Positions 1 through 64,000 of a stretch of 64,000 nucleotides of DNA are shown in pieces. The notes below the pieces were generated by a model. It was not told the origin of the DNA. It worked only from the letters and a program-made list of their open reading frames with translations, and did no database searches. The stretch is from Karstenula rhodostoma CBS 690.94 (lineage: Eukaryota > Ascomycota > Dothideomycetes > Pleosporales > Didymosphaeriaceae): positions 456,842 through 520,841 of the forward strand of contig MU001512.1 of NCBI GenBank assembly GCA_010093485.1, given 5' to 3'. The position numbers and the translations under genes were made by a program. Each line of letters opens with the position of its first letter. The first letter of the stretch is position 1.

Positions 1-1006
1 GCACACAGCATATACGTTCTTCGAGCCCACTGTCTCGATCCTTCAAGCACTGGTCATGAAATTGAAATGTCTGACAGCCAGAAAAGGCTACAGAGATCGA
101 TTCTTGATTTTGCCGTGGGAACTTGTTAACGCCTGTATGACTTTTGCTAAACAAGCAGAGTACTCGACAGGCCAAGGGCAAGTCGCAATACTGAACGAGC
201 TCAATCGCGTCATGGAACGCCACGCTGATATGACTCGCAAGATGTACAGACCGTCGGAATACTCACTGCAGCTACCGTGGGGCTGGTCGAGTTGGTGCGA
301 CTCGGTTCAAGAGTCGTATAAGAGGCCAACGCGCTGGCACGACGATTTTCTTGCCTTCACAATTCGCCATGGGCTGAGCCTCTACGTCCAGAACACAGTT
401 GAAGCCTACGGTGTCACATTGCCGAACAAGAAAGGGCGACCATATCTCGATTACGCATGCAACCCAGGACTCATTGATGGATTGCAATCCAAAGGTACCC
501 AACAAGCCATAGTCAAGATTCTCCTTGAGCATGGAGCCGATCCCAATGAAAACTTTGACGGCTCTAGTCCTTGGCATAATTCTCTATGCTATCCACTCGT
601 TCTGGGTACTCAGGAGGCCTCTAATCCGTGGCTAGACATCATCAAGCTCCTGGTACATCACGGCGCGGATCCAGGAATGCACGTATTCAAGACTCGCGTG
701 GATAACGAACAAAATAGTCTCATTCATGGAATCATGTTTGACGGTAGTGCCAGCGGAGCTATCCGGCATTATGTCGAAAACGGGGTCTGGACCATCGCTG
801 AGCAACGGGCAGAATTGTTGGACTATGCACAGAAACTTGAGAAACTGAGCGCCAGGGCGCAGCAAAGCACAGTCGAAACAGGCAACGCCACGGATGGAGC
901 AAAATTGCGAGGAGTGCGAGGAAAACGTACAAAAGAGAAAGCAAGCAAAGATAAAAGCGTGAAACGAAGTGTGAGGCGTGCTCTGAGAGATATCCTCAAG
1001 TGGTAG
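1..1006 (+). CDS. Ankyrin-type protein, 3' part of a gene entering from the left
   Basis: The frame that ends at 1006 is open to the left edge, so the ATG at 56 is probably internal and this is the C-terminal part of a larger gene. Two ankyrin-like stretches are visible, each ending in an HGADP signature (around residues 155-165 and 200-210 counted from the ATG at 56). The tail is basic (Lys/Arg rich, last 50 residues). The segment before the repeats resembles the C-terminal region of fungal NACHT-type STAND proteins, but the NTPase part would lie outside the window, so that is inference. No catalytic motif is visible. Function unknown; ankyrin repeats usually bind proteins. Confidence 0.6.
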   Translation, partial: HTAYTFFEPTVSILQALVMKLKCLTARKGYRDRFLILPWELVNACMTFAKQAEYSTGQGQVAILNELNRVMERHADMTRKMYRPSEYSLQLPWGWSSWCDSVQESYKRPTRWHDDFLAFTIRHGLSLYVQNTVEAYGVTLPNKKGRPYLDYACNPGLIDGLQSKGTQQAIVKILLEHGADPNENFDGSSPWHNSLCYPLVLGTQEASNPWLDIIKLLVHHGADPGMHVFKTRVDNEQNSLIHGIMFDGSASGAIRHYVENGVWTIAEQRAELLDYAQKLEKLSARAQQSTVETGNATDGAKLRGVRGKRTKEKASKDKSVKRSVRRALRDILKW

Positions 1007-1492
1007 AACTGCGCTACTTTTCTTGATGGACCCGATTGGATTTGGAGGCATGCAGGTATGCATGCGGGTCGTTTTACTACTTCTGGAAAACCTGGACCTT
1101 CTACTAGAAAGAAAACATAGATGGAAGAGTCACCGGACCGCATCTGGTCTTCTCAATTCCTTCGTAACTCTACTCACGACGTCCCCTGGTAGTACCGACA
1201 TGCTCCATTAGCTCCGCCACATTTCCCAGAATATCCTCAAGATGCTCACCGTCGAGTGTCTCCTTGCACACGGCCATCTTCACAGCATGCACAATACTAC
1301 TGCGCATATAATGCCTATTTCGATGCTCGAGATACCTAGGGTGGGGTGAGGCGGAAGGAAGAGAAGGCGTAAAAGCGAGAAGCCAAGTCAAACAAATGGT
1401 AACGGGAGGAAACCCTAGAGATTGAACTGTATACATCACGGAGGATAGTTATATTGATTATTAGAAACACCCATACCACACATCATAACGCC

Positions 1493-4296
1493 TTAATAAT
1501 TATCGTCGCGACCAGCCTCATTCTGCTTCGTCCACTTCTGCATCTCAAACAAAAGACTATCCTGAAACTTGAACGTGCACTTCGCCATGGTCTTGATATG
1601 CTCCAGAGTAAGCTTGTCGCCTCCCGCGGAGCCCAGACAAGCCGCTGAGAACAGCACATTGCGAACCTGGCGGCCATTGAGCGGTTTGAACCATTCCTTT
1701 GCATCGCTATCTTTCTGGAACCATTCGATGATATTCTCGCGCTGTTCGATGTCGCTCTTGTTCTCGACCCGCATGAGGAAGTCCTCGAAGATGGCGGATT
1801 TGTCCGAGTGGTCTAGCGGCTCGTATTTGATGCCTAGGTTGACACGAGATAGGACGGCGATGTCGAATTGCTTGATGCGGTTTGTGGTCGGTATAAGGAT
1901 GCCTTGGTAGTATTCCAGCACGCGCAAAAGGACAGACACGGTCGCGTTGCGCTGGAGGTCGGAATTTCTGGAGCTGCGGGACTCGAGGAATACGTCGGCT
2001 TCGTCGAACAGCAGGACGGCGCGCCAGTTGGCGGGTAGCTCGAACAAAGACTCCAGGTTGTGTTCCACGTCTGTTGCGTCAAGGCCAATGTCTGAGGGGC
2101 TGACTGCGAATAGGGGCTTCCCTGTCAACGAGGCGACGCTTTCTGCTGTTAGGGTTTTGCCCACTCCTGGAGGGCCGTGCAGCAACATGACGAGGCCTTT
2201 ACCCTTGCCTCTAACAATGTCTTCCATCATTGGCGCTTTCTGTGTGCTGCTTGTATGGCTCTGAACGAGCTTTTTGATCAGTTCCTTTTGGTTTGGATCT
2301 AACTGCAGCCTTTTGAAAGCGTCATCGTTCTGAGTTTCTTTGGTGACGAAGTGACGAATGTTGAGTTCGAGCCAAGTTCTTGTGTGGAGATGATATCCAA
2401 GCACACGAGGCGGGCACAGCAAGTACTGTTCTTTGCTTACAAATTCTCGGTCGAGCTCGTGTCTGTCGAAATGCCGGCGCTGATTCTCCTGGAGAGGGAT
2501 GTTGCTTGTGCAAGACTCACAATTGCATTCATCATCTTTGTATGAAGACAGGATATTGCCCATCGGCGCCTGTACAGCAACATTGGGCGCATGCTGCAGG
2601 TACGAACTGAAGTCCACCATGACAGGGCCAGTTATCTGATTGACAGTCAATGACGTATTCCCACTTAGTGGGTATCGGCGCTTTACCTGTCTCTTTTCTG
2701 ACGCCTTGAGCGGTGCAGCTCTCCCGCGACGGCGACCATAGAATACCGCGTAGAGATCTTCATGTGGAGAAGTCTTCAACAATCGAAGTCAGAGTCTGAG
2801 AGATGTAGGCAGTCACGATAGCGAAGCTGCTGGATGTTCGTACCTGCTTTTGCTTGTTCCTCAGTCTGGAAGCCACTCCCGTGGGATATTGTTTCACCTT
2901 CGTAGTAAATCATTTGTTCTCCGGTCGTCCTTGCGCAGTAGCTCCGGAACAGCTTGCCTCGGTTAATCAGGTCCGTTTCAAGCTTTTCGCGTTCAGAATT
3001 TGGATCGCCATCTGGAAACCGAAAGTGCAATGGGTGACAGTGAAGCGTGTTGATTACTTTAGCCCTGTACATTCTTCGTACCGGAACATGATAGGTACAC
3101 GTGTGAAGTGTTTTCCGTTCCAGTCGTAACTCCAGCAATGAAGATCCCAGACCTTGCGGGTGTCCTTGTTTGTTCGTCCAGAATCACTCGTCTCTATGGG
3201 CTGAGTGTTGCATTCCTTGACAATGAAGATTTGGCCTTCTTTCATGAAAGGCATTACGTATACCAACTCCCCTGGTTGAAAGATGGTCCAGAGGCTCTCG
3301 AAATGAATTGTGCGGTTGGTGTTCGCTGTCTGGATGGCTGAAAGATACGTTTCGATTTCAGGCGAAGACCGAATGCGCTCTAGAAGCGCACCAAGATCTT
3401 CTCTAGCTTTCTCAAGTGTTTTCTTTGGATCTGGCTCAACAGATGGCATGTGACTCTTCCGCTTCCTTTCTTCGACCTCAAGCCGTAGTTCCTGCCATTT
3501 ATTATCCTCGATTGCTGTCTTTGTAAGCGTCTCCAATTCGTCCCATTTTTGGATAAGCGGTCCAAAGGGGCTGGTCAGCTCGACTTCGTTTCTACTTTCC
3601 TGTCGTATTTGCGTTAGTTTCATGCGACATACACCTAATCTGTTGATGACCACTTACTGTCGCGATATGCATTCTAGGGTCACCAGCAAAGAGTACTCGG
3701 AAAACTTCGCGCAATTCCATACCCAATATTTGGACCTCAGACCTCACGTACTTTTTGGACTCATCAAAGCGTCGCGTCCAGACAATGTCGTCAGCATCCT
3801 TTGGCTTTGCAGCATGTTCGACCTCCAGAGTCTCATCCTCGATCACGTCTTGCGCTTCTTCAACACCAGTTGTCTCATTGTATCGTATCTCACGGAAACG
3901 GATCTTGGTTGAAAGACAGTGAGAGCCAGTGTTGGAACCAACACTGGCCCTTCTGCCATTGTTCTGATTTTCTCTGTTTGAAATCAACTGTTCCAAAGTT
4001 AACTTTGAGCGATTGGTAGTGATTTTGAGTAGAAACTGACCTCCAGGTGCTGCTCCACCCGGTCATTCGAAGTCAAGTTTTTGGCACCAAGCCTTCCGGT
4101 CTTGCTTTTCCGACCCTGTGGATGTGAGTATAACCATACCAAATCTGAATGAAAGCCCACGTACAATATTGGCAGGCTCGCTGGTTATACGTTCCAAGTC
4201 AACTATACGCTTCTCGAGGAGCTCGATGTATTTGGTTTCCAGCACGCGTACGCGCGAGGCTGCAGCATCTCCATCTTGTTCGCCACTGCTCACCAT
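1493..4296 (-). CDS. AAA+ ATPase, four exons, with an apparent 1-bp frameshift
   Basis: The C-terminal half is a clear AAA+ module: Walker A GPPGVGKT, Walker B LLFDEADVFL, sensor-like TTNR and a following arginine in the FDIAVLSR segment. The N-terminal half (coiled-coil-like start, then a WDLHCWSYDWNGKHF segment) resembles the domain that precedes AAA in a large fungal family (DUF7025 type). Introns read by phase: about 4041-4139, 3600-3657 (phase 0) and 2758-2843. Between about 3050 and 3080 the frame must change by one with no plausible intron; the spliced length is one base short of a multiple of three. Without that defect the protein would be about 850 residues. It is either a sequence error in an A-run or a young pseudogene. 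The family is BCS1/Cdc48-like in fold; substrate unknown. Confidence 0.8.
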
Positions 4297-5227
4297 GGTG
4301 GCAGGCCTAGTTGATACTAGTGACAGGATCCTACGCTACCGGTAAACGCGGGCAAGAGTCGTGTCAAAGTATAAGTGCAATTGGCGATGCCCAAGGCTGA
4401 AGCGACTGGATACATCGCCTAGCACCTCTGGTACGCGGTACGTAATCATTGTGAGGAATTTTATAGGTACTGAGCGATATTAGCCCGTTTGCTGTGACAA
4501 GGCAACGGTTCACAGCCTTGTGTACGCAAAACTCCGTTGCAGCAACACTCTTGGCTTTGGAGATGATTGGGCCGGGCCGGGCCAGGCGTGTTACTTTCGT
4601 ACAACCCGTAGGAGGAGGCCGTGAGACACGCAGAATTTCCCCACCCGGTCCGATCATAATCATTGGAAGGAAAGTGCGGCCCCCGACATTTCGAGTAACC
4701 TTCTCACCGGCGTTTGCACACGCAAGATGTGGGAGAATCCTTCGAAGTCCTGGTGGGCCAGTATAACGCTCGAACCCTTCACACAAGAAAATCAGATCGG
4801 TCGAGCTTGTACCAAGCGTAACCGTAGGATACATGAATCTGATCCAAGAATCTGCCATGCTCATTCAATCAGCAATCATGCAATGGAAACCGCCCACTGA
4901 TTATCATACGATGAGCCTCAGCCTTGCCAAAAAGGTCCTGGTTATCTTAACTCCCAACATCAAGTCGCTCTGTGAGACCATGAGGGCCATGCAAATCCGT
5001 AGACATGTCAGCTGCATGTGCTGCATGACATGTGTGGATCCCGGGGCTGTGGAAGAAAATAGACATTCACCCATGGGTGCCGTGGAAACCTGTACCGAAC
5101 AGTGGCAATGGAAGCACGGATGGTATCCCGGTTGCAGCAGCCGTGCAACGGCGCAGGCAACTGAAAATTCGGGGTTCTCGTTGTCCCCAATTCGCGACCC
5201 GATTTCCACCACCTAGTCTTCCCGAAG
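4297..5227. other. Intergenic, no supported gene
   Basis: Overlapping frames on both strands (the longest 166 codons, minus strand, 4364-4864) show no recognisable domain or splice pattern. An imperfect palindrome with ACATGTCA arms lies near 5003-5035. Confidence 0.4.
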
Positions 5228-7025
5228 ATGGAGAAGGCAAAGGTGGACACCGTTTCCAAGCCGGGAGAGACGAAAGCCTTGTTACAACCTGTCTATGATG
5301 CAACCACAGTACAGCTGTTCTGGAACGACACGAGCGAGAAGTTCGAGAAGTATGTGCCCGAATTCGTACGTGCTATCGAAATGATTTTGGCTGACCCGAC
5401 AGAACCGTGAATGCCGCAGCATATGAGCCGCAGACCAAAGTCTCGGCGAAAAAAAAAAACCATCGAAAAAGCTGTCACAAAAACAGAAGGAGTTCCTAAA
5501 TGGCTCGTCAGTTGAAGAGCTCGAGAAAATATTACGAGTGCACCTCGATCGCGCTTCCGCACAGCAAATGGCCGATAGGACAAGTCTTGGATTGCTCGAC
5601 CGTGCAGAGCGGAAAACCACTCGGTTCTTGAATTCGTTTCACAGCTATGTTGAAGTGTACTCAGGGGTGATCCAGATAATGAACGGTGCCCCTGGAGGAG
5701 GCGGATATGGGGATGCCGCATACGGTGCACTACCGCTCTTCCTTATGGTACGCAAAATGTTTTGAACAAACGTGTTTTCGCTAAAAGGTGGCGTGCCAGG
5801 TCGCTGTGAACAAAGCAAGAACTGACGAGCGCATTGATCAAATGATGCACAAGCTCCATCAACAGTACTGCAGGATAAAGATGGTTGATGAGATATACAA
5901 CACCGACCGTATGAAAGAATTTACAGCCGAAGTGTACAGACTTGGGGTCGAGTTCCTTTACACTGCGACTCGATATTATTCGATGAGCGCGCTCCGGAAG
6001 ATGTGGCATGTCGTGGCACAACCGCCCAACGTACAGCTTGCGAATAAAATCGCCGAGAGTGAAGATGCCATTGAAAGCATGACACAGGAAATGGGGCTCC
6101 TTGATGGAATAAGAATCGAGAGAATAGAAACTGCACTCCGCGAAACAGCTGCCCAGGTTGTTAGCATTGCGGAAGATACAGAAGGTATGGAAATGATGCG
6201 CGATCAAGTACCACTTCTGACGATCTCAGCTTTGCGAGCGCAAGTGGAACAGAAGCAGCTCGACGACTTGGAGTTTGTGTTGGGCATTGAACTGGACAAA
6301 GTCGATCCATCTTGAGAAAATACATGGAGCTCCTAGAGGAGAGGTTCGATGGACCTCACGTAGCTGCTTTCGACGTCGACTCTCTTTACCGTAACCCGGA
6401 CTTTCAGACGTGGCGGAAGAGTGACGAGATTAATCTGCTCATCCTGCGAGATTCGACACTGGTTCCGGGTATGAGTGATCTCAGTTGGATCTCTCCCGTT
6501 CCGGTGAGGATTGTGCAAGACTTCAACGAGCTATTTCAGGAGACTGCGCCTCTGCTCTTGCGCCACTTTTGTCGGTTCAGCGATGATTGGAGTAGCCGAG
6601 ATACCAAAGTTGAGGCACAGAGTATAATCAGAAGCCTGATATTTCAGCTTCTGAGGGATCGACGCAGCGAATCACTGTTGCGCAACGATGCTTTGTACAT
6701 CCAGACAAAGCGTGACATATAACATGTCAACAAGGTGGACGCAGAAAGACCCACGGAGATCCTTAAATATTTGTTCCGCATACTGGGAAACATTATAGAG
6801 ACTGTTCAGGCTGACTGGCTTCTCATCATCGTTGATCGGATGGACGAGATGATCGGGAGCTTGGATGCGTTCTTTGAGCCGCTGCTGGAGTTGATTGCTA
6901 AACACCAATGCAAAGTGAAAGTTTTCTTGACATTGGGCAGACAGCGGCCCCTAGAGGAAGGCCGGATGAGGCGCGCATTAGGAGGAGAGGGATATAAGAT
7001 TTTGGACTTTGATCAAAGCGACTGA
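5228..7025 (+). pseudogene. Decayed fungal STAND/NLR-like gene (DUF7708 type)
   Basis: Consecutive pieces of one protein appear in changing frames. The start is at 5228. The frame changes near 5400-5410 and again in an 11-base A-run at about 5450-5460. A clean 52-bp intron (5748-5799) joins FLMV to AVNKART. Another shift falls near 6313, and an in-frame TAA lies at 6720-6722. The middle part (5800-6315; motifs YTATRYYSMSALRKMW and MGLLDGIRIERIE) matches the conserved helical N-terminal region of fungal NLR-like proteins. The last part has a Walker B-like strand WLLIIVDRMDEM, but the frame ends soon after, so no sensor or repeat domain remains. At least three independent lesions, mostly indels, argue for a pseudogene. 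Family assignment is from recall of conserved text. Confidence 0.7.
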
Positions 7026-7445
7026 TCCGGTGGAGTGGAAACGGGAGGAACAAATAAACATGTGAATCGTAATTTTTCCATCGTTCTCAGTGATGGGGTG
7101 GTCTGGCCTGGAGTATGTTTGGAACTATGCCTTGTGCGATCGCGATAGAGTTGCGTTTTAAACTCGGTGAACCGTCTGAGAGGACTTCTGCTCGAAGCAG
7201 ACATCGACAACGCCCTTGAGAACATGAGCGCTGTACTTCATTGTCAGCGTAACAAAGTGGCGTTCTCTGGAATAAGTCTGTGGAAACAATTTCTTGCCAA
7301 TCATTCTATCATTGTTTCAATCGCCCTACGCCCAGAACAACCCTTCACCAACCAGCATACTCCACGCTCATATTTGGTATCTCATGCAATAAAAAGTCGT
7401 CCCCGCCGATTGTTCGAATGTAATTTGCGAGCCGTCATGGTAGCA
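7026..7445. other. Intergenic gap
   Basis: No coding signal. The long plus-strand frame starting at 7167 is the antisense shadow of the small gene at 7446-7787. Confidence 0.5.
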
Positions 7446-7787
7446 CTACTTCTTGACAGCGCCATCCTCGGGGTTGAAGCAGTCCTCGAAGGTCTTGGAG
7501 TGCTTGTTGGAGGCGTGCTCGACGAGCAACTTGCGCGCGGTAGTGCTCTGGAAGGTCTGGAAGCACGTCTTGCACTTTACAGACTGCGCGCTGACGTTCT
7601 GGATACGCGTGAGCAAGTGTTCATGGTGTTGAAGAGCAGTGTATACACACCGACTTCAGCTGGCTCTTTGCCTCCTTGGGGCCCTTGTCGCCAGCGCGAT
7701 CGCGCTTCTGCTGTGCCCTGCAAAGCTGTCAGTAACCCCGCCATAACGACTGCCCGTTGTCGCCTCGTACTTTGCTCCGTTGCCCAT
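7446..7787 (-). CDS. Small zinc-binding protein, At2g23090-like / SERF N-terminus
   Basis: Three short exons, 7771-7787, 7651-7717 and 7446-7598, join in phase to a 78-residue protein. It starts MGNGAK, continues with a basic QQKRDR segment and ends in a C2H2-type finger: CKTCFQTFQ, then H-x(4)-H (EHASNKH). This is the length and layout of the eukaryotic At2g23090-like zinc-binding family, whose N-terminus resembles the 4F5/SERF motif. The introns (53 and 52 bp) have GT/AG ends. The family has no firm molecular role; homologues are small, basic and probably nuclear or cytosolic. It is divergent with the zinc transporter gene at 8690. Confidence is high for the gene and moderate for the first exon, which has only 17 bp. 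Confidence 0.88.
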
Positions 7788-8689
7788 TTTGATGAAAAGC
7801 TGCTAGTCGCTACTTGGTCAGTTGGAGAGTGAAAGGTGTGAGTGTGTCTGGCGCGGGGTGTGTTACAGCGCCCAGTGAGATTTTTATGGAGAATGAGTTC
7901 TGGCCGGAGGGGCGGCGTTAATCCCTCGGTGGCGCTTTCCCGCTTCGGGAAGCCCGGCTGCGCGATCACATGGCGCCACTAAATCAACGCCATCCTTCCA
8001 AGATATCTGCAAGCAAACGAACAGGTCTGAACATCGCCCGGCGTTTTGATCTTGGGCCTTATCAATCAACGGGCGCTCCTGTACGACCCTGACTACACCT
8101 ATAATCACTTAACTCAAGCCATCGGCTACATCAAACCATGGCCGGCGCCTGGCAATCACGAAACTGTTGTATCACACCGTCCATAGAAGCCATCACAGCA
8201 CCCATTATGACGCACGGGGCTGTCGTCCGTTCATCGCTAGAAGAGTCGTTGCTGAAGATTATTCGTGGTCTTTGAAGTCTGCGACGCGTACCTTTCCCAC
8301 CCTGTTTCAGCGCGAATCGATATGTTACCGCGATATGTTATCGATTAATTGCTTCTCAGTTTCATTTAGCCAGCTTTGCCATTTCGCATTCCCTCCTTCT
8401 GTTTACAGCTGTCTATCACGGTGCTCTTGATTCACTCAATGTGCCAGCAGTCACAGTCAAACTGCCGTAATTAGACCATTTCGTATGGCTTTTTGAGTAC
8501 AAACTTCGCTCTACTGTCTTTGACTTACTCCGTTGCGCACGACTATTATACTTATACTATTATTCTCCCAATCATAAAAACATAACTGTCATAACAACTG
8601 CCATCAGGTTTGGAAAGAACGATACAAGAGCCGGCGATAACTTCAAGTTACACCACCAAGACAGGCACCAGACACCGTCCTCATTCGCA
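7788..8689. other. Divergent intergenic region
   Basis: About 900 bp between the small zinc-finger gene (minus) and the CDF transporter (plus). No gene is supported. The stretch 8450-8680 is AT-rich and pyrimidine-rich, as expected for a fungal promoter and 5' UTR. Confidence 0.45.
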
Positions 8690-9830
8690 ATGTCGCACTT
8701 TCATATATCGCGCAAAGCGCGCCTCAGAGCCGTCATCGCGATATCGGTGACCTTTTTCATCGCCGAAATATCAAGTCAGTCTCTGTTTCCAGTTGGCAGT
8801 CCACTACCACCACTAACCTCCGACAGCTGGCTTCTACACCAAGTCTCTTGCCCTTGTAGCCGACGCTTTCCACTACTTGACCGACCTGATCGGCTTCATA
8901 GTCGCCCTGGTCGCAGTCCACATGCAGGAGCGCAAGGACGCACCAGTAGCTCTCTCTTTCGGCTGGGCGCGCGCCTCCCTCCTCGGTGCCTTCTTCAATG
9001 GCGCATTCCTCCTCGCGCTTGGTCTCTCCATCCTCCTCCAATCTATCGAACGTTTCATCGACATCAAAGAGGTCGAAAAGCCTAAGATCGTTCTGATCGT
9101 CGGATCGGTCGGCTTAGCACTAAACCTCATCAGCGGGATATTCCTGCACGAGCACGACCATGGCGATGGCCACGGGCACAGCCATGCTCACGACGAGGAA
9201 GCCGTCCACACCAGCGAGCTCTCCGGTCTCAATCACTCAGAGCACAACCACCACAACCTCCTCGCGTCCAAGAAGCACCGCGATCTCGGAATGCTCGGCG
9301 CACTGATCCACGTCCTTGGAGATGCCTTCAACAACATCGGCGTCATCATCTCCGCTCTTGTGATCTGGCTCACCCACTCGCCCAAGCGCTTCTACATCGA
9401 CCCTGCTATATCGTTGTACATTGCGCTCATGATTCTTGCAACCGCTATTCCGCTTACCCGCCGATCGGGCACAATACTCCTCGAATCCGCACCCGACGGC
9501 GTTGTGCTGGACCACGTCAAGAATGATATCGAGAGCATCCCGGGCGTTCTGGGCGTCCACGAGCTGCACGTGTGGCGACTGAACCAGACGAAGAGCTTGG
9601 CTAGTGCTCATATCGTCGTGCGGGATACCGAAGTCCGAGATTTCATTGGCCTGGCGAAGATAATCAGCGAGTGTCTACACGCGTACGGAATCCACAGCGC
9701 CACGCTGCAACCGGAGTTGGCTGATGGGAGTGAGCTTGGAGCAGAAGGAGAGACACATGAGCCTGAGGGGGTAGGCAAGTGCACAATCACGTGTGGGACG
9801 TTGTGTGAGCCGCTGAAGTGCTGTAATTAG
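8690..9830 (+). CDS. Zinc transporter, cation diffusion facilitator family (ZRC1/COT1 type)
   Basis: Two exons, 8690-8774 and 8827-9830, with a 52-bp intron (CTAAC branch near 8812), give 362 residues. About six membrane segments are visible. The metal-site motifs of CDF proteins are present: HYLTD in TM2 and HVLGD in TM5. Between TM4 and TM5 is a His-rich loop (HEHDHGDGHGHSHAHD, later HSEHNHH), typical of fungal vacuolar Zn/Co exporters. A cytosolic ferredoxin-like domain follows, and the tail is Cys-rich, ending CGTLCEPLKCCN. Known relatives exchange Zn2+ for protons into the vacuole or ER and confer zinc resistance. The tail could bind metal; that is inference. Confidence 0.95.
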
Positions 9831-10176
9831 GGAGGGCAGAACTTTGCCCAGGACGACTAATACGGAGTAGTGTAGACTTATTATAAATTTACCTCTCAAG
9901 CTTATGTTTCAAGATCAGATGCCAGTGAGGTATATCGCAATAGTCGGGAAATGTACCAAGGGATAGGTTTGTTTGCCACACAGCAATTAAGGAAGTAGCA
10001 ACAGATAGTACATAAAAAGACCATGGAGATCCATGATTTCAGCGTTGCTTTGCTACATTGGCTTTAAGGTGATCCCACGGATCACTACTATAACGGGCAA
10101 GTCTGTGGTTGTGCGAACATGGTTGGTGATAGTAGATATTGCCAGGATTCAGTTATCAGGATTCGATTGTCAGGAT
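9831..10176. other. AT-rich intergenic gap
   Basis: Holds three closely spaced CAGGATTC units (10142-10179) just before the repeat copy; otherwise nothing recognised. Confidence 0.4.
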
Positions 10177-10390
10177 TCAGGTGTCTGAAGAAAGAAGAGA
10201 CTGCAAGACTCTATAGTCTAAATATTTATGCGTACACTGCTACCTGTCTAATAACTTAATCGCGAGCAGTTACTATTTAGTATAACTCTTATAAGACGCG
10301 CTGTCGCAATTGTCGCCTAAACTTTAAGCAACGCGCCGCTCCTCTACAGAGCCGCCCCCCGGGTTACCAGCCCAACAGCCTCCTGATCCT
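10177..10390 (+). repeat. Dispersed repeat, copy 1 (mutated)
   Basis: Matches 42868-43066 in the same orientation, beginning TCAGGTGTCTGAAG and ending CAGCCTCCTGATCC. Nearly all single-base differences are C in copy 2 against T here, or G against A here, for example in the stretch after ATATT. There is also a small insertion near 10284. This directional pattern is what repeat-induced point mutation leaves. The element type is not recognised. Confidence 0.8.
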
Positions 10391-10780
10391 CACTACTATA
10401 ACGCCAGAGGAGAATGCTCTTCTGGTCAGTGTAACTACTGCTACGAGATGTATGCCGATAACAGCGGGACTAATCTAGACTATTCCTGCCCTCGCACTCT
10501 TTATCGAACCTAATGAGCACAGCTCACTACAAGAATACGTCGGCAACTTAATAATCTGGTCTATTAGCTTAGCTTTTTTCAGTATTATATTCCCTTCCCT
10601 CCTAAGGAAACAGTTCATCGAGCGGGATTCGAAATTACCTTAGCATAGAGCCACCGCCACCGGCCCATTTTTTCGCGACAAATGTATGATACTTACACCT
10701 CTTTGCACACTAAAAAATCTTTGAAACCAGCCTCCTCGCTTGCACCCTCACAATATACATCACTACGGCATCCCGGCAAG
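10391..10780. other. AT-rich gap between repeat and transporter relic
   Basis: No gene recognised; the plus-strand frame from 10682 only becomes transporter-like after about 10780. Confidence 0.35.
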
Positions 10781-11790
10781 CTGATATTGCTACGTGTGCT
10801 AGCTGTCGGCTTTCGCTTTTCAGTCCTCCTTTCCCTTTTCACAAAACGTCACGTGTTTGGGCACGGGATACCATGGCAATCTATACTACTTGCAATCGCC
10901 CTATTGCTTACAATGGTGGCGGTAGGTAGACGATCTCTTGTAGAAACAGATTATAATCCAGGAACTGCGATAGGTATAACTCGATCCTGGTAAAGAAACC
11001 TTGCTAACTTTATATACAGTATCTCAACTAGTATTTGCGTCACTCATATCGTACATCGATCCTAATACAATTATAATCAACCTGATATATTCTGCTACAG
11101 CCGTGGCGTGAGAGTGATGATCTGGTGATCTTACCTACGATCTAAAAGTTGGTCACCTTGCTGGTGCATCGCCACTAGTCCATATCCAGGGACAGTTGAT
11201 CGGTTCAAGCGTCGACGCATTCCTTTCCTGTGGCGTTTATAAACTCTATATATTACTACATCCTATCCCTGGACCGCTCTTCCAGATTCCCCCGGTATAC
11301 CTGATCCTCAGCACGTCAAAGCTACTACTAGATTAAGCATTGCTGGATGGACTTCTGCCTTTTGTGATTGGGACAGACATTCTCTCTGCAGTCGCTACTA
11401 TTGTCAAAATGAATTATTATTCTCATTGGTGGCAAAGGTTTATCCCCCGCGGAGTTGCATTTGCTATGGGTACTGCACCTTCTTTACCTTGAATTCATCA
11501 CTGCACTAGAGTTGACCTATGTGAGGAATCTAACTTCTACCTTCGTTCAGCATAAAGCACGCTCTTGGTGGTCTGGCCTACAGTCTTTACATGCGACGCA
11601 ACCAAGGTAGCTCTAGCAATGTCGCACTTGTCGCAAGCGGGCTAGTCGTTGGAGAAGCTGTGGCCAGTTTTCTCAGTGTGGCACTTGCATCGACTCCTAT
11701 TTCTACGTAGATTGCATATGTGCAATACATCCATCCACCGATCATGAGGTCGAAGTCAGGAGACGATAGCGGCACAGCATAGCGTGACGC
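10781..11790 (+). pseudogene. Oligopeptide transporter (OPT family) relic
   Basis: Plus-strand translation in shifting frames gives successive conserved pieces of an OPT/YSL-type transporter C-terminal half: RRSLVETDYNPGTAIG, LVFASLISY with PNTI, VGHLAGASPLVHIQGQLIGS, IPGPLFQIP, ALLDGLLPFVIG, WWQRFIPRGVAFAMG and SSNVALVASGLVVGEAVAS. Several stops and frame changes interrupt them (for example the TAG following KLLL near 11333), and the N-terminal half is absent. OPT proteins import small peptides or metal chelates at the plasma membrane; this copy cannot encode one. It lies directly beside the mutated repeat copy 1, so the same mutational process may have inactivated it. Confidence 0.8.
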
Positions 11791-13194
11791 CAAACAATCG
11801 CTTGATTTTGAAAGCTACGAATAAGAAGGATATGGAATACTAATCTAATGAAGCGAGCTATTCAAACCTATCATCTTGTCATATAGACCAAAAGCAAACC
11901 ATCTTATCAAAATCTACGACACTGAATGCGATACGTACTATGCTAAGTGGTGTTTTTTCCGGCAGATGTAATGTTTGGCTAGCTTGTGATAAGAATCGAC
12001 AGTGTCGTGATTGAATCACCTGAGCGTGTTTTCGTACTGGTTCAAGCAGTTAATATGTAGAGCAAAGGATTTGCCCCAGAAACTCTCAGCAGCTATCATA
12101 TCACCCGTAGTCTCCGCACGCATAGCTTTTCTTGCTTTCACGCTTCCAAGAGCTCACAGCGCCCTTCTGTTCTAATGTCAAAGCGAGCGCGTTATCTGAA
12201 ATGTCTTTAGCTCCCATTTAGATTAAGGAAATATACTTGTAGAAAATCTTATCCAGTTTTTATGTTTCGCTTGATGATCGACCATAGAAGCACTCCATAA
12301 CGGGCACTTTCGAACGTAGAGGTGGTCCAATAATGCCATGCATTTTTTATTTGGCTTCTGGGTTGGTGACAACGGATTCCTGTATCCGATCGGGGTTCAT
12401 GAAAGCTAGAAGCTACAGAAGTTTCAAGGCATGCGGGATCAATCCCTGAAAGTTGTAGGCAGTGGCCAGTGTGTAACAATAGCGGTTACTCTGTATTGGA
12501 TGACTAACGTGGTGTATCTCGGCATATCGTACATCGTTGGCGTAGATGCTCACAAACTCGCGAATGGGTAGATATCGTCGACGTATAAGACCTGCCACCG
12601 TCGTCATGGCCAGCAGGATGGACAGCGAGTTCTTCCGATGCGCTCTCCTCGTCCAAAGAAAACGCCTGCTCAGTCATGGTGAGAAGCCTCCGAAGTAATG
12701 TAGCTGAATTCGAACATGGACACATCCTATCAGGACACACCTCATTGGTCAGCGAAAATTACCTGGTGCCAGCCACGTCAGCCGATGCAGTACAATCTTG
12801 ATGAGTACCACGGCCCGGGCACCGGTAGTGGACTCAAAGCGTGCCGTACCGGGCCTAGCTTGCCCGAGCTGCATACACATTGAAGTAATCGCCCCTTTGT
12901 GTTTGCCAATTCACATTAGAAGCGAGATAGGTGACCCAGGATCTCAGATATGGCCGTATCTATAGCAGTGCATGGCCTGTGAAGATAGCGGCTTGACAAC
13001 GAGGCCCATAATTGGACGAGCCAGCCTGGTCCTTTGTTTGGAGGACCGTGCAGTCAAACGCGGGACGTCGCTGCCTCACGGCTCCGTGCACCAACCTAGC
13101 GATACGAGTCTGACTGACCATCGCGACAGGCCCCCGGAGTCTCGTTGCGCAGCTCTCTTACAAAATCACAACGCCGATACCAGACAAGCGAAGG
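11791..13194. other. Intergenic, no supported gene
   Basis: AT-rich to about 12500, then higher GC. Short frames on both strands (for example minus 12504-12740) have no family signature. Confidence 0.4.
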
Positions 13195-15641
13195 ATGACC
13201 CTGAAGAAGGTCACGTCACAAGCGACGGCCATGTCTTCCAAGACATCATCGAGCCCAAAAGTCTACAGCCGTGCAGACCTCCAGTTATCTGTCGGCGACA
13301 TTGAATACTTTCTGATCCAGAACGAAGAGGTTGTATTCACCCGTAGCTACCGCCAAGCTCAGTGCCTTTGGTACATTTTGTTTCATGTGGCTAACTCACG
13401 ACAACGCGTAGAACTTTCTCCAAGCTGTTCCACGCAACAAAGAACGCCCAGTCCTGGTCTTGGTTTACGGCGTGGCTCCGGGCCAGTCCATCACCAAGGC
13501 TGCCTTGATCGACTTCCGGTCCACACGCCTCGCGCATGACGACGTCTTTCAACCAATTTTTCTTGGCCACCTAGTTTTCTTCGGGGCAGAAAAGGATGAT
13601 GTTCACATCGAAGCTGATGCACAGAGTGAGCTCCACTCTTGGGGCGTGACAATACAAACATTCCTTTCTGGTCGCTCGGCCGTGAGAGTGCCATCCGGTC
13701 CATATGTCATTGCGGAAGGGAAGACCTGGCAGCCGTGGAGGATATATCAAGATTTCAACGCATGCTTTATGAAAGCCTTCAAACCTGCGCAGAAGCCGGG
13801 AGACAGATAAGTGTCCGGTCCATCATGTGAGCGCATGGCATACTGACGGCTGTTTACCCTTGTAGCCATTGAGAGCTCGCAAGCTGGTCTTGATGGAAAG
13901 ATTATAGTACCTTCTCGATGTTACTTCAACCCAGGCTCCGTCTCACGCCCTCTCGATGGCGTCCGTGTTAGCGTGAAAGACAGCATTGACATCAAAGGCC
14001 ACAAGACTACGCTATGCAATCGCGCGTGGATGGATCTCTATCCTGCTAGAGAGGAGAACGCCACTTGCGTCCAGGCTCTTGAAGATGCAGGAGCAGTCAT
14101 TGTAGGTAAAGTGAAGTTGCAAGCAATGATCATGCGAGAGGAGCCACTGGAATGTGTCGAGTTCACGGCACCATTCAATCCACGGGGCGACGGGTATCAA
14201 GTGCCGTCTGGGAGCAGCCATGCCAGTGCCGCTAGTATCAGCTCATACGAATGGCTCGACCTTTCGCTAGGCTCAGACAGTAAGTTTCCATGGATTGCAT
14301 CTGATTTATGGTAACATTGCCGCAGCAAACGGAAGTTGTCGCAAGCCTGCATCTTATAACGGCTGCTTCTCCATTCGTCCTTCAACTGGTATTTTAAATA
14401 CAAAAGGCGTGGTTGAGTTCTTTCCGTAAGTGCATTCCAGACTTGTTTATGCAAAGCGTTGTTGTTAATCTGCCGATCACAGCGAGTTTGATATGCCCGC
14501 CTTGTTTGGTAGCGATATCTCCAAGTTTCCCGATGTCATCTCCGTCTGGTATGGGGATTCTCCATTGCTCCGGAAGCCATCGAAGGTCTTGTAGCCCCGA
14601 CCTCTATTGTGAATCTGGAGCTTATACTGTGGCTAGTTCTCTGTGAAGGTACTCTATCCTCTAGAATATCTTCCCACGTCAAACCCTGGCCAGTCCGAAC
14701 TACTGGAGAAGCTCGTATGTGGACTTGAATCTGCTGTGGACACCCGCCGGACCGAAATATCCCTTGCTAGGCTTTGGAAGACGGACTGTCCAGATGGTAA
14801 AGAGCACGAGAACATTGAGAAATATCTTGGGACTGTATGTCCTCTGCTACTTCCAGGTCGAGGTGTATCACTCTAATAACCGATCGACAGGCTGGAATCT
14901 ACCCTTTCTATTACGACCAATATCACAATCTGGCGGATTTCAGGACCAAGTATGAGGAAAAACACGGAAAACCGCCGTTCGTTCATAGATCACTTCACTG
15001 GCAATGGTAAATAAGCCATGCACAGCATTGTGAAACGCTATTCTTCATGCTGACGGCCCATCTAGGGATGTCGCTAAAACCATAACCCGGAATGAACGTG
15101 ACGAATGCCTCCCCCGTTGCAAGGTGTACCGAGATTGGCTGCTTGACAAAGTTTTCGAAGTATCGTCTGAGAACTCCATTTCTGTCATGGTTTTCCCCAT
15201 AGAGTCTGGACAGCCTAACTACCGTGACGCCCCAATCCCGTAAGTACTCTTCTTACAGTAGCAGCCCTCATGATCTAAAAGGCTTCCAGACCAAACTCAC
15301 TATTGGGCGGGTTTAACCCTCTGCACATGTCGCCCATAATGCGGGCGCCAGAAGTTACCGCTCCAGGTACGTGTCTCTGACCCCATGGAGAACAACCTCA
15401 GTAACTAGAACCAGTTGGTGATATCCCGTACTATTCCGCCGTTACCAATCGGGAAGAACGTCTCCCGATCGCTGCATCCATCATAGGTGCGCCTGGTATG
15501 TTTTCTATCTAAGCATGTCTTATGCCCAAGCTGAAGTGATACCATACAGGTACAGACCTAATCCTGTCTCAGCTGGTAGCGAAAGGAATGAAGAGTGCGG
15601 GCCTCCCAACCAAGGTCAAGACGGGGCGTCAGGTCTTCTAG
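13195..15641 (+). CDS. Amidase (amidase-signature family), about ten exons
   Basis: Most exons were read in phase: 13866-14279, 14326-14425, 14483-14585, 14649-14834, 14891-15006, 15066-15239, 15290-15366, 15415-15495 and 15550-15641. The catalytic lysine is in VSVKDSID, and the cis-Ser and Ser nucleophile region is PSGSS followed by GSDTNGSCRKPA; the latter is created by splicing across 14280-14325. The C-terminal part ends IPYYSAVTNREERLP and PGTDLILSQLVAKGM, as in fungal amidases that resemble the Arp1-type proteins. The 5' part is less sure. The first intron is probably 13333-13411, and the exon from 13412 meets an in-frame TAA at 13808 before any good donor, so this copy may be broken there. 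Substrate unknown; the family hydrolyses C-N bonds of amides. Confidence 0.8.
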
Positions 15642-15774
15642 TTCTGTCATAGCAATGCAGGGTCCTGGGGGATTAGAGTATTTCGATGGTTCTAAAAGTC
15701 AATGTTACCTGCCAGTGCTTTGCGTATATGACCCTAGACTCAAACAATGAAGGCAATTGCTGTCGTCGCGATCC

Positions 15775-15995
15775 GAAATAGTGTTTTAGGGCTTATATTG
15801 AGAGCCTACTTGTATCGGGTTCCTACAATCGCGTGTGGCTCAGCTTGAAGATTTGGCTATCACACCAAACGCAGAACTACAGACGAATAAAAGGAGGCGC
15901 AACCTCGTGTTTGCAAAATGCATAATACAATTTATTTATAATGAGTTATGGACTTAAAGAAAGGTAATAAGTGCTGCAAGAAAGGTACTATACTA
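15775..15995 (-). repeat. 5S-derived dispersed repeat, copy A
   Basis: On the minus strand a degenerate 5S rRNA 5' end runs down from about 15826. The adjoining sequence 15838-15990 (CAGCTTGAAG..., ACCAAACGCAGAAC, ATACAATTTATT) closely matches 24722-24860 beside 5S fragment copy C. The 3' part of the 5S gene is missing. Confidence 0.6.
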
Positions 15996-16211
15996 CAGAT
16001 TTGAAAGGGGCTATCTACCGTTGATTACTCTACACTTCAAAACATCTCTAAATCCTGATCAGGGCGGCTCGGTCGGCCTCCCTGTAAACAACCACGACGA
16101 TGTGTATCATCTCCACGTAAGTTGCGTATCGCGATGGTTCGTTAGCGAAACACCGAAATTGTCTTATTATGTCCAGAACGCCGCGTTTATGTAGTATTTA
16201 CCTGCCAAGCC

Positions 16212-19054
16212 CTACTCATTGTCTAATCGTCGTTCTGCCTGCTCAGGCTCTGGTACTTCTGACTCCCATGCTGCCAGCGCCTCGCGAGATGATATGGTAT
16301 AGGGGTGTTGAGGACCCAGGACCGCTTCCCTTCGCGTACAGCAATCTTGCATCAGGGATATTGCTTTGCTGGTAAAACCTTGGCCTTTCCATGTGAATGC
16401 GAGATTATGCATGCTGAATAGCGTGTCAGGATGATCTTCTCCAAGCTTCCTCTTCGTAGTCTCCAGTAATTGCACCTCAATCGCTTCCGCATCTGTCCAC
16501 CGACCTTGATTCGCATACGCTGTTGCTAGGTTCGCTAGACTAGCTAGCGTATCAGGGTGGTCTACTCCAAGCTTTCTCTTGCGAGTCTCTACTACTTGTA
16601 TATCTAGTCTTTCAGCGTCTGTCCATCGACCTTGGTGTTGATAGGTGACTGAGAGATTGTTCATACTAGTCAGCGTGTCAGGATGATCCGCCCCAAACCT
16701 CTTCTTGCGAGTTTCCAATACTTGCATATCTAGCGCTTCAGCCTCTCTCCATCGGTTTAGCTCGACGTAAGTCGACGCTAGATTGCTCATGCTAGATAGG
16801 GTGTCAGGGTGGTCCGCTCCAAACTTCGTCTTGCGGATGTCCATTACTTGCACCTCTACTGCTTCGGCCTCTCTTGCCTGGCCTTGTTCTCTGTACATCG
16901 ACGCCAGGTTCGCCATGCTTCTTAGCGTCTCAGGATGGTCCCATCCAAACTTCTTCTTTCGACTCTCCGTGACTGACACCTCTAGCGCTTCAGCCTCTCT
17001 CCACCGGCCTTGATCCATATACGTTAATGCCAGGTTGCCCATGCTGGCCAGCGTGTCTGGATGGTCCACGCCCAGTCTCTCGGTACTTGTCTTTAGGACA
17101 TACACCTCTAGCGCTTCGGCTTCATCCCACTGTCCTTGCATTCTGTATGTGGACGCTAGGTTCGCCATGGATGTCAGCATGTCAGGATGGTCAACTCCAA
17201 GCTTCCTCTGATGGATCTCTAGCAATTGCACTTCTAGTACTTGAGCATCCGCCCAGCGGCCTTGGTCACTATACGTCGAAGCCAAATTGCTCATGCTGGC
17301 CAGCGTCGAGGGATGGTCCACTCCGAGCACCCGTTTCCGCATTTGTAGCGCTTGTTGATGCATTGCCTCTGCTTCGTCATATCGACCTTGCCGGTTTACA
17401 TCCATCCCAAGACTGTTGAGGCTGGCAAGCGTATCTTCGTGCTCCGCACCCAAAATCATCTCCCAGGTCTGGAAAGCAGCTAAGTCCATTTCGTACGCCT
17501 TGTTGTACTGTCCCATCTCTCTTGCGTACCATGCCGCCCGGGAAAGTACAGAGGCCCACACCACCTGTGTGTCTGCCTCCTTTGGCGGACTGTTCAACAC
17601 AGCTTCAGCATGCGGGAACAACGCCTGGCATGTCGGCCAGTTCTCGTGATGTGCCTCAGGGTAGCTTTCGTCCATAAGCATCGCGTATGTCTTCTTCCAT
17701 TGCTCCAGCTCGTTATTCAGCTCCAGCCACTTCTTAGTCGAGAACTGCACCAGTCGATGCATTTCGAAGTCCCGCTCACTCGCTTCAACCTTGACTAACG
17801 AGAAATTGATTAGCGTTTGGATATCATCTTCGAAGTCGGCATTATGATCATCGTTCACTTTATACCGCTTCTGAAGAAGCGACTCAGGTATTCCCTGTCG
17901 ATCGAATAGACTCATGAGTGACAGCAGCTGAGCCGCTGTTGGCGTCCGCTCTTGGATGTGCTCGAACGATATCTGCCAGGTGACGATGATAGAATTGATC
18001 GCGCGGGCGTCTCTGCGAAGGTCCCCTACGTTCTTCTCCAGCAGCCGCACTCGGTGAACATCGCTTCTGTGGACTTCGTCTATGTACTTCGAGAGGGTCA
18101 TGCGCGGCGCTCTCTGCTTGATAAAAGCGGCTGCCTGTGTAAGGGCGAGCGGCATGGAATCGAGAGCGTCTATCAGTTGGACAGCTTCATTCTCACTAAC
18201 TATAGAACCAAGCTTCCTCCGGAGAAGGGCTACAGCGTCGTCCTTGTTCATCGGCTGGACTTCGAAAATGTTATCATGGTTGCCTGTGAGCCTGTACGCT
18301 GCATCCCAACTTCGCGAGGTGACCAGAATGGACCCATTGGACGATTGAGGCAGGAAGTCGAAGAGCGGCTCTGCCGGCGTGTTGTCCGGGCCGTCTGTTG
18401 TGCGGTCCTGCGGTAAGTCTTGGAAGAAGATGCTCGCATCGTCGGCGTTGTCAACCACGATTAGCCACCGCCCATTCGACTCGTCGCACAGCCACCTCCG
18501 CACAAGTCGCAGTACGTCCGCTTTGGGGTCTTCCCAGCCGTCCATCTTCGTGGCCTCGGCAATCCTGCGGTAGCCCTCCTCGAACCGCGCCCGGGTGCCT
18601 GCGTGCACCCAGAAGACCCATGTAGATGGCGACTCGTCCCGCACCTGGTAGGCATACTCGATCGCGATCTGAGATTTTCTGTGCTATGGTCAGCATTCGT
18701 TCTGCACTGGAAGCTGCCATCTCTCACCCAACGCCTCCAAGGCCGACGAGCGCAGCACAGCCTGCGGGACGGGCGCAGGTCCGGCGGATGTCGTCAAGTC
18801 TATCGCGGGGAACGAAGTCTTCGTCGCGCCGGAAGGGCACTGTGTGCCACGGCGCGGGATTTGGCGGGCGGTCGTGGACGACTGTCACCGGGCCTTCACG
18901 CGCTAGTCAGCGAGCCGTTCGTGTGCATGTCTTCGGCGCTACAAAACAGAGAAGTAGAAGGCTTGCCATTGAAGATATCGCGCGCCGCATTGCCTGTCCC
19001 CAATTGCACCACGCTGGCCTTGATGGACCCGTTGTGATAGCTCGCCTCCGTCAT
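16212..19054 (-). CDS. NLR-type receptor: N-terminal amyloid-like motif, NB-ARC, TPR repeats
   Basis: Exons 18967-19054, 18728-18902 and 16212-18678 join in phase to 909 residues. The first intron uses a GC donor (18903-18966); the second is 49 bp (18679-18727). Residues 9-30 (motif G-S-I-x-A-x-V-x-Q-x-GTGNAARD) are shared with the C-terminus of the neighbouring hydrolase gene. NB-ARC follows: P-loop GLGGVGKS near 83-90, created by splicing; Walker B WLIVVDNADD; a GLPLA-like MPLALTQAA; and an MHD-like MHRLVQ. From about 495 to 890 come nine 42-residue TPR units of the DHPDTL...NLA...QGRW type plus a partial one. By analogy with known fungal STAND proteins, the repeats sense a ligand, NB-ARC oligomerises, and the N-terminal motif templates amyloid folding of the partner effector. 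That role is inference from architecture and adjacency. Confidence 0.93.
16330..17470 (-). repeat. Tandem 126-bp TPR-coding repeats within the NLR gene
   Basis: Nine consecutive 126-bp units, each coding a 42-residue TPR with near-constant framework (G-x-DHPDTL-x-SM-x-NLA-x-TY). Variation concentrates at a few positions per unit. Such homogeneity suggests recent unit exchange. Confidence 0.85.
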
Positions 19055-19470
19055 TGTATGCGATGGCCCCTCACTGAGCGAGGACCTGCGTGTGAGTATG
19101 AATGTCCGAAATCTGTAGCTTTGCAAGGTATTTCGTGTCCAGCTGACATGCACGGGATATACACGCGCCGCCGCATGCCGATGGTATCTATAAATAACTG
19201 ATACAGCCGTGGACTTCAGCTTTAATCATGCATCCATGCAGCCGTGGGGGCCAAGCCACCTTCTCTTTATTGGTCCTTTTCATCATTCCAGTAACTGAGC
19301 GCTGACTACTAGGCTAGGCACCACAGGATAGGCCACAAACTCCACACCAACGGCTATCATATGAAACTCTTCGTGCATTTAGTCATATTGTTCCCTACTG
19401 CAGGGAAGTTGTTGCTCGGTTTCGACATCAAACCATTGCTATCGTCGCACACCTATTCGTCCATCGCGTA
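19055..19470. other. Spacer between effector and NLR genes
   Basis: A 416-bp gap between the hydrolase stop (19471) and the NLR start (19054), both on the minus strand. It must hold the hydrolase terminator and the NLR promoter. No element was recognised. Confidence 0.5.
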
Positions 19471-20660
19471 TTAACGTTTCTCTGCGTACAGATTCCTATC
19501 CCCATTCACCCAGTCACGCCCGGCACTCTGATGTGTAACATTGCCACGATAGTAGTCTCTTCCTGCATTGCCTGTGCCATGTTGGAATACTCCTGCTTCG
19601 ATCGGACCATGGTTATGAAATGTTAGCCGCTCTGGAAAGCTCGTGCGCTTCGCTTCGGAAGGGATCTCGCAGGCCGCCTCCTCTTTTCCTTCCTCGATCC
19701 AGTTATCGAGAACCCCTTTGAGACTGATGAAACCAGCATCGCGCAGGCTAGTGAACTTGCTCATGTCCATGTGGTTGGCGTCTATACCACAGTTCGGGTA
19801 TGGCAGTATCGTCGCGGATTCCTCTGGTACTACAAACCCTACAACATCTACAGCGACTGTCTCGTAGAAGCAAAAAACCTTGACGTGGTGCAACATCCCA
19901 TCGGTGGCTAGTTGGCGTTGGAAGATTTCTTCGACCGCTCTCAGAACTTCCGATTCCCGCTTCAGAAGCGATATGAGCTCTTTATTGGTTCTCCAGATCC
20001 GGTCTAGCAACCTCGCAAGGGTGTAACCCCACGTCGCAAGATAACTTCCAGAATGCGGAGTGCCCATGAATACAATACCAGCTGTGCACTTAGCGATACT
20101 ATGGAGGCGAGGGTCCGCCGGTTCGAGGGAGATCAGCAGTGCCTGTTCGGCGACAAGACCACCAAGGCTGTGTGCAACAAAGTAAAGAGGGCGTGTGTCT
20201 TTGTCCTTGCCCGATCGGCTATTGGAGACGGCGTACGCAAGAGCCTTTCCATGTCCCCGAAGTCCTTCCCCACCGGCGTTCTTCCAAAGGCCTATGACGT
20301 TGGCGTCATAACCGTAGGTAATGATTCGTGCGGTTGGGAATTTCGCGCGTAAGAGGTCTGGAGTAAACGTTCCGTTCGAATGCGTCCAAGTTGAGTCACG
20401 GTTTCCTGTCAAGCCATGAACTAGCCAGATACTACAAGGTTAGCCCGATGTTCATGTAATATAGGGAATTCCCTACTCTATCTCGGCATTGCTTGGATCC
20501 GAGACTGTTCGGATGCCAAAGCTGCTATCCGTTACTTCGCTTTAGGTATGTAAGCAATGTTTATTATCTATAGATATTGACATACATACAGAGAGTTATC
20601 GCTACGGTCTAAAGCTAAGGCAGATAATGATGAATCATCCAGAATGGGAGGAGACTGCAT
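19471..20660 (-). CDS. SesB-like alpha/beta-hydrolase effector with C-terminal amyloid-like motif
   Basis: Exons 20590-20660, 20477-20539 and 19471-20431, with 50- and 45-bp introns, give 364 residues; the short first exon is the least certain part. The body is a DUF676/lipase-like alpha/beta-hydrolase: DIWLVHGLTGNRDSTW near the start, nucleophile elbow VAHSLGG with Ser about 133, FMGTPHSGS, and catalytic His in IDANHMDM. Residues 320-364 form a Gly/Asn/Gln-rich tail containing G-P-I-x-A-x-V-x-Q-x-GTGNAGRD, which matches residues 9-30 of the adjacent NLR, then a second AGRD unit. In fungi such hydrolases (SesB) are effectors switched on by amyloid templating from a cognate NLR. Here the pairing rests on the shared motif, the same strand and the 416-bp spacing. 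Confidence 0.92.
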
Positions 20661-21244
20661 TGTTAATGCTGTCGAGCTGGTATTGTTATGGGCTACGAGT
20701 TGGCTTCTGGATAGTGCTTGACTATTCTTTGCCCTCTCCTTTAGATATCGAAATACGGAGTGAGGCATATTGATAACGTGTGTTTGGCGGGCAGAAACAG
20801 GATAGACATGAATATAAGCGCCCCGTTTCACTGCAGCTACGCCGATAACAGAGGCTACCTCTTATGCTGCTTATCTACGATAGACCTATTCTTAGTATTT
20901 AGTAGATCATGCAAGGTAAAGAACACGCCGTGAGTGATTATGTAGCTAGTTAATAAGGTAACGCGCCCTGATTGGCTACTTGGATAGAAAGCGCGCGCTT
21001 ACAACGACAGTGGCTGCATTATTCGTCAACAGGCAGACCCCGCGTGAGGCTGAGCGCGTACAGCTATCTAAACCATAGACAGGGTACCATTGCAACAGCA
21101 TGAAACAGGTCGTAACACACTGTACCTCTATCGGGTTTCCATCTTTAGACTTGCAGGCGCTAGATCATCTCACTAGCCAGGGCACATTAACCCTTGTCTG
21201 TTTTGAGTTTCCGGTCACTGTCCCTCGGCAGACGGTAAGGTGGG
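20661..21244. other. Intergenic gap
   Basis: Divergent spacer upstream of the hydrolase gene; AT-rich, with no gene recognised. Confidence 0.45.
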
Positions 21245-21385
21245 CAAGCAACCTAGTTTTTAGTGTCCTATGGTTGTAGGTGAAAAGATAGACCAACACA
21301 TTATTATATATCCCCTGCCCTGTAGCCTATAGCTAAGCTTAGTCCGTATCACAGCCTGTTGCCCGAGCTCCCTCGCTGATTGATC
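21245..21385 (-). repeat. Truncated 5S rRNA gene with promoter flank, copy B
   Basis: On the minus strand, positions 1 to about 37 of a 5S rRNA gene run from 21281 to 21245. The upstream flank to about 21385 matches that of the nearly complete gene at 25071-25189, including a TATATA at about -26 and a CCCGAGCTCC...TCGCT block. The 5S 3' half is absent. Confidence 0.65.
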
Positions 21386-21750
21386 ATTTGCATAGAAAAT
21401 TGCAAAGAAAATTCGAGCATCTTACGTCGCCTGCAGACTGAACGCGCTTCGCTGCTCCATGGCCAAATTGCAGGCTAACGACTTGCGCCGGGCGCATCGC
21501 CGATGTTCGTATAACCGATGTAGCACTGACACGGAGAGCGAGGCACAGCTGCGCGCTAACCGATCTGGTAAATGCGCTGTACCATGCTGCTGTTGTCGTT
21601 ATCGTCATCGTCATCGGATTTATTGCTGCCGCTGCTCGTGATTTCGAATGGAGAGAACTTGCCTTGCCGCCGTCATTGAAAACTAGTAAAGAACAGTCTA
21701 GGGACATCAATCGAAGAGAAGGATCTCAGAAAGGAGAGAAGACCGGCACA

Positions 21751-22761
21751 ATGGGTATTAACACGAGCACTCTGTTCTGGGTGGCGCAAGGAACACCCGA
21801 GAAAATCTACGCTGTGCAGGACATACCCGGGAAAGGCAGAGGCCTTATCGCGATCAAGGACATTGCAAAGGGTACGCGGGTCATATCTGAGAAGCCCATC
21901 ATCACGATGAGTAACATCATCGCATCCATCCAACAGCTCGACTCTTGCATTCTCGATCAAGTCAGTTCTCTCAGCAAAGGTGACATGCGAGAATTTCTTT
22001 CCATGGCTAATGCGCATGGCGGAACCAACTCTATAGAAAGGTGGCACGGCATTTTACGAACGAATGCACTACCCATGGGCCCAGACCTTGACGCTGGAGG
22101 CATCTTCTTGCATGCATGTCGCATAAACCACGCTTGCGACAGCAACGCGGTGAACTATTGGAACGAAAACCTCGATCAGCTCACGATACACGCTATACGA
22201 GACATCCGCAAGGGAGAAGAAATTACAATATCGTATCTAGCCGCTCTCCGAAACCGCCAGGCGCGCCAAAAAGATCTTTTGCACAACTTTGGATTTACAT
22301 GCGCGTGTCAACTGTGCTGCTTGCCGTTGGGGGAAAGCAAGGCCACCGACGCCGCCCTGGATCGGATTCACGCGCTCGATGGAATCATTGAAAAGCGCGG
22401 TATCCAAGGCCTTGTTAAGCCTGCGCGGAAGATGCTTGGCTATGTCGACGAGCAGGTCCGAATCTGGAACAACACTGCCATAGCTGAGATCGGTTTGGTA
22501 CGCGCATACCCCGATGCCTTCCAGATTGCGATTGCGAATGGAGATCTAGCGAGGGCGCGCGTCTTCGCCGAGAGATGTTTGCGCCTGTATGAGATCAGCG
22601 TCGGAAACGACAGCCCCGACGTAGCAGAGTACAGAGGGCTCGTCGTCAACCCCGCGACTCATAAATATCACGGCATGTCGATGAAGTGGGCGACGACGGT
22701 GGACGAGATTCCGCAGAGCCTGGATACCCCAAGTTTCGAAGATTGGCTTTGGAGGAGATAA
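21751..22761 (+). CDS. SET-domain protein, putative lysine methyltransferase
   Basis: A single exon of 336 residues from the first in-frame ATG (21751); the longer open frame starts at a TTG and is not used. The SET domain is bipartite: a GKGRGLIAIKDIAKGTRVI opening near residue 26, CRINHACDSNAVNYWN in the middle, and GEEITISYL. A Cys-rich post-SET segment CACQLCCLP follows, then a helical C-terminal region. This layout matches the many fungal SET proteins of the SMYD-like type lacking a MYND finger. Substrate unknown; S-adenosylmethionine is the expected cofactor. It is divergent with the hydrolase effector gene, but no functional link is evident. Confidence 0.92.
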   Translation: MGINTSTLFWVAQGTPEKIYAVQDIPGKGRGLIAIKDIAKGTRVISEKPIITMSNIIASIQQLDSCILDQVSSLSKGDMREFLSMANAHGGTNSIERWHGILRTNALPMGPDLDAGGIFLHACRINHACDSNAVNYWNENLDQLTIHAIRDIRKGEEITISYLAALRNRQARQKDLLHNFGFTCACQLCCLPLGESKATDAALDRIHALDGIIEKRGIQGLVKPARKMLGYVDEQVRIWNNTAIAEIGLVRAYPDAFQIAIANGDLARARVFAERCLRLYEISVGNDSPDVAEYRGLVVNPATHKYHGMSMKWATTVDEIPQSLDTPSFEDWLWRR

Positions 22762-22939
22762 AGGGAAGGTGTTCCAACTTGAGCACCATGTTTTAGCGAC
22801 CCCTCTTCCCTTGACCAAAACCTGTCCCCGGCTCATGAAATTTGAATTCACTCCATTGTGGCAGCATTACATTCAGTTTTAGCACGGTGTCGACTGAGAA
22901 ACTACGTGAAAACGCCAGTTTGTGGCCGCATAGGTCATA

Positions 22940-24028
22940 TCAACGCGCGGTCAACTTGAGCGCTTCTTCTTTATCCCCAGGGCTCACGCTCATTGACCTA
23001 GCAAGCTTCGCTATCTGTTCCTTCCCAAAAGGCCTCTCTTGCTGCACATCTACCTCGCAGAATAACATCGCTAGTATCGAACTCTTCCAAAGCCTCTCGG
23101 TATCGTTTCCCCAGTTGTCGATTATGACCAGTAATAAGAAGATTCCCGTAGTTCCTATCATAGTCACCGGAAATACGATCCATTTCCAGCCCACATAAAT
23201 GCACGTCACGGTCGTCCACATGCCGCCTTTGGCGTATCCGTCCAAGCCTTCCTCACCATGCGTTCTCATGAAGACAGCCATTGCCTTAGTCATGTTTCTG
23301 AAAGCTCCGTCAATCGAATCGAACGATATCCTGCCCTCTAGAAGGTCCGTGCTGTATATACCATGCCGTTCTTCAGCTTTGAACAGTGCTCGTAATTGCA
23401 TCGATCCGCTCAAGATGAATATCCTTTGTGCGACTATCTCTTGGCTATTGAAGGTTTCTTTCAGGTGGCGTTCTATCCCTCGGGTGGCGCCTCTTCCCAT
23501 AGCTCATATACAATCTGGAGGGTAATACCAAATGACACTGGTCCTGTGTATGTAACCATCGCCACTAACGTATTCGCTTGTCGTCTTCCATAATGGGAGC
23601 CATCCAGGGGTGGCATATCCTGACCCGGTACAAGAGACACGACCCAACTGATGCTGACAAGTTGCGGCCAGTCTGGAAATGAGTTGTTTTGATGTACCAT
23701 AAGCGTTGCAATCAGACCTGCAAGAGAAAGTATCGAAAAAACAAAGCTGAATGCCTCCGCAGTCCAGTTCTTAGTCCATACAATGTGTATAAAGTGTGTC
23801 AGCCTCATCCAATCTTGCTTGAAACCAGTCGCGGATCTAGGAACGGGCTCGCTGCGACGCGATCTTCTCTTCAGAAGGTTTCCACTGTCTGATGATATCT
23901 TCGGAGTCCTCTCTAGGACTGCGGCCATCTGGACTGCGTACGTCATGCCTGCGCAATGTCTGAGGGTCAGCATCGTTCCTGGCTGCTACTGCGCTCAGCA
24001 AGGGCGCTGACGACTCGGGGTGTGCCAT
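22940..24028 (-). CDS. Truncated DUF3176-like membrane protein
   Basis: Three overlapping minus-strand frames hold parts of one protein. The first is a Ser/Arg-rich N-terminus from 24028. The second holds a membrane region (TAEAFSFVFSILSLAGLIA, followed by FPDWPQLVSISWVVSLV). The third is a C-terminal part with GWKWIVFPVTMIGTTGIFLLL and WKSSILAMLF. These resemble the two ends of fungal DUF3176 proteins, which normally have 500-700 residues with a long middle domain. Here the middle is nearly absent and frame changes occur near 23970 and 23480. It is probably a deleted, non-functional copy; an unusual short variant cannot be excluded. Confidence 0.55.
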
Positions 24029-24624
24029 TTTGAGATTATACTTGAAAGTTCTCGCTTTGGTAAGAGGTAACGATGGGTCGGTGAGGGTGTACTATATAGG
24101 AGTCGAGAATGCGCGGGAGAGTGAGTCTGTACTTCTGTTGTCACCAAGCGTATGCGCTGTGTTCACGACAATGGCCCTGATGTGTAACGCGTAAATTCTG
24201 AATACGAAAGGTTATTGGTTGGGGTTGGCACGAGATCAGATGCCCCGCGCGGCTGCTTGGGACAGAGCCTCGCATAGTCGCACGCTCAATCTTGCTGTTT
24301 TTCTCTTGTAAAAGATGACAAAGAGATCTAATTGCCCTTACCTTATCCCTACCACGCTACGCACCCGAGCGTTCTGGAAGGGTGTACATTGGGCTTGCCC
24401 CCACGCAACTTTGCCATGCCCATGCTGTTCAGCGACTCTACACTCCCTTCACCAATCACCTCTCTTCTCCTATTTCTCGTTTGCTCCGCGCCTCAACTCT
24501 GTATTCTTCTTCCACATCGAACCCTCTCAATGCAAGCGTCTATACCGTCCTGGTGCACCTCTGTATTGTATACCGCTACCTAAACAAAGGAAAGCGCAAG
24601 CAAAATCCTGGCTATTCACTCTCA
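24029..24624. other. Intergenic gap
   Basis: No gene recognised; overlapping plus frames at 24315-24647 lack any family signature. Confidence 0.4.
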
Positions 24625-24860
24625 GCATAATGTGGCTAATCAGATAGGAAGCCTAATTGTCAGTGTCCTATAGTCGTATATGAAGGAACAGGTCTACATA
24701 GCATTATACATCTCTTATGCTACAGCTTGAAGCTTTAGCTATCCCACCAAACGCAGAACAACAGACTAAGACAAAGAGGCATAATCCAAATACAATTTAT
24801 TCACAATAGTTTATATACTTCAAGAAAGCTAGCAAGTCGTTATATAAGGAAAGTGCTGAA
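24625..24860 (-). repeat. Truncated 5S rRNA gene with flank, copy C
   Basis: The minus strand shows 5S positions 1 to about 55 (24681 down to 24625) with many C-to-T changes. A TATA-like element lies near -25. A 140-bp flank (24722-24860) matches copy A at 15838-15990. The 5S 3' half is lost. Confidence 0.65.
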
Positions 24861-25070
24861 CTGCTTTAGGATCGTGGCGATACTACTAAGCCGCTCTGAT
24901 CAACACCAATAGGCATTCACATGAGTAAAAACATACAAAGTATAACCAGTACGGAGCTTCCCGTAGTCCGTGCTGAGTATCCAACGCGCTAAGCCCGAGA
25001 AGTCAACAGCACGTGACGTGGACCCACACAAAAGCGAAAATTTGCATACCACGACGCAGCAAAAGCAAAA

Positions 25071-25189
25071 ACATACAACAGCGGGGATTCGCTGCTGGTC
25101 ACCCACGCAACTACTGATCCGCCGGTACACTGCTTATATATGGCTGAGCGGACGGGAAGCCTAGTTTTCAGTGTCCTATGGTCGTATGT
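25071..25189 (-). rRNA. 5S ribosomal RNA gene, nearly complete
   Basis: The minus strand from 25189 starts ACATACGACCATAGG and ends CGAATCCCCGCTGTTGTATGT, giving 119 nt with complementary ends, as in filamentous ascomycete 5S rRNA. The internal control region AGTAGTTGCGTGGGTGACC is intact, and a T-run follows the 3' end (terminator for RNA polymerase III). The sequence CATATATAAG in the middle may carry a few substitutions, so it could be functional or a slightly mutated copy. Dispersed single 5S genes are usual in these fungi. Confidence 0.85.
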
Positions 25190-25212
25190 GAAAGAACATG
25201 TTCATACTACGC

Positions 25213-25219
25213 TATATAT
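25213..25219 (-). promoter_or_regulatory. TATA element of the 5S rRNA gene
   Basis: TATATA about 26 bp upstream of the 5S start at 25189. The same element and spacing are kept in truncated copies B and C. An upstream TATA near -29 is known for Neurospora 5S genes. Confidence 0.6.
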
Positions 25220-25309
25220 CCCCTGTGAGACAGCCTATATGAGCTTGATGGATTGATGACTAGTATATATCCCAGCCTATCACCCGAGCTCCTCTCGCTA
25301 ATCATCACC

Positions 25310-28069
25310 TACCCCTTGTATGAACAAACCATCAACACAACAGTTATCTCAACGTTACCAACCTCCCATCGGCTTGATATCTGATCGAGGCTGGCGCCGA
25401 AAGATCTAAATCACGACTGCATCGGGCTACACATAATTCCGAGGCTTGATCTGGCAGGGCACTATTGTTGGGTGGATATACCTCTTGCTCGGTGTCACAG
25501 AACCTGGATACCATCTGACTAGACAGCGGTTATGGCGTCTTGGTGGAAGAAGGGCGGAGGTGGACGTACGACTACCGAGAGATAAAGAAACGAAGGACAG
25601 ATGAGGTGATATGGCGAGTGTCGGTTTAACTTTGGGATGAGATTCGCGGTATGTGTAAGTACTGGGATAGAGAGAGGAGATAGTGGTCGAATGGTACGCA
25701 TGAAAGCCACATGACTATATCCTGGCAGCGTTACCAGGACTTTCTTACGTCATAAGATGCTGCCACCATGCCTGGAGGTTCTTCCAGTCTTCATAAATGG
25801 CGACAGCCTGCGCTTTTTCGAAAGAGAGTATAATCTCTTACGCCGATGCTGTGAGTGAGACCATGAGTGATGTTCTGGATTAGAAAATACGTGCTTCGTT
25901 TAAGGTGCCTCCGCCTCGATTCCACGGGATTGGACGCCGAAGCAACTACGAAGCTGCCGTTGGAGAAACTGCACGATGTCGGAATATGAGTAGAGGCTAT
26001 CGCAGCTGTCCATGCTTTCCGAAACATGCGCATACATATCAACAGCAGTACGACATTGCACGCTTCTTTTGTGTTACTTTTGGGCGTCAGTCCAGATTTG
26101 TCTACTATTTTACGGGACTGAGGACTCCACTTTGTGGCTCGTGTCAACAATCAGAAAATCACGACATTGTAAGATGAGGTCTTGTTTCTCAATGTACCTG
26201 CACTTGAACACGACTCGTTGCCTGTTGTGGACTGACGCCCACGGCCGTCAACATGGAGGTCCCAGCACGAACACGAATGGACTGCGTCTGGAAGGGTGAG
26301 GCCGACCGCCGGACGATTTTCGAGTCGCGGACCGGGGGCCTCGCGCTAACATTGGCAAGGCGGTGGGGGCCTAGTAGCTGGTCAGTGGAGTTATGGGCCG
26401 ACGTTGAGGCTGCCAGTTTACCATTGAATCGCGAAGCCTGAATTTGTTGATGTGTTTGTTGCGGCCCTGTTTGACTTGGTAGGAGAGATAAGTTGTTTGG
26501 TCACGTGAACATGGCGACACTTCTTGGTGTGCGTACCTAGGTAATGCGCGACAGGGTCTCTCGAGGAAACACCAACAGAACTGAATCGTACCGCACGAGA
26601 GCTCGGTGAATAGGAACAGTCCGGATATCTCCTGGGCGCGTGAAAAGAGGTTGCCACCACCTGGTGATCCGTTGAGGTAGCGATTTCACCATTCGCTAGG
26701 CACTTACTTGGTGACACCACACTAGTCGAACTTTATTGACAATCTGGACAGCCGTTGCTATCGATTGCGGGAGGTAGCACTGCCAGTACAGCGCGAGGTG
26801 GTATTGCAAAGCACGCGGACTGACGCAGCAATAGCCACCTCTGTACAAGGAAGTCGAGCACTAGGTTCGAAACACGCAGAAGCAAAGAAGGCAAGGGTGC
26901 CGCAACAAGATTACCTATTTCGTCGCTCGCTGTTCGTTCTATGTTCCTTCGGGTACCTGCGTGTGCGGGAAGGATCCGAGCACGGCGGGCGTACCCTGGA
27001 GTGGCTTTTCTAGTACGTAAACTCCACAACGTGCTGCAGAGGGGCATGACTGCAATTTGCCTAACCCAAGGTTATGAGCTTCTACATGTGGCATGCACTC
27101 GGAAACGCGGGCATGCAGGAGGCCGACCGAAGCGTACCAGGAAACTGACACCGAGCGACTGCAAACCTTTTGTGCATGGTGAACCGCTTCCACACATCTA
27201 AACTCCACACCAGAGCCTACAGGCCATGGTTGTTTATCGATAGGCGGCTTCGCTAAGGATGACGGGAAACATGAAACAAGCGGCCTCGCCTGGTGGAACC
27301 CTGCTGCCCATGCCGTTGACGCCTTCACCTTCACCTTCGCGCTGATCTGATCTGATCCGACGGCGCGGCCCTGCACGCGCGCCCAACTCAAATCACAGCT
27401 GCAGCGCCGCGACAAATGTGGCGAGGGTATGATTCGCTGGTACCTGAATGGGAGCGCTGTGTATCAGTTTCTTTGGAGATGCGTGGCGCTGGCTCGACGT
27501 CGACTTCGGCGCCTTGTCAGGACGTTTGAACACACATCCAAGTGTCGCACGAGACCGGAGAGTGGAAGAAGGCAGTGAAAACAGCATCAGCGGCCGTGGT
27601 GTAGCCTCCGGACTCGAGAGGCAGTCAAGACAACTCGCGCGACAGGGCACTGCTACCACGACGGAGTTCCTGAACCGCCAAGAAATACCCCTCGATGATG
27701 CGCTCGCGCTACCACCACGCGCACCACCCCTGCATGTGTTTTGGTTCTGTTCCTACACTAGCGCCGCCAATCAGAGCGCCCCCACACCACAAGCCGGAGA
27801 TGATCAGCTCGCAAGGCCTTTGTTTCTACGAGGCTGAACGCCGCCTCCGAGAGCCACCTCCCCGCAAGAGCAGGTCACCTACATAAGCCATGGGCACCCG
27901 CCCTGGTCTGTCTCCTCAACAGCCTCTTGTGTTCCTTCTCAGTCACTCTCTTCCCCTTCGCGAACAGTCATTCTTTCCATAGCTCTGGAGCTATAGTCCT
28001 TCTTTTACCCACACTCGTTTCCAACTACGTTTCTGAGAAATAGTTATTTCAAGAAAACCACCGTTCAAG
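25310..28069. other. Gene-poor stretch
   Basis: No gene is supported over about 2.7 kb. Minus frames at 25791-26150, 26418-26720 and 26939-27415 and plus 27448-27837 have no domain, no convincing splice pattern and mutual antisense overlap. The last 150 bp are CT-rich, as in a promoter for the AA9-like gene. Confidence 0.4.
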
Positions 28070-29461
28070 ATGCCTGCTATGTCTAAGATCGCCAACACCG
28101 CTACCGTGCTTGCTGCAGCCTTCATCTCCCAGGCGGCCGCCCACACCTACGTCAAGGAGTTCGAGGCCGGAGGCAAGACCTACCCCGGTTTCTACGCCGC
28201 TGACAAGAGCGGCGGCGACGACTCTTCCCCCGCCTGGAGGACCAACCAGGGATGGGGTTTCCAGCCCGTCTTCGGCGACAAGATCAACACCCCTGATATC
28301 ATTGCCCACGTGGATGCCGAGCCCTCGCCTTTCACCGCCCCCGTCGACGCCGGCAGCGACGTCAAGTTCACCTGGCAGCACGACGGACAGTGCGGCGGCG
28401 AGGAGGTCGGCTGGGACTGCTCCCACCACGGCTGGACCGCCACCTGGCTCGCACCCTGTGACGGCGACTGCAAGGACGTCCAGAAGGAGAACCTCAGCTT
28501 TTTCAAGATCCACCAGTCCGGCCTGATCGACTACCCTGCCGGCTCCCGCTACGCCGAGGGCGGCGAAAAGGAGCAGACGGGCTACTGGGGCACCGACGCC
28601 ATCTTCTACGACAACGCCAACACCCAGACCGTCACCATCCCCAAGGACCTCCCCAGCGGCAACTACGTCCTCCGCACCGAGGTCGCCTCCGTCCACAACA
28701 ACGGCGCCGTCTCCGAGAGGCAGTTCTGGCCCCAGGCCCTCAACATCGCCATCCAGAACGGAAACGACAACGCTGAGATCCCGGCGGGTATCAAGGCCAC
28801 CGAGATCTACACGTCTTCGGACCCGCAGCTTACTTTCGACCTTTACCAGCACGACGCTGGCGTGACTTTCGATGCGCCGGGCCCGGCTCTTGCGCCCTGC
28901 GCTGTTGGAGGAAGCGGCGGTTCCGAGACCGCCTCGGGCCCCGGCAGCTCATCTGCTGCCGTCGAGGCACCGTCTTCCACCGCTGCCCCAGCCGTCCCTG
29001 CCGAGTCCTCTGTTGCTCAGCCCGCCCCTGTCGAGTCCTACGCCGCTCAACCTACCCCTGAAACCGAGTCCGAGCCTGAGGCCAGCACTCCCACATCAGG
29101 CACCGCTGCTGTCGGCACTGCCACCGCTACGCAACACGCATACGTCACTGCTACCGGTGTCGCGCCCGCTGCTTCCAGCGCCGCTGGCTACGCAACCCCC
29201 GCCGCGCCTGAGACGACCCCTGCTCCTGAGGGCGAGGGCGAGTACCAGGAGGGCGGTGACGAGGAAGAGGGTGATGATGAGGAGGACGACAACGAGGACT
29301 ACTCCGAGGGCGCCGACGACGAGGAAGAAGGTGATGACTCTGAAGGCGACGACGCCGAGGAGCAGAGCTACGATGGCGAGGCCGAGGCGAGCACTGGATA
29401 CCAAGGCTGGGGTGTAGGCAAGGAGCACTGGCGCAGCCACGCACGTGAGTTTGTTGCTTAA
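28070..29461 (+). CDS. Secreted AA9-like (LPMO-type) protein with acidic tail
   Basis: A single exon of 463 residues. The signal peptide ends at Ala24, leaving His25 as mature N-terminus, the first ligand of the histidine brace of lytic polysaccharide monooxygenases. His119 (in CSHHGW) fits the second ligand. The AA9 framework is clear: IDYPAGSRY, TGYWGTD, and SGNYVLRTEVASVHNNG with His209. The motif that normally reads Q-x-Y-P-Q-C reads QFWPQA (218-223), so the axial Tyr is Trp and the usual Cys is Ala. After about residue 285 comes a Ser/Thr/Ala/Pro linker, then a long Glu/Asp tail and a short conserved-looking end. No cellulose-binding module. Whether it still oxidises polysaccharide is open. 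Confidence 0.9.
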   Translation: MPAMSKIANTATVLAAAFISQAAAHTYVKEFEAGGKTYPGFYAADKSGGDDSSPAWRTNQGWGFQPVFGDKINTPDIIAHVDAEPSPFTAPVDAGSDVKFTWQHDGQCGGEEVGWDCSHHGWTATWLAPCDGDCKDVQKENLSFFKIHQSGLIDYPAGSRYAEGGEKEQTGYWGTDAIFYDNANTQTVTIPKDLPSGNYVLRTEVASVHNNGAVSERQFWPQALNIAIQNGNDNAEIPAGIKATEIYTSSDPQLTFDLYQHDAGVTFDAPGPALAPCAVGGSGGSETASGPGSSSAAVEAPSSTAAPAVPAESSVAQPAPVESYAAQPTPETESEPEASTPTSGTAAVGTATATQHAYVTATGVAPAASSAAGYATPAAPETTPAPEGEGEYQEGGDEEEGDDEEDDNEDYSEGADDEEEGDDSEGDDAEEQSYDGEAEASTGYQGWGVGKEHWRSHAREFVA

Positions 29462-29713
29462 GTCACGGCATTGTGTGAAGACAAGGGGGAGAAGAGTGCG
29501 GTGACAGGTCTCACCTTATTTCCATCATGAGCGAATGTTCTTTTGTACATTTTAGATACCATATATACTGCGTCGTTGCAGCGGAATTACTCCACATAAC
29601 AAAGGCGGTATTACTCGTATATGTGCGTTTTCGTGTAAACACCCACCCTCTTGCATCCTCATCCTCACCCTCATCCTCTTCCTCACCCTTTCTCTCATCC
29701 CACCCCACCTACC

Positions 29714-30892
29714 CTACCATACCAAATCCCCAACCCCATCCTCCTCAAACACATACTTCGCCCGCTCAACCACACGCGCAGCCTCCCCATCCCCAGCAGG
29801 CACAGCAGCGACCACAGTGACCACCCGCCGTAGCGCCTCCTCCCATCGCGCGCGCCGCAGCGCATCTCGCGCCTCGTTGCAGGCCCGCGCGGCTGTGAAG
29901 GGGTTTTCCAAGCGTACGCGTTTCGGCGCGCGCGGGAGCGTGCGGATGCGCTGGCCTACGATACACGGCTGCGCGGGTGCTGAGTGGAGGTATGGCGAGC
30001 CGTGCGGGGCGCTGGAGAGGTCGGCGAGCTTGGGGGCGCGGATTGCATTTTTGATGCTGGAGAGTTGGGCGCCTGTTTCTGCTTCTGCTTCTGCTTCTGC
30101 TTCTGCTTCTGCTTCTGCTTCTGCTTCTGCTTCTGCTTCTGCTTCTTTGTCGAGCGGGGTGCGTAGTGTAGAGGGGTGGGATGACGTTGCTGTGAATGCT
30201 GCCGTGGGCGGGGAGAGCGTGCTACTGGCATCGCTGGAGTCGTGCGTCGCGTCGTCAACGGCCTCGTGGATTGGCTGGAGTGCGGTTGTGGAATTGGACC
30301 GAGAGGGTGCCTCTGTATTTGACCTCTTGCGGAGCACGAAAGATGCCATTTTCCTGACGCTTCGAACGCGTCTCACCAGCGGTGACGGTGACTTTGGCTC
30401 CTCCATCACGCTCTTCTGCTCGAGCTCCCCGAGCGCGGGCATGGTGCGGTGGTACACGTAGGGGTTTCTCAGAGCAGCCGGCTCGCCATCCGGTGTATCA
30501 ATGGACTCGTACGGCAGTGCTAGAAGCGGTGGCTGGGGCGCTGGTGCGTGGCCTTGCTTTTTGTCTTGTTGTTCTGCAGCGGTACGCTGAGACGTACCTG
30601 GCACCCGGGTCTTGGACTTGACTTTTTTCAGGAACGACATGGACGGCTTCCTCATGATGGTGGGACGGATCTTCATCTCGGGTGCTGGGTGAATGTGAAC
30701 TCGACCTCGTTGAGGCAGTGGGTGCGCGGGAGCTGCGATCTCGTCAGTTGGGCACCGTGTGGGATATATGATGTGGTGGTGATCGAGGGTGTGGAGGGTC
30801 ATTGCAGGGCGGTCCGAGACTTTCATGGTGTGGGTTGAAAAAAGGAAATCGAGGATGTGGATAGGGTGGGGAGTGTTGAGATTCACTCCCAT
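29714..30892 (-). CDS. Hypothetical protein with Glu-Ala repeat
   Basis: A single frame of 392 residues (a second ATG at 30829 would give 371). It is Pro/Ser/Thr-rich and probably disordered, with a basic patch SFLKKVKSKTRV near the start and RRVRSVRKMASFVLRKR in the middle. A pure Glu-Ala run (about 12 units) is coded by a hexanucleotide repeat. The C-terminal 60 residues (ARACNEARDALRRARWEEAL to the end) look helical and ordered. No known family recognised. It is convergent with the AA9-like gene, about 250 bp apart. Confidence 0.65.
   Translation of the reverse strand: MGVNLNTPHPIHILDFLFSTHTMKVSDRPAMTLHTLDHHHIIYPTRCPTDEIAAPAHPLPQRGRVHIHPAPEMKIRPTIMRKPSMSFLKKVKSKTRVPGTSQRTAAEQQDKKQGHAPAPQPPLLALPYESIDTPDGEPAALRNPYVYHRTMPALGELEQKSVMEEPKSPSPLVRRVRSVRKMASFVLRKRSNTEAPSRSNSTTALQPIHEAVDDATHDSSDASSTLSPPTAAFTATSSHPSTLRTPLDKEAEAEAEAEAEAEAEAEAEAEAETGAQLSSIKNAIRAPKLADLSSAPHGSPYLHSAPAQPCIVGQRIRTLPRAPKRVRLENPFTAARACNEARDALRRARWEEALRRVVTVVAAVPAGDGEAARVVERAKYVFEEDGVGDLVW
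30074..30147 (-). repeat. Hexanucleotide microsatellite inside a coding frame
   Basis: About twelve copies of TTCTGC (plus strand), read as Glu-Ala on the minus strand. Likely length-polymorphic without frame loss. Confidence 0.9.
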
Positions 30893-31283
30893 GGTGGGCT
30901 CGCTCGGTTCCGGAGTTGTGATCCAAGGTGGAGTTCACCATCACCTTCATCCTTAATATTCAACCTATGCGACGCTTAGGAAGCAAAAAATGAAGTTATA
31001 GGCATTAGGAATAAGCAGAATATTTACAAAGAAGCACGGCCAAGTGAGGGTGATATGCGACACAAGGAAACACCTATATCCAAACCCAACAGTATCAAGA
31101 AATCTATACGCCCTGGCCAAACTGGAGATACGCACTCTTGTGCTCGCAAAAACTCAGAATACTCTTCAACCCGAAACTCGAGCCGCTGGCCCTGGCTCTT
31201 GGTTCGAAAGCTGCGGCGCCAAATGTACCCAATGGTTCCTCGAGGTACTCTGGCTCGTTGCGGAAGGGGCAAGGAGGCGGACA

Positions 31284-32671
31284 CTAACTGCCTCCAATAG
31301 CAATCGTCCAGTTCGCTGGACTGCCGTCGAATACTGTGCCAGCGACGTCAGCGCCGCCATCGGGCACAACATCATCGTAGGGGAATGCATAGCCGCGGCC
31401 ATCCTTCATAGTCTGGTGCACAAGGCGTGAATAGTGGTTGGTGGTTGCGTTCTTGTAGTAATCCGCCGGGGCACTACCGTTCGGAAACTGCGTCGCGTTC
31501 AACAGCGTGCTGCGGTTGAATGCGGCGGCCAGGCGAGGGATGACGGCGTTGCGTGCGGCATTGTCGCCCGTGGCGAAAGGTCCCTCGGAACAGGTCCAGA
31601 TGTCGCGTGCATTTGGCTTGTTGAAAGTGCCAGCAGATCCGAGGGATAGCTGACCGTTGGAAACGCGCCCGGTGAGGTTACCAGCGGCTGCTTGCGTGTT
31701 GACGGTCATATCGGTGCTGCTGAAGCGGCTCCAGACCTGGTTGACATATGCGTCCCAGTAGCCATCCCATGCGTTCGCGCTGCTATCGAGAAGCTTGAGG
31801 GGTGAAAGCACGCGCAGCGGTGTTCCTGTGGCTGGGTAGACCAACTTGTCCCATGGGCGACCATCGCTAGCTGCCTGTTGTTTCAGGCCATTGATAATGG
31901 TCACAAGTCCGTTCGCTGGCAACCCTGGCACCGACTGGATGTTTCCAGATGTGCTAGTGAGGGTAAGCGCGACTGGGATGCTGATGAAGTCGACGCATGA
32001 GATGTTGGCGAAAAGCTGGTCAGAGTTGTAGGTGAACTCGCAGAAGCTGTCGGTAAGCGTTAGTCGTATGCTCATTTCAAGTTTGGGACAGCATCACATA
32101 CCCCCAATCAATGTTAATATTAGGGTCGGTAGGGTTCGAGACGGAAGGCTGCAGCATATGTTAGCGATTGCCGTCACGTGAAGACGAACAGCGTCTTTAC
32201 CTCGACAACACCGGGACCGGGATTCAGTGCAAACTTGAGCTTGGCCCCAATGGAGAACCAGACACGGCCACCCGCAATCCTCGGAATGGTGATGTTCTTG
32301 ATCGTGCCCGGAGCACCCAACGGAATGGCAACGTCCTGCACAAGCGGCGAACCAACAGTGTTCGGAGATGCCGGATAATAAATGGTGCGACCGTCCGACT
32401 GAAGGAACATGGCACGATTGCCATTGTCCAATGCTTGACCCGTGACATAGACGTAGACGCTACTGCTGTTGCTTGCGTTTTTTAGCGTGATGGTGAGCGT
32501 GGGGGTTGTGGCAGATGCCATGACTTGTTGGTTTGGCTGTGCAGCTGGGACGGGGGCCGGGGCGCTGTTGTGGGCATTGCCGTTAGCAGTAGGAGCGCGG
32601 TCATCGTTGGCGGAAGCGGCGCGGGTAGAGCGGGACCGCAGCTTGGCGATGATATTCTTGAAGGACGGCAT
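31284..32671 (-). CDS. GH64 family beta-1,3-glucanase (thaumatin-like fold)
   Basis: Exons 32201-32671, 32102-32148 and 31284-32046, with introns of 52 and 55 bp in phase, give 426 residues. The GH64 features are visible: SSSVYVYVTGQALDNG near the start, GRVWFSIGAKLKF, then GFCEFTYN and CVDFISIP. The Glu and Asp of the last two are 16 residues apart, the spacing of the catalytic pair known from Streptomyces matensis LPHase. A DGRGYAFPYDDV segment near the end is also typical. The enzyme type releases laminaripentaose from beta-1,3-glucan. No signal peptide is seen: the N-terminus MPSFKNIIAKLRSRSTR is basic and followed by an Ala/Pro/Asn-rich linker, so secretion would be unconventional or the start lies elsewhere. 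Confidence 0.93.
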
Positions 32672-33936
32672 GATGCAATGCAATGCGGGTACGAGTATGC
32701 AGGTATCGATAAGAAGGAATATAGACAAGGAAGGGGACAAGAGGTGTGAGGAAATCTGGTAGCCGGTGTAGGACAGACACCACTCGGGAGCGCTATTCTG
32801 ATTAAATAGAAACGACAGCACAGTGAATGCAGGGCTTCCTGAGCGATTGACTGATGTCACAGGGAAGGATTGAACGGGACGCCCAAAGCGGAAATGGCTT
32901 GAGGTCATACAAGCACGAGCCCAATCAAGGCGCGGCATCTCTGCACCACCGGGGAACCGAGGCGACCGATCCCCAGGGCCTTAAGCCACGCGGCTAAGGC
33001 TCGTGGCACCGCGGCAGGCATGCGAACTTGGCATTAGCGCACAGCGAAACCAGGTACGGGTGAGCGTGTATGTACCTACCTACAAGTACCTACATGCAAG
33101 CCGGGCCCTTGTTTTCCATTCGGCCTTGCAATGCGGAGACGTGGGAAATTAGGTCCAGAAACGATGACGACATGCCAGCTGGCGGCCTCGACACCCTCGA
33201 ACAGCACGGCGACAGGAGAACGGCGAGCCACACTGTCGCCGGGTCGACTTGCTCGTTGCAGAGGAGGGTGGAAATGACACCAACGGTACATGCTCGTGGT
33301 GTCTCGGAGCACGGGAAGATACCACTCGATGCGGGGAAGAGCAAAGGTTAGGAAGGTACCTGCAGCCTTCAACGCGCACGCGACTCACGCCCGCTACACT
33401 CCCTTCCATCCGTGTAACGGTCACCAGTCCCTCTGGCCATGGTTTGGCCATGTCATGGCGGTTTCGCTGCTCTCGGTCGCTCCGTTTCCACATGGACTCG
33501 ATTGCTGCGGTGAGAACAAGGCAACGCGGCGCATGACTGGGAAGACCCTCTATCGTATACCGCTTTCACCACGAACGCGAGCTGAGTCGCTTGAAAGGGA
33601 CGTTGGGGTGCCTGCTTTGCTTTTGGGTGTCATCAAGCCGACCGGTGAAGTGCGCATGCGCATCAACAAAATGACACGTACGCACCAAAGCGAGCGTACA
33701 CGGAAGACTGTGTCCGCAATGGCTGAGAGGTGACAACATCTGCGTTTCATGGTGTGTCAGTTCATAGTGTGTTTACAACAAGATGCCAAGATTGACCAAC
33801 TCAATTTGGGTTAGTGGTACGGTGCTTCCTACCACTTGACCAGTCTTACTCAACACTGACCCTCGACGCTCCGCATCACCAGTTAACCATCGCTATCGGT
33901 TAACTTCTGTTTCTATCGTTACCTCGACAGCCTACT
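32672..33936. other. Intergenic region
   Basis: No gene is supported. Overlapping frames on both strands at 33070-33750 are mutually antisense and lack domains. A GC-rich stretch with short hairpins is seen at 32945-33020; it is not a tRNA. Confidence 0.4.
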
Positions 33937-34679
33937 ATGGCTCCAAATGCCGCTACCCACTCCGAGCTTGCCCACCTCAGGCAGCAAAACGACATCCGCC
34001 TGCAAAAGCACGCGCTGGACCTTCTTGACATGTGGGACAAAAGGTCATGCATATTTGAAGATGGTGAGTGGGCCAAGAACTACCGTGCAGCGCCTTGGGC
34101 TTTACTTACTAGCTTGTAGTATACCGCGAGCTAGGAGGCCGCTACTTTCGATCAGCGTAGTACGCCCATGCAGGGGTGCATCCGGACGTTCCCTCGCCAG
34201 CTTTTACTTCTCTTGCCGATGCTTTTCATGGAAGTACGCCTTTGGAGCAACGCTTGTGTTTCCAAAACTGCCTTCTGTTGCGAGAGAAGATGAAGAACGC
34301 AAAAGATTACCTGCGAGATATCAGCGTCGAATACATTGTGCGCATACGACACACCATAAATGCGTTTGACGAAGCCTATCAGCTTACATCCGAGATGACC
34401 AAGACACTGGCCGAGTTGATGGGTCATATCGCCAAGCTCGAGGATGTACGTGTTTCGATCGCTCATCGTGAAGGCTTCGTTCCACCATCGTGGGCACAAC
34501 AAGAGGCGCACGGGGAAGCCTTGGCGATATGGGCTTTTTGTCTGCCGGAGACGGCTCTGCAGCTTCGCGCTGGTCGTGAGCGGAAGGATATCCTCCAAGC
34601 AGTTCTTGAGCCACAGGAAGAAATCCAGGTGCCCACGCTCACTGAAATGAGCAGCGTCATGGTGAGAGATTTTGCTTGA
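33937..34679 (+). CDS. Hypothetical helical protein, two exons
   Basis: Exon 33937-34063 and exon 34174-34679 join in phase across a 110-bp intron (donor GTGAGT, acceptor CATGCAG) to 210 residues. A nearer acceptor at 34119 would give an in-frame stop. The protein is mostly helical: HSELAHLRQQNDIRLQKHAL at the start and EYIVRIRHTINAFDEAYQLT in the middle. No signal peptide, membrane segment or known family. Function unknown. Confidence 0.6.
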
Positions 34680-35202
34680 GAGTCGCTAACATTCCAATGT
34701 CATTCATTGGGCTCAGCCCATTACAAGTCTTTCCATTTTCTTTCTTTCTTGTTAGGTAACATACTACCGAAGCGAATTGAAATGTCAGGGCTGCGACGAA
34801 TGCTGCTCTAATGTGTGCCGTTGAAGCCTTAGGACCAGCTGGAATCCAGGGTGTGCGTGCAAAGTCCATCGTACTCATTCAGAAATACGCAAGCCGTCGG
34901 TGTGTAAGCTGACTGCAAATTCGAGGTGACTGACTCTACTGTGTGTTTGCAATGAGGTTGCACCGATTGGGGGATGAGGTTGAATCGCACTTTTGTGGGT
35001 CCTATCGTGCTTTCACTTCACAACGCCAAGCCACCTGACCACACAGATACGTCCTTCACCATCACAAACGGCTCAAGGCCCCACCACTGTTGCCTGGGCA
35101 AAGTAATGCCCTCAAAAAAACTGTCTCCAAACTGCAGACTCCAACCCACACTCGCTCCCCCCAAACGTCACAAGAACCCATTTAATCTGACCATTCTAGA
35201 CA
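34680..35202. other. Intergenic gap
   Basis: About 520 bp with no recognised feature; the last 100 bp are CA-rich, promoter-like. Confidence 0.4.
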
Positions 35203-36251
35203 ATGCCGCTATCTCCTTCCACCAAACGCGACCCATACAATACCAAGGAGGTCGTCCGAATGATTCGGGCCCGCAATGCGATGGACCCGACCCGGGCTAC
35301 TGACATATACACCGACGAACTAATCGATCTCAACTGCCCGCAGGCTCTACACATCTTCAAATGGATGTCCACATTGCCATCAGATCTCACGCAGTTTGTT
35401 GAGTCGGAAGACCCTCCCGAGATGACGGCCGATATCTACAAAGATTACCTGAATTGGGCTTCGAACGTCGTTGAGCGCCTCGAGAAGGAGCTTGACTTGC
35501 ACGAGACGAAGTACCGCCGTTTGGGCTTGAAATAGTTCGTTTAATTTATCCAACGCGCATCCTATTTGCGGTACCAAACAGCAGCTAACGCAACACCAGC
35601 CACGAGACGCCCCTCTACCTGCGCGACCCCACCACTACCCCCGCCGACCCCCGCGTACGCGGCCTCCCCCCAGGCGATATCCGCATGTGCTCCGCCGCCA
35701 CCGCCATCATCCCCATCAACCCCGCCATCCTCGTCTCCCTCGACGCAATCTTCAACTCCGACCGCCCGCGCGCCACCCAGTCCTTCTTCACCAACTGGCG
35801 CACCGTCCAAAACGGGTTTGCCAACATCCGCACCCTTCTCAACATCGACTACCACCACTTCGAGCGCCACCAGCTGCAGGCCCTGCTCAGCAGCGTGCAG
35901 CACGATATGAACATTGCGTCCAAGCTGCTCGCGCGGATCAGCACGCAGCTCGAGGGCGTGGGTCAGAATCTCAGGGAGGTCGTGGCCCGCCGGCGCATGG
36001 CCGAGGGTGCGAAGTTGACCGATGCTTTCGGCGTTGAGGGCAGTGCGTTTAGGAGATGGGTGAGCTTGTTTCCGGAGGTTGCTGGTGGGGAGGTCGAGGT
36101 CGAGGTTGTGGAGAGGGTGCTGAGGGTTTGCGGAGCGGAGCTGAGTATGGATTGGAAGGGCGACTATGGCAGTGGTGAGAACGAGAACGAGGAGGAGAGG
36201 ACTGAGGGGCTGGGAGCGCGGTGGGAGGCTGACCGGGAGTATGATGATTAG
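35203..36251 (+). CDS. Hypothetical helical protein, two exons
   Basis: Exons 35203-35510 and 35600-36251 (89-bp intron, acceptor CAACACCAG) give 319 residues in phase. The N-terminal part is acidic and helical (DIYTDELIDLNCPQALHIFK). The second exon contains long amphipathic helices (ALLSSVQHDMNIASKLLARI) and ends in a Glu-rich tail. No enzyme motif, signal peptide or membrane segment, and no family recognised. Strong third-position C bias in the 5' half of exon 2 supports real coding. Confidence 0.65.
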
Positions 36252-38893
36252 TGGATGCTTGTCTGGGTCTGAGAAGTCGTACAGCGTAAGCCTGGTCGAC
36301 GCGTAAGAAGGTTTGATAGCGATTACTTGCAGAGTTTGGGCAGTATGCGAGGTATGCTGTATTGACTTGAACTAAGTTTGAGTATGGAGGTCTTCTACAG
36401 AAGGGGCTTCCAATGAATTATGATATCCCTGTTTGTTCAACCTGCCTGGTACAGGTGCGCATCTGGTTCTTTCGCCTTGGCCTGTTGTCCCAGCCTGCTT
36501 CGAGAAGTCGCGTACTCGCCTATTATGATTGGTCGCACGGTTCAAGACGGCTACATCCTTTCGATTTGCCCAACTTTTTCGCTGTTTATCTCGACGTGAG
36601 ATGACAAGCGAGGACAAGGCTATTCTTAGTGTTACGAGAGTGAGTGCATTGGCGCTGGTATCGCGGCGGGAGTTACCCGGGCATGGTGCATGTTTGGAAG
36701 ACAGCGGAAGACGGGTTCTTGCCGCCGGCGACTTATCGCATGAGCTGCGGCTGCAGGTCCATCTGCGTACGTGCGTGAGTTCGCCTCGCTTGTACCACGT
36801 AATGTGACTCAATGTGGTCGAGGGCACGGTTAGAGTGGGTCGATTCTGCAGTGAATGCTAATTTAGCACCGCGCTAGCGTGAATTTGACGAATCCATGGC
36901 ACCGTTTCATGGACATTCCGGCGCATCACTCCCAGCATCCCGCTCTGCTCTCAGCATCCCGTCGCTCCCAGCATCCATCCCGTCGCTCACTCGCCTAGCA
37001 AAATAAATTGCGCTTGCAGCGATAAAAACTTGGAAAACACAATAGGCCCCGGTAGCTGCTGCCCCTAGCTCCAAGGCCTTGGTCTCGCACTGTCCTTGCT
37101 GCAGGCATTCTGTGTTGCTCAGGACTTCGCGGTCGGCTTGCATCTCTTCCTCACGGACCTATCTGTACGCGGCGACTCGTCGGCGATTAACTTGGGAAAT
37201 GAGAAGAGAAAGCAAAGACAGCAAAGTCTGGGTACGACGCCTGACGCGGGTACGCTGAGCCTGGGTTTTGGCCGAAATCAAAGGCCGCAGCCCGTGTTGG
37301 GACCGAAGCCTGCACTGCGATTGGTGTAGTGAAGTTTCTCAAGCAGAAACCGAAGCCAGAAACCGAAGCGCGGCCCCGATGTGTTACGCCGAGATATTGG
37401 GGCTGTACCCTGCACGATGCGAGCATACACCAACAGGTACTAGCGCCTGAGCGTCTAGAGAGCTGGCTATAATCAACGTCGCCGTCACAACCAAGGTCCA
37501 TTGTTGCATGGATCGGTGCCTGCGGACGTGCGGTGCCGGGCAGGGCATTTGTGACGCCAGTTGATTCTCGTCGAGTCCTCCCGCCAGCGCAACATGCCGC
37601 GATCACCACCTAGGCATCCATCGTGGCCGTACCGTGCCGCCTTGAGTCGTCGTGGACGAGCATAACTTATGACGACATTGCACCGCTTGCGCTCTCCTCT
37701 CCCGTGAGATTAGTGGGAGGATATCGCCACACTCCGTATCAGACGTCTGTACTATTTGTATGTCTCATCGTGGCTGATTGATGTTAGGAATCAGCCAATA
37801 CTGAGCCAGTAAGCTCCAGTTGGTTTCAGAGGAGCGACGGCTCACTTGCCGCGCAGGGCGAAACCCTAGACGTGTTTGACAGACGACGTGCAGTGCTCGT
37901 GTGACAAGCCTTTCACATCGCCGATGCAGACATATGGTTCCACCCCAGCGACGTCGATCTAGATTACAGTCTCCTATCAGGAACGACGCCCTGGCCGCTC
38001 TTGCATTGTTATTTGATTGTTAGGTGGTACGACTGCTCCGTTGAGGCGTAAACGGCCATTCACTCATCGAAAACGCAGAGTCCAGAACCTATCAGGCCCG
38101 CGAACGCATCCATAGATCGCCGAGTGTGCTACAGAATCCCAGATCGGAGTGTGAAGCGGTTCGTTCGAGTGCAGCGGTTGCGATTGAGCATTGCTTTCTC
38201 ACGGAGACCTGTACGTATGCTGGACCAATCGCGTAACTTCAGCTAGGCAGCTCTCTCGCAAGCCATATCAACTGCCACGACGTAGGGAAAGTGTCGCACC
38301 ATTCTACATTGTCAACATACGTGGTTGGGAACAGTCCCTCGGCCATCTAATCTAATCAGTCCGGGCAAAGATCCGTTACATTATAGATTTTCTGCGCATA
38401 AACACACCTCTAAACGCTTAGTATCAAGCGCATCTGCTCTTCTACAGCAGCAGGAACGGAACACAGAATTTGGAACTGGAGCTGGGGGAACCGATTACCA
38501 CCTTTATGCAGCTCACAAAAGGAACATAGCAACAGATACAACGGGGTGCGTTGAGCCAGGTACTTGGTCAGAACCTACGCCTTGCATTCGGATCATGCTT
38601 AATATATCGGAGATATCGACGAGCAGGGTCACTCCATCGCACAAAACATCTCGACGTGGCTGATTCTTGGCAAATGACAAAATTCACACATCAGATGGAT
38701 TTCTGTGTCACTGCATCGAAAAAGTCTTCACTGCTCTCTGAGTTGCGACATTAGGGTTCTAATACATTACTGATATGAAGAGGCTGCCGTCGTTGTCAAA
38801 ACGTATTTATATGTCGATGGTTGTCAACCATGATGTTGAACAGCATCGATGAAGCTGCGGCTATCTCCATCGCATAGTGTCTTCGATCGCAAC
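36252..38893. other. Gene-poor stretch
   Basis: About 2.6 kb with no supported gene. Short direct repeats of CAGCATCC(CG) occur at 36933-36985. A phrase near 36850 (GTGAATGCTA..TTAGC) recurs near 39886. Confidence 0.4.
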
Positions 38894-39509
38894 ATGTCTC
38901 AGCTCAATGAAACCAAAAGTAGGTGGCAGAAAACGACGAAGATAATATCTGATCTCACTACTTAGCCATAACATACTAAGCATGATTAGAAATTCCCCAC
39001 AAAGAGCGTCTATGCAATATCGAAGAAAAAGGCATCGACAAGGAAGAGAGATGCTTTCCAACAGAAGGACTCTGCAACAACCAAGTCCATAGTAAGAGCA
39101 GCCCACAAGCAGAGGGTATGTCGTGTCTATCCTCAAGTTCCAGAACCTGCGCTAATCAAACCACCTAGCTATCATAACTCAACCCTGCGATGCCCTGTGC
39201 GAGCCCGCGAAGAAATCCAGAATACCAGACTCCGCTACCTCTCCGCGCCCATCGAACCCAGTCGATGCAACTGAAACGTTCAAGTCGTGCCCCGCTCCTG
39301 CCGACCAATCTGGCACATCGCTTCAGCGATCTGACGCGATGCGCGAACCGGAGCATGAGCTCGAGACCAGGCCTTCTGCTGATGAACATGGCAAATCAAT
39401 CGAGGACGAGGACATATGTTCGCTGTTTTACTGGCATGAGAAGGTGCTTGAGTTGAGACTTCTCAATGCTCATCTTAAGAGCGAGCGAGAGAATGATAGA
39501 AAGAGATGA
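38894..39509 (+). CDS. Small orphan protein, paralogue of the gene at 42056
   Basis: Exons 38894-38918, 38990-39115 and 39169-39509 join in phase (introns 71 and 53 bp; branch sites ACTAAG and GCTAATC) to 163 residues. It begins MSQLNETK. The middle is charged (HKERLCNIEEKGIDKEER) and low in hydrophobics. The C-terminus holds the only ordered-looking part, CSLFYWHEKVLELRLLNAHL. The gene at 42056 has the same exon number, both introns in the same phase, the same start MSQ-x-N-x-TK and a similar end (C-x-L-x-Y-x-x-E...LR-x-L-x-A). No known family recognised. No signal peptide. Confidence 0.68.
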
Positions 39510-42055
39510 TGGATGCGGTGGGGACGAAGAGGGTTAGAAGTGATGGATGGCTTGGGCCTTTAAGAGGGTAGCTGGGTTTGCATGGACTGGTTCAGAGACC
39601 TGGGGGTGGAAGGGGTATAGTTCATTAGATTGAGGTACTAGAAGCGCTGGCCTAGCGATCATGGACACGGTGGATGAGATGGTGGGGGTCGTCACCTGTA
39701 TTCATGTGCGGGTAGCAGCTCAGTCGAGGTTTTGCTAATATAGCGAACTACCAGCGAATGACCTGACGGTGGTATCCTCCACTTCACCTCTATCCTAGTG
39801 CATTTGTTTTGTTGGATCTGCGCGAGATGAGCCCGCGAGTGTTGATTCGACGAGGATCTGTATATAAGTGGGACCAGTCACGTGGTGAATGCTAGCTTAG
39901 CGCTGCACTAGTGCTTATGAAGCAAGGCTCGCTGTTTGGCGCTTCGCGACGCAGTTGACGTCCTCCAACATCTGCGAGACAGCAAGGGCCATTTGCCTTG
40001 TTTCAATCAGCGGAAGCGAACACCCTTTTGCGCCGCATGAGCATTGACCAATCCATTATTTGTCGTCTTCACTATCTGACTGGGGCGAACAACGACTCGA
40101 GGGACACCACACCACAGTCTGCAAGCGGACCGTGAGCAGGAATGCACGTCGTTTCAACTGAGAGTGATTGACTCATGCTCGTGGAAGGCTAAGCGAGAGC
40201 ACGTAATATTCAGTTGGGGATCCTTCCGAGATCGAGGCACACGGCGACGGGGAACCGGGAGGGGCCGTGGAAACAGTGGAAAGAGGGAGCCAGGGTATTT
40301 TGGGTGACGCACGAAGGAATTTCAGGGATCGAAGAACCTTCTAGAAGTATGCAACCGAAATGACTGATCGCCCTCACTCAGGCGTACGTGGAGCGGCATC
40401 CTACCCGTTCTGTTGGTCGCGATAATCCGTGGGGGCGAGATAGGTAGTGCTTTTGGACGCGAAGAATAATATCGGCGATGAATGTCGTATTCCCAGGGAA
40501 TAGTATCCTCGGGGAATAGTTCCGCCTCCTGAATGTATGCACCGGCGACTCTGCAGAGGGTGTATGGCACTCCGGAGATGCAGGGTAGGACCTTGCTGGC
40601 TACGCCGCATGCCAATATCCGCTCATACCCAGCAGGCTGAACAGCGCGAAATCGCCGATTTATCGCCCCTTGCGCCCGCATATGAACCTGGGATCATGGT
40701 CAGACTCGGGATCCTTCACTTGTCCACCCTTAGCCTGATTTCCTTGATCTTACGAGATGAAACTTTGACTCACGTCTCAGTGGAAGGTGTCGTCGAAAGC
40801 GCCTGCTCGTCTTATCCACCATTCTGGAAAAGCGAGCGCCTACGTGAATGATCACCGTATCCCCTCTCAAGCGACTACGTGCATCATGTGTGGGGGCCAT
40901 GGCCTATGACAATCTGCAGAATCCACAGCTCTAAGCTCTTGCTCTTGGCTACGAGTGCGCCAGAATGGAATCGTGTCGGCAAGCGGGCTAGGCCTGGTGC
41001 AGTCCGATATCGTTCTACACAAGCACGAAGGTGGCTTTGTTTTGTCAATTTGACAGACCATGCGCAGGCTTCACGGACAAGTTCTCTGACTCAGTCACTG
41101 ACTTTTCCCAGTCCTTGGATATTCTTGTCTGAACAGACTTTCAGCAATATAGCTGTGAGTTGAGCGCCTTTGCGATCAAGGAATTTATATTGGGCAGTTA
41201 ACGTGTGGGACCTGGAATCTGAAAGAAACGTTCCCACAAAGTTTGATTAGCACCTGAGCCACTGAAACTGGCCTTGGGCCGGTCATCCCATGCCCAAGCC
41301 CCAGTGCCACGGCACGACACGGAACCCGGCAACCGTGCAAAAGCGGAAACTTGGCGTTGGGCTCTCGAAGCGACACACCTTGCCGGGTCAAAGACGTTAG
41401 ATCTTACCCGTACCGTTCATGGAACGGCTGAAGCGGCGAGATGCAGGTATTGCTTTTGCTCCACTCCAAGGAACAAGGGCAATTTCCTAGGAAGCCGCTC
41501 CAAGGATTACCACACGATACACCGGCTTTGGGTCCTAAATAAGCCGAAGTATTGCTACCGCACAGAATCCAGAATCCCTTCCAGGCTTTGTCACGTGGAT
41601 TGTAACTCGTCGGGGCATCTTGCTGCCTTGGAAATGACCCTGCATGGCGGCGTGTCGCATATGTGCTAACCCTTACACTTTGCGTCAGCACGCACCATCA
41701 TATGGCGTATCCACCCTCATTCAACGTAAACTAGATGGCAATGATATGTCAATGACGGACGGTTCAGTCGCAGTAAAGGGTAAGCGAGCGGGATCTGGGA
41801 AGCGACAATTCATAGCCCAAGCATGACGAGGATCCTGTGTAACTCCGCTATACTTTGGCAGGCTTTCGTGTTATCTTCAGCTATCAAAGCTAGTTCACAG
41901 AGATGCACTGTGCACGAAATAGTGGGCTTTCCATTTTCCCAAGTTCTATTGTTTGCTTTTTCAGACCCATACTCTCTTTCCTATAAATTGGGAAAGCCCG
42001 CCAGGAGTAGTGAAAAGCCTCAAGCAAGCATCTTCCTTTCTCGTTGGGCAGTAGC
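39510..42055. other. Spacer between the two paralogous small genes
   Basis: About 2.5 kb; minus frame 40322-40681 and plus frames 40537-40851, 40879-41163 and 41274-41669 show no family signature or convincing splice sites. No gene supported. Confidence 0.4.
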
Positions 42056-42661
42056 ATGTCTCAGCAAAGCAACACAAAAGAGGTGTGGCTTAGGTTGACG
42101 AACAGTACGTTTGATTTTCCTTTACTCCGGAACATTGCACTAAATCTTTGTAGAAGCGCTGAAGCAAGAGCGTCGACAAGCGCTTCAAATAGGCCGAGAC
42201 AGTGTCGCCGCTGGCGACCACTTGGTTGAAACCCCACAAGAAAGCAATCAAATGCAGATCAGTAGCCACTCCCTTGACGAAGGTGTGTGGAATTAGCAAT
42301 TTTAAACCTTTATTTCTAAGTATCATCATACCCGGCTGACGCTCCTCTAGCTCGTGGAGCAGCGCGAACTCCAGGGGCGAAACCCGAAGCGCCGACTATG
42401 CGCCCTACATCCTCGCACGCATCCGACCCGGCTGATGCAAATCTACTTGGCAAGATGTGCCACGCTCCCATCGTCGAATTAAATACTTCTTCTAAGCGCT
42501 CTAAAGACCCGCAGACATTTCAGCATGAGCTCGACGCGCCTTCTGCCGAAGGGCACGTTGATAACGACGGCAAGGGCACATGCCCACTGTTGTACTTCTA
42601 CGAAATTTTATACAAGTTGAGAGAACTGGATGCTCTCCCTAAGATAGAGCGCATGGATTAG
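42056..42661 (+). CDS. Small orphan protein, paralogue of the gene at 38894
   Basis: Exons 42056-42104, 42154-42282 and 42351-42661 (introns 49 and 68 bp) join in phase to 162 residues. It starts MSQQSNTKEVW. The second exon is a charged helix (ALKQERRQALQIGRDSV) and the middle is Ser/Pro-rich. It ends with an ordered helix CPLLYFYEILYKLRELDAL. The layout and phases equal those of the gene at 38894. The sequence has diverged strongly, so the duplication is old or fast-evolving. Function unknown. Confidence 0.68.
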
Positions 42662-42867
42662 TAGATAGGGGTGCAAAATGTATCATAGAATGTATAGTAC
42701 GTAATAGATCATGCCGCAAGCAAATTGTTGCAAGCCAAACTGCTCGAAACGATCCAAGGCATGGAACCGGCCATGCCGCACCATTAATCAGACTTATTAG
42801 CTCACTGCTAACAGTAACCCACCGGTGACAACGCACTCTTAATATCCATTCACTCCCCATGATTCCC

Positions 42868-43066
42868 TCAGGTGTCTGAAGAAAGAAGAGACTGCAAGAC
42901 TCTATAGTCTAAATATTCGTGCGTGCGCTGCTGCCTGCCTAACAATTTGATCGCGAGCAGTCACTATTCGACGCGCCGTCGCAATCGTCGCCCAAACTTC
43001 AAGCAACGGGCCGCTCCTCTACAGAGCCGCCCCCCCGGGTTACCAGCCCAACAGCCTCCTGATCCC
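42868..43066 (+). repeat. Dispersed repeat, copy 2 (less mutated)
   Basis: Same element as 10177-10390, here GC-richer, keeping CpG and CpA sites that are TpG or TpA in copy 1. It begins TCAGGTGTCTGAAG and ends CAGCCTCCTGATCC. Class of element unknown. Confidence 0.8.
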
Positions 43067-43133
43067 ATGATCCCTCACCGCCTCGGCCCACTCGGGCTCT
43101 CATATCGCCTGCTCGATATCTGCGTGTACTCGA

Positions 43134-43985
43134 TCACGCTGTCCTACCCCGCCCTCTATCATGTCTGTTACCTTTCTTAGGAGTGTGCTTAGCATGCTTC
43201 TTGGTAGCATGTTTGGTAGGTCTCTTGGTAGTAGTTTTGGCGTGTTCCTTGCTAGTATGTTTGGCAGGTCTTTTGGCAGTGTGCTTCGTGTGTTTCTTGG
43301 TGGTGTGCTTGGCGGGCTTTTTGGGAGCGGATTTGGCGGGTCCCTTAGTAGTGGGCTTTCTCACGGGGCAAGCGCTGTTGGGTGCTGCGGCACGCTTTCC
43401 TTTACCGCCGCATTTCGACTTGGGCTTGATAACCGGCCTATCACATCCAAGGCCTCGTTTCAGGCTCTGGCAACTACCGAAGGGTCCAGAAACGTTGTCC
43501 GTGCCTTCGCTGTAGCCGGCTGCCAAGCGACATTTTCGTCGGCGTCTTCTATGGCCATAACTTGAGATGGGTGGGTAGCACCCTTGGCCATGTTATGGAT
43601 GGCCGTGGTTCTGTCAGATCTGATTCCTTGACGAACTATTTTGATTTCTTCAGTATTTAAAAAGGAGAATTCTCCTGCTGTTCTGTATTTTATCGCTCCA
43701 AAGACCAGGGCCGGCCTAGTGACGACGTTTGTAATGGCTTTGGAAGCTGCCTTGGCATCGTCCTCCTCTCTGATGTCATTAAAGGCTTGGTACCATAGGT
43801 GTGTTTTTTTGCGCGCATTGAACAAGGTGTTGGAGTAGTGATAGCCAAGGTTATTTTTCAAGAAAGGTATGACTTGATCCTTTTCTGACCCACCACTGTA
43901 GGATATGTAGCGATTGGTAGCAGGAAAGTATCTCTGGAGATACGATTCATACCTCTGCTGAGATATATTGGGTAATGTTGGTGGT
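43134..43985 (-). pseudogene. Broken gene with Lys/His/Thr-rich repeat tail
   Basis: The minus strand is open from about 43985 with coding-like text (RYFPATNRYISYSGG, then KKTHLWYQAFNDIREEDDAK) until a stop at 43460. A second frame, starting within the first near 43526, continues with GTDNVSGPFGSCQSLKRG and a 50-residue tail of KHTxK-type units, ending at 43134. Joining needs a one-base shift; no intron was found. No start codon is seen upstream, where minus-strand text to about 44480 is again coding-like but interrupted. It is probably the 3' part of a decayed gene. Family not recognised; the tail resembles nucleic-acid-binding basic tails. Confidence 0.45.
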
Positions 43986-44145
43986 ATGTGGGTTACTTAT
44001 CGGGACCATGTCAATAATCGTCAATTCTGCAGAACTTCTATGTCGCAATTGGATTTTCCAATTGGTCGTCGGAGTTCCGGAACAAGAAACAGCCATGTCG
44101 CAAAAGTCCTGTGCCGCAATCCACATGTTATACTCTCCATACTTG

Positions 44146-44250
44146 TGGGGGCCGAGTTAGCAGTAGGGTTCGGAACATCCAACAGGTTATACCCTAGGTA
44201 AAGTAACTACACATGTGGGGCCAAGTCAGTAGCAGGGTTCGGAGATCCGT
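44146..44250 (+). repeat. Imperfect direct repeat pair
   Basis: GTGGGGGCCGAGTTAGCAG... at about 44146-44182 and GTGGGGCCAAGTCAGTAGC... at about 44213-44248 are near-identical over about 36 bp. Confidence 0.6.
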
Positions 44251-44317
44251 AAGATATGGAGCAGTCAATCTCAGCCTGGTGGGTGCCGCAATCGACAAGC
44301 CATTCTCTCTGTGCTTA

Positions 44318-44411
44318 TACAGTACTAGGACAGAAGTCTAAGTACATTCGGCCTACGTATTGCCTATCCTGGGGTAACACACTGTACTCAGACTTCTGTC
44401 CTGATACTGTA
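44318..44411. repeat. 28-bp inverted repeat
   Basis: The left arm 44318-44345 and right arm 44384-44411 are complementary at about 25 of 28 positions around a 38-base loop. The core is AGGACAGAAGTCT / AGACTTCTGTCCT. Role unknown; it could be a terminal-inverted-repeat relic or a hairpin. Confidence 0.75.
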
Positions 44412-44727
44412 GGGGCCGGATCAGCAGCAGATATCAGTGTTCCGTACATTAATGGAGTAGCTAATGTCGGCCCAGTCACGGAATAGCCTGATGTTTCAAT
44501 GTGGAACAGAAACGACTAGCTGCTACGAGGCTATCGATAAGCTCGTATACGCTAGGCGTAAAAGGTAACCCCACTTTTGTCTAGGTAGATAGAAGAAAGT
44601 GCGCCTACCCAACAAAGCTTGCAACGTTGCGTTTGTCACAACAGCGTCGTGGTCATCATCGTTGTCTGTATCATCACTATCACGACCACGACCACCACCG
44701 CCACCGCCACGACACCCGGTCATAGCT

Positions 44728-45630
44728 ATGGCAGACGACCCATGTTCGACCAGAGATGTAGGCGATGTACTTATTGGTGAGGACGCCGCTCGCCTCCTCA
44801 TTGAAGCAAGCTCGTCTGGCGACGACACGGCCTTACAAAGCTTGCTATTACAACCACAATGGGCCAAGATAATGCTCGAAAGCCAGCACTCCATATATAA
44901 AGAAAGTCGTCCACGTCAAGGTCCGAACGATGCACGCAAGGTGTCGGCGTATCAAATGCAAAACATTGAACGGGCCTTCAGAGTAGCCGTTCAGAATCAC
45001 CACCCTGCTATTCTGTCCACATTGATGGCCTTCTCAACGAACCAAGGCGTTGACGCTACTGAATTCGTACCAAAAACAACAATGTACAAAATTATCGACA
45101 ATGAGCACGCCTGGGTATTTAGAGCACTTGCATCTGCGGACCCGAATATTGTCAACTTCCACATCGCCCATGGTACACTGGCACTTTACGAGGCCGTGAG
45201 ACGAAGACAGACCGATTTGGTCGTTGTGCTGCTCGAGTTTGGAGCGGATCCACTGCATCCTGTACAGCATCCGGAAGATCTTGCCACTTACAACTCGTCT
45301 CTGATGTCTCGCGCCGCAATGGCTCAAGGTCCGCGCATGATTGAGATGCTGTTACAACACGGTACCCCTATCGCTCATACCGCTGCGTTACATACCGCTG
45401 CACGTTTCGGTGAGCTCGATACTATGCGTCTCCTTCTGCAGCATGGCGCGGACTTGAACGAGGTCATTGTCGGTTGGTCCAACTGGACGCCTATGCATTT
45501 CGCCGCCTCCAGAGGCGAAGTCGGTGCTATGAAGTTGCTGGAGGAAAGTGGTGCACGCACTGACGTGAAGGACGACGATGGAAAGACACCTGTGCAACTG
45601 CTGAAAGAGTATGTCCCTCGCGAGACCTAG
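44728..45630 (+). CDS. Ankyrin-repeat protein
   Basis: A single exon of 300 residues from the ATG at 44728; the open frame extends upstream to a GTG at 44599 but has no earlier ATG. The C-terminal half contains ankyrin repeats: DLVVVLLEFGADPLHP, MIEMLLQHGTPIAHTAALH, DTMRLLLQHGADLNEVIVG, WTPMHFAASRGEVGAMKLLE and DDDGKTPVQLLKEY. The N-terminal half is helical without a known domain. No signal peptide or membrane segment. Likely an intracellular binding protein; partner unknown. It sits at the boundary between the gene-poor accessory stretch and the conserved block. Confidence 0.85.
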   Translation: MADDPCSTRDVGDVLIGEDAARLLIEASSSGDDTALQSLLLQPQWAKIMLESQHSIYKESRPRQGPNDARKVSAYQMQNIERAFRVAVQNHHPAILSTLMAFSTNQGVDATEFVPKTTMYKIIDNEHAWVFRALASADPNIVNFHIAHGTLALYEAVRRRQTDLVVVLLEFGADPLHPVQHPEDLATYNSSLMSRAAMAQGPRMIEMLLQHGTPIAHTAALHTAARFGELDTMRLLLQHGADLNEVIVGWSNWTPMHFAASRGEVGAMKLLEESGARTDVKDDDGKTPVQLLKEYVPRET

Positions 45631-46685
45631 CGTACACTACTGATTCGCAGCGTTGCTGGGTATCAAGCAGAAGCGCTCGAAGAGTATGGAGACATGATGG
45701 GGTCTGGGCACATGTCAATTTACAGTAATCATATATGAGCAGCATTTTCTTCAGATACATGCTGCAACCGCCTCATGGTGCTACTGATGTATGAAAGAAG
45801 ATGTACTAACACTAGTGTATCTGAAGTGAAATAATGACGAAAAGATGGATTTTAGAGTTGCCGTGAGGAGTACAAGATAACGTACTAAGGAAATACTTCA
45901 AAAAACCATAGTGCATGTCAAATTCATCTTGAGGCTTTGCAAGTACTAGGCATCGCTGTGGTGATGATCTGGCATGACGAGAGTGGAGTCATTGGGGAGG
46001 CGGAGAGTGTATATCAAAGACCTGACAAGCTCTAACGTGTTTTCGTAAGCCAGGTGATGCGGTACGGATACAACATGGAAGGCTGGCGTTCAATTCGATA
46101 GAGATTGATTCGCGAGTTACAGGAGTGAATCATGCATCTTGCTGCCTCTGTTCTGTTCCATGGCAGTCGAGTAGCAGTGTTGGGATGGTTGAGGCGACGA
46201 TGATCCCAGAGCCACGGTCACACGTGACTCACCCCACCGATCACCCCAACACTCCCTCCTCCTCGCGGGCGCCCTCCCAATTCCTATTGTCTTCCACGAA
46301 TCCAGGATCCCCACATATCTTGCTGCCTGTAATGCAGGGGCGTCTCGCTTCTGCTCACCGAGCCAAGACGGACGACAGAGGCAGTTGCGACCTGCAGTAT
46401 CTACTCAATGCCGCATAATGCCTTTCCCGCGGCCTGTCGTTGAATGCAGTGCAGAAAATTAGGTTGATCACCAACCACCGGAATAGATTAAGTAGCCTGC
46501 CGGATAGCGATCTGGACATCGTTTTCGCATACGAGACCATCTTAGATAGAAGTGTTCCACTATTACATTATCTAGTATATCATCATACACATACATACAT
46601 CATCGCTACACTCATACTTGTACATTTTCCCCAGTTAAGTTACTTTTCCAACACCGTTCGATTGCATCACTTCCTCTGATGTCCT
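45631..46685. other. Intergenic gap between ankyrin gene and TFIIIC gene
   Basis: About 1 kb between two convergent genes; AT-rich ends, no supported gene. Confidence 0.45.
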
Positions 46686-49600
46686 TCAAAGATACTCGTC
46701 ATCCGACTCGCCTTCAGCATCTACGTCTTCTCCATCGGCATCGGCATCGGCATCGGCATCTGGGTCCGTCATGTCGACGTCCTGCGTCGTATTTGAGGGC
46801 GTGGCAGTAGGTGTAGGCGTAGTGGAAACCATGCGCTCTTGCTGCAGGGCCTGAGTCCGTTGTGGAACTGAGACCATCTCATCGGGTGGCGTATCTCCAA
46901 ATGCAGATGCCCTTGCTGGGTCCTCATTTCGATTCTGCAACGCGTGCTTGACGATGGTATACTGCTTCCTGACATTGCCAAGGATCTGCTCACCCGCAGA
47001 CGCACCGTTGCCCTGAGCCAACCCATCGCTCGGATTCTGCGCCTGCTGAGACCGGAGGTTATACTCATTGTTGTACTCCGTTCGCCACGTAGGCACAAGC
47101 TTCCTGTTCGTTCTCAAGCGCTTTACATGTTCCCCAAACTCGTCGCTCTCCTCGTCAATCAGCTTATCACCAAACACCGCCCAGTAACCCGGCAAAAGCT
47201 CGTACGTGCCATGTGGTGAGCGCTTCGCGGCCTGAATAGTAACAAGCCAATCCAGGACGAGCTGGATCTCGAAGACTTCCGTGGTGTAGGTTTCGCAGCG
47301 ACTGAAGATTTCTTGGGCAGTGATGCTGGGTTGGAAGAGGAGGGCCTGGACGACGATGTTGAGCATACGGTTCCACCAGGGGTAGATGACATTTTGCCCA
47401 TCGATGGTGTTCCAGATCGGCAGAAGCGCGTTGGAGTCCTGTTCGCGCGCTGGGAGCGGTGGTTCGGGAATTGGATTCCAGACAATAGGCGAGTCTTCTG
47501 GAGGCGTAGAGGGAGGTGGAGTTGGGCGTAGGGGACTGCCGTAATCGTAGGTATTGGTTGGCACCACTGCAAGCGGCCAGAACAGTCGTTTTCGATCCAT
47601 GAATCGATGTTGGTAGTCGCCTTCGGAAAATCCCCAGACTGAAATGCGTGGAATGGGTGCATGGAAGTCATTGTCAATGGGTGGCAGTTGAGGAACTAGC
47701 TTGATCTTGCCTTCGCTGGCGAGCGAGATAAGTGCCATGACAGTACCGTTCTCAGCGGCACGAGAAACTAGATAGGTGCGCTTTTCTGGATCAGTGCTTG
47801 TGAAGGCAGCATCCAAGTCTTTCTTGAGTTGTACAGCAGTCATGAAATCCGACAGCTCAAGGGTGCGTCGATAGTTCTTAGCAAAGCCAGGGCTGAAGTG
47901 GTAGTTGCGGCCAGGTAGGAGTCGTTTGATCTTCCGTTGCCTGATCAAGCTAGCCTGTAGGAGATCGTTGACTGAGCGTCCGATTACAGGGTTTGGAAGC
48001 TTTCTAAGCTTTTCATGTGCCAGTGTCTTGTTGTAAAGCTCTTTCGGGGTTGACGTGTTCGCACGTATCAAGGCCCGGGCCTTCAGGTCATCTTCATCTC
48101 CAGGTATGGTCAGCTTGCGCTTTCCATAGAGCGGACTCCCGAACGTATACCTGGCGAATCGTTCATCGCGGTTGATGTTCGCCAGGGTGGTATTGTACCA
48201 AACTGTCCGGTCCAAAACATCATATCTTGAGAGGTCGAATTGACAGTCGTCTAAAGCTTCACGAGCGAGCGGGAGCGGTGGTTCGAGGTGCGTACAAGTC
48301 AGCAAGGCCCAACGCACCAGTTTCCCCCAGTCGTACGTGCTTGGATCTTCTATCGGATCGACCTTCCCTTCCTCATATGCGCTCAAGAATTGCGATTGGA
48401 ATGAACCAGTCATCCCGCGAAGTTGAGAAGCCATCCTCTTTTGCATCCAAACCCACGTCTTCTTGGTCTTCTCCAGATCGAACCGAGGTGACTCGCTGTA
48501 CACTCTTCTCACGATGTTCCAGTCAATGTTGCCGTCTTCTCCAGCCATACTAGACGCAACGATGAGTGTATAGCACAATTTTCTGAACTCGCCCAGTGGA
48601 TCGAATATTTCTGGGTACTTTCTCTCCTTGACCGCATTATACTTGCGTCTCGTTCGATCTCTGCGACGTCGATCTCGATGTGTAGACCACACGTGTTGCC
48701 TTTTTCTCTTGACAGGCTCGTAGTCAGGCTTGTTTAGATCTCCCGTCAATCCAGCCAGACGTTGTGCTATGGTGGGCGAAGTCACTCCATCGACCTTGTC
48801 CTGCTCGTCGTCGTCATCCTCATCCGAACTCTCTTGTATTTGGATACAGTGACGCGCTAAGAAATCGTTTTCCGACTGCTTCGCCTGGCTGTTCTCACTA
48901 GGACGGGCTTTTCGAGTTTTTTTGCGAGAAGCTTGGTCTACCGGCTGCTCAATCCTAGCACGCTTACGGTTCTTATTCTTCGGATCTTTGACTTCGCTCA
49001 GTGCACTAGCGGTGAGAAGAGTCGAGAATGTATGAGTAGACGAATGGTATCCTATCGTAGGGAACATCAAAGCGGCAACAGGGCCAGAAGACTCAGTATG
49101 GCGAAGCTCTCGGATGACTGGCTGAACATTGTCGACCGATATTGGGGTAGGTACAATAGCGGTCTGCAGACGCGGGCGTATGTTGATCAACGGTTCATCG
49201 TCAGAGGAATCAGCCACAGGTACAGTCTTTTTAGACTGCTGAACAAGTAGCGGGGACTCGGCGGTCTTGGAAAGTACATGTGGAATGCCTGCCCCGGGGT
49301 TCAATCCATCATTAAGACCTCCAAGCCTCTGACGTTCCTTGAACAACTTTCGACGGGACCCGGAATTCTCTAGTTTCTCTTGACGCCGCTGTTCTTTCTC
49401 CAGCCTCTTTTGCTCTTTTTTGGCTTCCTTCATCAATATTCGTTCCTCCTCTTTAGCCTCCCGGGCCAGTCTACGTCGCTCTTTCCTGGCTTCTTTGATA
49501 CGCTCGTCCAATCTCCGGGATGCTAGTGGATAAACTTCGGGGGCGAAAGAGTTGTCGACCTTCGGCCTCACTGGGGCAGGCTTCACTTCTTCTTTCCAGT

Positions 49601-52600
49601 ACTGCATGACGCCAGGAGGGCAGTATTTCTCAGGATATGTTTGTATGACCCCCTTGACCACTTTCTGAACCTCTGGACTGGTGAACTCGAACTTCTTGTA
49701 GAAGAATACAGACCTGGTTTTATTGCCCGGTAAGTCTGTTCGAGGAACCGTAAACTTGACTTCCTTAAGGTCCGAATGAGGACGACAAAGATCTATGACA
49801 GCTTTCCGGATAGTGCCTGGAATCGGACATGCGACGGTCTTTGGCCCAAGCTCCTCCCATACAGAGGCAAAGATGGGATACATAACCTCTGTTCCCGAGA
49901 AGACCCCCCCACAGAGGTCGAGGATATGCCTTATGATGCGTGTGCGCGCATGAGCAACGCTTCCCTTCCCAAGGATCACGCCTCGGCCAACCTTCGTATC
50001 CTTCTCTTCCCGACCTGGTGATATAGAAGCTGCCGCGTTGGATCCGCCTGTGTCCATGGAAGAGGGAGAATCCCGCAAAGTGTTCTCGTCTACGTTAGGA
50101 TCTGCATTTGCCACCTCGGTATGAGGCGGTTCTTGAGACGCCGCAGGACTATATGGGCTTCGATACGAGTTGGTGGGCACATAAGTTGCAGTGTCCCTCA
50201 CAGAAAGTAAGCTTAGTGAATCTCTGCACACAGTCAAGTTCACGTTCGCAGATGACGTTTCTTGCGGACTGACAACGCCATCATGTGATTCTGCCATGAA
50301 CTTCGAGGGAATGTCTTCCGAGGCCTTTGCCATCACTCGATCATTTGACGCTCGGTCCCCTGCCAGACTTGCGCTTCGCGATGCCTCTACCACATCCAGT
50401 GTTTCAGAAGGCTGATCGCTTGCTTTGTGGGATGTGTTAGCAGGTCCAGGAAGCTTGCTCATTATCTCCCGAGATGAGTAAATGGCGTCAGAAGCTTGAA
50501 CAAGTTCCATGGGTATCCCAACTTTGATGGGCGGGGAGGCATAGCCTAGCATCGACTCTTCTTCTTGCGTATCAATTGTATCAGCTTTGGCGGGTGTCAT
50601 AGGCCTTGTGCCTTGATCAGAGGGCTGTTGCTCTGTCTCGGTAGTCTGAATTGGCGTAGAAGGCGTGAGGCCTGGTTCCAACACGTCATCGGTAGCAGAT
50701 AACGTAAACGAGGGCGACCTGGTTGGAGTTTTCTTCAAACGAGACCCTTGCGTACGTGCACGAGCACTGGGTGCAATCGAGAGAGTTGTTGAATTACTTT
50801 GGCTGATCGTGTCCGGAACAAACCAATCCAACTGGTGCAGAGCTGGCAATTTGAAGGTCGCCAAATACATCTTCTTTGGTCTACCGCGACCTCCCTTCGC
50901 AGGTCTGGTCGCATACGGATTGAAGTACACACCAGGCTCCACGCGACTATCGTATCGTTCTATGGCTTCTTGGAGCTGAAGTTCGACTTTGGTCAGCGGG
51001 ACATATGGGTTTGGCTTTGAACCCTTCTTGTAAGGTCCCCGGTGTCCTTTCGCCGAAGGCTTTGGTTTCTGTGAAGGGGTCACGGGTTCACTGGTATTTG
51101 TGCTGACTCTCTCATTGACCGGAGCCGAAGACAGCGGGACATCGTTGCGGCCCGCTTGAGATTTGCGCATGTGCATGGAAGCATCAGAGACGTTAGGCTC
51201 CATGTCTACGTCTTCTAGAGACCGAGTGTCTGCCACTTCATCCTCGACACGACCATCAACTAGCTCCATATTATGGTCTTCGATAGATGGATTTGGACCA
51301 ATGCCCTTGTCGTAACCTCTTTTGGCTTTTTTCTTGGGTCTACCAACCTTTCGGCCGCCTTCAGTGATCGGGCGTTTTCGGCTGCTACTTCCATGTCGTG
51401 GCGATTGTTGCTCTGCAGTAGTATGTAGTGCCTCTGATGTAGCTGAAACATCCGCCGCTTCAGCTAGAGACTGGCCCGTAGGCTCAAGTACACCATGACG
51501 GCGTTCCGTGTTGTCAGATACTGCAGCATCTTCCTTATCTGTGATAGTATCAACTCGCTCGTCCGAACTCTGAAGCCTTGAATCTTGTCCATCTTCGAGC
51601 TCTTCAGCGCTATCATCGATGCGTGCTCCATACATGACAGACGAAGAATCGCCCGCATCGACAGAGTACTTCATATGCGTGAGCGATTCATTGCGGCCTT
51701 GTTCCTTGAGGATTTGCTCTGTGACCTTAAAGGACAAGCGACCATGTTCGGGTAATCCCCTGGCCTTCCTCTCTTCTCGCGTCAATAGCGGCGGGCCAGG
51801 TCGCCTTTCATACCTTGGCTTTGGCTTTGGTACATCTACGTTCACACCTTTGACAAGCTTGTCGGGCAACGAACGGGGATCGCCAGTCTTTTCGCGATGA
51901 GCACGTATCTGTGATTCATAATCCGAACCTAACCGCCCCTTTGCAGGTAAACCTAGAATCAGCCTCTCAGCCTGCGTGAGCAGTGGTCGCGGGATTACTT
52001 TGCTCTTCTGGACGCGGTCTCGATGTCCTGAGGGTGATTCGGATAAGAGTGCTGCCGATTCTTGGTCTTCTAGTTTGGAAGATGCCTGAAGAGCGTTGTC
52101 CCCGTTCAACAATTTCGCTTCCCAATCGCGGGGCCTTCCACGATTCCTCACGATAGCGGTACACGAGTCTGCAAGAGATGATGTTCCTGTTGATTGATGG
52201 AAATCGCTTGTGTTCAGTTCCCGAAAGCCCCAGCTATCGACTGATGAAGCAGCAGCAGGAGTTGGCTGCTTCTTGGAGCGAGCACCTTTTTTGTTCTCAT
52301 CTAGGTCTAGCGCATCCCAAGTCACCTCGTCCGCGTCAACCGCTTTCTGAAAGTTTTGATGCGTTCGGTATAGGTAATGAACACGTTTCTTGTCGGTTGA
52401 CATCGCCGTATCTCGAACAAGGGCGAGATGGCGGACATGCATCGGTTGGTTTTTATCCCACCCATCAGTCAGTCGAGTAACAAGGGACTCGAGGGGGCGT
52501 TTCCAGAAGAATCCGGTCGTTATATCACGCAATTTGGCTGTGTCTGTCCCATCTATACCAGTTGTGTTGACAGCATCAACGACCAAGTTAGTAAGTAAGC

Positions 52601-54237
52601 GATCAGGTGTCCATTGAGGCGGGATGCGGCGGTCGGCATCACCATCTGCATCTGCATCAGAGACATCGTTCATTAAGTCTTGCTCCAATTCTTGCATGGA
52701 ACCTTCACCAGCTTTTTCAACCTCGAGCGGCTCCTCGTCAGCTGCATCGGCAGCGCTCGACTCGGCTATTCGCTTGAACTTGAGGTTATTGAGGTCATCT
52801 TCCATGGGTTCTCTAAGACGCTGAACGCAGATGAATTGGTTCGATAACAGATGGGAATCGCGTGACTGCTTCTCCACAGTGAATCGCCTGAGGTATCCTG
52901 TCTGTTCCAGGCGTATAAGTGCGCCACGGACAGCGCGACCATTCCACCGCTCCACTGAAACACCCTGACACAACGTTAGCGCATACATGAGAGTATTTGG
53001 TTTCGCACACTTACCAGCTTCTTCCTGAGATTTCGCACTGCTACGACGGAGTTGGTTTCGAGGAGCTTATTCAGCAAAAAAAGTAACCCGGTCAGACTGA
53101 GTGTATGAACGCCAAACACATCGTTGGCACTTTTGGGCTCTTCCTGCACATTCTTCAAGTACATCTTATGCGTGCAAAGGCTTGTTCGGGCCTTTCCCCA
53201 TTGGATAGGTCTTTTATCGATATAGCCTTTCTTGTGAAGCGAATCTGTTCTAGCGGGCACAGAGCGCTTGTCCTGTCCGCTAAGTTTTTGTAACTCCGGT
53301 TGAGATATTCCACGGGGACCAGACGTTGCTATGATCGACAACAGGACGAACTCTGAACCGGGCACCTTGTTAAGGTCGATTGGGTGGCCTGTGATTGCTA
53401 TCCATGTTTGATTTTGACTTGTGCATAGTCGAGGGCCATGAATGGAGGCATCAGGCGCATCAAACGCAGGCTGAGACACCTGAACCTTCTTCGGTATCTT
53501 GCGCAACTCGCGCACCTTTGGCGGTGGATCGGAGCTAGCATCGTTACTAGAAAGGGCCGACGAAGATTCTGGCTGCGACTGGAGCAGACTACTAGAAGCC
53601 TGACCTTCTCCTAGTAATTGCTGGCGTAATGAGCTACTAAGAGATAGCAATTTGCGGGATGGTCGTATTTGTCCGCCTGCTGTTGGTTTGTCCGCCGGAG
53701 GACCACCATTCCGTTGGCTAGGTTCTCCAGCCGGTACGGTATTTTGATTGAACTTCCCTTGGTCCTCCAATGCCTCAAATTCAGAGAGGGAAAGACTTCT
53801 CGCTTCGCGTTTGTAATAGATGCGGACTTCTGGGTGTTCGGTCACCCATTGCCAGACTTGCTCGTAGAAATTGCGGCCGAGATCCTTTGGAAGATCGTCC
53901 GAGCTGCGCGCTTGCTCGATAGGAGAGTGTTGTCTTTTTTGGTGATAATAATTGTTGATAATGCGGCGGAAGTCCGCGCTGCTAGCACCTGAGAATGGGG
54001 ATTAGTCGGAAATAAAAACAGAGGCGCATTCAGAAAAACACATAAGACGCATGTAGTAGGGCTCGGAAGGTTTTCAGAAATCAGAAGCACTAAAATATGG
54101 ACGCTGGCACAAAACTCAAAAAGAGCAAAAATGCAGCCAGCGCGTGATTTGAAGTGGCGGTTGCACTTACCTCCGAGTCCGCAGATCGCGATACCCGATA
54201 GCAAAAAATCGAGCAGCTCGTCGGAGGCCGCCGTCAT
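46686..54237 (-). CDS. TFC3: Largest TFIIIC subunit, B-block binding (Tfc3-like)
   Basis: Exons 54171-54237, 53015-53988 and 46686-52964 (introns 182 and 50 bp) give 2439 residues; the last exon alone is 6.3 kb. The N-terminus MTAASDELLDFLLSGIAICG and the winged-helix region near 220-290 (GPRGISQPELQKL...LHKKGYIDKRPI) are typical of the fungal B-block-binding TFIIIC subunit. A second winged-helix-like segment starts at ARTRIIRHILDLCGGVFSG. Three AT-hook-like motifs are seen (NRGRPRDW, KVGRPKKKAK, GGRGRPKKM). A long Lys/Arg/Glu coiled coil lies mid-protein, and the tail is Asp-Ala rich. The protein binds the B box of tRNA genes and, with TFIIIA, 5S genes for RNA polymerase III. Divergent with UreD, 374 bp apart. 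Confidence 0.93.
46734..46769 (-). repeat. Hexanucleotide repeat in the TFIIIC subunit tail
   Basis: About five GGCATC units (plus strand) coding an Asp-Ala run near the C-terminus. Confidence 0.8.
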
Positions 54238-54611
54238 CGTCGCGCGCGTTTCCCTGCCTTAGTTGACGGACGGATGGAAGTTCCAGGCATAAATTTTGTG
54301 GCCGCTGCCGGACTCGAACGCGTGCCAGAATGTTGCGATGTGGTCGACTTGGTGGAGGGCAGCTGACCTGGAAAGCTGCAGATTCGGGCGGGGCAAGTGG
54401 GATGCAGAAGAAGCGGTTAGTCTAGCCGCGTTAGGCCTAAGCGTCTTTTGGCGCCACACTCAGCACGTGAGGCTAAAGCCGAACTCGCAGCTATCAAACT
54501 GATGGCGATCTTGCACTGCTGGAGAGTCGACACAATAGAGGGAAGATGCTGTGTCGTTCAACTTGCCTAACACGCGCCCGATGATGCTTCGCCTCAGTCC
54601 ACGAGCCCACC

Positions 54612-55613
54612 ATGTCCTTCACCTCGCCTTTCGCCGCATCGACCGCCAAAGCAGGATATGGCTCCATTGAGCTGTCAATTCTCCCACCCGACACGCCCGT
54701 TCTGCGCAAGGTCTCTTACCAATATCCGCTCAAGCTCGTGGCGCCTGATCCTCTGCCTCCCCCTGAGCAGAAAACCAACCGCCATGCCCCGCGTCTTGTA
54801 CACACCGTCTTCCTTCTCACCTATGGTGGGGGTATAGTAGCTGGTGATGCCATCAACCTATCCGTGAATCTTGAGGATAGGACGAGACTGGTCCTGCTCA
54901 CACAAGGCTCAACAAAGATTTTCAAGACGCCAGACCCGACCCTGGTGTCCAAACAGCACATGGAAGTAAAGCTAGCCGCCGGTGCTGCACTGGTCTATCT
55001 GCCTGATCCTGTGCAGCCATTCGCGCACACGGCCTTCTCGCAGTCGCAGATCTATCACGTGGAGGGCGAAAAAAGTAGCTTGTGCGCCTGCGACTGGGTT
55101 ACCAGCGGCCGGTCAGCGCGTGGGGAGAACTGGGACATTCACGAGTACAAGAGTAGGAATGAAGTGTGGGATAGCGCCCAGTCAGGGAAGCAGAGGTTGC
55201 TGCTGCGGGACAATCTCTTACTGGATAAGCATGGACGCACTGGCATGCAGCCCTCTGGGCGAATGGATGGCTACTCGGTGTTTGGCACGCTCATTCTTCG
55301 TGGGCCTGTGTTCTCATCACTGGCACAATACTTCATGGATGAGTTCGAGGCTCTGCCACGCATTGGCGGCAGAGATTGGGGAGACTCGGCACCCTTAGAA
55401 TTATCGCCACATGAGCAGCGCCGTGCGCAGAGACAGATTCGAGAGAAGGGAGACGGTCTCGTTTGGAGCGCAGCGAATGTACGAGGATTTGTTTTGGTCA
55501 AGTTCGCTAGCAAGGCGGTTGAAGGGTCACGCAACTTTTTGAGAGATATGATCGCAGAGGAGGGCTCGGTAGCTGCATCCTTCGGCGAGAGGGCATTGCT
55601 ATGCTTGAAATAG
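54612..55613 (+). CDS. ureD: Urease accessory protein UreD
   Basis: A single exon of 333 residues. UreD family text is clear: KVSYQYPLKLVAPDPL near the start, TVFLLTYGGGIVAGDAINL, LVLLTQGSTKIFKTPDP, AALVYLPDPVQPFAHTAFSQ, and the RxENWDIHEYKSRNEVW segment. With UreF and UreG it forms the chaperone complex that loads nickel into apo-urease in the cytosol. Urease and the other accessory genes are not in this window, which is normal in fungi. The short 5' spacer is shared with the TFIIIC gene on the other strand. Confidence 0.95.
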   Translation: MSFTSPFAASTAKAGYGSIELSILPPDTPVLRKVSYQYPLKLVAPDPLPPPEQKTNRHAPRLVHTVFLLTYGGGIVAGDAINLSVNLEDRTRLVLLTQGSTKIFKTPDPTLVSKQHMEVKLAAGAALVYLPDPVQPFAHTAFSQSQIYHVEGEKSSLCACDWVTSGRSARGENWDIHEYKSRNEVWDSAQSGKQRLLLRDNLLLDKHGRTGMQPSGRMDGYSVFGTLILRGPVFSSLAQYFMDEFEALPRIGGRDWGDSAPLELSPHEQRRAQRQIREKGDGLVWSAANVRGFVLVKFASKAVEGSRNFLRDMIAEEGSVAASFGERALLCLK

Positions 55614-55867
55614 AGTCATACAGCTATGGTCGTGTCTGGAATCTCATTGGTGTATGCTCCAAACATATTCCATCTCGTGTCTCCTGATCTCGAATAGTGC
55701 TGTCCTGAGCCCCACGCGGAACCCCTGTCTAGCGCTAGACTTGGCTTGCTTGTGACGAAGGTGACGCGCCGACGAACAGCATTCTTCCAACAACGACCGA
55801 GTCCTCCCACAACCCCTATAATCAAACCTATGCGCAACCTCGAGGCTACTGGCCCGAAGCTATCAAC

Positions 55868-58783
55868 ATGAGCGGCAGGCTCACCTCCGCACGCCTTGCC
55901 CAGATCGCGCGCCGAACACCCGCGAACACGCCACGCCTACATCGTCTCTTCTACACCACCACCAAGCTCCCCGCCGGCGGGCTTCTCCGTAATGGCGCTG
56001 GTGCACGACTGGTACAGCGGAGAGCATGGCCTCTGGGAAGCTATGCGCTGCACAACCTCCCTGCCACCCGGTCGATCAGTTTTGCGAGGGTGATTCCGAA
56101 ACTCGTGACCAAGTTCGCAACGGCAGGGGCTGCAGCTGGAGGTGCCGTCATTGCAGGAGTGAGCTACATACAATACCAGGCAGGGCAGGCAGGAAGCTGG
56201 GCTGTAAATATCTTCAACAAAACCTACGATGGGGCCTCCGGGATTGCAGGTGAGGGCGTGGACACGGTCTCGGGCATCTTTGGACAAATCACCAAGGGCT
56301 GGGGCAAGACCAAGGAAGATTTGGAAAACGTGGAGAAGCCGGAGTGGCTGCAGCGACTACTCGCAAAGGACGAGTCCAGTGGTTCGCAGGGCGGGCACGG
56401 TGGAGGGCAGGGGCCTGAAGAACCTAAGAAGGGCGGCGCTGCAGCGGCTGCAGCAGGTGTAGGATCGGCCGCGGCGTTTGCGCCCGCAGACGAGGACGAA
56501 AACAAGATCGAAGAAGAGAAGATTGCACGAGATGAGCAGATGATGATGCTGACCAAGAAGATGATCGAGATTCGGGGACTCTTGCAGACAGTCGGACAGT
56601 CGGAATCGCTCACCCTGCCCTCAATCGTCGTCATTGGATCGCAGTCGTCGGGCAAGAGTTCGGTCCTCGAGGCAATTGTCGGACACGAATTCCTACCCAA
56701 GGGCCACAACATGGTCACTCGTCGCCCAATCGAGCTTACTTTGGTCCACACCCCCGATGCAAGCGCCGAATACGGAGAGTTCCCAGCGTTGGGCTTGAGC
56801 AAGGTCACTGATTTCGGTCAGATCCAGAAGACGCTGACTGACTTGAACTTGGCCGTCCCTGTTCAGGACTGCGTTTCCGACGACCCAATTCAACTACGGA
56901 TACACTCTCCCAATGTTCCAGATCTATCACTGATTGATCTTCCCGGATATATTCAGGTTGTTGGGAGAGACCAGCCTCCTGAGCTCAAGGAAAAGATCGC
57001 GCAGCTGTGCGAGAAATACATCAAACCGCCGAACGTTATTCTGGCTATTTCGGCTGCCGACGTCGACTTGGCGAACAGCACCGCCCTCCGCGCTTCTCGA
57101 AAGGTTGATCCCAGAGGCGAGCGAACGATTGGCGTCATCACGAAAATGGACCTTGTTGATGCCGAGCGAGGAGCAAGCTTGCTCGGTGACAAGAAATATG
57201 CTCTGCGTCTGGGGTATGTTGGGGTTGTCTGCCGCGTTCCACCCAATGCTTCTGGTTCGAAACTCTTCAGTCGCGGCAACGGCAACATCACGAATGCAAT
57301 TGCCAAGAATGAGAACGCTTATTTCGGCTCGCATCCAGAATTCTCGTCAGACTCACAACTTGCCGTTGGCACACCCAACCTCAAGAAGAAGCTCATGTAT
57401 GTCCTCGAACAGACCATGGCTGCTAGTCTGAAGACAACAAGCGAGGCCATCCAAAGGGAACTCGCCGAAGCCACATACGAATACAAGGTTCAATACAACG
57501 AGCGACCTTTGAGCGCTGAATCCTATTTGGCGGAATCGCTAGACGGTTTCAAGCACTCATTCCGGGGCTTTACCGATACTTTTGGACGCCCGCAAGTGCG
57601 TGAGCTCCTCAAACACGAACTGGACCAACAAGTTCTGAACCTGCTTGCCCAACGTTACTGGAACAGGCCATTCGAAGACCTCAGCCCACCCCTACCGGAA
57701 ACCGACCCTCTCAGCAGCCTTGCAAGAGCCGACCCCGAGGGCGAACACGAGATTTGGCAAATCAAGCTCGATAGTTCCAGCGCTGCGCTGACGAAGCTTG
57801 GCGTTGGACGACTTGCGACCAGTGTCGTGGCTAATGCTATACAAGCCCACATTGACCGTCTCGTAGCGAATTCGCGATTTGCTGCTCATCCTTTCGCCAG
57901 GCAAGCTATCACGGAAGCTTCAACCTCAATTCTGAAAGACCTCTCATACGATATTGCGGATGAGCTGGAGATCTGCATCAAGCCATACAAGTACCGCATA
58001 GAATTGGAGGACAGCGAATGGGCACGAGGCCGCGAGAACGTCACTGCCGTCCTCAAGGAGGAGCTCCAAGTTTGTGAAGCCGCAGCGAAACGGTTGGAAG
58101 ATCAGGCTGGTGGGCGAAAGAAGGTCAGAGATGTGATGGCATTCATCGACCGCGTAAGAAACGGCCAGGTTGTCCTGGAGGGCGATGGCATTGGTGGGGC
58201 TGGAGGCTTCAGCGCTCCTCTTCTCGCTAAGGGTAACGTTTCTGTGTTTCCGTGTATCCAGCACTTTACTGACGACAACAACAACATAGGCCGCGAAGCA
58301 GTTTTCCTACGCGACCGTACTGATGTCCTCAAAATGCGTCTTCTTGCTGTCAAATCAAAACAGTGCGCCAACAAGAAGAACAAATACCACTGCCCAGAAG
58401 TCTTCCTCGACGCTGTGGCAGACAAGCTGACCACTACGGCCGACCTTTTCCTCGACGCAGAGCTCCTTTCAAAATTCTACTACAATGTAAGACGCCGTCT
58501 CCACAATGTAACCAGATGGAGGGGCTATATACTGATATCCTGGCAGTTCCCCCGCGAACTCGATGCTCGCCTTGGCCGTGGCCTCTCCCAGTCCGAAATT
58601 GACCGCTTCGCACGCGAAGACCCCAAGATACGGCGCCACCTGGACGTGGTGCGTCGCAAGGATCTGCTCGAGACGGTGCTGAAGGAGATGGAATCTCTGC
58701 GGCAGCTTGAGGCAAGAGAGAAGCGGTCGATCCGGAGAGAGCCGAAGGAAGAGAAGAGGAGGGCCGGGTGGAGCATGTTCTAA
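55868..58783 (+). CDS. MGM1: Mitochondrial fusion dynamin Mgm1/OPA1
   Basis: Two exons: 55868-58486 and 58547-58783. The 60-bp intron (GTAAGA...CTGGCAG) is a multiple of three and stop-free, so the frame reads through it; its 20 residues interrupt FYYN and FPRELDARLG, which are contiguous in relatives. The product is 951 residues. It has an Arg-rich targeting sequence, a membrane segment near 80-103, a Gly-rich region, then the dynamin GTPase: G1 GSQSSGKSS (about 257), G2 MVTRRP, G3 DLPG (about 357), G4 TKMD (about 424). The C-terminal DPKIRRHLD and VLKEMESLRQLE belong to the effector helices. It fuses inner mitochondrial membranes; relatives are cleaved by a rhomboid protease after the first membrane segment. 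Confidence 0.96.
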   Translation: MSGRLTSARLAQIARRTPANTPRLHRLFYTTTKLPAGGLLRNGAGARLVQRRAWPLGSYALHNLPATRSISFARVIPKLVTKFATAGAAAGGAVIAGVSYIQYQAGQAGSWAVNIFNKTYDGASGIAGEGVDTVSGIFGQITKGWGKTKEDLENVEKPEWLQRLLAKDESSGSQGGHGGGQGPEEPKKGGAAAAAAGVGSAAAFAPADEDENKIEEEKIARDEQMMMLTKKMIEIRGLLQTVGQSESLTLPSIVVIGSQSSGKSSVLEAIVGHEFLPKGHNMVTRRPIELTLVHTPDASAEYGEFPALGLSKVTDFGQIQKTLTDLNLAVPVQDCVSDDPIQLRIHSPNVPDLSLIDLPGYIQVVGRDQPPELKEKIAQLCEKYIKPPNVILAISAADVDLANSTALRASRKVDPRGERTIGVITKMDLVDAERGASLLGDKKYALRLGYVGVVCRVPPNASGSKLFSRGNGNITNAIAKNENAYFGSHPEFSSDSQLAVGTPNLKKKLMYVLEQTMAASLKTTSEAIQRELAEATYEYKVQYNERPLSAESYLAESLDGFKHSFRGFTDTFGRPQVRELLKHELDQQVLNLLAQRYWNRPFEDLSPPLPETDPLSSLARADPEGEHEIWQIKLDSSSAALTKLGVGRLATSVVANAIQAHIDRLVANSRFAAHPFARQAITEASTSILKDLSYDIADELEICIKPYKYRIELEDSEWARGRENVTAVLKEELQVCEAAAKRLEDQAGGRKKVRDVMAFIDRVRNGQVVLEGDGIGGAGGFSAPLLAKGNVSVFPCIQHFTDDNNNIGREAVFLRDRTDVLKMRLLAVKSKQCANKKNKYHCPEVFLDAVADKLTTTADLFLDAELLSKFYYNVRRRLHNVTRWRGYILISWQFPRELDARLGRGLSQSEIDRFAREDPKIRRHLDVVRRKDLLETVLKEMESLRQLEAREKRSIRREPKEEKRRAGWSMF

Positions 58784-58975
58784 TGTATAGCGCTTACGGT
58801 AGGCTTAGATTGGCGTTCTGGGTGTTCTGACAAGACGGTTGTTTGGTGATACCACATGATGAGGCATCGCTGCTCTGTAGCTAGGTGTGTATTGGATACT
58901 GTACATTGAATGGGTGAGTCTGCTCTAAGGATGGACCAACATCGAACCGTCCGATTACTTTAATCAAATGGAGCA

Positions 58976-59239
58976 TCAGCTCTGACATGGCTTGAGGAAT
59001 CGCATGTGATGCTCACTAGCCAGCTCGCCGACGCGATCAACAAAAACAGTCGTTGCGTCATACATGGGCGCAATAAAGTGCATGTCGCTGCTAACCAACT
59101 GAGCGGGTACAACGGATAATGCAGCCGCTCGTTTGGTCGACTTCTGCATGCGCATAAGATTTTTGCCCTCTTTTGCATGTCCGATGCTGAATTGATCAAT
59201 GATGGGTGCCCTAGACCATGCGGCGCTTGCTTGGCGCAC
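58976..59239 (-). CDS. Possible small conserved protein (3' exon)
   Basis: The minus-strand frame ending at 58976 reads smoothly for about 80 codons (APIIDQFSIGHAKEGKNLMR, then MHFIAPMYDATTVFVDRVGE) with balanced composition. There is no ATG at its 5' end, so it would be the last exon of a spliced gene whose start lies nearer 59400. A longer overlapping minus frame (58960-59649) has shadow-like composition. No family recognised; a tentative call. Confidence 0.35.
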   Translation of the reverse strand: MRQASAAWSRAPIIDQFSIGHAKEGKNLMRMQKSTKRAAALSVVPAQLVSSDMHFIAPMYDATTVFVDRVGELASEHHMRFLKPCQS

Positions 59240-59703
59240 AGCTGGAGTCGTCGTTCGAAGCTAGACGCCCCCTCCGGCCAGACGTGGCGCCGCCTGCACC
59301 TTCGCGGGCTAACACCTCTCGTGCTGCGACCAAGCCGGGCCAGTTTCCATGCTGCGGGACCGTGGCAATGAATGCCATGTATGGAGCCCGCGAGAGACGC
59401 GCCGGATCCGCGTGCTTTAAACCTCGCTGAGCTATCCTTTTCGCTGAATCGTGTACAAACACAACCTCCGTCTGCGCCGACCGCCAACACCAGCACTACC
59501 AGGTTCCCCGCCAGCCCCTCTCTGTCATATGCTCCCACTGCAACGACAGTGGAGTGAGCTTCCGTCGCTTCGAGGAACCTTGCACGCGCAGACACACCGA
59601 CCCGCGACGCCGCCGCGCCTCTCCCGATCACAAGCTCAAGCACAAGCACCTAAGTGAACAGGCAACCGCTCTGGCTCTCGCTGGGCCACACACATAAAAC
59701 GCC

Positions 59704-61047
59704 ATGCCGTCCTCAGGGCCAGCTCACGCACCACCCTCACACTTCCAGTCGCCCTTCCAGTCGCCCAACGCGATCCCCCCGCGCACATCCTCACACGGCA
59801 TCGTCAACAACGTCAAGCCCCGCAGCTCCGTCCTGCGCCCGCTCTCCGAAACCGACTGGCTCAGCCAGAGCAAGAAGAGCAAGCTGTTCCACGAGAACCA
59901 GGCCCAAAATCAAGACCAGAACCAGGCCCCGCCGCGACCGGCAGATTCGCAGAACACCATGGGCGGGGAAAAGAAGCTCGCGGCGCAGCAGAACCCCCAC
60001 TTGCTTACGCCGCCGCAACCGCCGCTCGAACCACCCCGAGATATCGGACACGACCTGATCTACGGGCCGCGCAGAGGCTGGTCGGAGGAGGACGAGCGGA
60101 TACTGCTGGGTCCGTATGACTACCTCGTCGGACACCCCGGGAAGGATATCCGCAGCCAGTGCATCGCCGCGTTCAACAAATGGCTGAAAGTGCCGGCAGA
60201 ACGACTAGAAGTGATAACGCGGGTGGTGGGCATGCTGCACACAGCGTCGTTACTGTATGGCACCATTCCCATCCTTTCCTTTGTCGTAGAGAACGTGCTA
60301 ACCTACCCCAGCGTCGACGACGTCGAAGACTCGTCCGTCCTCCGCCGCGGCATCCCCGTCGCAAACTCCATCTTCGGCGTCGCCCAAACCATTAACTCGG
60401 CAAACTACGTCTACTTCCTCGCCCTCTCCGACCTGCTCGCCCTCTCCAACCCCACCCTCATCCAGATCTACTCCCAGGAGCTCCTCAACCTGCATCGCGG
60501 ACAGGGCATGGAGCTCCACTGGCGCGACAGCCTCACCTGCCCCTCCGAAGCCGCCTACCTCGAGATGGTCGACAACAAGACGGGCGGCCTCTTCCGCCTC
60601 GCCATCAAGCTGATGCAGGCCGAGAGCGCGGTCGATACAGAGATCGACTGCGCACCCCTCGTCAGCACGATAGGCTTGCTCTTCCAGATCCTAGACGACC
60701 ACCTCAATCTCAGCGCGACGAGCGAGTATCAGAGCCTGAAGGGCATGTGTGAGGACCTCACCGAGGGCAAGTTCAGCTTCCCCGTCATCCACGCCATCCA
60801 CGCCGACCCGAGCAACCGCGTCATCTACAATATCTTGAAACAGAAGACCGAGGACGACGAGGTCAAGCGGTATGCAGTGAGGTATCTGGAACAGAAGGGG
60901 AGCTTTGAGTACAGCAAGGGCGTGGTTGATGGATTAAGGGGCAAAGCCGAGAAGCTGATTGCTGAGATTGAAGAGACGTTGGGGGAGGAGTCGAGGGAAG
61001 GGGCGGATGGGTTGAGGCGGCTGCTGGCGAGGTTGGTGGTTAGGTGA
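59704..61047 (+). CDS. Geranylgeranyl diphosphate synthase
   Basis: Exons 59704-60254 and 60312-61047; the 57-bp intron is a stop-free multiple of three. Removing it restores [13 protein letters not shown], the first Asp-rich motif (DDVED, about 186-190). The second is ILDDHLN (about 312), the DDxxN form usual in fungal type III GGPP synthases. The product is 428 residues, longer than the usual 300-350 because of a Pro/Gln-rich N-terminal extension of about 110 residues. The enzyme condenses farnesyl and isopentenyl diphosphate to GGPP for protein prenylation and carotenoids. No terpene cluster partner is nearby, so a primary-metabolism role is likely. Confidence 0.95.
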
Positions 61048-61479
61048 TGGGGGAGCTCCTGCGGCGTTGATACGACGGAATGACTTGCATGGTGGACGTG
61101 TAAATAGTAATCGTAATCTATGTTCTTGATACCCAGCGTGAATGTTCGCAACTTCCCTAGGGAATTCGGGCTATGTGCAGATATCTGCTGATGAGACGTA
61201 ACAAGTCTGTTCCGTTGTAACGCCATACATGTTCCCCCTTGAGGTACTGCCCGTACCATGCTCGTCGTAAAATCATGTCGAAATATGTGCCAGCCGCATC
61301 CGCGGTAAGAACAGCCTCCCAAGCCTGATGATGTTCGTGATAAATGTGCAGCCGAGTAAGTCCGCTTCATCCCCAACATACCCTGGGCGTTCCGATGGAC
61401 GGAGGCATGTTCACTCCCTTCTCATCTTGCTCGTCAACCCCGTACTGGGTTTGACCTGATCAGCCCCATACCCATTCGC
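61048..61479. other. Convergent intergenic gap
   Basis: About 430 bp shared as 3' flanks of the GGPP synthase and F-box-like genes; nothing else recognised. Confidence 0.45.
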
Positions 61480-62554
61480 TCAAGCCCTAATCCTCTCCAT
61501 CCTTGCATTCAGAAACTTGCTCAGCTCCCTGCGGAATCCCTCCATCTGATCGTACTGCCTGTAAAACGGCCTCACTCGGTTCGCATGCCTCCGGCGCCCA
61601 CCCCAGGTATAAGAATGGATACTTCCCGAGTCCGGCACCATGATATCAATCACATCCAGCGCCGCATCCACCTTCCCCTTCGCAGCACCGACAGCCTCAA
61701 GCCATGGGAACGCGTCGCGGTAGAAGATGGTAGCTCCAGCCTTGGGCGTCTGGCTCCACGAGAGGATGCCGTGGAAGGTGAAGTGCTCGAGATTCAGGGC
61801 GGCAGACAGCGCGGTGAAGCACGCGTGGTTGTACGCTTTGTGCACGCCGCGACCAAAGCCCCATTCGCCGAGCGTGACATTCTTCAAGTACCCTGCTGCA
61901 CGGGGACCGAGATCGACGAGGAAGGAGTGCAAAGCCAGTGTATCCTTGATCCAGAATTCGTGGTCGTAGAGGATTTCGCGGGCTTCGGTGTTGATCTGTT
62001 TGCAGACGGCGAGGAGAGCGGGGGCTAAGGGGCGGAAGGAGTCGCATGGCGGGGCCTGTTGAGCGGTTTCGGCTTCGTCGTCTGAGTCGTCGTTTCGTCG
62101 CAAAGCATTTCGTTGCAAAGGTGGATCGGCGGCTCGGCCAAGAAAGGCCCGCTCGGTGCCCCTGAATACAGTGCGGCGGAACTTTTGGGTGGTTGAGAAG
62201 AGGTAGATGCCGGCGGGGTCGTGGAGGGAGTAGGAGTAGATGTCGTTCCTGATTTCGGCGGGCAGTTTGAGGAAAGGGAAGACCTTCTTCTTTGGGAGGG
62301 GCTTGGAAGATGCGACCTTGTGCTTCTGGTATGTGTGAGTATACACGGGCTTTGTTGAAGACAGGACATGGCTGCAGAAGATCTAATGTACGAACCTTTG
62401 CTCGAGAAGACTTCTTGACGACCTCCTCCTCCGACTCGTCGTCCACTTCGAGAACGTCGGGCATCTCGTCGTCGCTGACAGGCTCCTCATAGTAGCTGAC
62501 CTGCGCCCTCTTGCGCTTCGAGGCACGAACTCCAGGCTTGGTGGTGTCGGCCAT
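61480..62554 (-). CDS. F-box-like / DUF7730-type protein
   Basis: Exons 62396-62554 and 61480-62325 (70-bp intron, phase 0) give 334 residues. The N-terminus is basic then acidic (KRKRAQVSYYEE, then an Asp/Glu run). After the splice comes FLKLPAEIRNDIYSYSL, the short F-box-like helix pair of a large fungal family, then LLAVCKQINTEAREILYDHE, also typical. The remainder has no recognised repeat. Such proteins are often substrate adaptors for ubiquitin ligases, but most are uncharacterised. Divergent with the DPH7 gene, 567 bp apart. Confidence 0.85.
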
Positions 62555-63121
62555 GTCGAAGTTGGTGCAGAAGTGGGAGTGGATGATTGCCAGGTTGTGG
62601 CTGAGCCGAGCACTGAGACGCGTCACTGGCTTGAGAAGGAACGCGAAGGAAACGCGCTCTCACGCGGCTTCTTTATAGACATTCTGCGTGGGTGCTGTAT
62701 GCCATATGAGGTAGTGGCGATGCTTAGCGTAGGCAGCAACGAGGCGATGCAGGGCGTTATAAGGCATCAACACAGCGGTGCACGTTTTGTGGCGTCGTGC
62801 TCACTCTTGATTGGACAATTAATGCCAGTTTGAATTTACTCACGCTGGGTGATGCGATGTCAGGCCGCGGCTTCCAGAAGCTTGCGAAGTATCATATTTG
62901 ATACGATGTCAGGTGTGCACGCGTTGCGGGTAGTGTGTGGAGTCGTGAGAATTGAAGATCTGCCGAGGCACTAACTAGTTCGAGCTTCTTCCCACACTAA
63001 TCATGAATACTACACGATCATGCAAACTAACATACAACCTCTTGCTGAAATTCTCCTCGTACCTGGGCTATTCCAAAACATACGTTAATTGGCGAATTCT
63101 CTTGACCTGATTTTACGATCC
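62555..63121. other. Divergent intergenic region
   Basis: Promoter space for the F-box-like gene (minus) and the DPH7-like gene (plus); no further feature seen. Confidence 0.45.
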
Positions 63122-64000
63122 ATGGAGGAGATCGAGCTTTGTAAGGAGATCACGCTCGATCGACGCCCGGATGTTATCAAATTCTGGCCACACGACGACC
63201 AATATGCGGTAGTCGGTACATATACGCTACTAGATGATGAATCTGCGGAGACAGAGGTTCCAACTAGTCAACAAAGAGTCGGTAGTCTTAACCTGATACA
63301 CGTCACAGACGACAAAATGTAAGTCTTGCAGCCCTACCACGCCTATGAGCACTACACTGTGCGAAATATTGGGCTACATGTACTACTTGAGAGGGACCCT
63401 GTGAGACCTCAAGAGCCTAAATGCTATTAGAAGTTTTCTTTTGGTTATCAAATCCTGATCTTTGCTCTCAAGATTAAGCACTTACAAATCTCAGCGCCAT
63501 CATACAAACACTTCCAACACCATTTGGGGTCTACGACCTCCATTTTGCACCCGGAAAAGAGATACAAGCTGGAAAAGAAGACCCAGGGTCATTTGCCGTG
63601 GCTTCGTCTACCGGCTCGGTCGCCCTCTACCGACTGATCCCTAGCGAAGAAGACGACGCTAGCTCTCTCCACCCAAAGATCCGCCACATGTACACCATTC
63701 AGTACTTTTCCAAAGACATACTGATCACATCGCTGGATTGGCGCCGCCATGACCTCGTTGCAATGACACTCTCGAGCGGGCAAGTATGCCTTGGAAAAGT
63801 GCGTGATCCGAGTGTTGATCCTATCATCTCTGTCGAGCTTATGCAACACGACTTCCAAGCCTGGCACTGTTCCTTTGTGGAATCAGAAAATGGTTCTGAG
63901 ACTGGGCTCGGGCTGATAAGCGGAGGAGATGATGCTACGCTGCGGTATACCCCGGTTGAAACTGATCAGATTTCTGCTCTGGGGTTTGTGGATGAGGACA
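63122..64000 (+). CDS. DPH7: Diphthine methylesterase DPH7-like WD40 protein, 5' part
   Basis: Starts at the ATG 63122; exon 63122-63318, intron 63319-63494 (GTAAGT...CTCAG, 176 bp), then an exon running off the right edge. The text fits DPH7/Rrt2: RPDVIKFWPHDDQYAVVGTY, LPTPFGVYDLHFAPG, FAVASSTGSVALYRL, LITSLDWRRHDLVAMTLSSG, DFQAWHCSFV and LISGGDDATLRY, which are successive WD40 blades. DPH7 removes a methyl ester from the diphthamide intermediate on elongation factor 2. The C-terminal blades are outside the window. Confidence 0.88.

Follow-up and report, generated by a model that had tools for sequence, protein, structure and literature searches.

The window analysed here, a stretch of 64,000 nucleotides of contig MU001512.1 from Karstenula rhodostoma CBS 690.94, carries an NLR gene next to a gene for an alpha/beta hydrolase. 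As initially annotated, the two genes lie on one strand with 416 bp between them. Their features are as follows.

19471..20768, minus strand: SesB-like alpha/beta hydrolase (DUF676) gene, exons 20768-20590, 20539-20477 and 20431-19471; 400 aa
19498..19623, minus strand: effector-side motif TFHNHGPIEAGVFQHGTGNAGRDYYRGNVTHQSAGRDWVNGD, residues 351-392 of the hydrolase
16212..19054, minus strand: NLR gene, exons 19054-18967, 18893-18728 and 18678-16212; 906 aa
18967..19042, minus strand: NLR-side motif SYHNGSIKASVVQLGTGNAARDIFN, in exon 1, running on as GPVTV in exon 2
18894..18966, minus strand: intron 1 of the NLR gene, GC-AG
16654..17067, minus strand: tandem repeat of 126 bp that codes for the NLR's 42-aa TPR units, 3.3 copies found

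The exon model of the NLR is free of internal stops and agrees letter for letter with the public protein P0002 from the same strain. In the public gene model, too, the exon at 18967-19054 is present and the GC-AG first intron is spliced identically, both of which had been proposed from the DNA letters. The order along the protein is the N-terminal motif, an NB-ARC-type P-loop NTPase, DUF7779 and about 10 TPRs, and a Pfam scan found no domain upstream of the NTPase. TPR_10 reached 399 bits in 10 stretches and DUF7779 45.1 bits, above its cut-off; the NB-ARC match, at 19.9 bits, fell under the cut-off of 23.5.

The hydrolase model also lacks internal stops and, at 400 aa, equals the public protein P0122 letter for letter. 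The start given for this gene in the initial annotation, 20660, has to be corrected: it is an internal Met, and the actual start is at 20768. A 364-aa version scanned against Pfam matched DUF676 at 29.2 bits (cut-off 20.3). Ser169, within HSLGG, and His301 are invariant in an alignment of 51 sequences, several homologues bear the name ‘protein SERAC1’ in the source, and lipases and esterases rank high among the PDB matches. We class the protein as a SesB-like effector of the SERAC1 type with a lipase fold, a placement made by likeness to DUF676 and SERAC1. In the AlphaFold model, residues 342–400 have pLDDT <50 and no ordered structure beside a well-predicted core, and the C-terminal tail is probably unstructured.

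A motif shared by the two termini

The N-terminus of the NLR reads MTEASYHNGSIKASVVQLGTGNAARDIFNGPVTV and the C-terminal end of the hydrolase reads TFHNHGPIEAGVFQHGTGNAGRDYYRGNVT…. The shared terminal segment has the 13 identities over 22 residues originally reported, and aligning the two termini gave 17 identities in 30 columns. The BLOSUM62 score of this alignment was 79, compared with a maximum of 53 for shuffled NLR N-termini (0 of 20,000 shuffles as good); the remainder of the two proteins scored 38. When either terminus was used as the query in a six-frame search of the 44.3-Mb genome, only the query itself and its neighbour were returned at E <= 10, with E values of 0.02 and 0.003 for the partner. 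The hydrolase tail additionally includes a partial second AGRD unit. We named the motif GNAGRD; it reads roughly F-x-N-G-x-I-x-A-x-[VI]-[FV]-Q-Q-G-[TSN]-G-N-A-[GA]-R-D-I.

Absence of the motif from homologous loci had been put forward as evidence against a signalling pair. Instead, homologues of both proteins carry it: among the matches listed, it is present at the C-terminus of 39 of the 120 hydrolase homologues and at the N-terminus of 6 of the 120 NLR homologues. Conservation in the hydrolases is 0.75 over the motif and 0.79 over the enzyme domain, versus 0.33 and 0.31 in the variable stretches on either side of the motif. We then compared 54 short NLR N-termini (120 listed, 56 past the filter) with 84 of the 120 hydrolase tails, and the six motif NLRs scored 87–100 against shuffle maxima of 42–55. 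Altogether 14 of the 54 N-termini outscored their 30 shuffles; beyond the six with GNAGRD and two with a VIPG/GGT tag, discussed below, the alignments were low-complexity or partial by eye and were rejected.

Because only six of the 120 listed NLRs carry the motif, and three of these (P0003, P0004 and P0016, from lichen records) share 87–89% mutual identity, there are few independent lineages on the receptor side, namely Karstenula, Pleomassaria, Epicoccum and the P0003/P0004/P0016 group. Outside K. rhodostoma, gene pairing rests on equal contig sizes in two cases and not on coordinates. The NLR P0006 and the hydrolase P0126 of Pleomassaria siparia have longest contigs of the same size (1,889,306), as do the NLR P0005, which as called is without the motif exon, and the hydrolase P0123 (17,407). 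For P0004 (contig of 554 kb), the matches listed included no hydrolase on a contig of that size. Four NLR relatives (P0045, P0049, P0058 and P0086) have such a hydrolase fused in front, matching the hydrolase at 35–40% and the NLR at 48–54%. A protein search with the motif only gave 5 candidates plus 3 proteins already known, and there were no confirmed relatives among the motif-pattern matches on prokaryote contigs (121) or viral contigs (49).

Comparison with known motif classes

In the initial annotation the motif had no obvious match to those of HET-s, sigma and PP, a judgement borne out by the Pfam models and by the PP and sigma patterns. All pattern tests were made on 44 motif proteins. 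For sigma, the shortened patterns GxGxQFN and GGTQ[NY] (full units GxGxQFNxx / GGTQNINT) occurred in 0 of 44, and PF17106, a model used without a positive control, had no match in the genome. For HET-s / HRAM, neither PF11558 nor PF17108 matched the NLR or the hydrolase; PF17108 did detect its positive control, the NLR-family relative P0090 (28.1 bits, cut-off 24.3). The PUASM pattern FxGxGxQxxGxGxF and the first 17 positions of the GDQN motif, NxxxGxQYxxxGxGDQNxVSxxxxQxN, were likewise found in 0 of 44. Pfam annotation of the 120 listed hydrolase homologues contained no PP or sigma tail. HeLo, PigL_N/HeLo-like and SesA have 7 genome matches each and none on the contig of the pair, and the hydrolase is therefore the sole effector candidate seen beside the NLR.

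It is also conceivable, if unlikely, that the motif seeds amyloid but belongs, in divergent form, to the PP/RHIM/BASS3 clan and is not a class of its own. The NLR of K. rhodostoma has V-Q-L-G, a RHIM-like tetrad ([IV]-Q-[IVL]-G), and by eye the Frankia BASS3 peptide of PMC8086366 (Table 2) also has Q-x-G-x-G-N. However, the tetrad is present in this one of the 44 motif proteins only, and G-phi-Q-phi-G, which would flank it and which is also the PP core, is found in 0 of 44, as is GxQxG. PF17046 had no match on the motif, while it recognised its positive control, the NLR-family relative P0035, at 25.9 bits (cut-off 23.2); hhalign against 12 PP-type N-termini gave a probability of 2.5%; and the Frankia peptide scored like its shuffles (p 0.12). 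The bacterial BASS comparison covered two published peptides only, the other being AEB69175, with a p of 0.0095 and an unconvincing alignment. Over 26 remote comparisons, uncorrected, the lowest shuffle p values were 0.0025 (P0196), 0.0030 (P0201) and 0.0080 (P0219), followed by that of AEB69175 and by 0.010 (P0035, off the motif). A position-specific motif score, too tight for remote comparison, was negative for every remote sequence. Profile comparison gave 9.4% with the VIPG/GGT hydrolase tails and 44% over 13 columns with SGGG...AGRD hydrolase tails, which at most hints at kinship of these sequences with the motif.

A candidate receptor–effector pair

Shared terminal tags of this kind are believed to act by amyloid seeding, a route by which a triggered receptor turns on an enzyme of cell death. 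The two genes probably form an immune-type unit in which receptor and effector are coupled through a distinct class of amyloid signalling motif. By ‘distinct’ we mean apart from PP, sigma, HET-s, PUASM and GDQN, the published families compared, to which PMC9815663 adds the unassigned motifs NLR17, NLR19, NLR20 and NLR34 and the PP-like NLR39. A distinct class, as first suggested from the DNA, fits the architecture, the presence of the motif in both receptors and hydrolases of other fungi, and its mismatch to the signatures of the five families compared.

The amyloid steps are modelled on the NWD2/HET-S and PNT1/HELLP/SBP systems. The NLR combines a TPR sensor array with an NB-ARC switch, lacks an effector domain, and would use its first ~30 residues as the signalling motif. 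Ligand would oligomerise the NLR, and the clustered N-termini would take a cross-beta fold that templates the hydrolase tails. The assembled hydrolase may then attack membrane lipids, thereby killing or walling off the cell.

The shared motif would have a different role if it were a conventional, non-amyloid docking peptide, the tails binding each other or a common partner, which we regard as rather improbable. The near-invariant R-D pair of the motif, invariant in 14 aligned sequences, is atypical of an amyloid core; it favours docking and counts against the amyloid reading. On the other hand, the motif sits at the start of an effector-less NLR and in a loose C-terminal tail of the effector, it has Gly/Asn/Gln content, and relatives in the same NLR family have PP or HET-S motifs recognised by Pfam at the same place (P0035 and P0090). 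Since the genes adjoin, local copying is conceivable, but a chance similarity or a recent, functionless duplication can hardly be reconciled with the shuffle results, the occurrence of both motif copies in other species and the conservation island in the hydrolase tails.

If the amyloid-coupled pair is taken as one of several, it is quite possible, though we offer this tentatively, that in filamentous fungi the SesB-like lipases carry short, interchangeable C-terminal tags that act as a code, each with its own NLR N-terminus. Tags would be swapped and the enzyme and receptor cores kept, yielding insulated, parallel death circuits. A second tag, FNGxIxGxxVIPGxQxxGGTxNFNF, links the NLRs P0052 and P0114 with 21 of the 120 listed hydrolase tails by pattern. 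Several further hydrolase tags are without a receptor found so far. The papers cited here describe a handful of fungal amyloid signalling motif families, namely HRAM, PP, sigma, PUASM and GDQN. A further class, joined to a lipase-type effector and with both partners known and adjacent, would make motif-encoded insulation of death pathways directly testable, along with the question of whether a fungal NLR can act via a lipid hydrolase. The motif would also serve as a seed profile when hydrolase tails and NLR N-termini are annotated.

Known systems resemble this pair in different respects. PUASM and GDQN are likewise fungal receptor–effector motif pairs found by computation (PMC9815663, PMC12261475), but their effectors are PNP_UDP and SesA, unlike the SesB-like protein here. 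In Chaetomium globosum and Podospora anserina, PP clusters show the arrangement seen here, an NLR with a short N-terminal motif beside an effector with the motif at its C-terminus: the NLR PNT1, which has NB-ARC and TPRs in P. anserina, is accompanied by HELLP, and C. globosum also has SBP, a putative lipase (PMC5485727, PMC7885112). They differ in their G-phi-Q-phi-G core and PF17046 match, and the contig studied here has no HeLo, HeLo-like or SesA match. In Nectria haematococca, the sigma system (sesA, sesB, het-eN) shares with our pair a SesB-type hydrolase whose C-terminal motif is common to a neighbouring STAND/NLR protein, and differs in having SesA and the sigma units with their PF17106 model (PMC3321046). 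NWD2/HET-S of P. anserina, the paradigm of receptor-to-effector amyloid templating, has another motif and another effector, HET-S being a HeLo pore-former; as with the one motif of our NLR and the partial second unit of the hydrolase tail, its receptor has one unit and its effector two (PMC3321046).

Two adjacent genes with a shared terminal motif

In Karstenula rhodostoma CBS 690.94 (Dothideomycetes, Pleosporales), the hydrolase gene and then the NLR gene follow each other on the minus strand, 416 bp apart:

20768-19471, minus strand, alpha/beta hydrolase (400 residues, three exons)
19054-16212, minus strand, NLR (906 residues, three exons)

By sequence comparison, the models are letter for letter identical to the public proteins P0122 (hydrolase) and P0002 (NLR). 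The first exon and GC-AG first intron that the initial annotation had given the NLR are both present in P0002. The methionine it chose for the hydrolase was not the start: the true model begins 36 residues upstream, at 20768, as in P0122, and this start is supported by a similar opening decapeptide in the homologues P0124 and P0126. A SET-domain protein gene (Pfam SET, 55.8 bits) lies on the plus strand at 21442-22761 of the window. The TPR region of the NLR contains a 126-bp tandem repeat (window 16654-17067); PMC4986451 reports that arrays of this type in P. anserina NLRs are polymorphic in repeat number.

The hydrolase C-terminus and the NLR N-terminus share a motif, here named GNAGRD, and their alignment has 17 identical residues over 30 columns (score 79); realignment reproduced the 13 identities in 22 residues counted originally. 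None of 20,000 shuffled NLR ends reached this score (maximum 53), and the remainders of the two proteins score 38 against each other. A six-frame search of the 44.3-Mb genome with either end, which takes exons singly so that an intron-split copy could escape, found two copies only at E <= 10.

Conservation, pairing and alternative tags

Of 524 hydrolase homologues found, 120 were listed; 39 of these match a looser motif pattern in their final 120 residues and 38 match a stricter one. P0144 carries a variant motif, P0156 ends within it, and a few others end ahead of it. On the receptor side, 120 of 542 NLR homologues were listed, and six of them carry the motif (P0002, P0003, P0004, P0006, P0007 and P0016). 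The other 114 show no pattern match and include proteins that begin with a SesA, HET, PNP_UDP or hydrolase domain, or with other short tips. Absence from homologous loci, which the initial annotation had named as grounds for rejecting the pair, is thus not what we found. In the 38 motif hydrolases, including the window's, pairwise identity averages 0.79 for the enzyme domain, 0.75 for the motif and 0.33 for the linker (703 pairs each), and 0.31 for the stretch after the motif (210 pairs). Fourteen chosen sequences give the consensus TFNNGxIKAxIFQQGTGNAGRDIxxGNVTxQSAGRDWxNxD, in which one residue each of Q, G, N, A, R and D does not vary. A partial second AGRD unit is present on the hydrolase side, and the NLRs P0006 and P0007 have additional RD units.

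Two further pairs may be linked, judging from equal longest-contig sizes rather than coordinates: P0006 with P0126, both from Pleomassaria siparia (tags 468281 and 468277; 1,889,306 for each), and P0005 with P0123 (source JGI; 17,407 for each). P0123 shares 84% identity with the window hydrolase, and the motif exon is missing from the called P0005 protein. The contigs of P0003, P0007 and P0016 span 2.5-6.5 kb; that of P0004 spans 554 kb, a size not found in the hydrolase listing (120 of 524). P0003, P0004 and P0016 are 87-89% identical to one another, yet their source records are lichens belonging to separate orders (Teloschistales, Baeomycetales). This suggests a common lichen-inhabiting fungus in the samples or horizontal transfer; descent would also be compatible with the data.

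Further hydrolase homologues finish in different short Gly/Asn-rich tags. The pattern for one, FNGxIxGxxVIPGxQxxGGT, fits 21 of the 120 listed tails (of 524), and the NLR N-termini P0052 and P0114 match this tag with scores of 75 and 72 versus shuffle maxima of 43 and 49. Since other hydrolases carry other tags and these two NLRs match one of them, the sequences suggest that tags may be swapped on a common hydrolase core. In the longer form FNGxIxGxxVIPGxQxxGGTxxF, this second tag is common to P0052, P0114 and tails of other fungi such as P0172, P0210 and P0219. Six tails (P0196, P0201, P0203, P0215, P0227 and P0231) carry SGGGxxFxGNxxAGRDF, like the second half of GNAGRD (hhalign 44% over 13 columns); no NLR N-terminus among the 120 listed (of 542) fits this pattern.

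The putative effector

DUF676 exceeds its Pfam cut-off in the window hydrolase. In a structure model from 51 homologues the core is well predicted and residues 342-400 have pLDDT < 50. Among fold matches the lipase BlEst2 ranks first (E 7.2e-9; TM 0.41 by query, 0.64 by target), and most of those that follow are lipases, esterases or further alpha/beta hydrolases. BlEst2 was again top in a sequence-profile search. Ser169 (in HSLGG) and His301 are invariant across the 51 homologues. The protein is a putative lipase-type enzyme, with these two as candidate catalytic residues. In PMC4986451, sesB-like domains are regarded as lipases, and the phospholipid esterase activity of SERAC1 is mentioned.

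Four NLR relatives (P0045, P0049, P0058 and P0086) have this hydrolase type ahead of the same NTPase-TPR body, and P0040 has the last part of the hydrolase. Such natural fusions hint independently that the enzyme may act together with the receptor. The genome has 7 listed matches each to HeLo, PF17111 and SesA. All of these lie on contigs other than the window's, and no further effector of those types was therefore found at this locus.

Comparison with known amyloid motifs

Neither motif copy matched the PF17046 (Ses_B), NACHT_sigma, HET-s or HET-S Pfam models. PF17046, according to PMC12261475, is a PP model under a wrong name; its two weak matches in the genome are below cut-off and on other contigs. 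PF17046 matches P0035 and PF17108 matches P0090, both relatives of the same NLR family, which serve as positive controls; PF17106, a model without such a control among relatives here, had no match in the genome. A profile comparison with 12 PP-type N-termini gave a probability of 2.5%. Published patterns from PMC3321046, PMC12261475, PMC7885112 and PMC9815663 (sections 19 and 24) matched none of the 44 motif proteins, except for the RHIM-like V-Q-L-G tetrad, found in the window NLR alone.

Our literature comparisons drew on PMC9815663, PMC8086366 (Table 2), PMC5485727, PMC3321046, PMC12261475, PMC12258605, PMC7885112, PMC12881547 and PMC4986451. Five motif strings had no match in the papers searched, and among the papers listed by topic searches none was recognised as describing the motif; an earlier sighting in figure logos or supplements is possible, for example as NLR34 of PMC9815663. 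Altogether, the analysis gives good support to a receptor and an effector coupled through a motif shared by their termini, as initially proposed, and, by analogy with known systems, the activated receptor would act through an amyloid step with death as the outcome.
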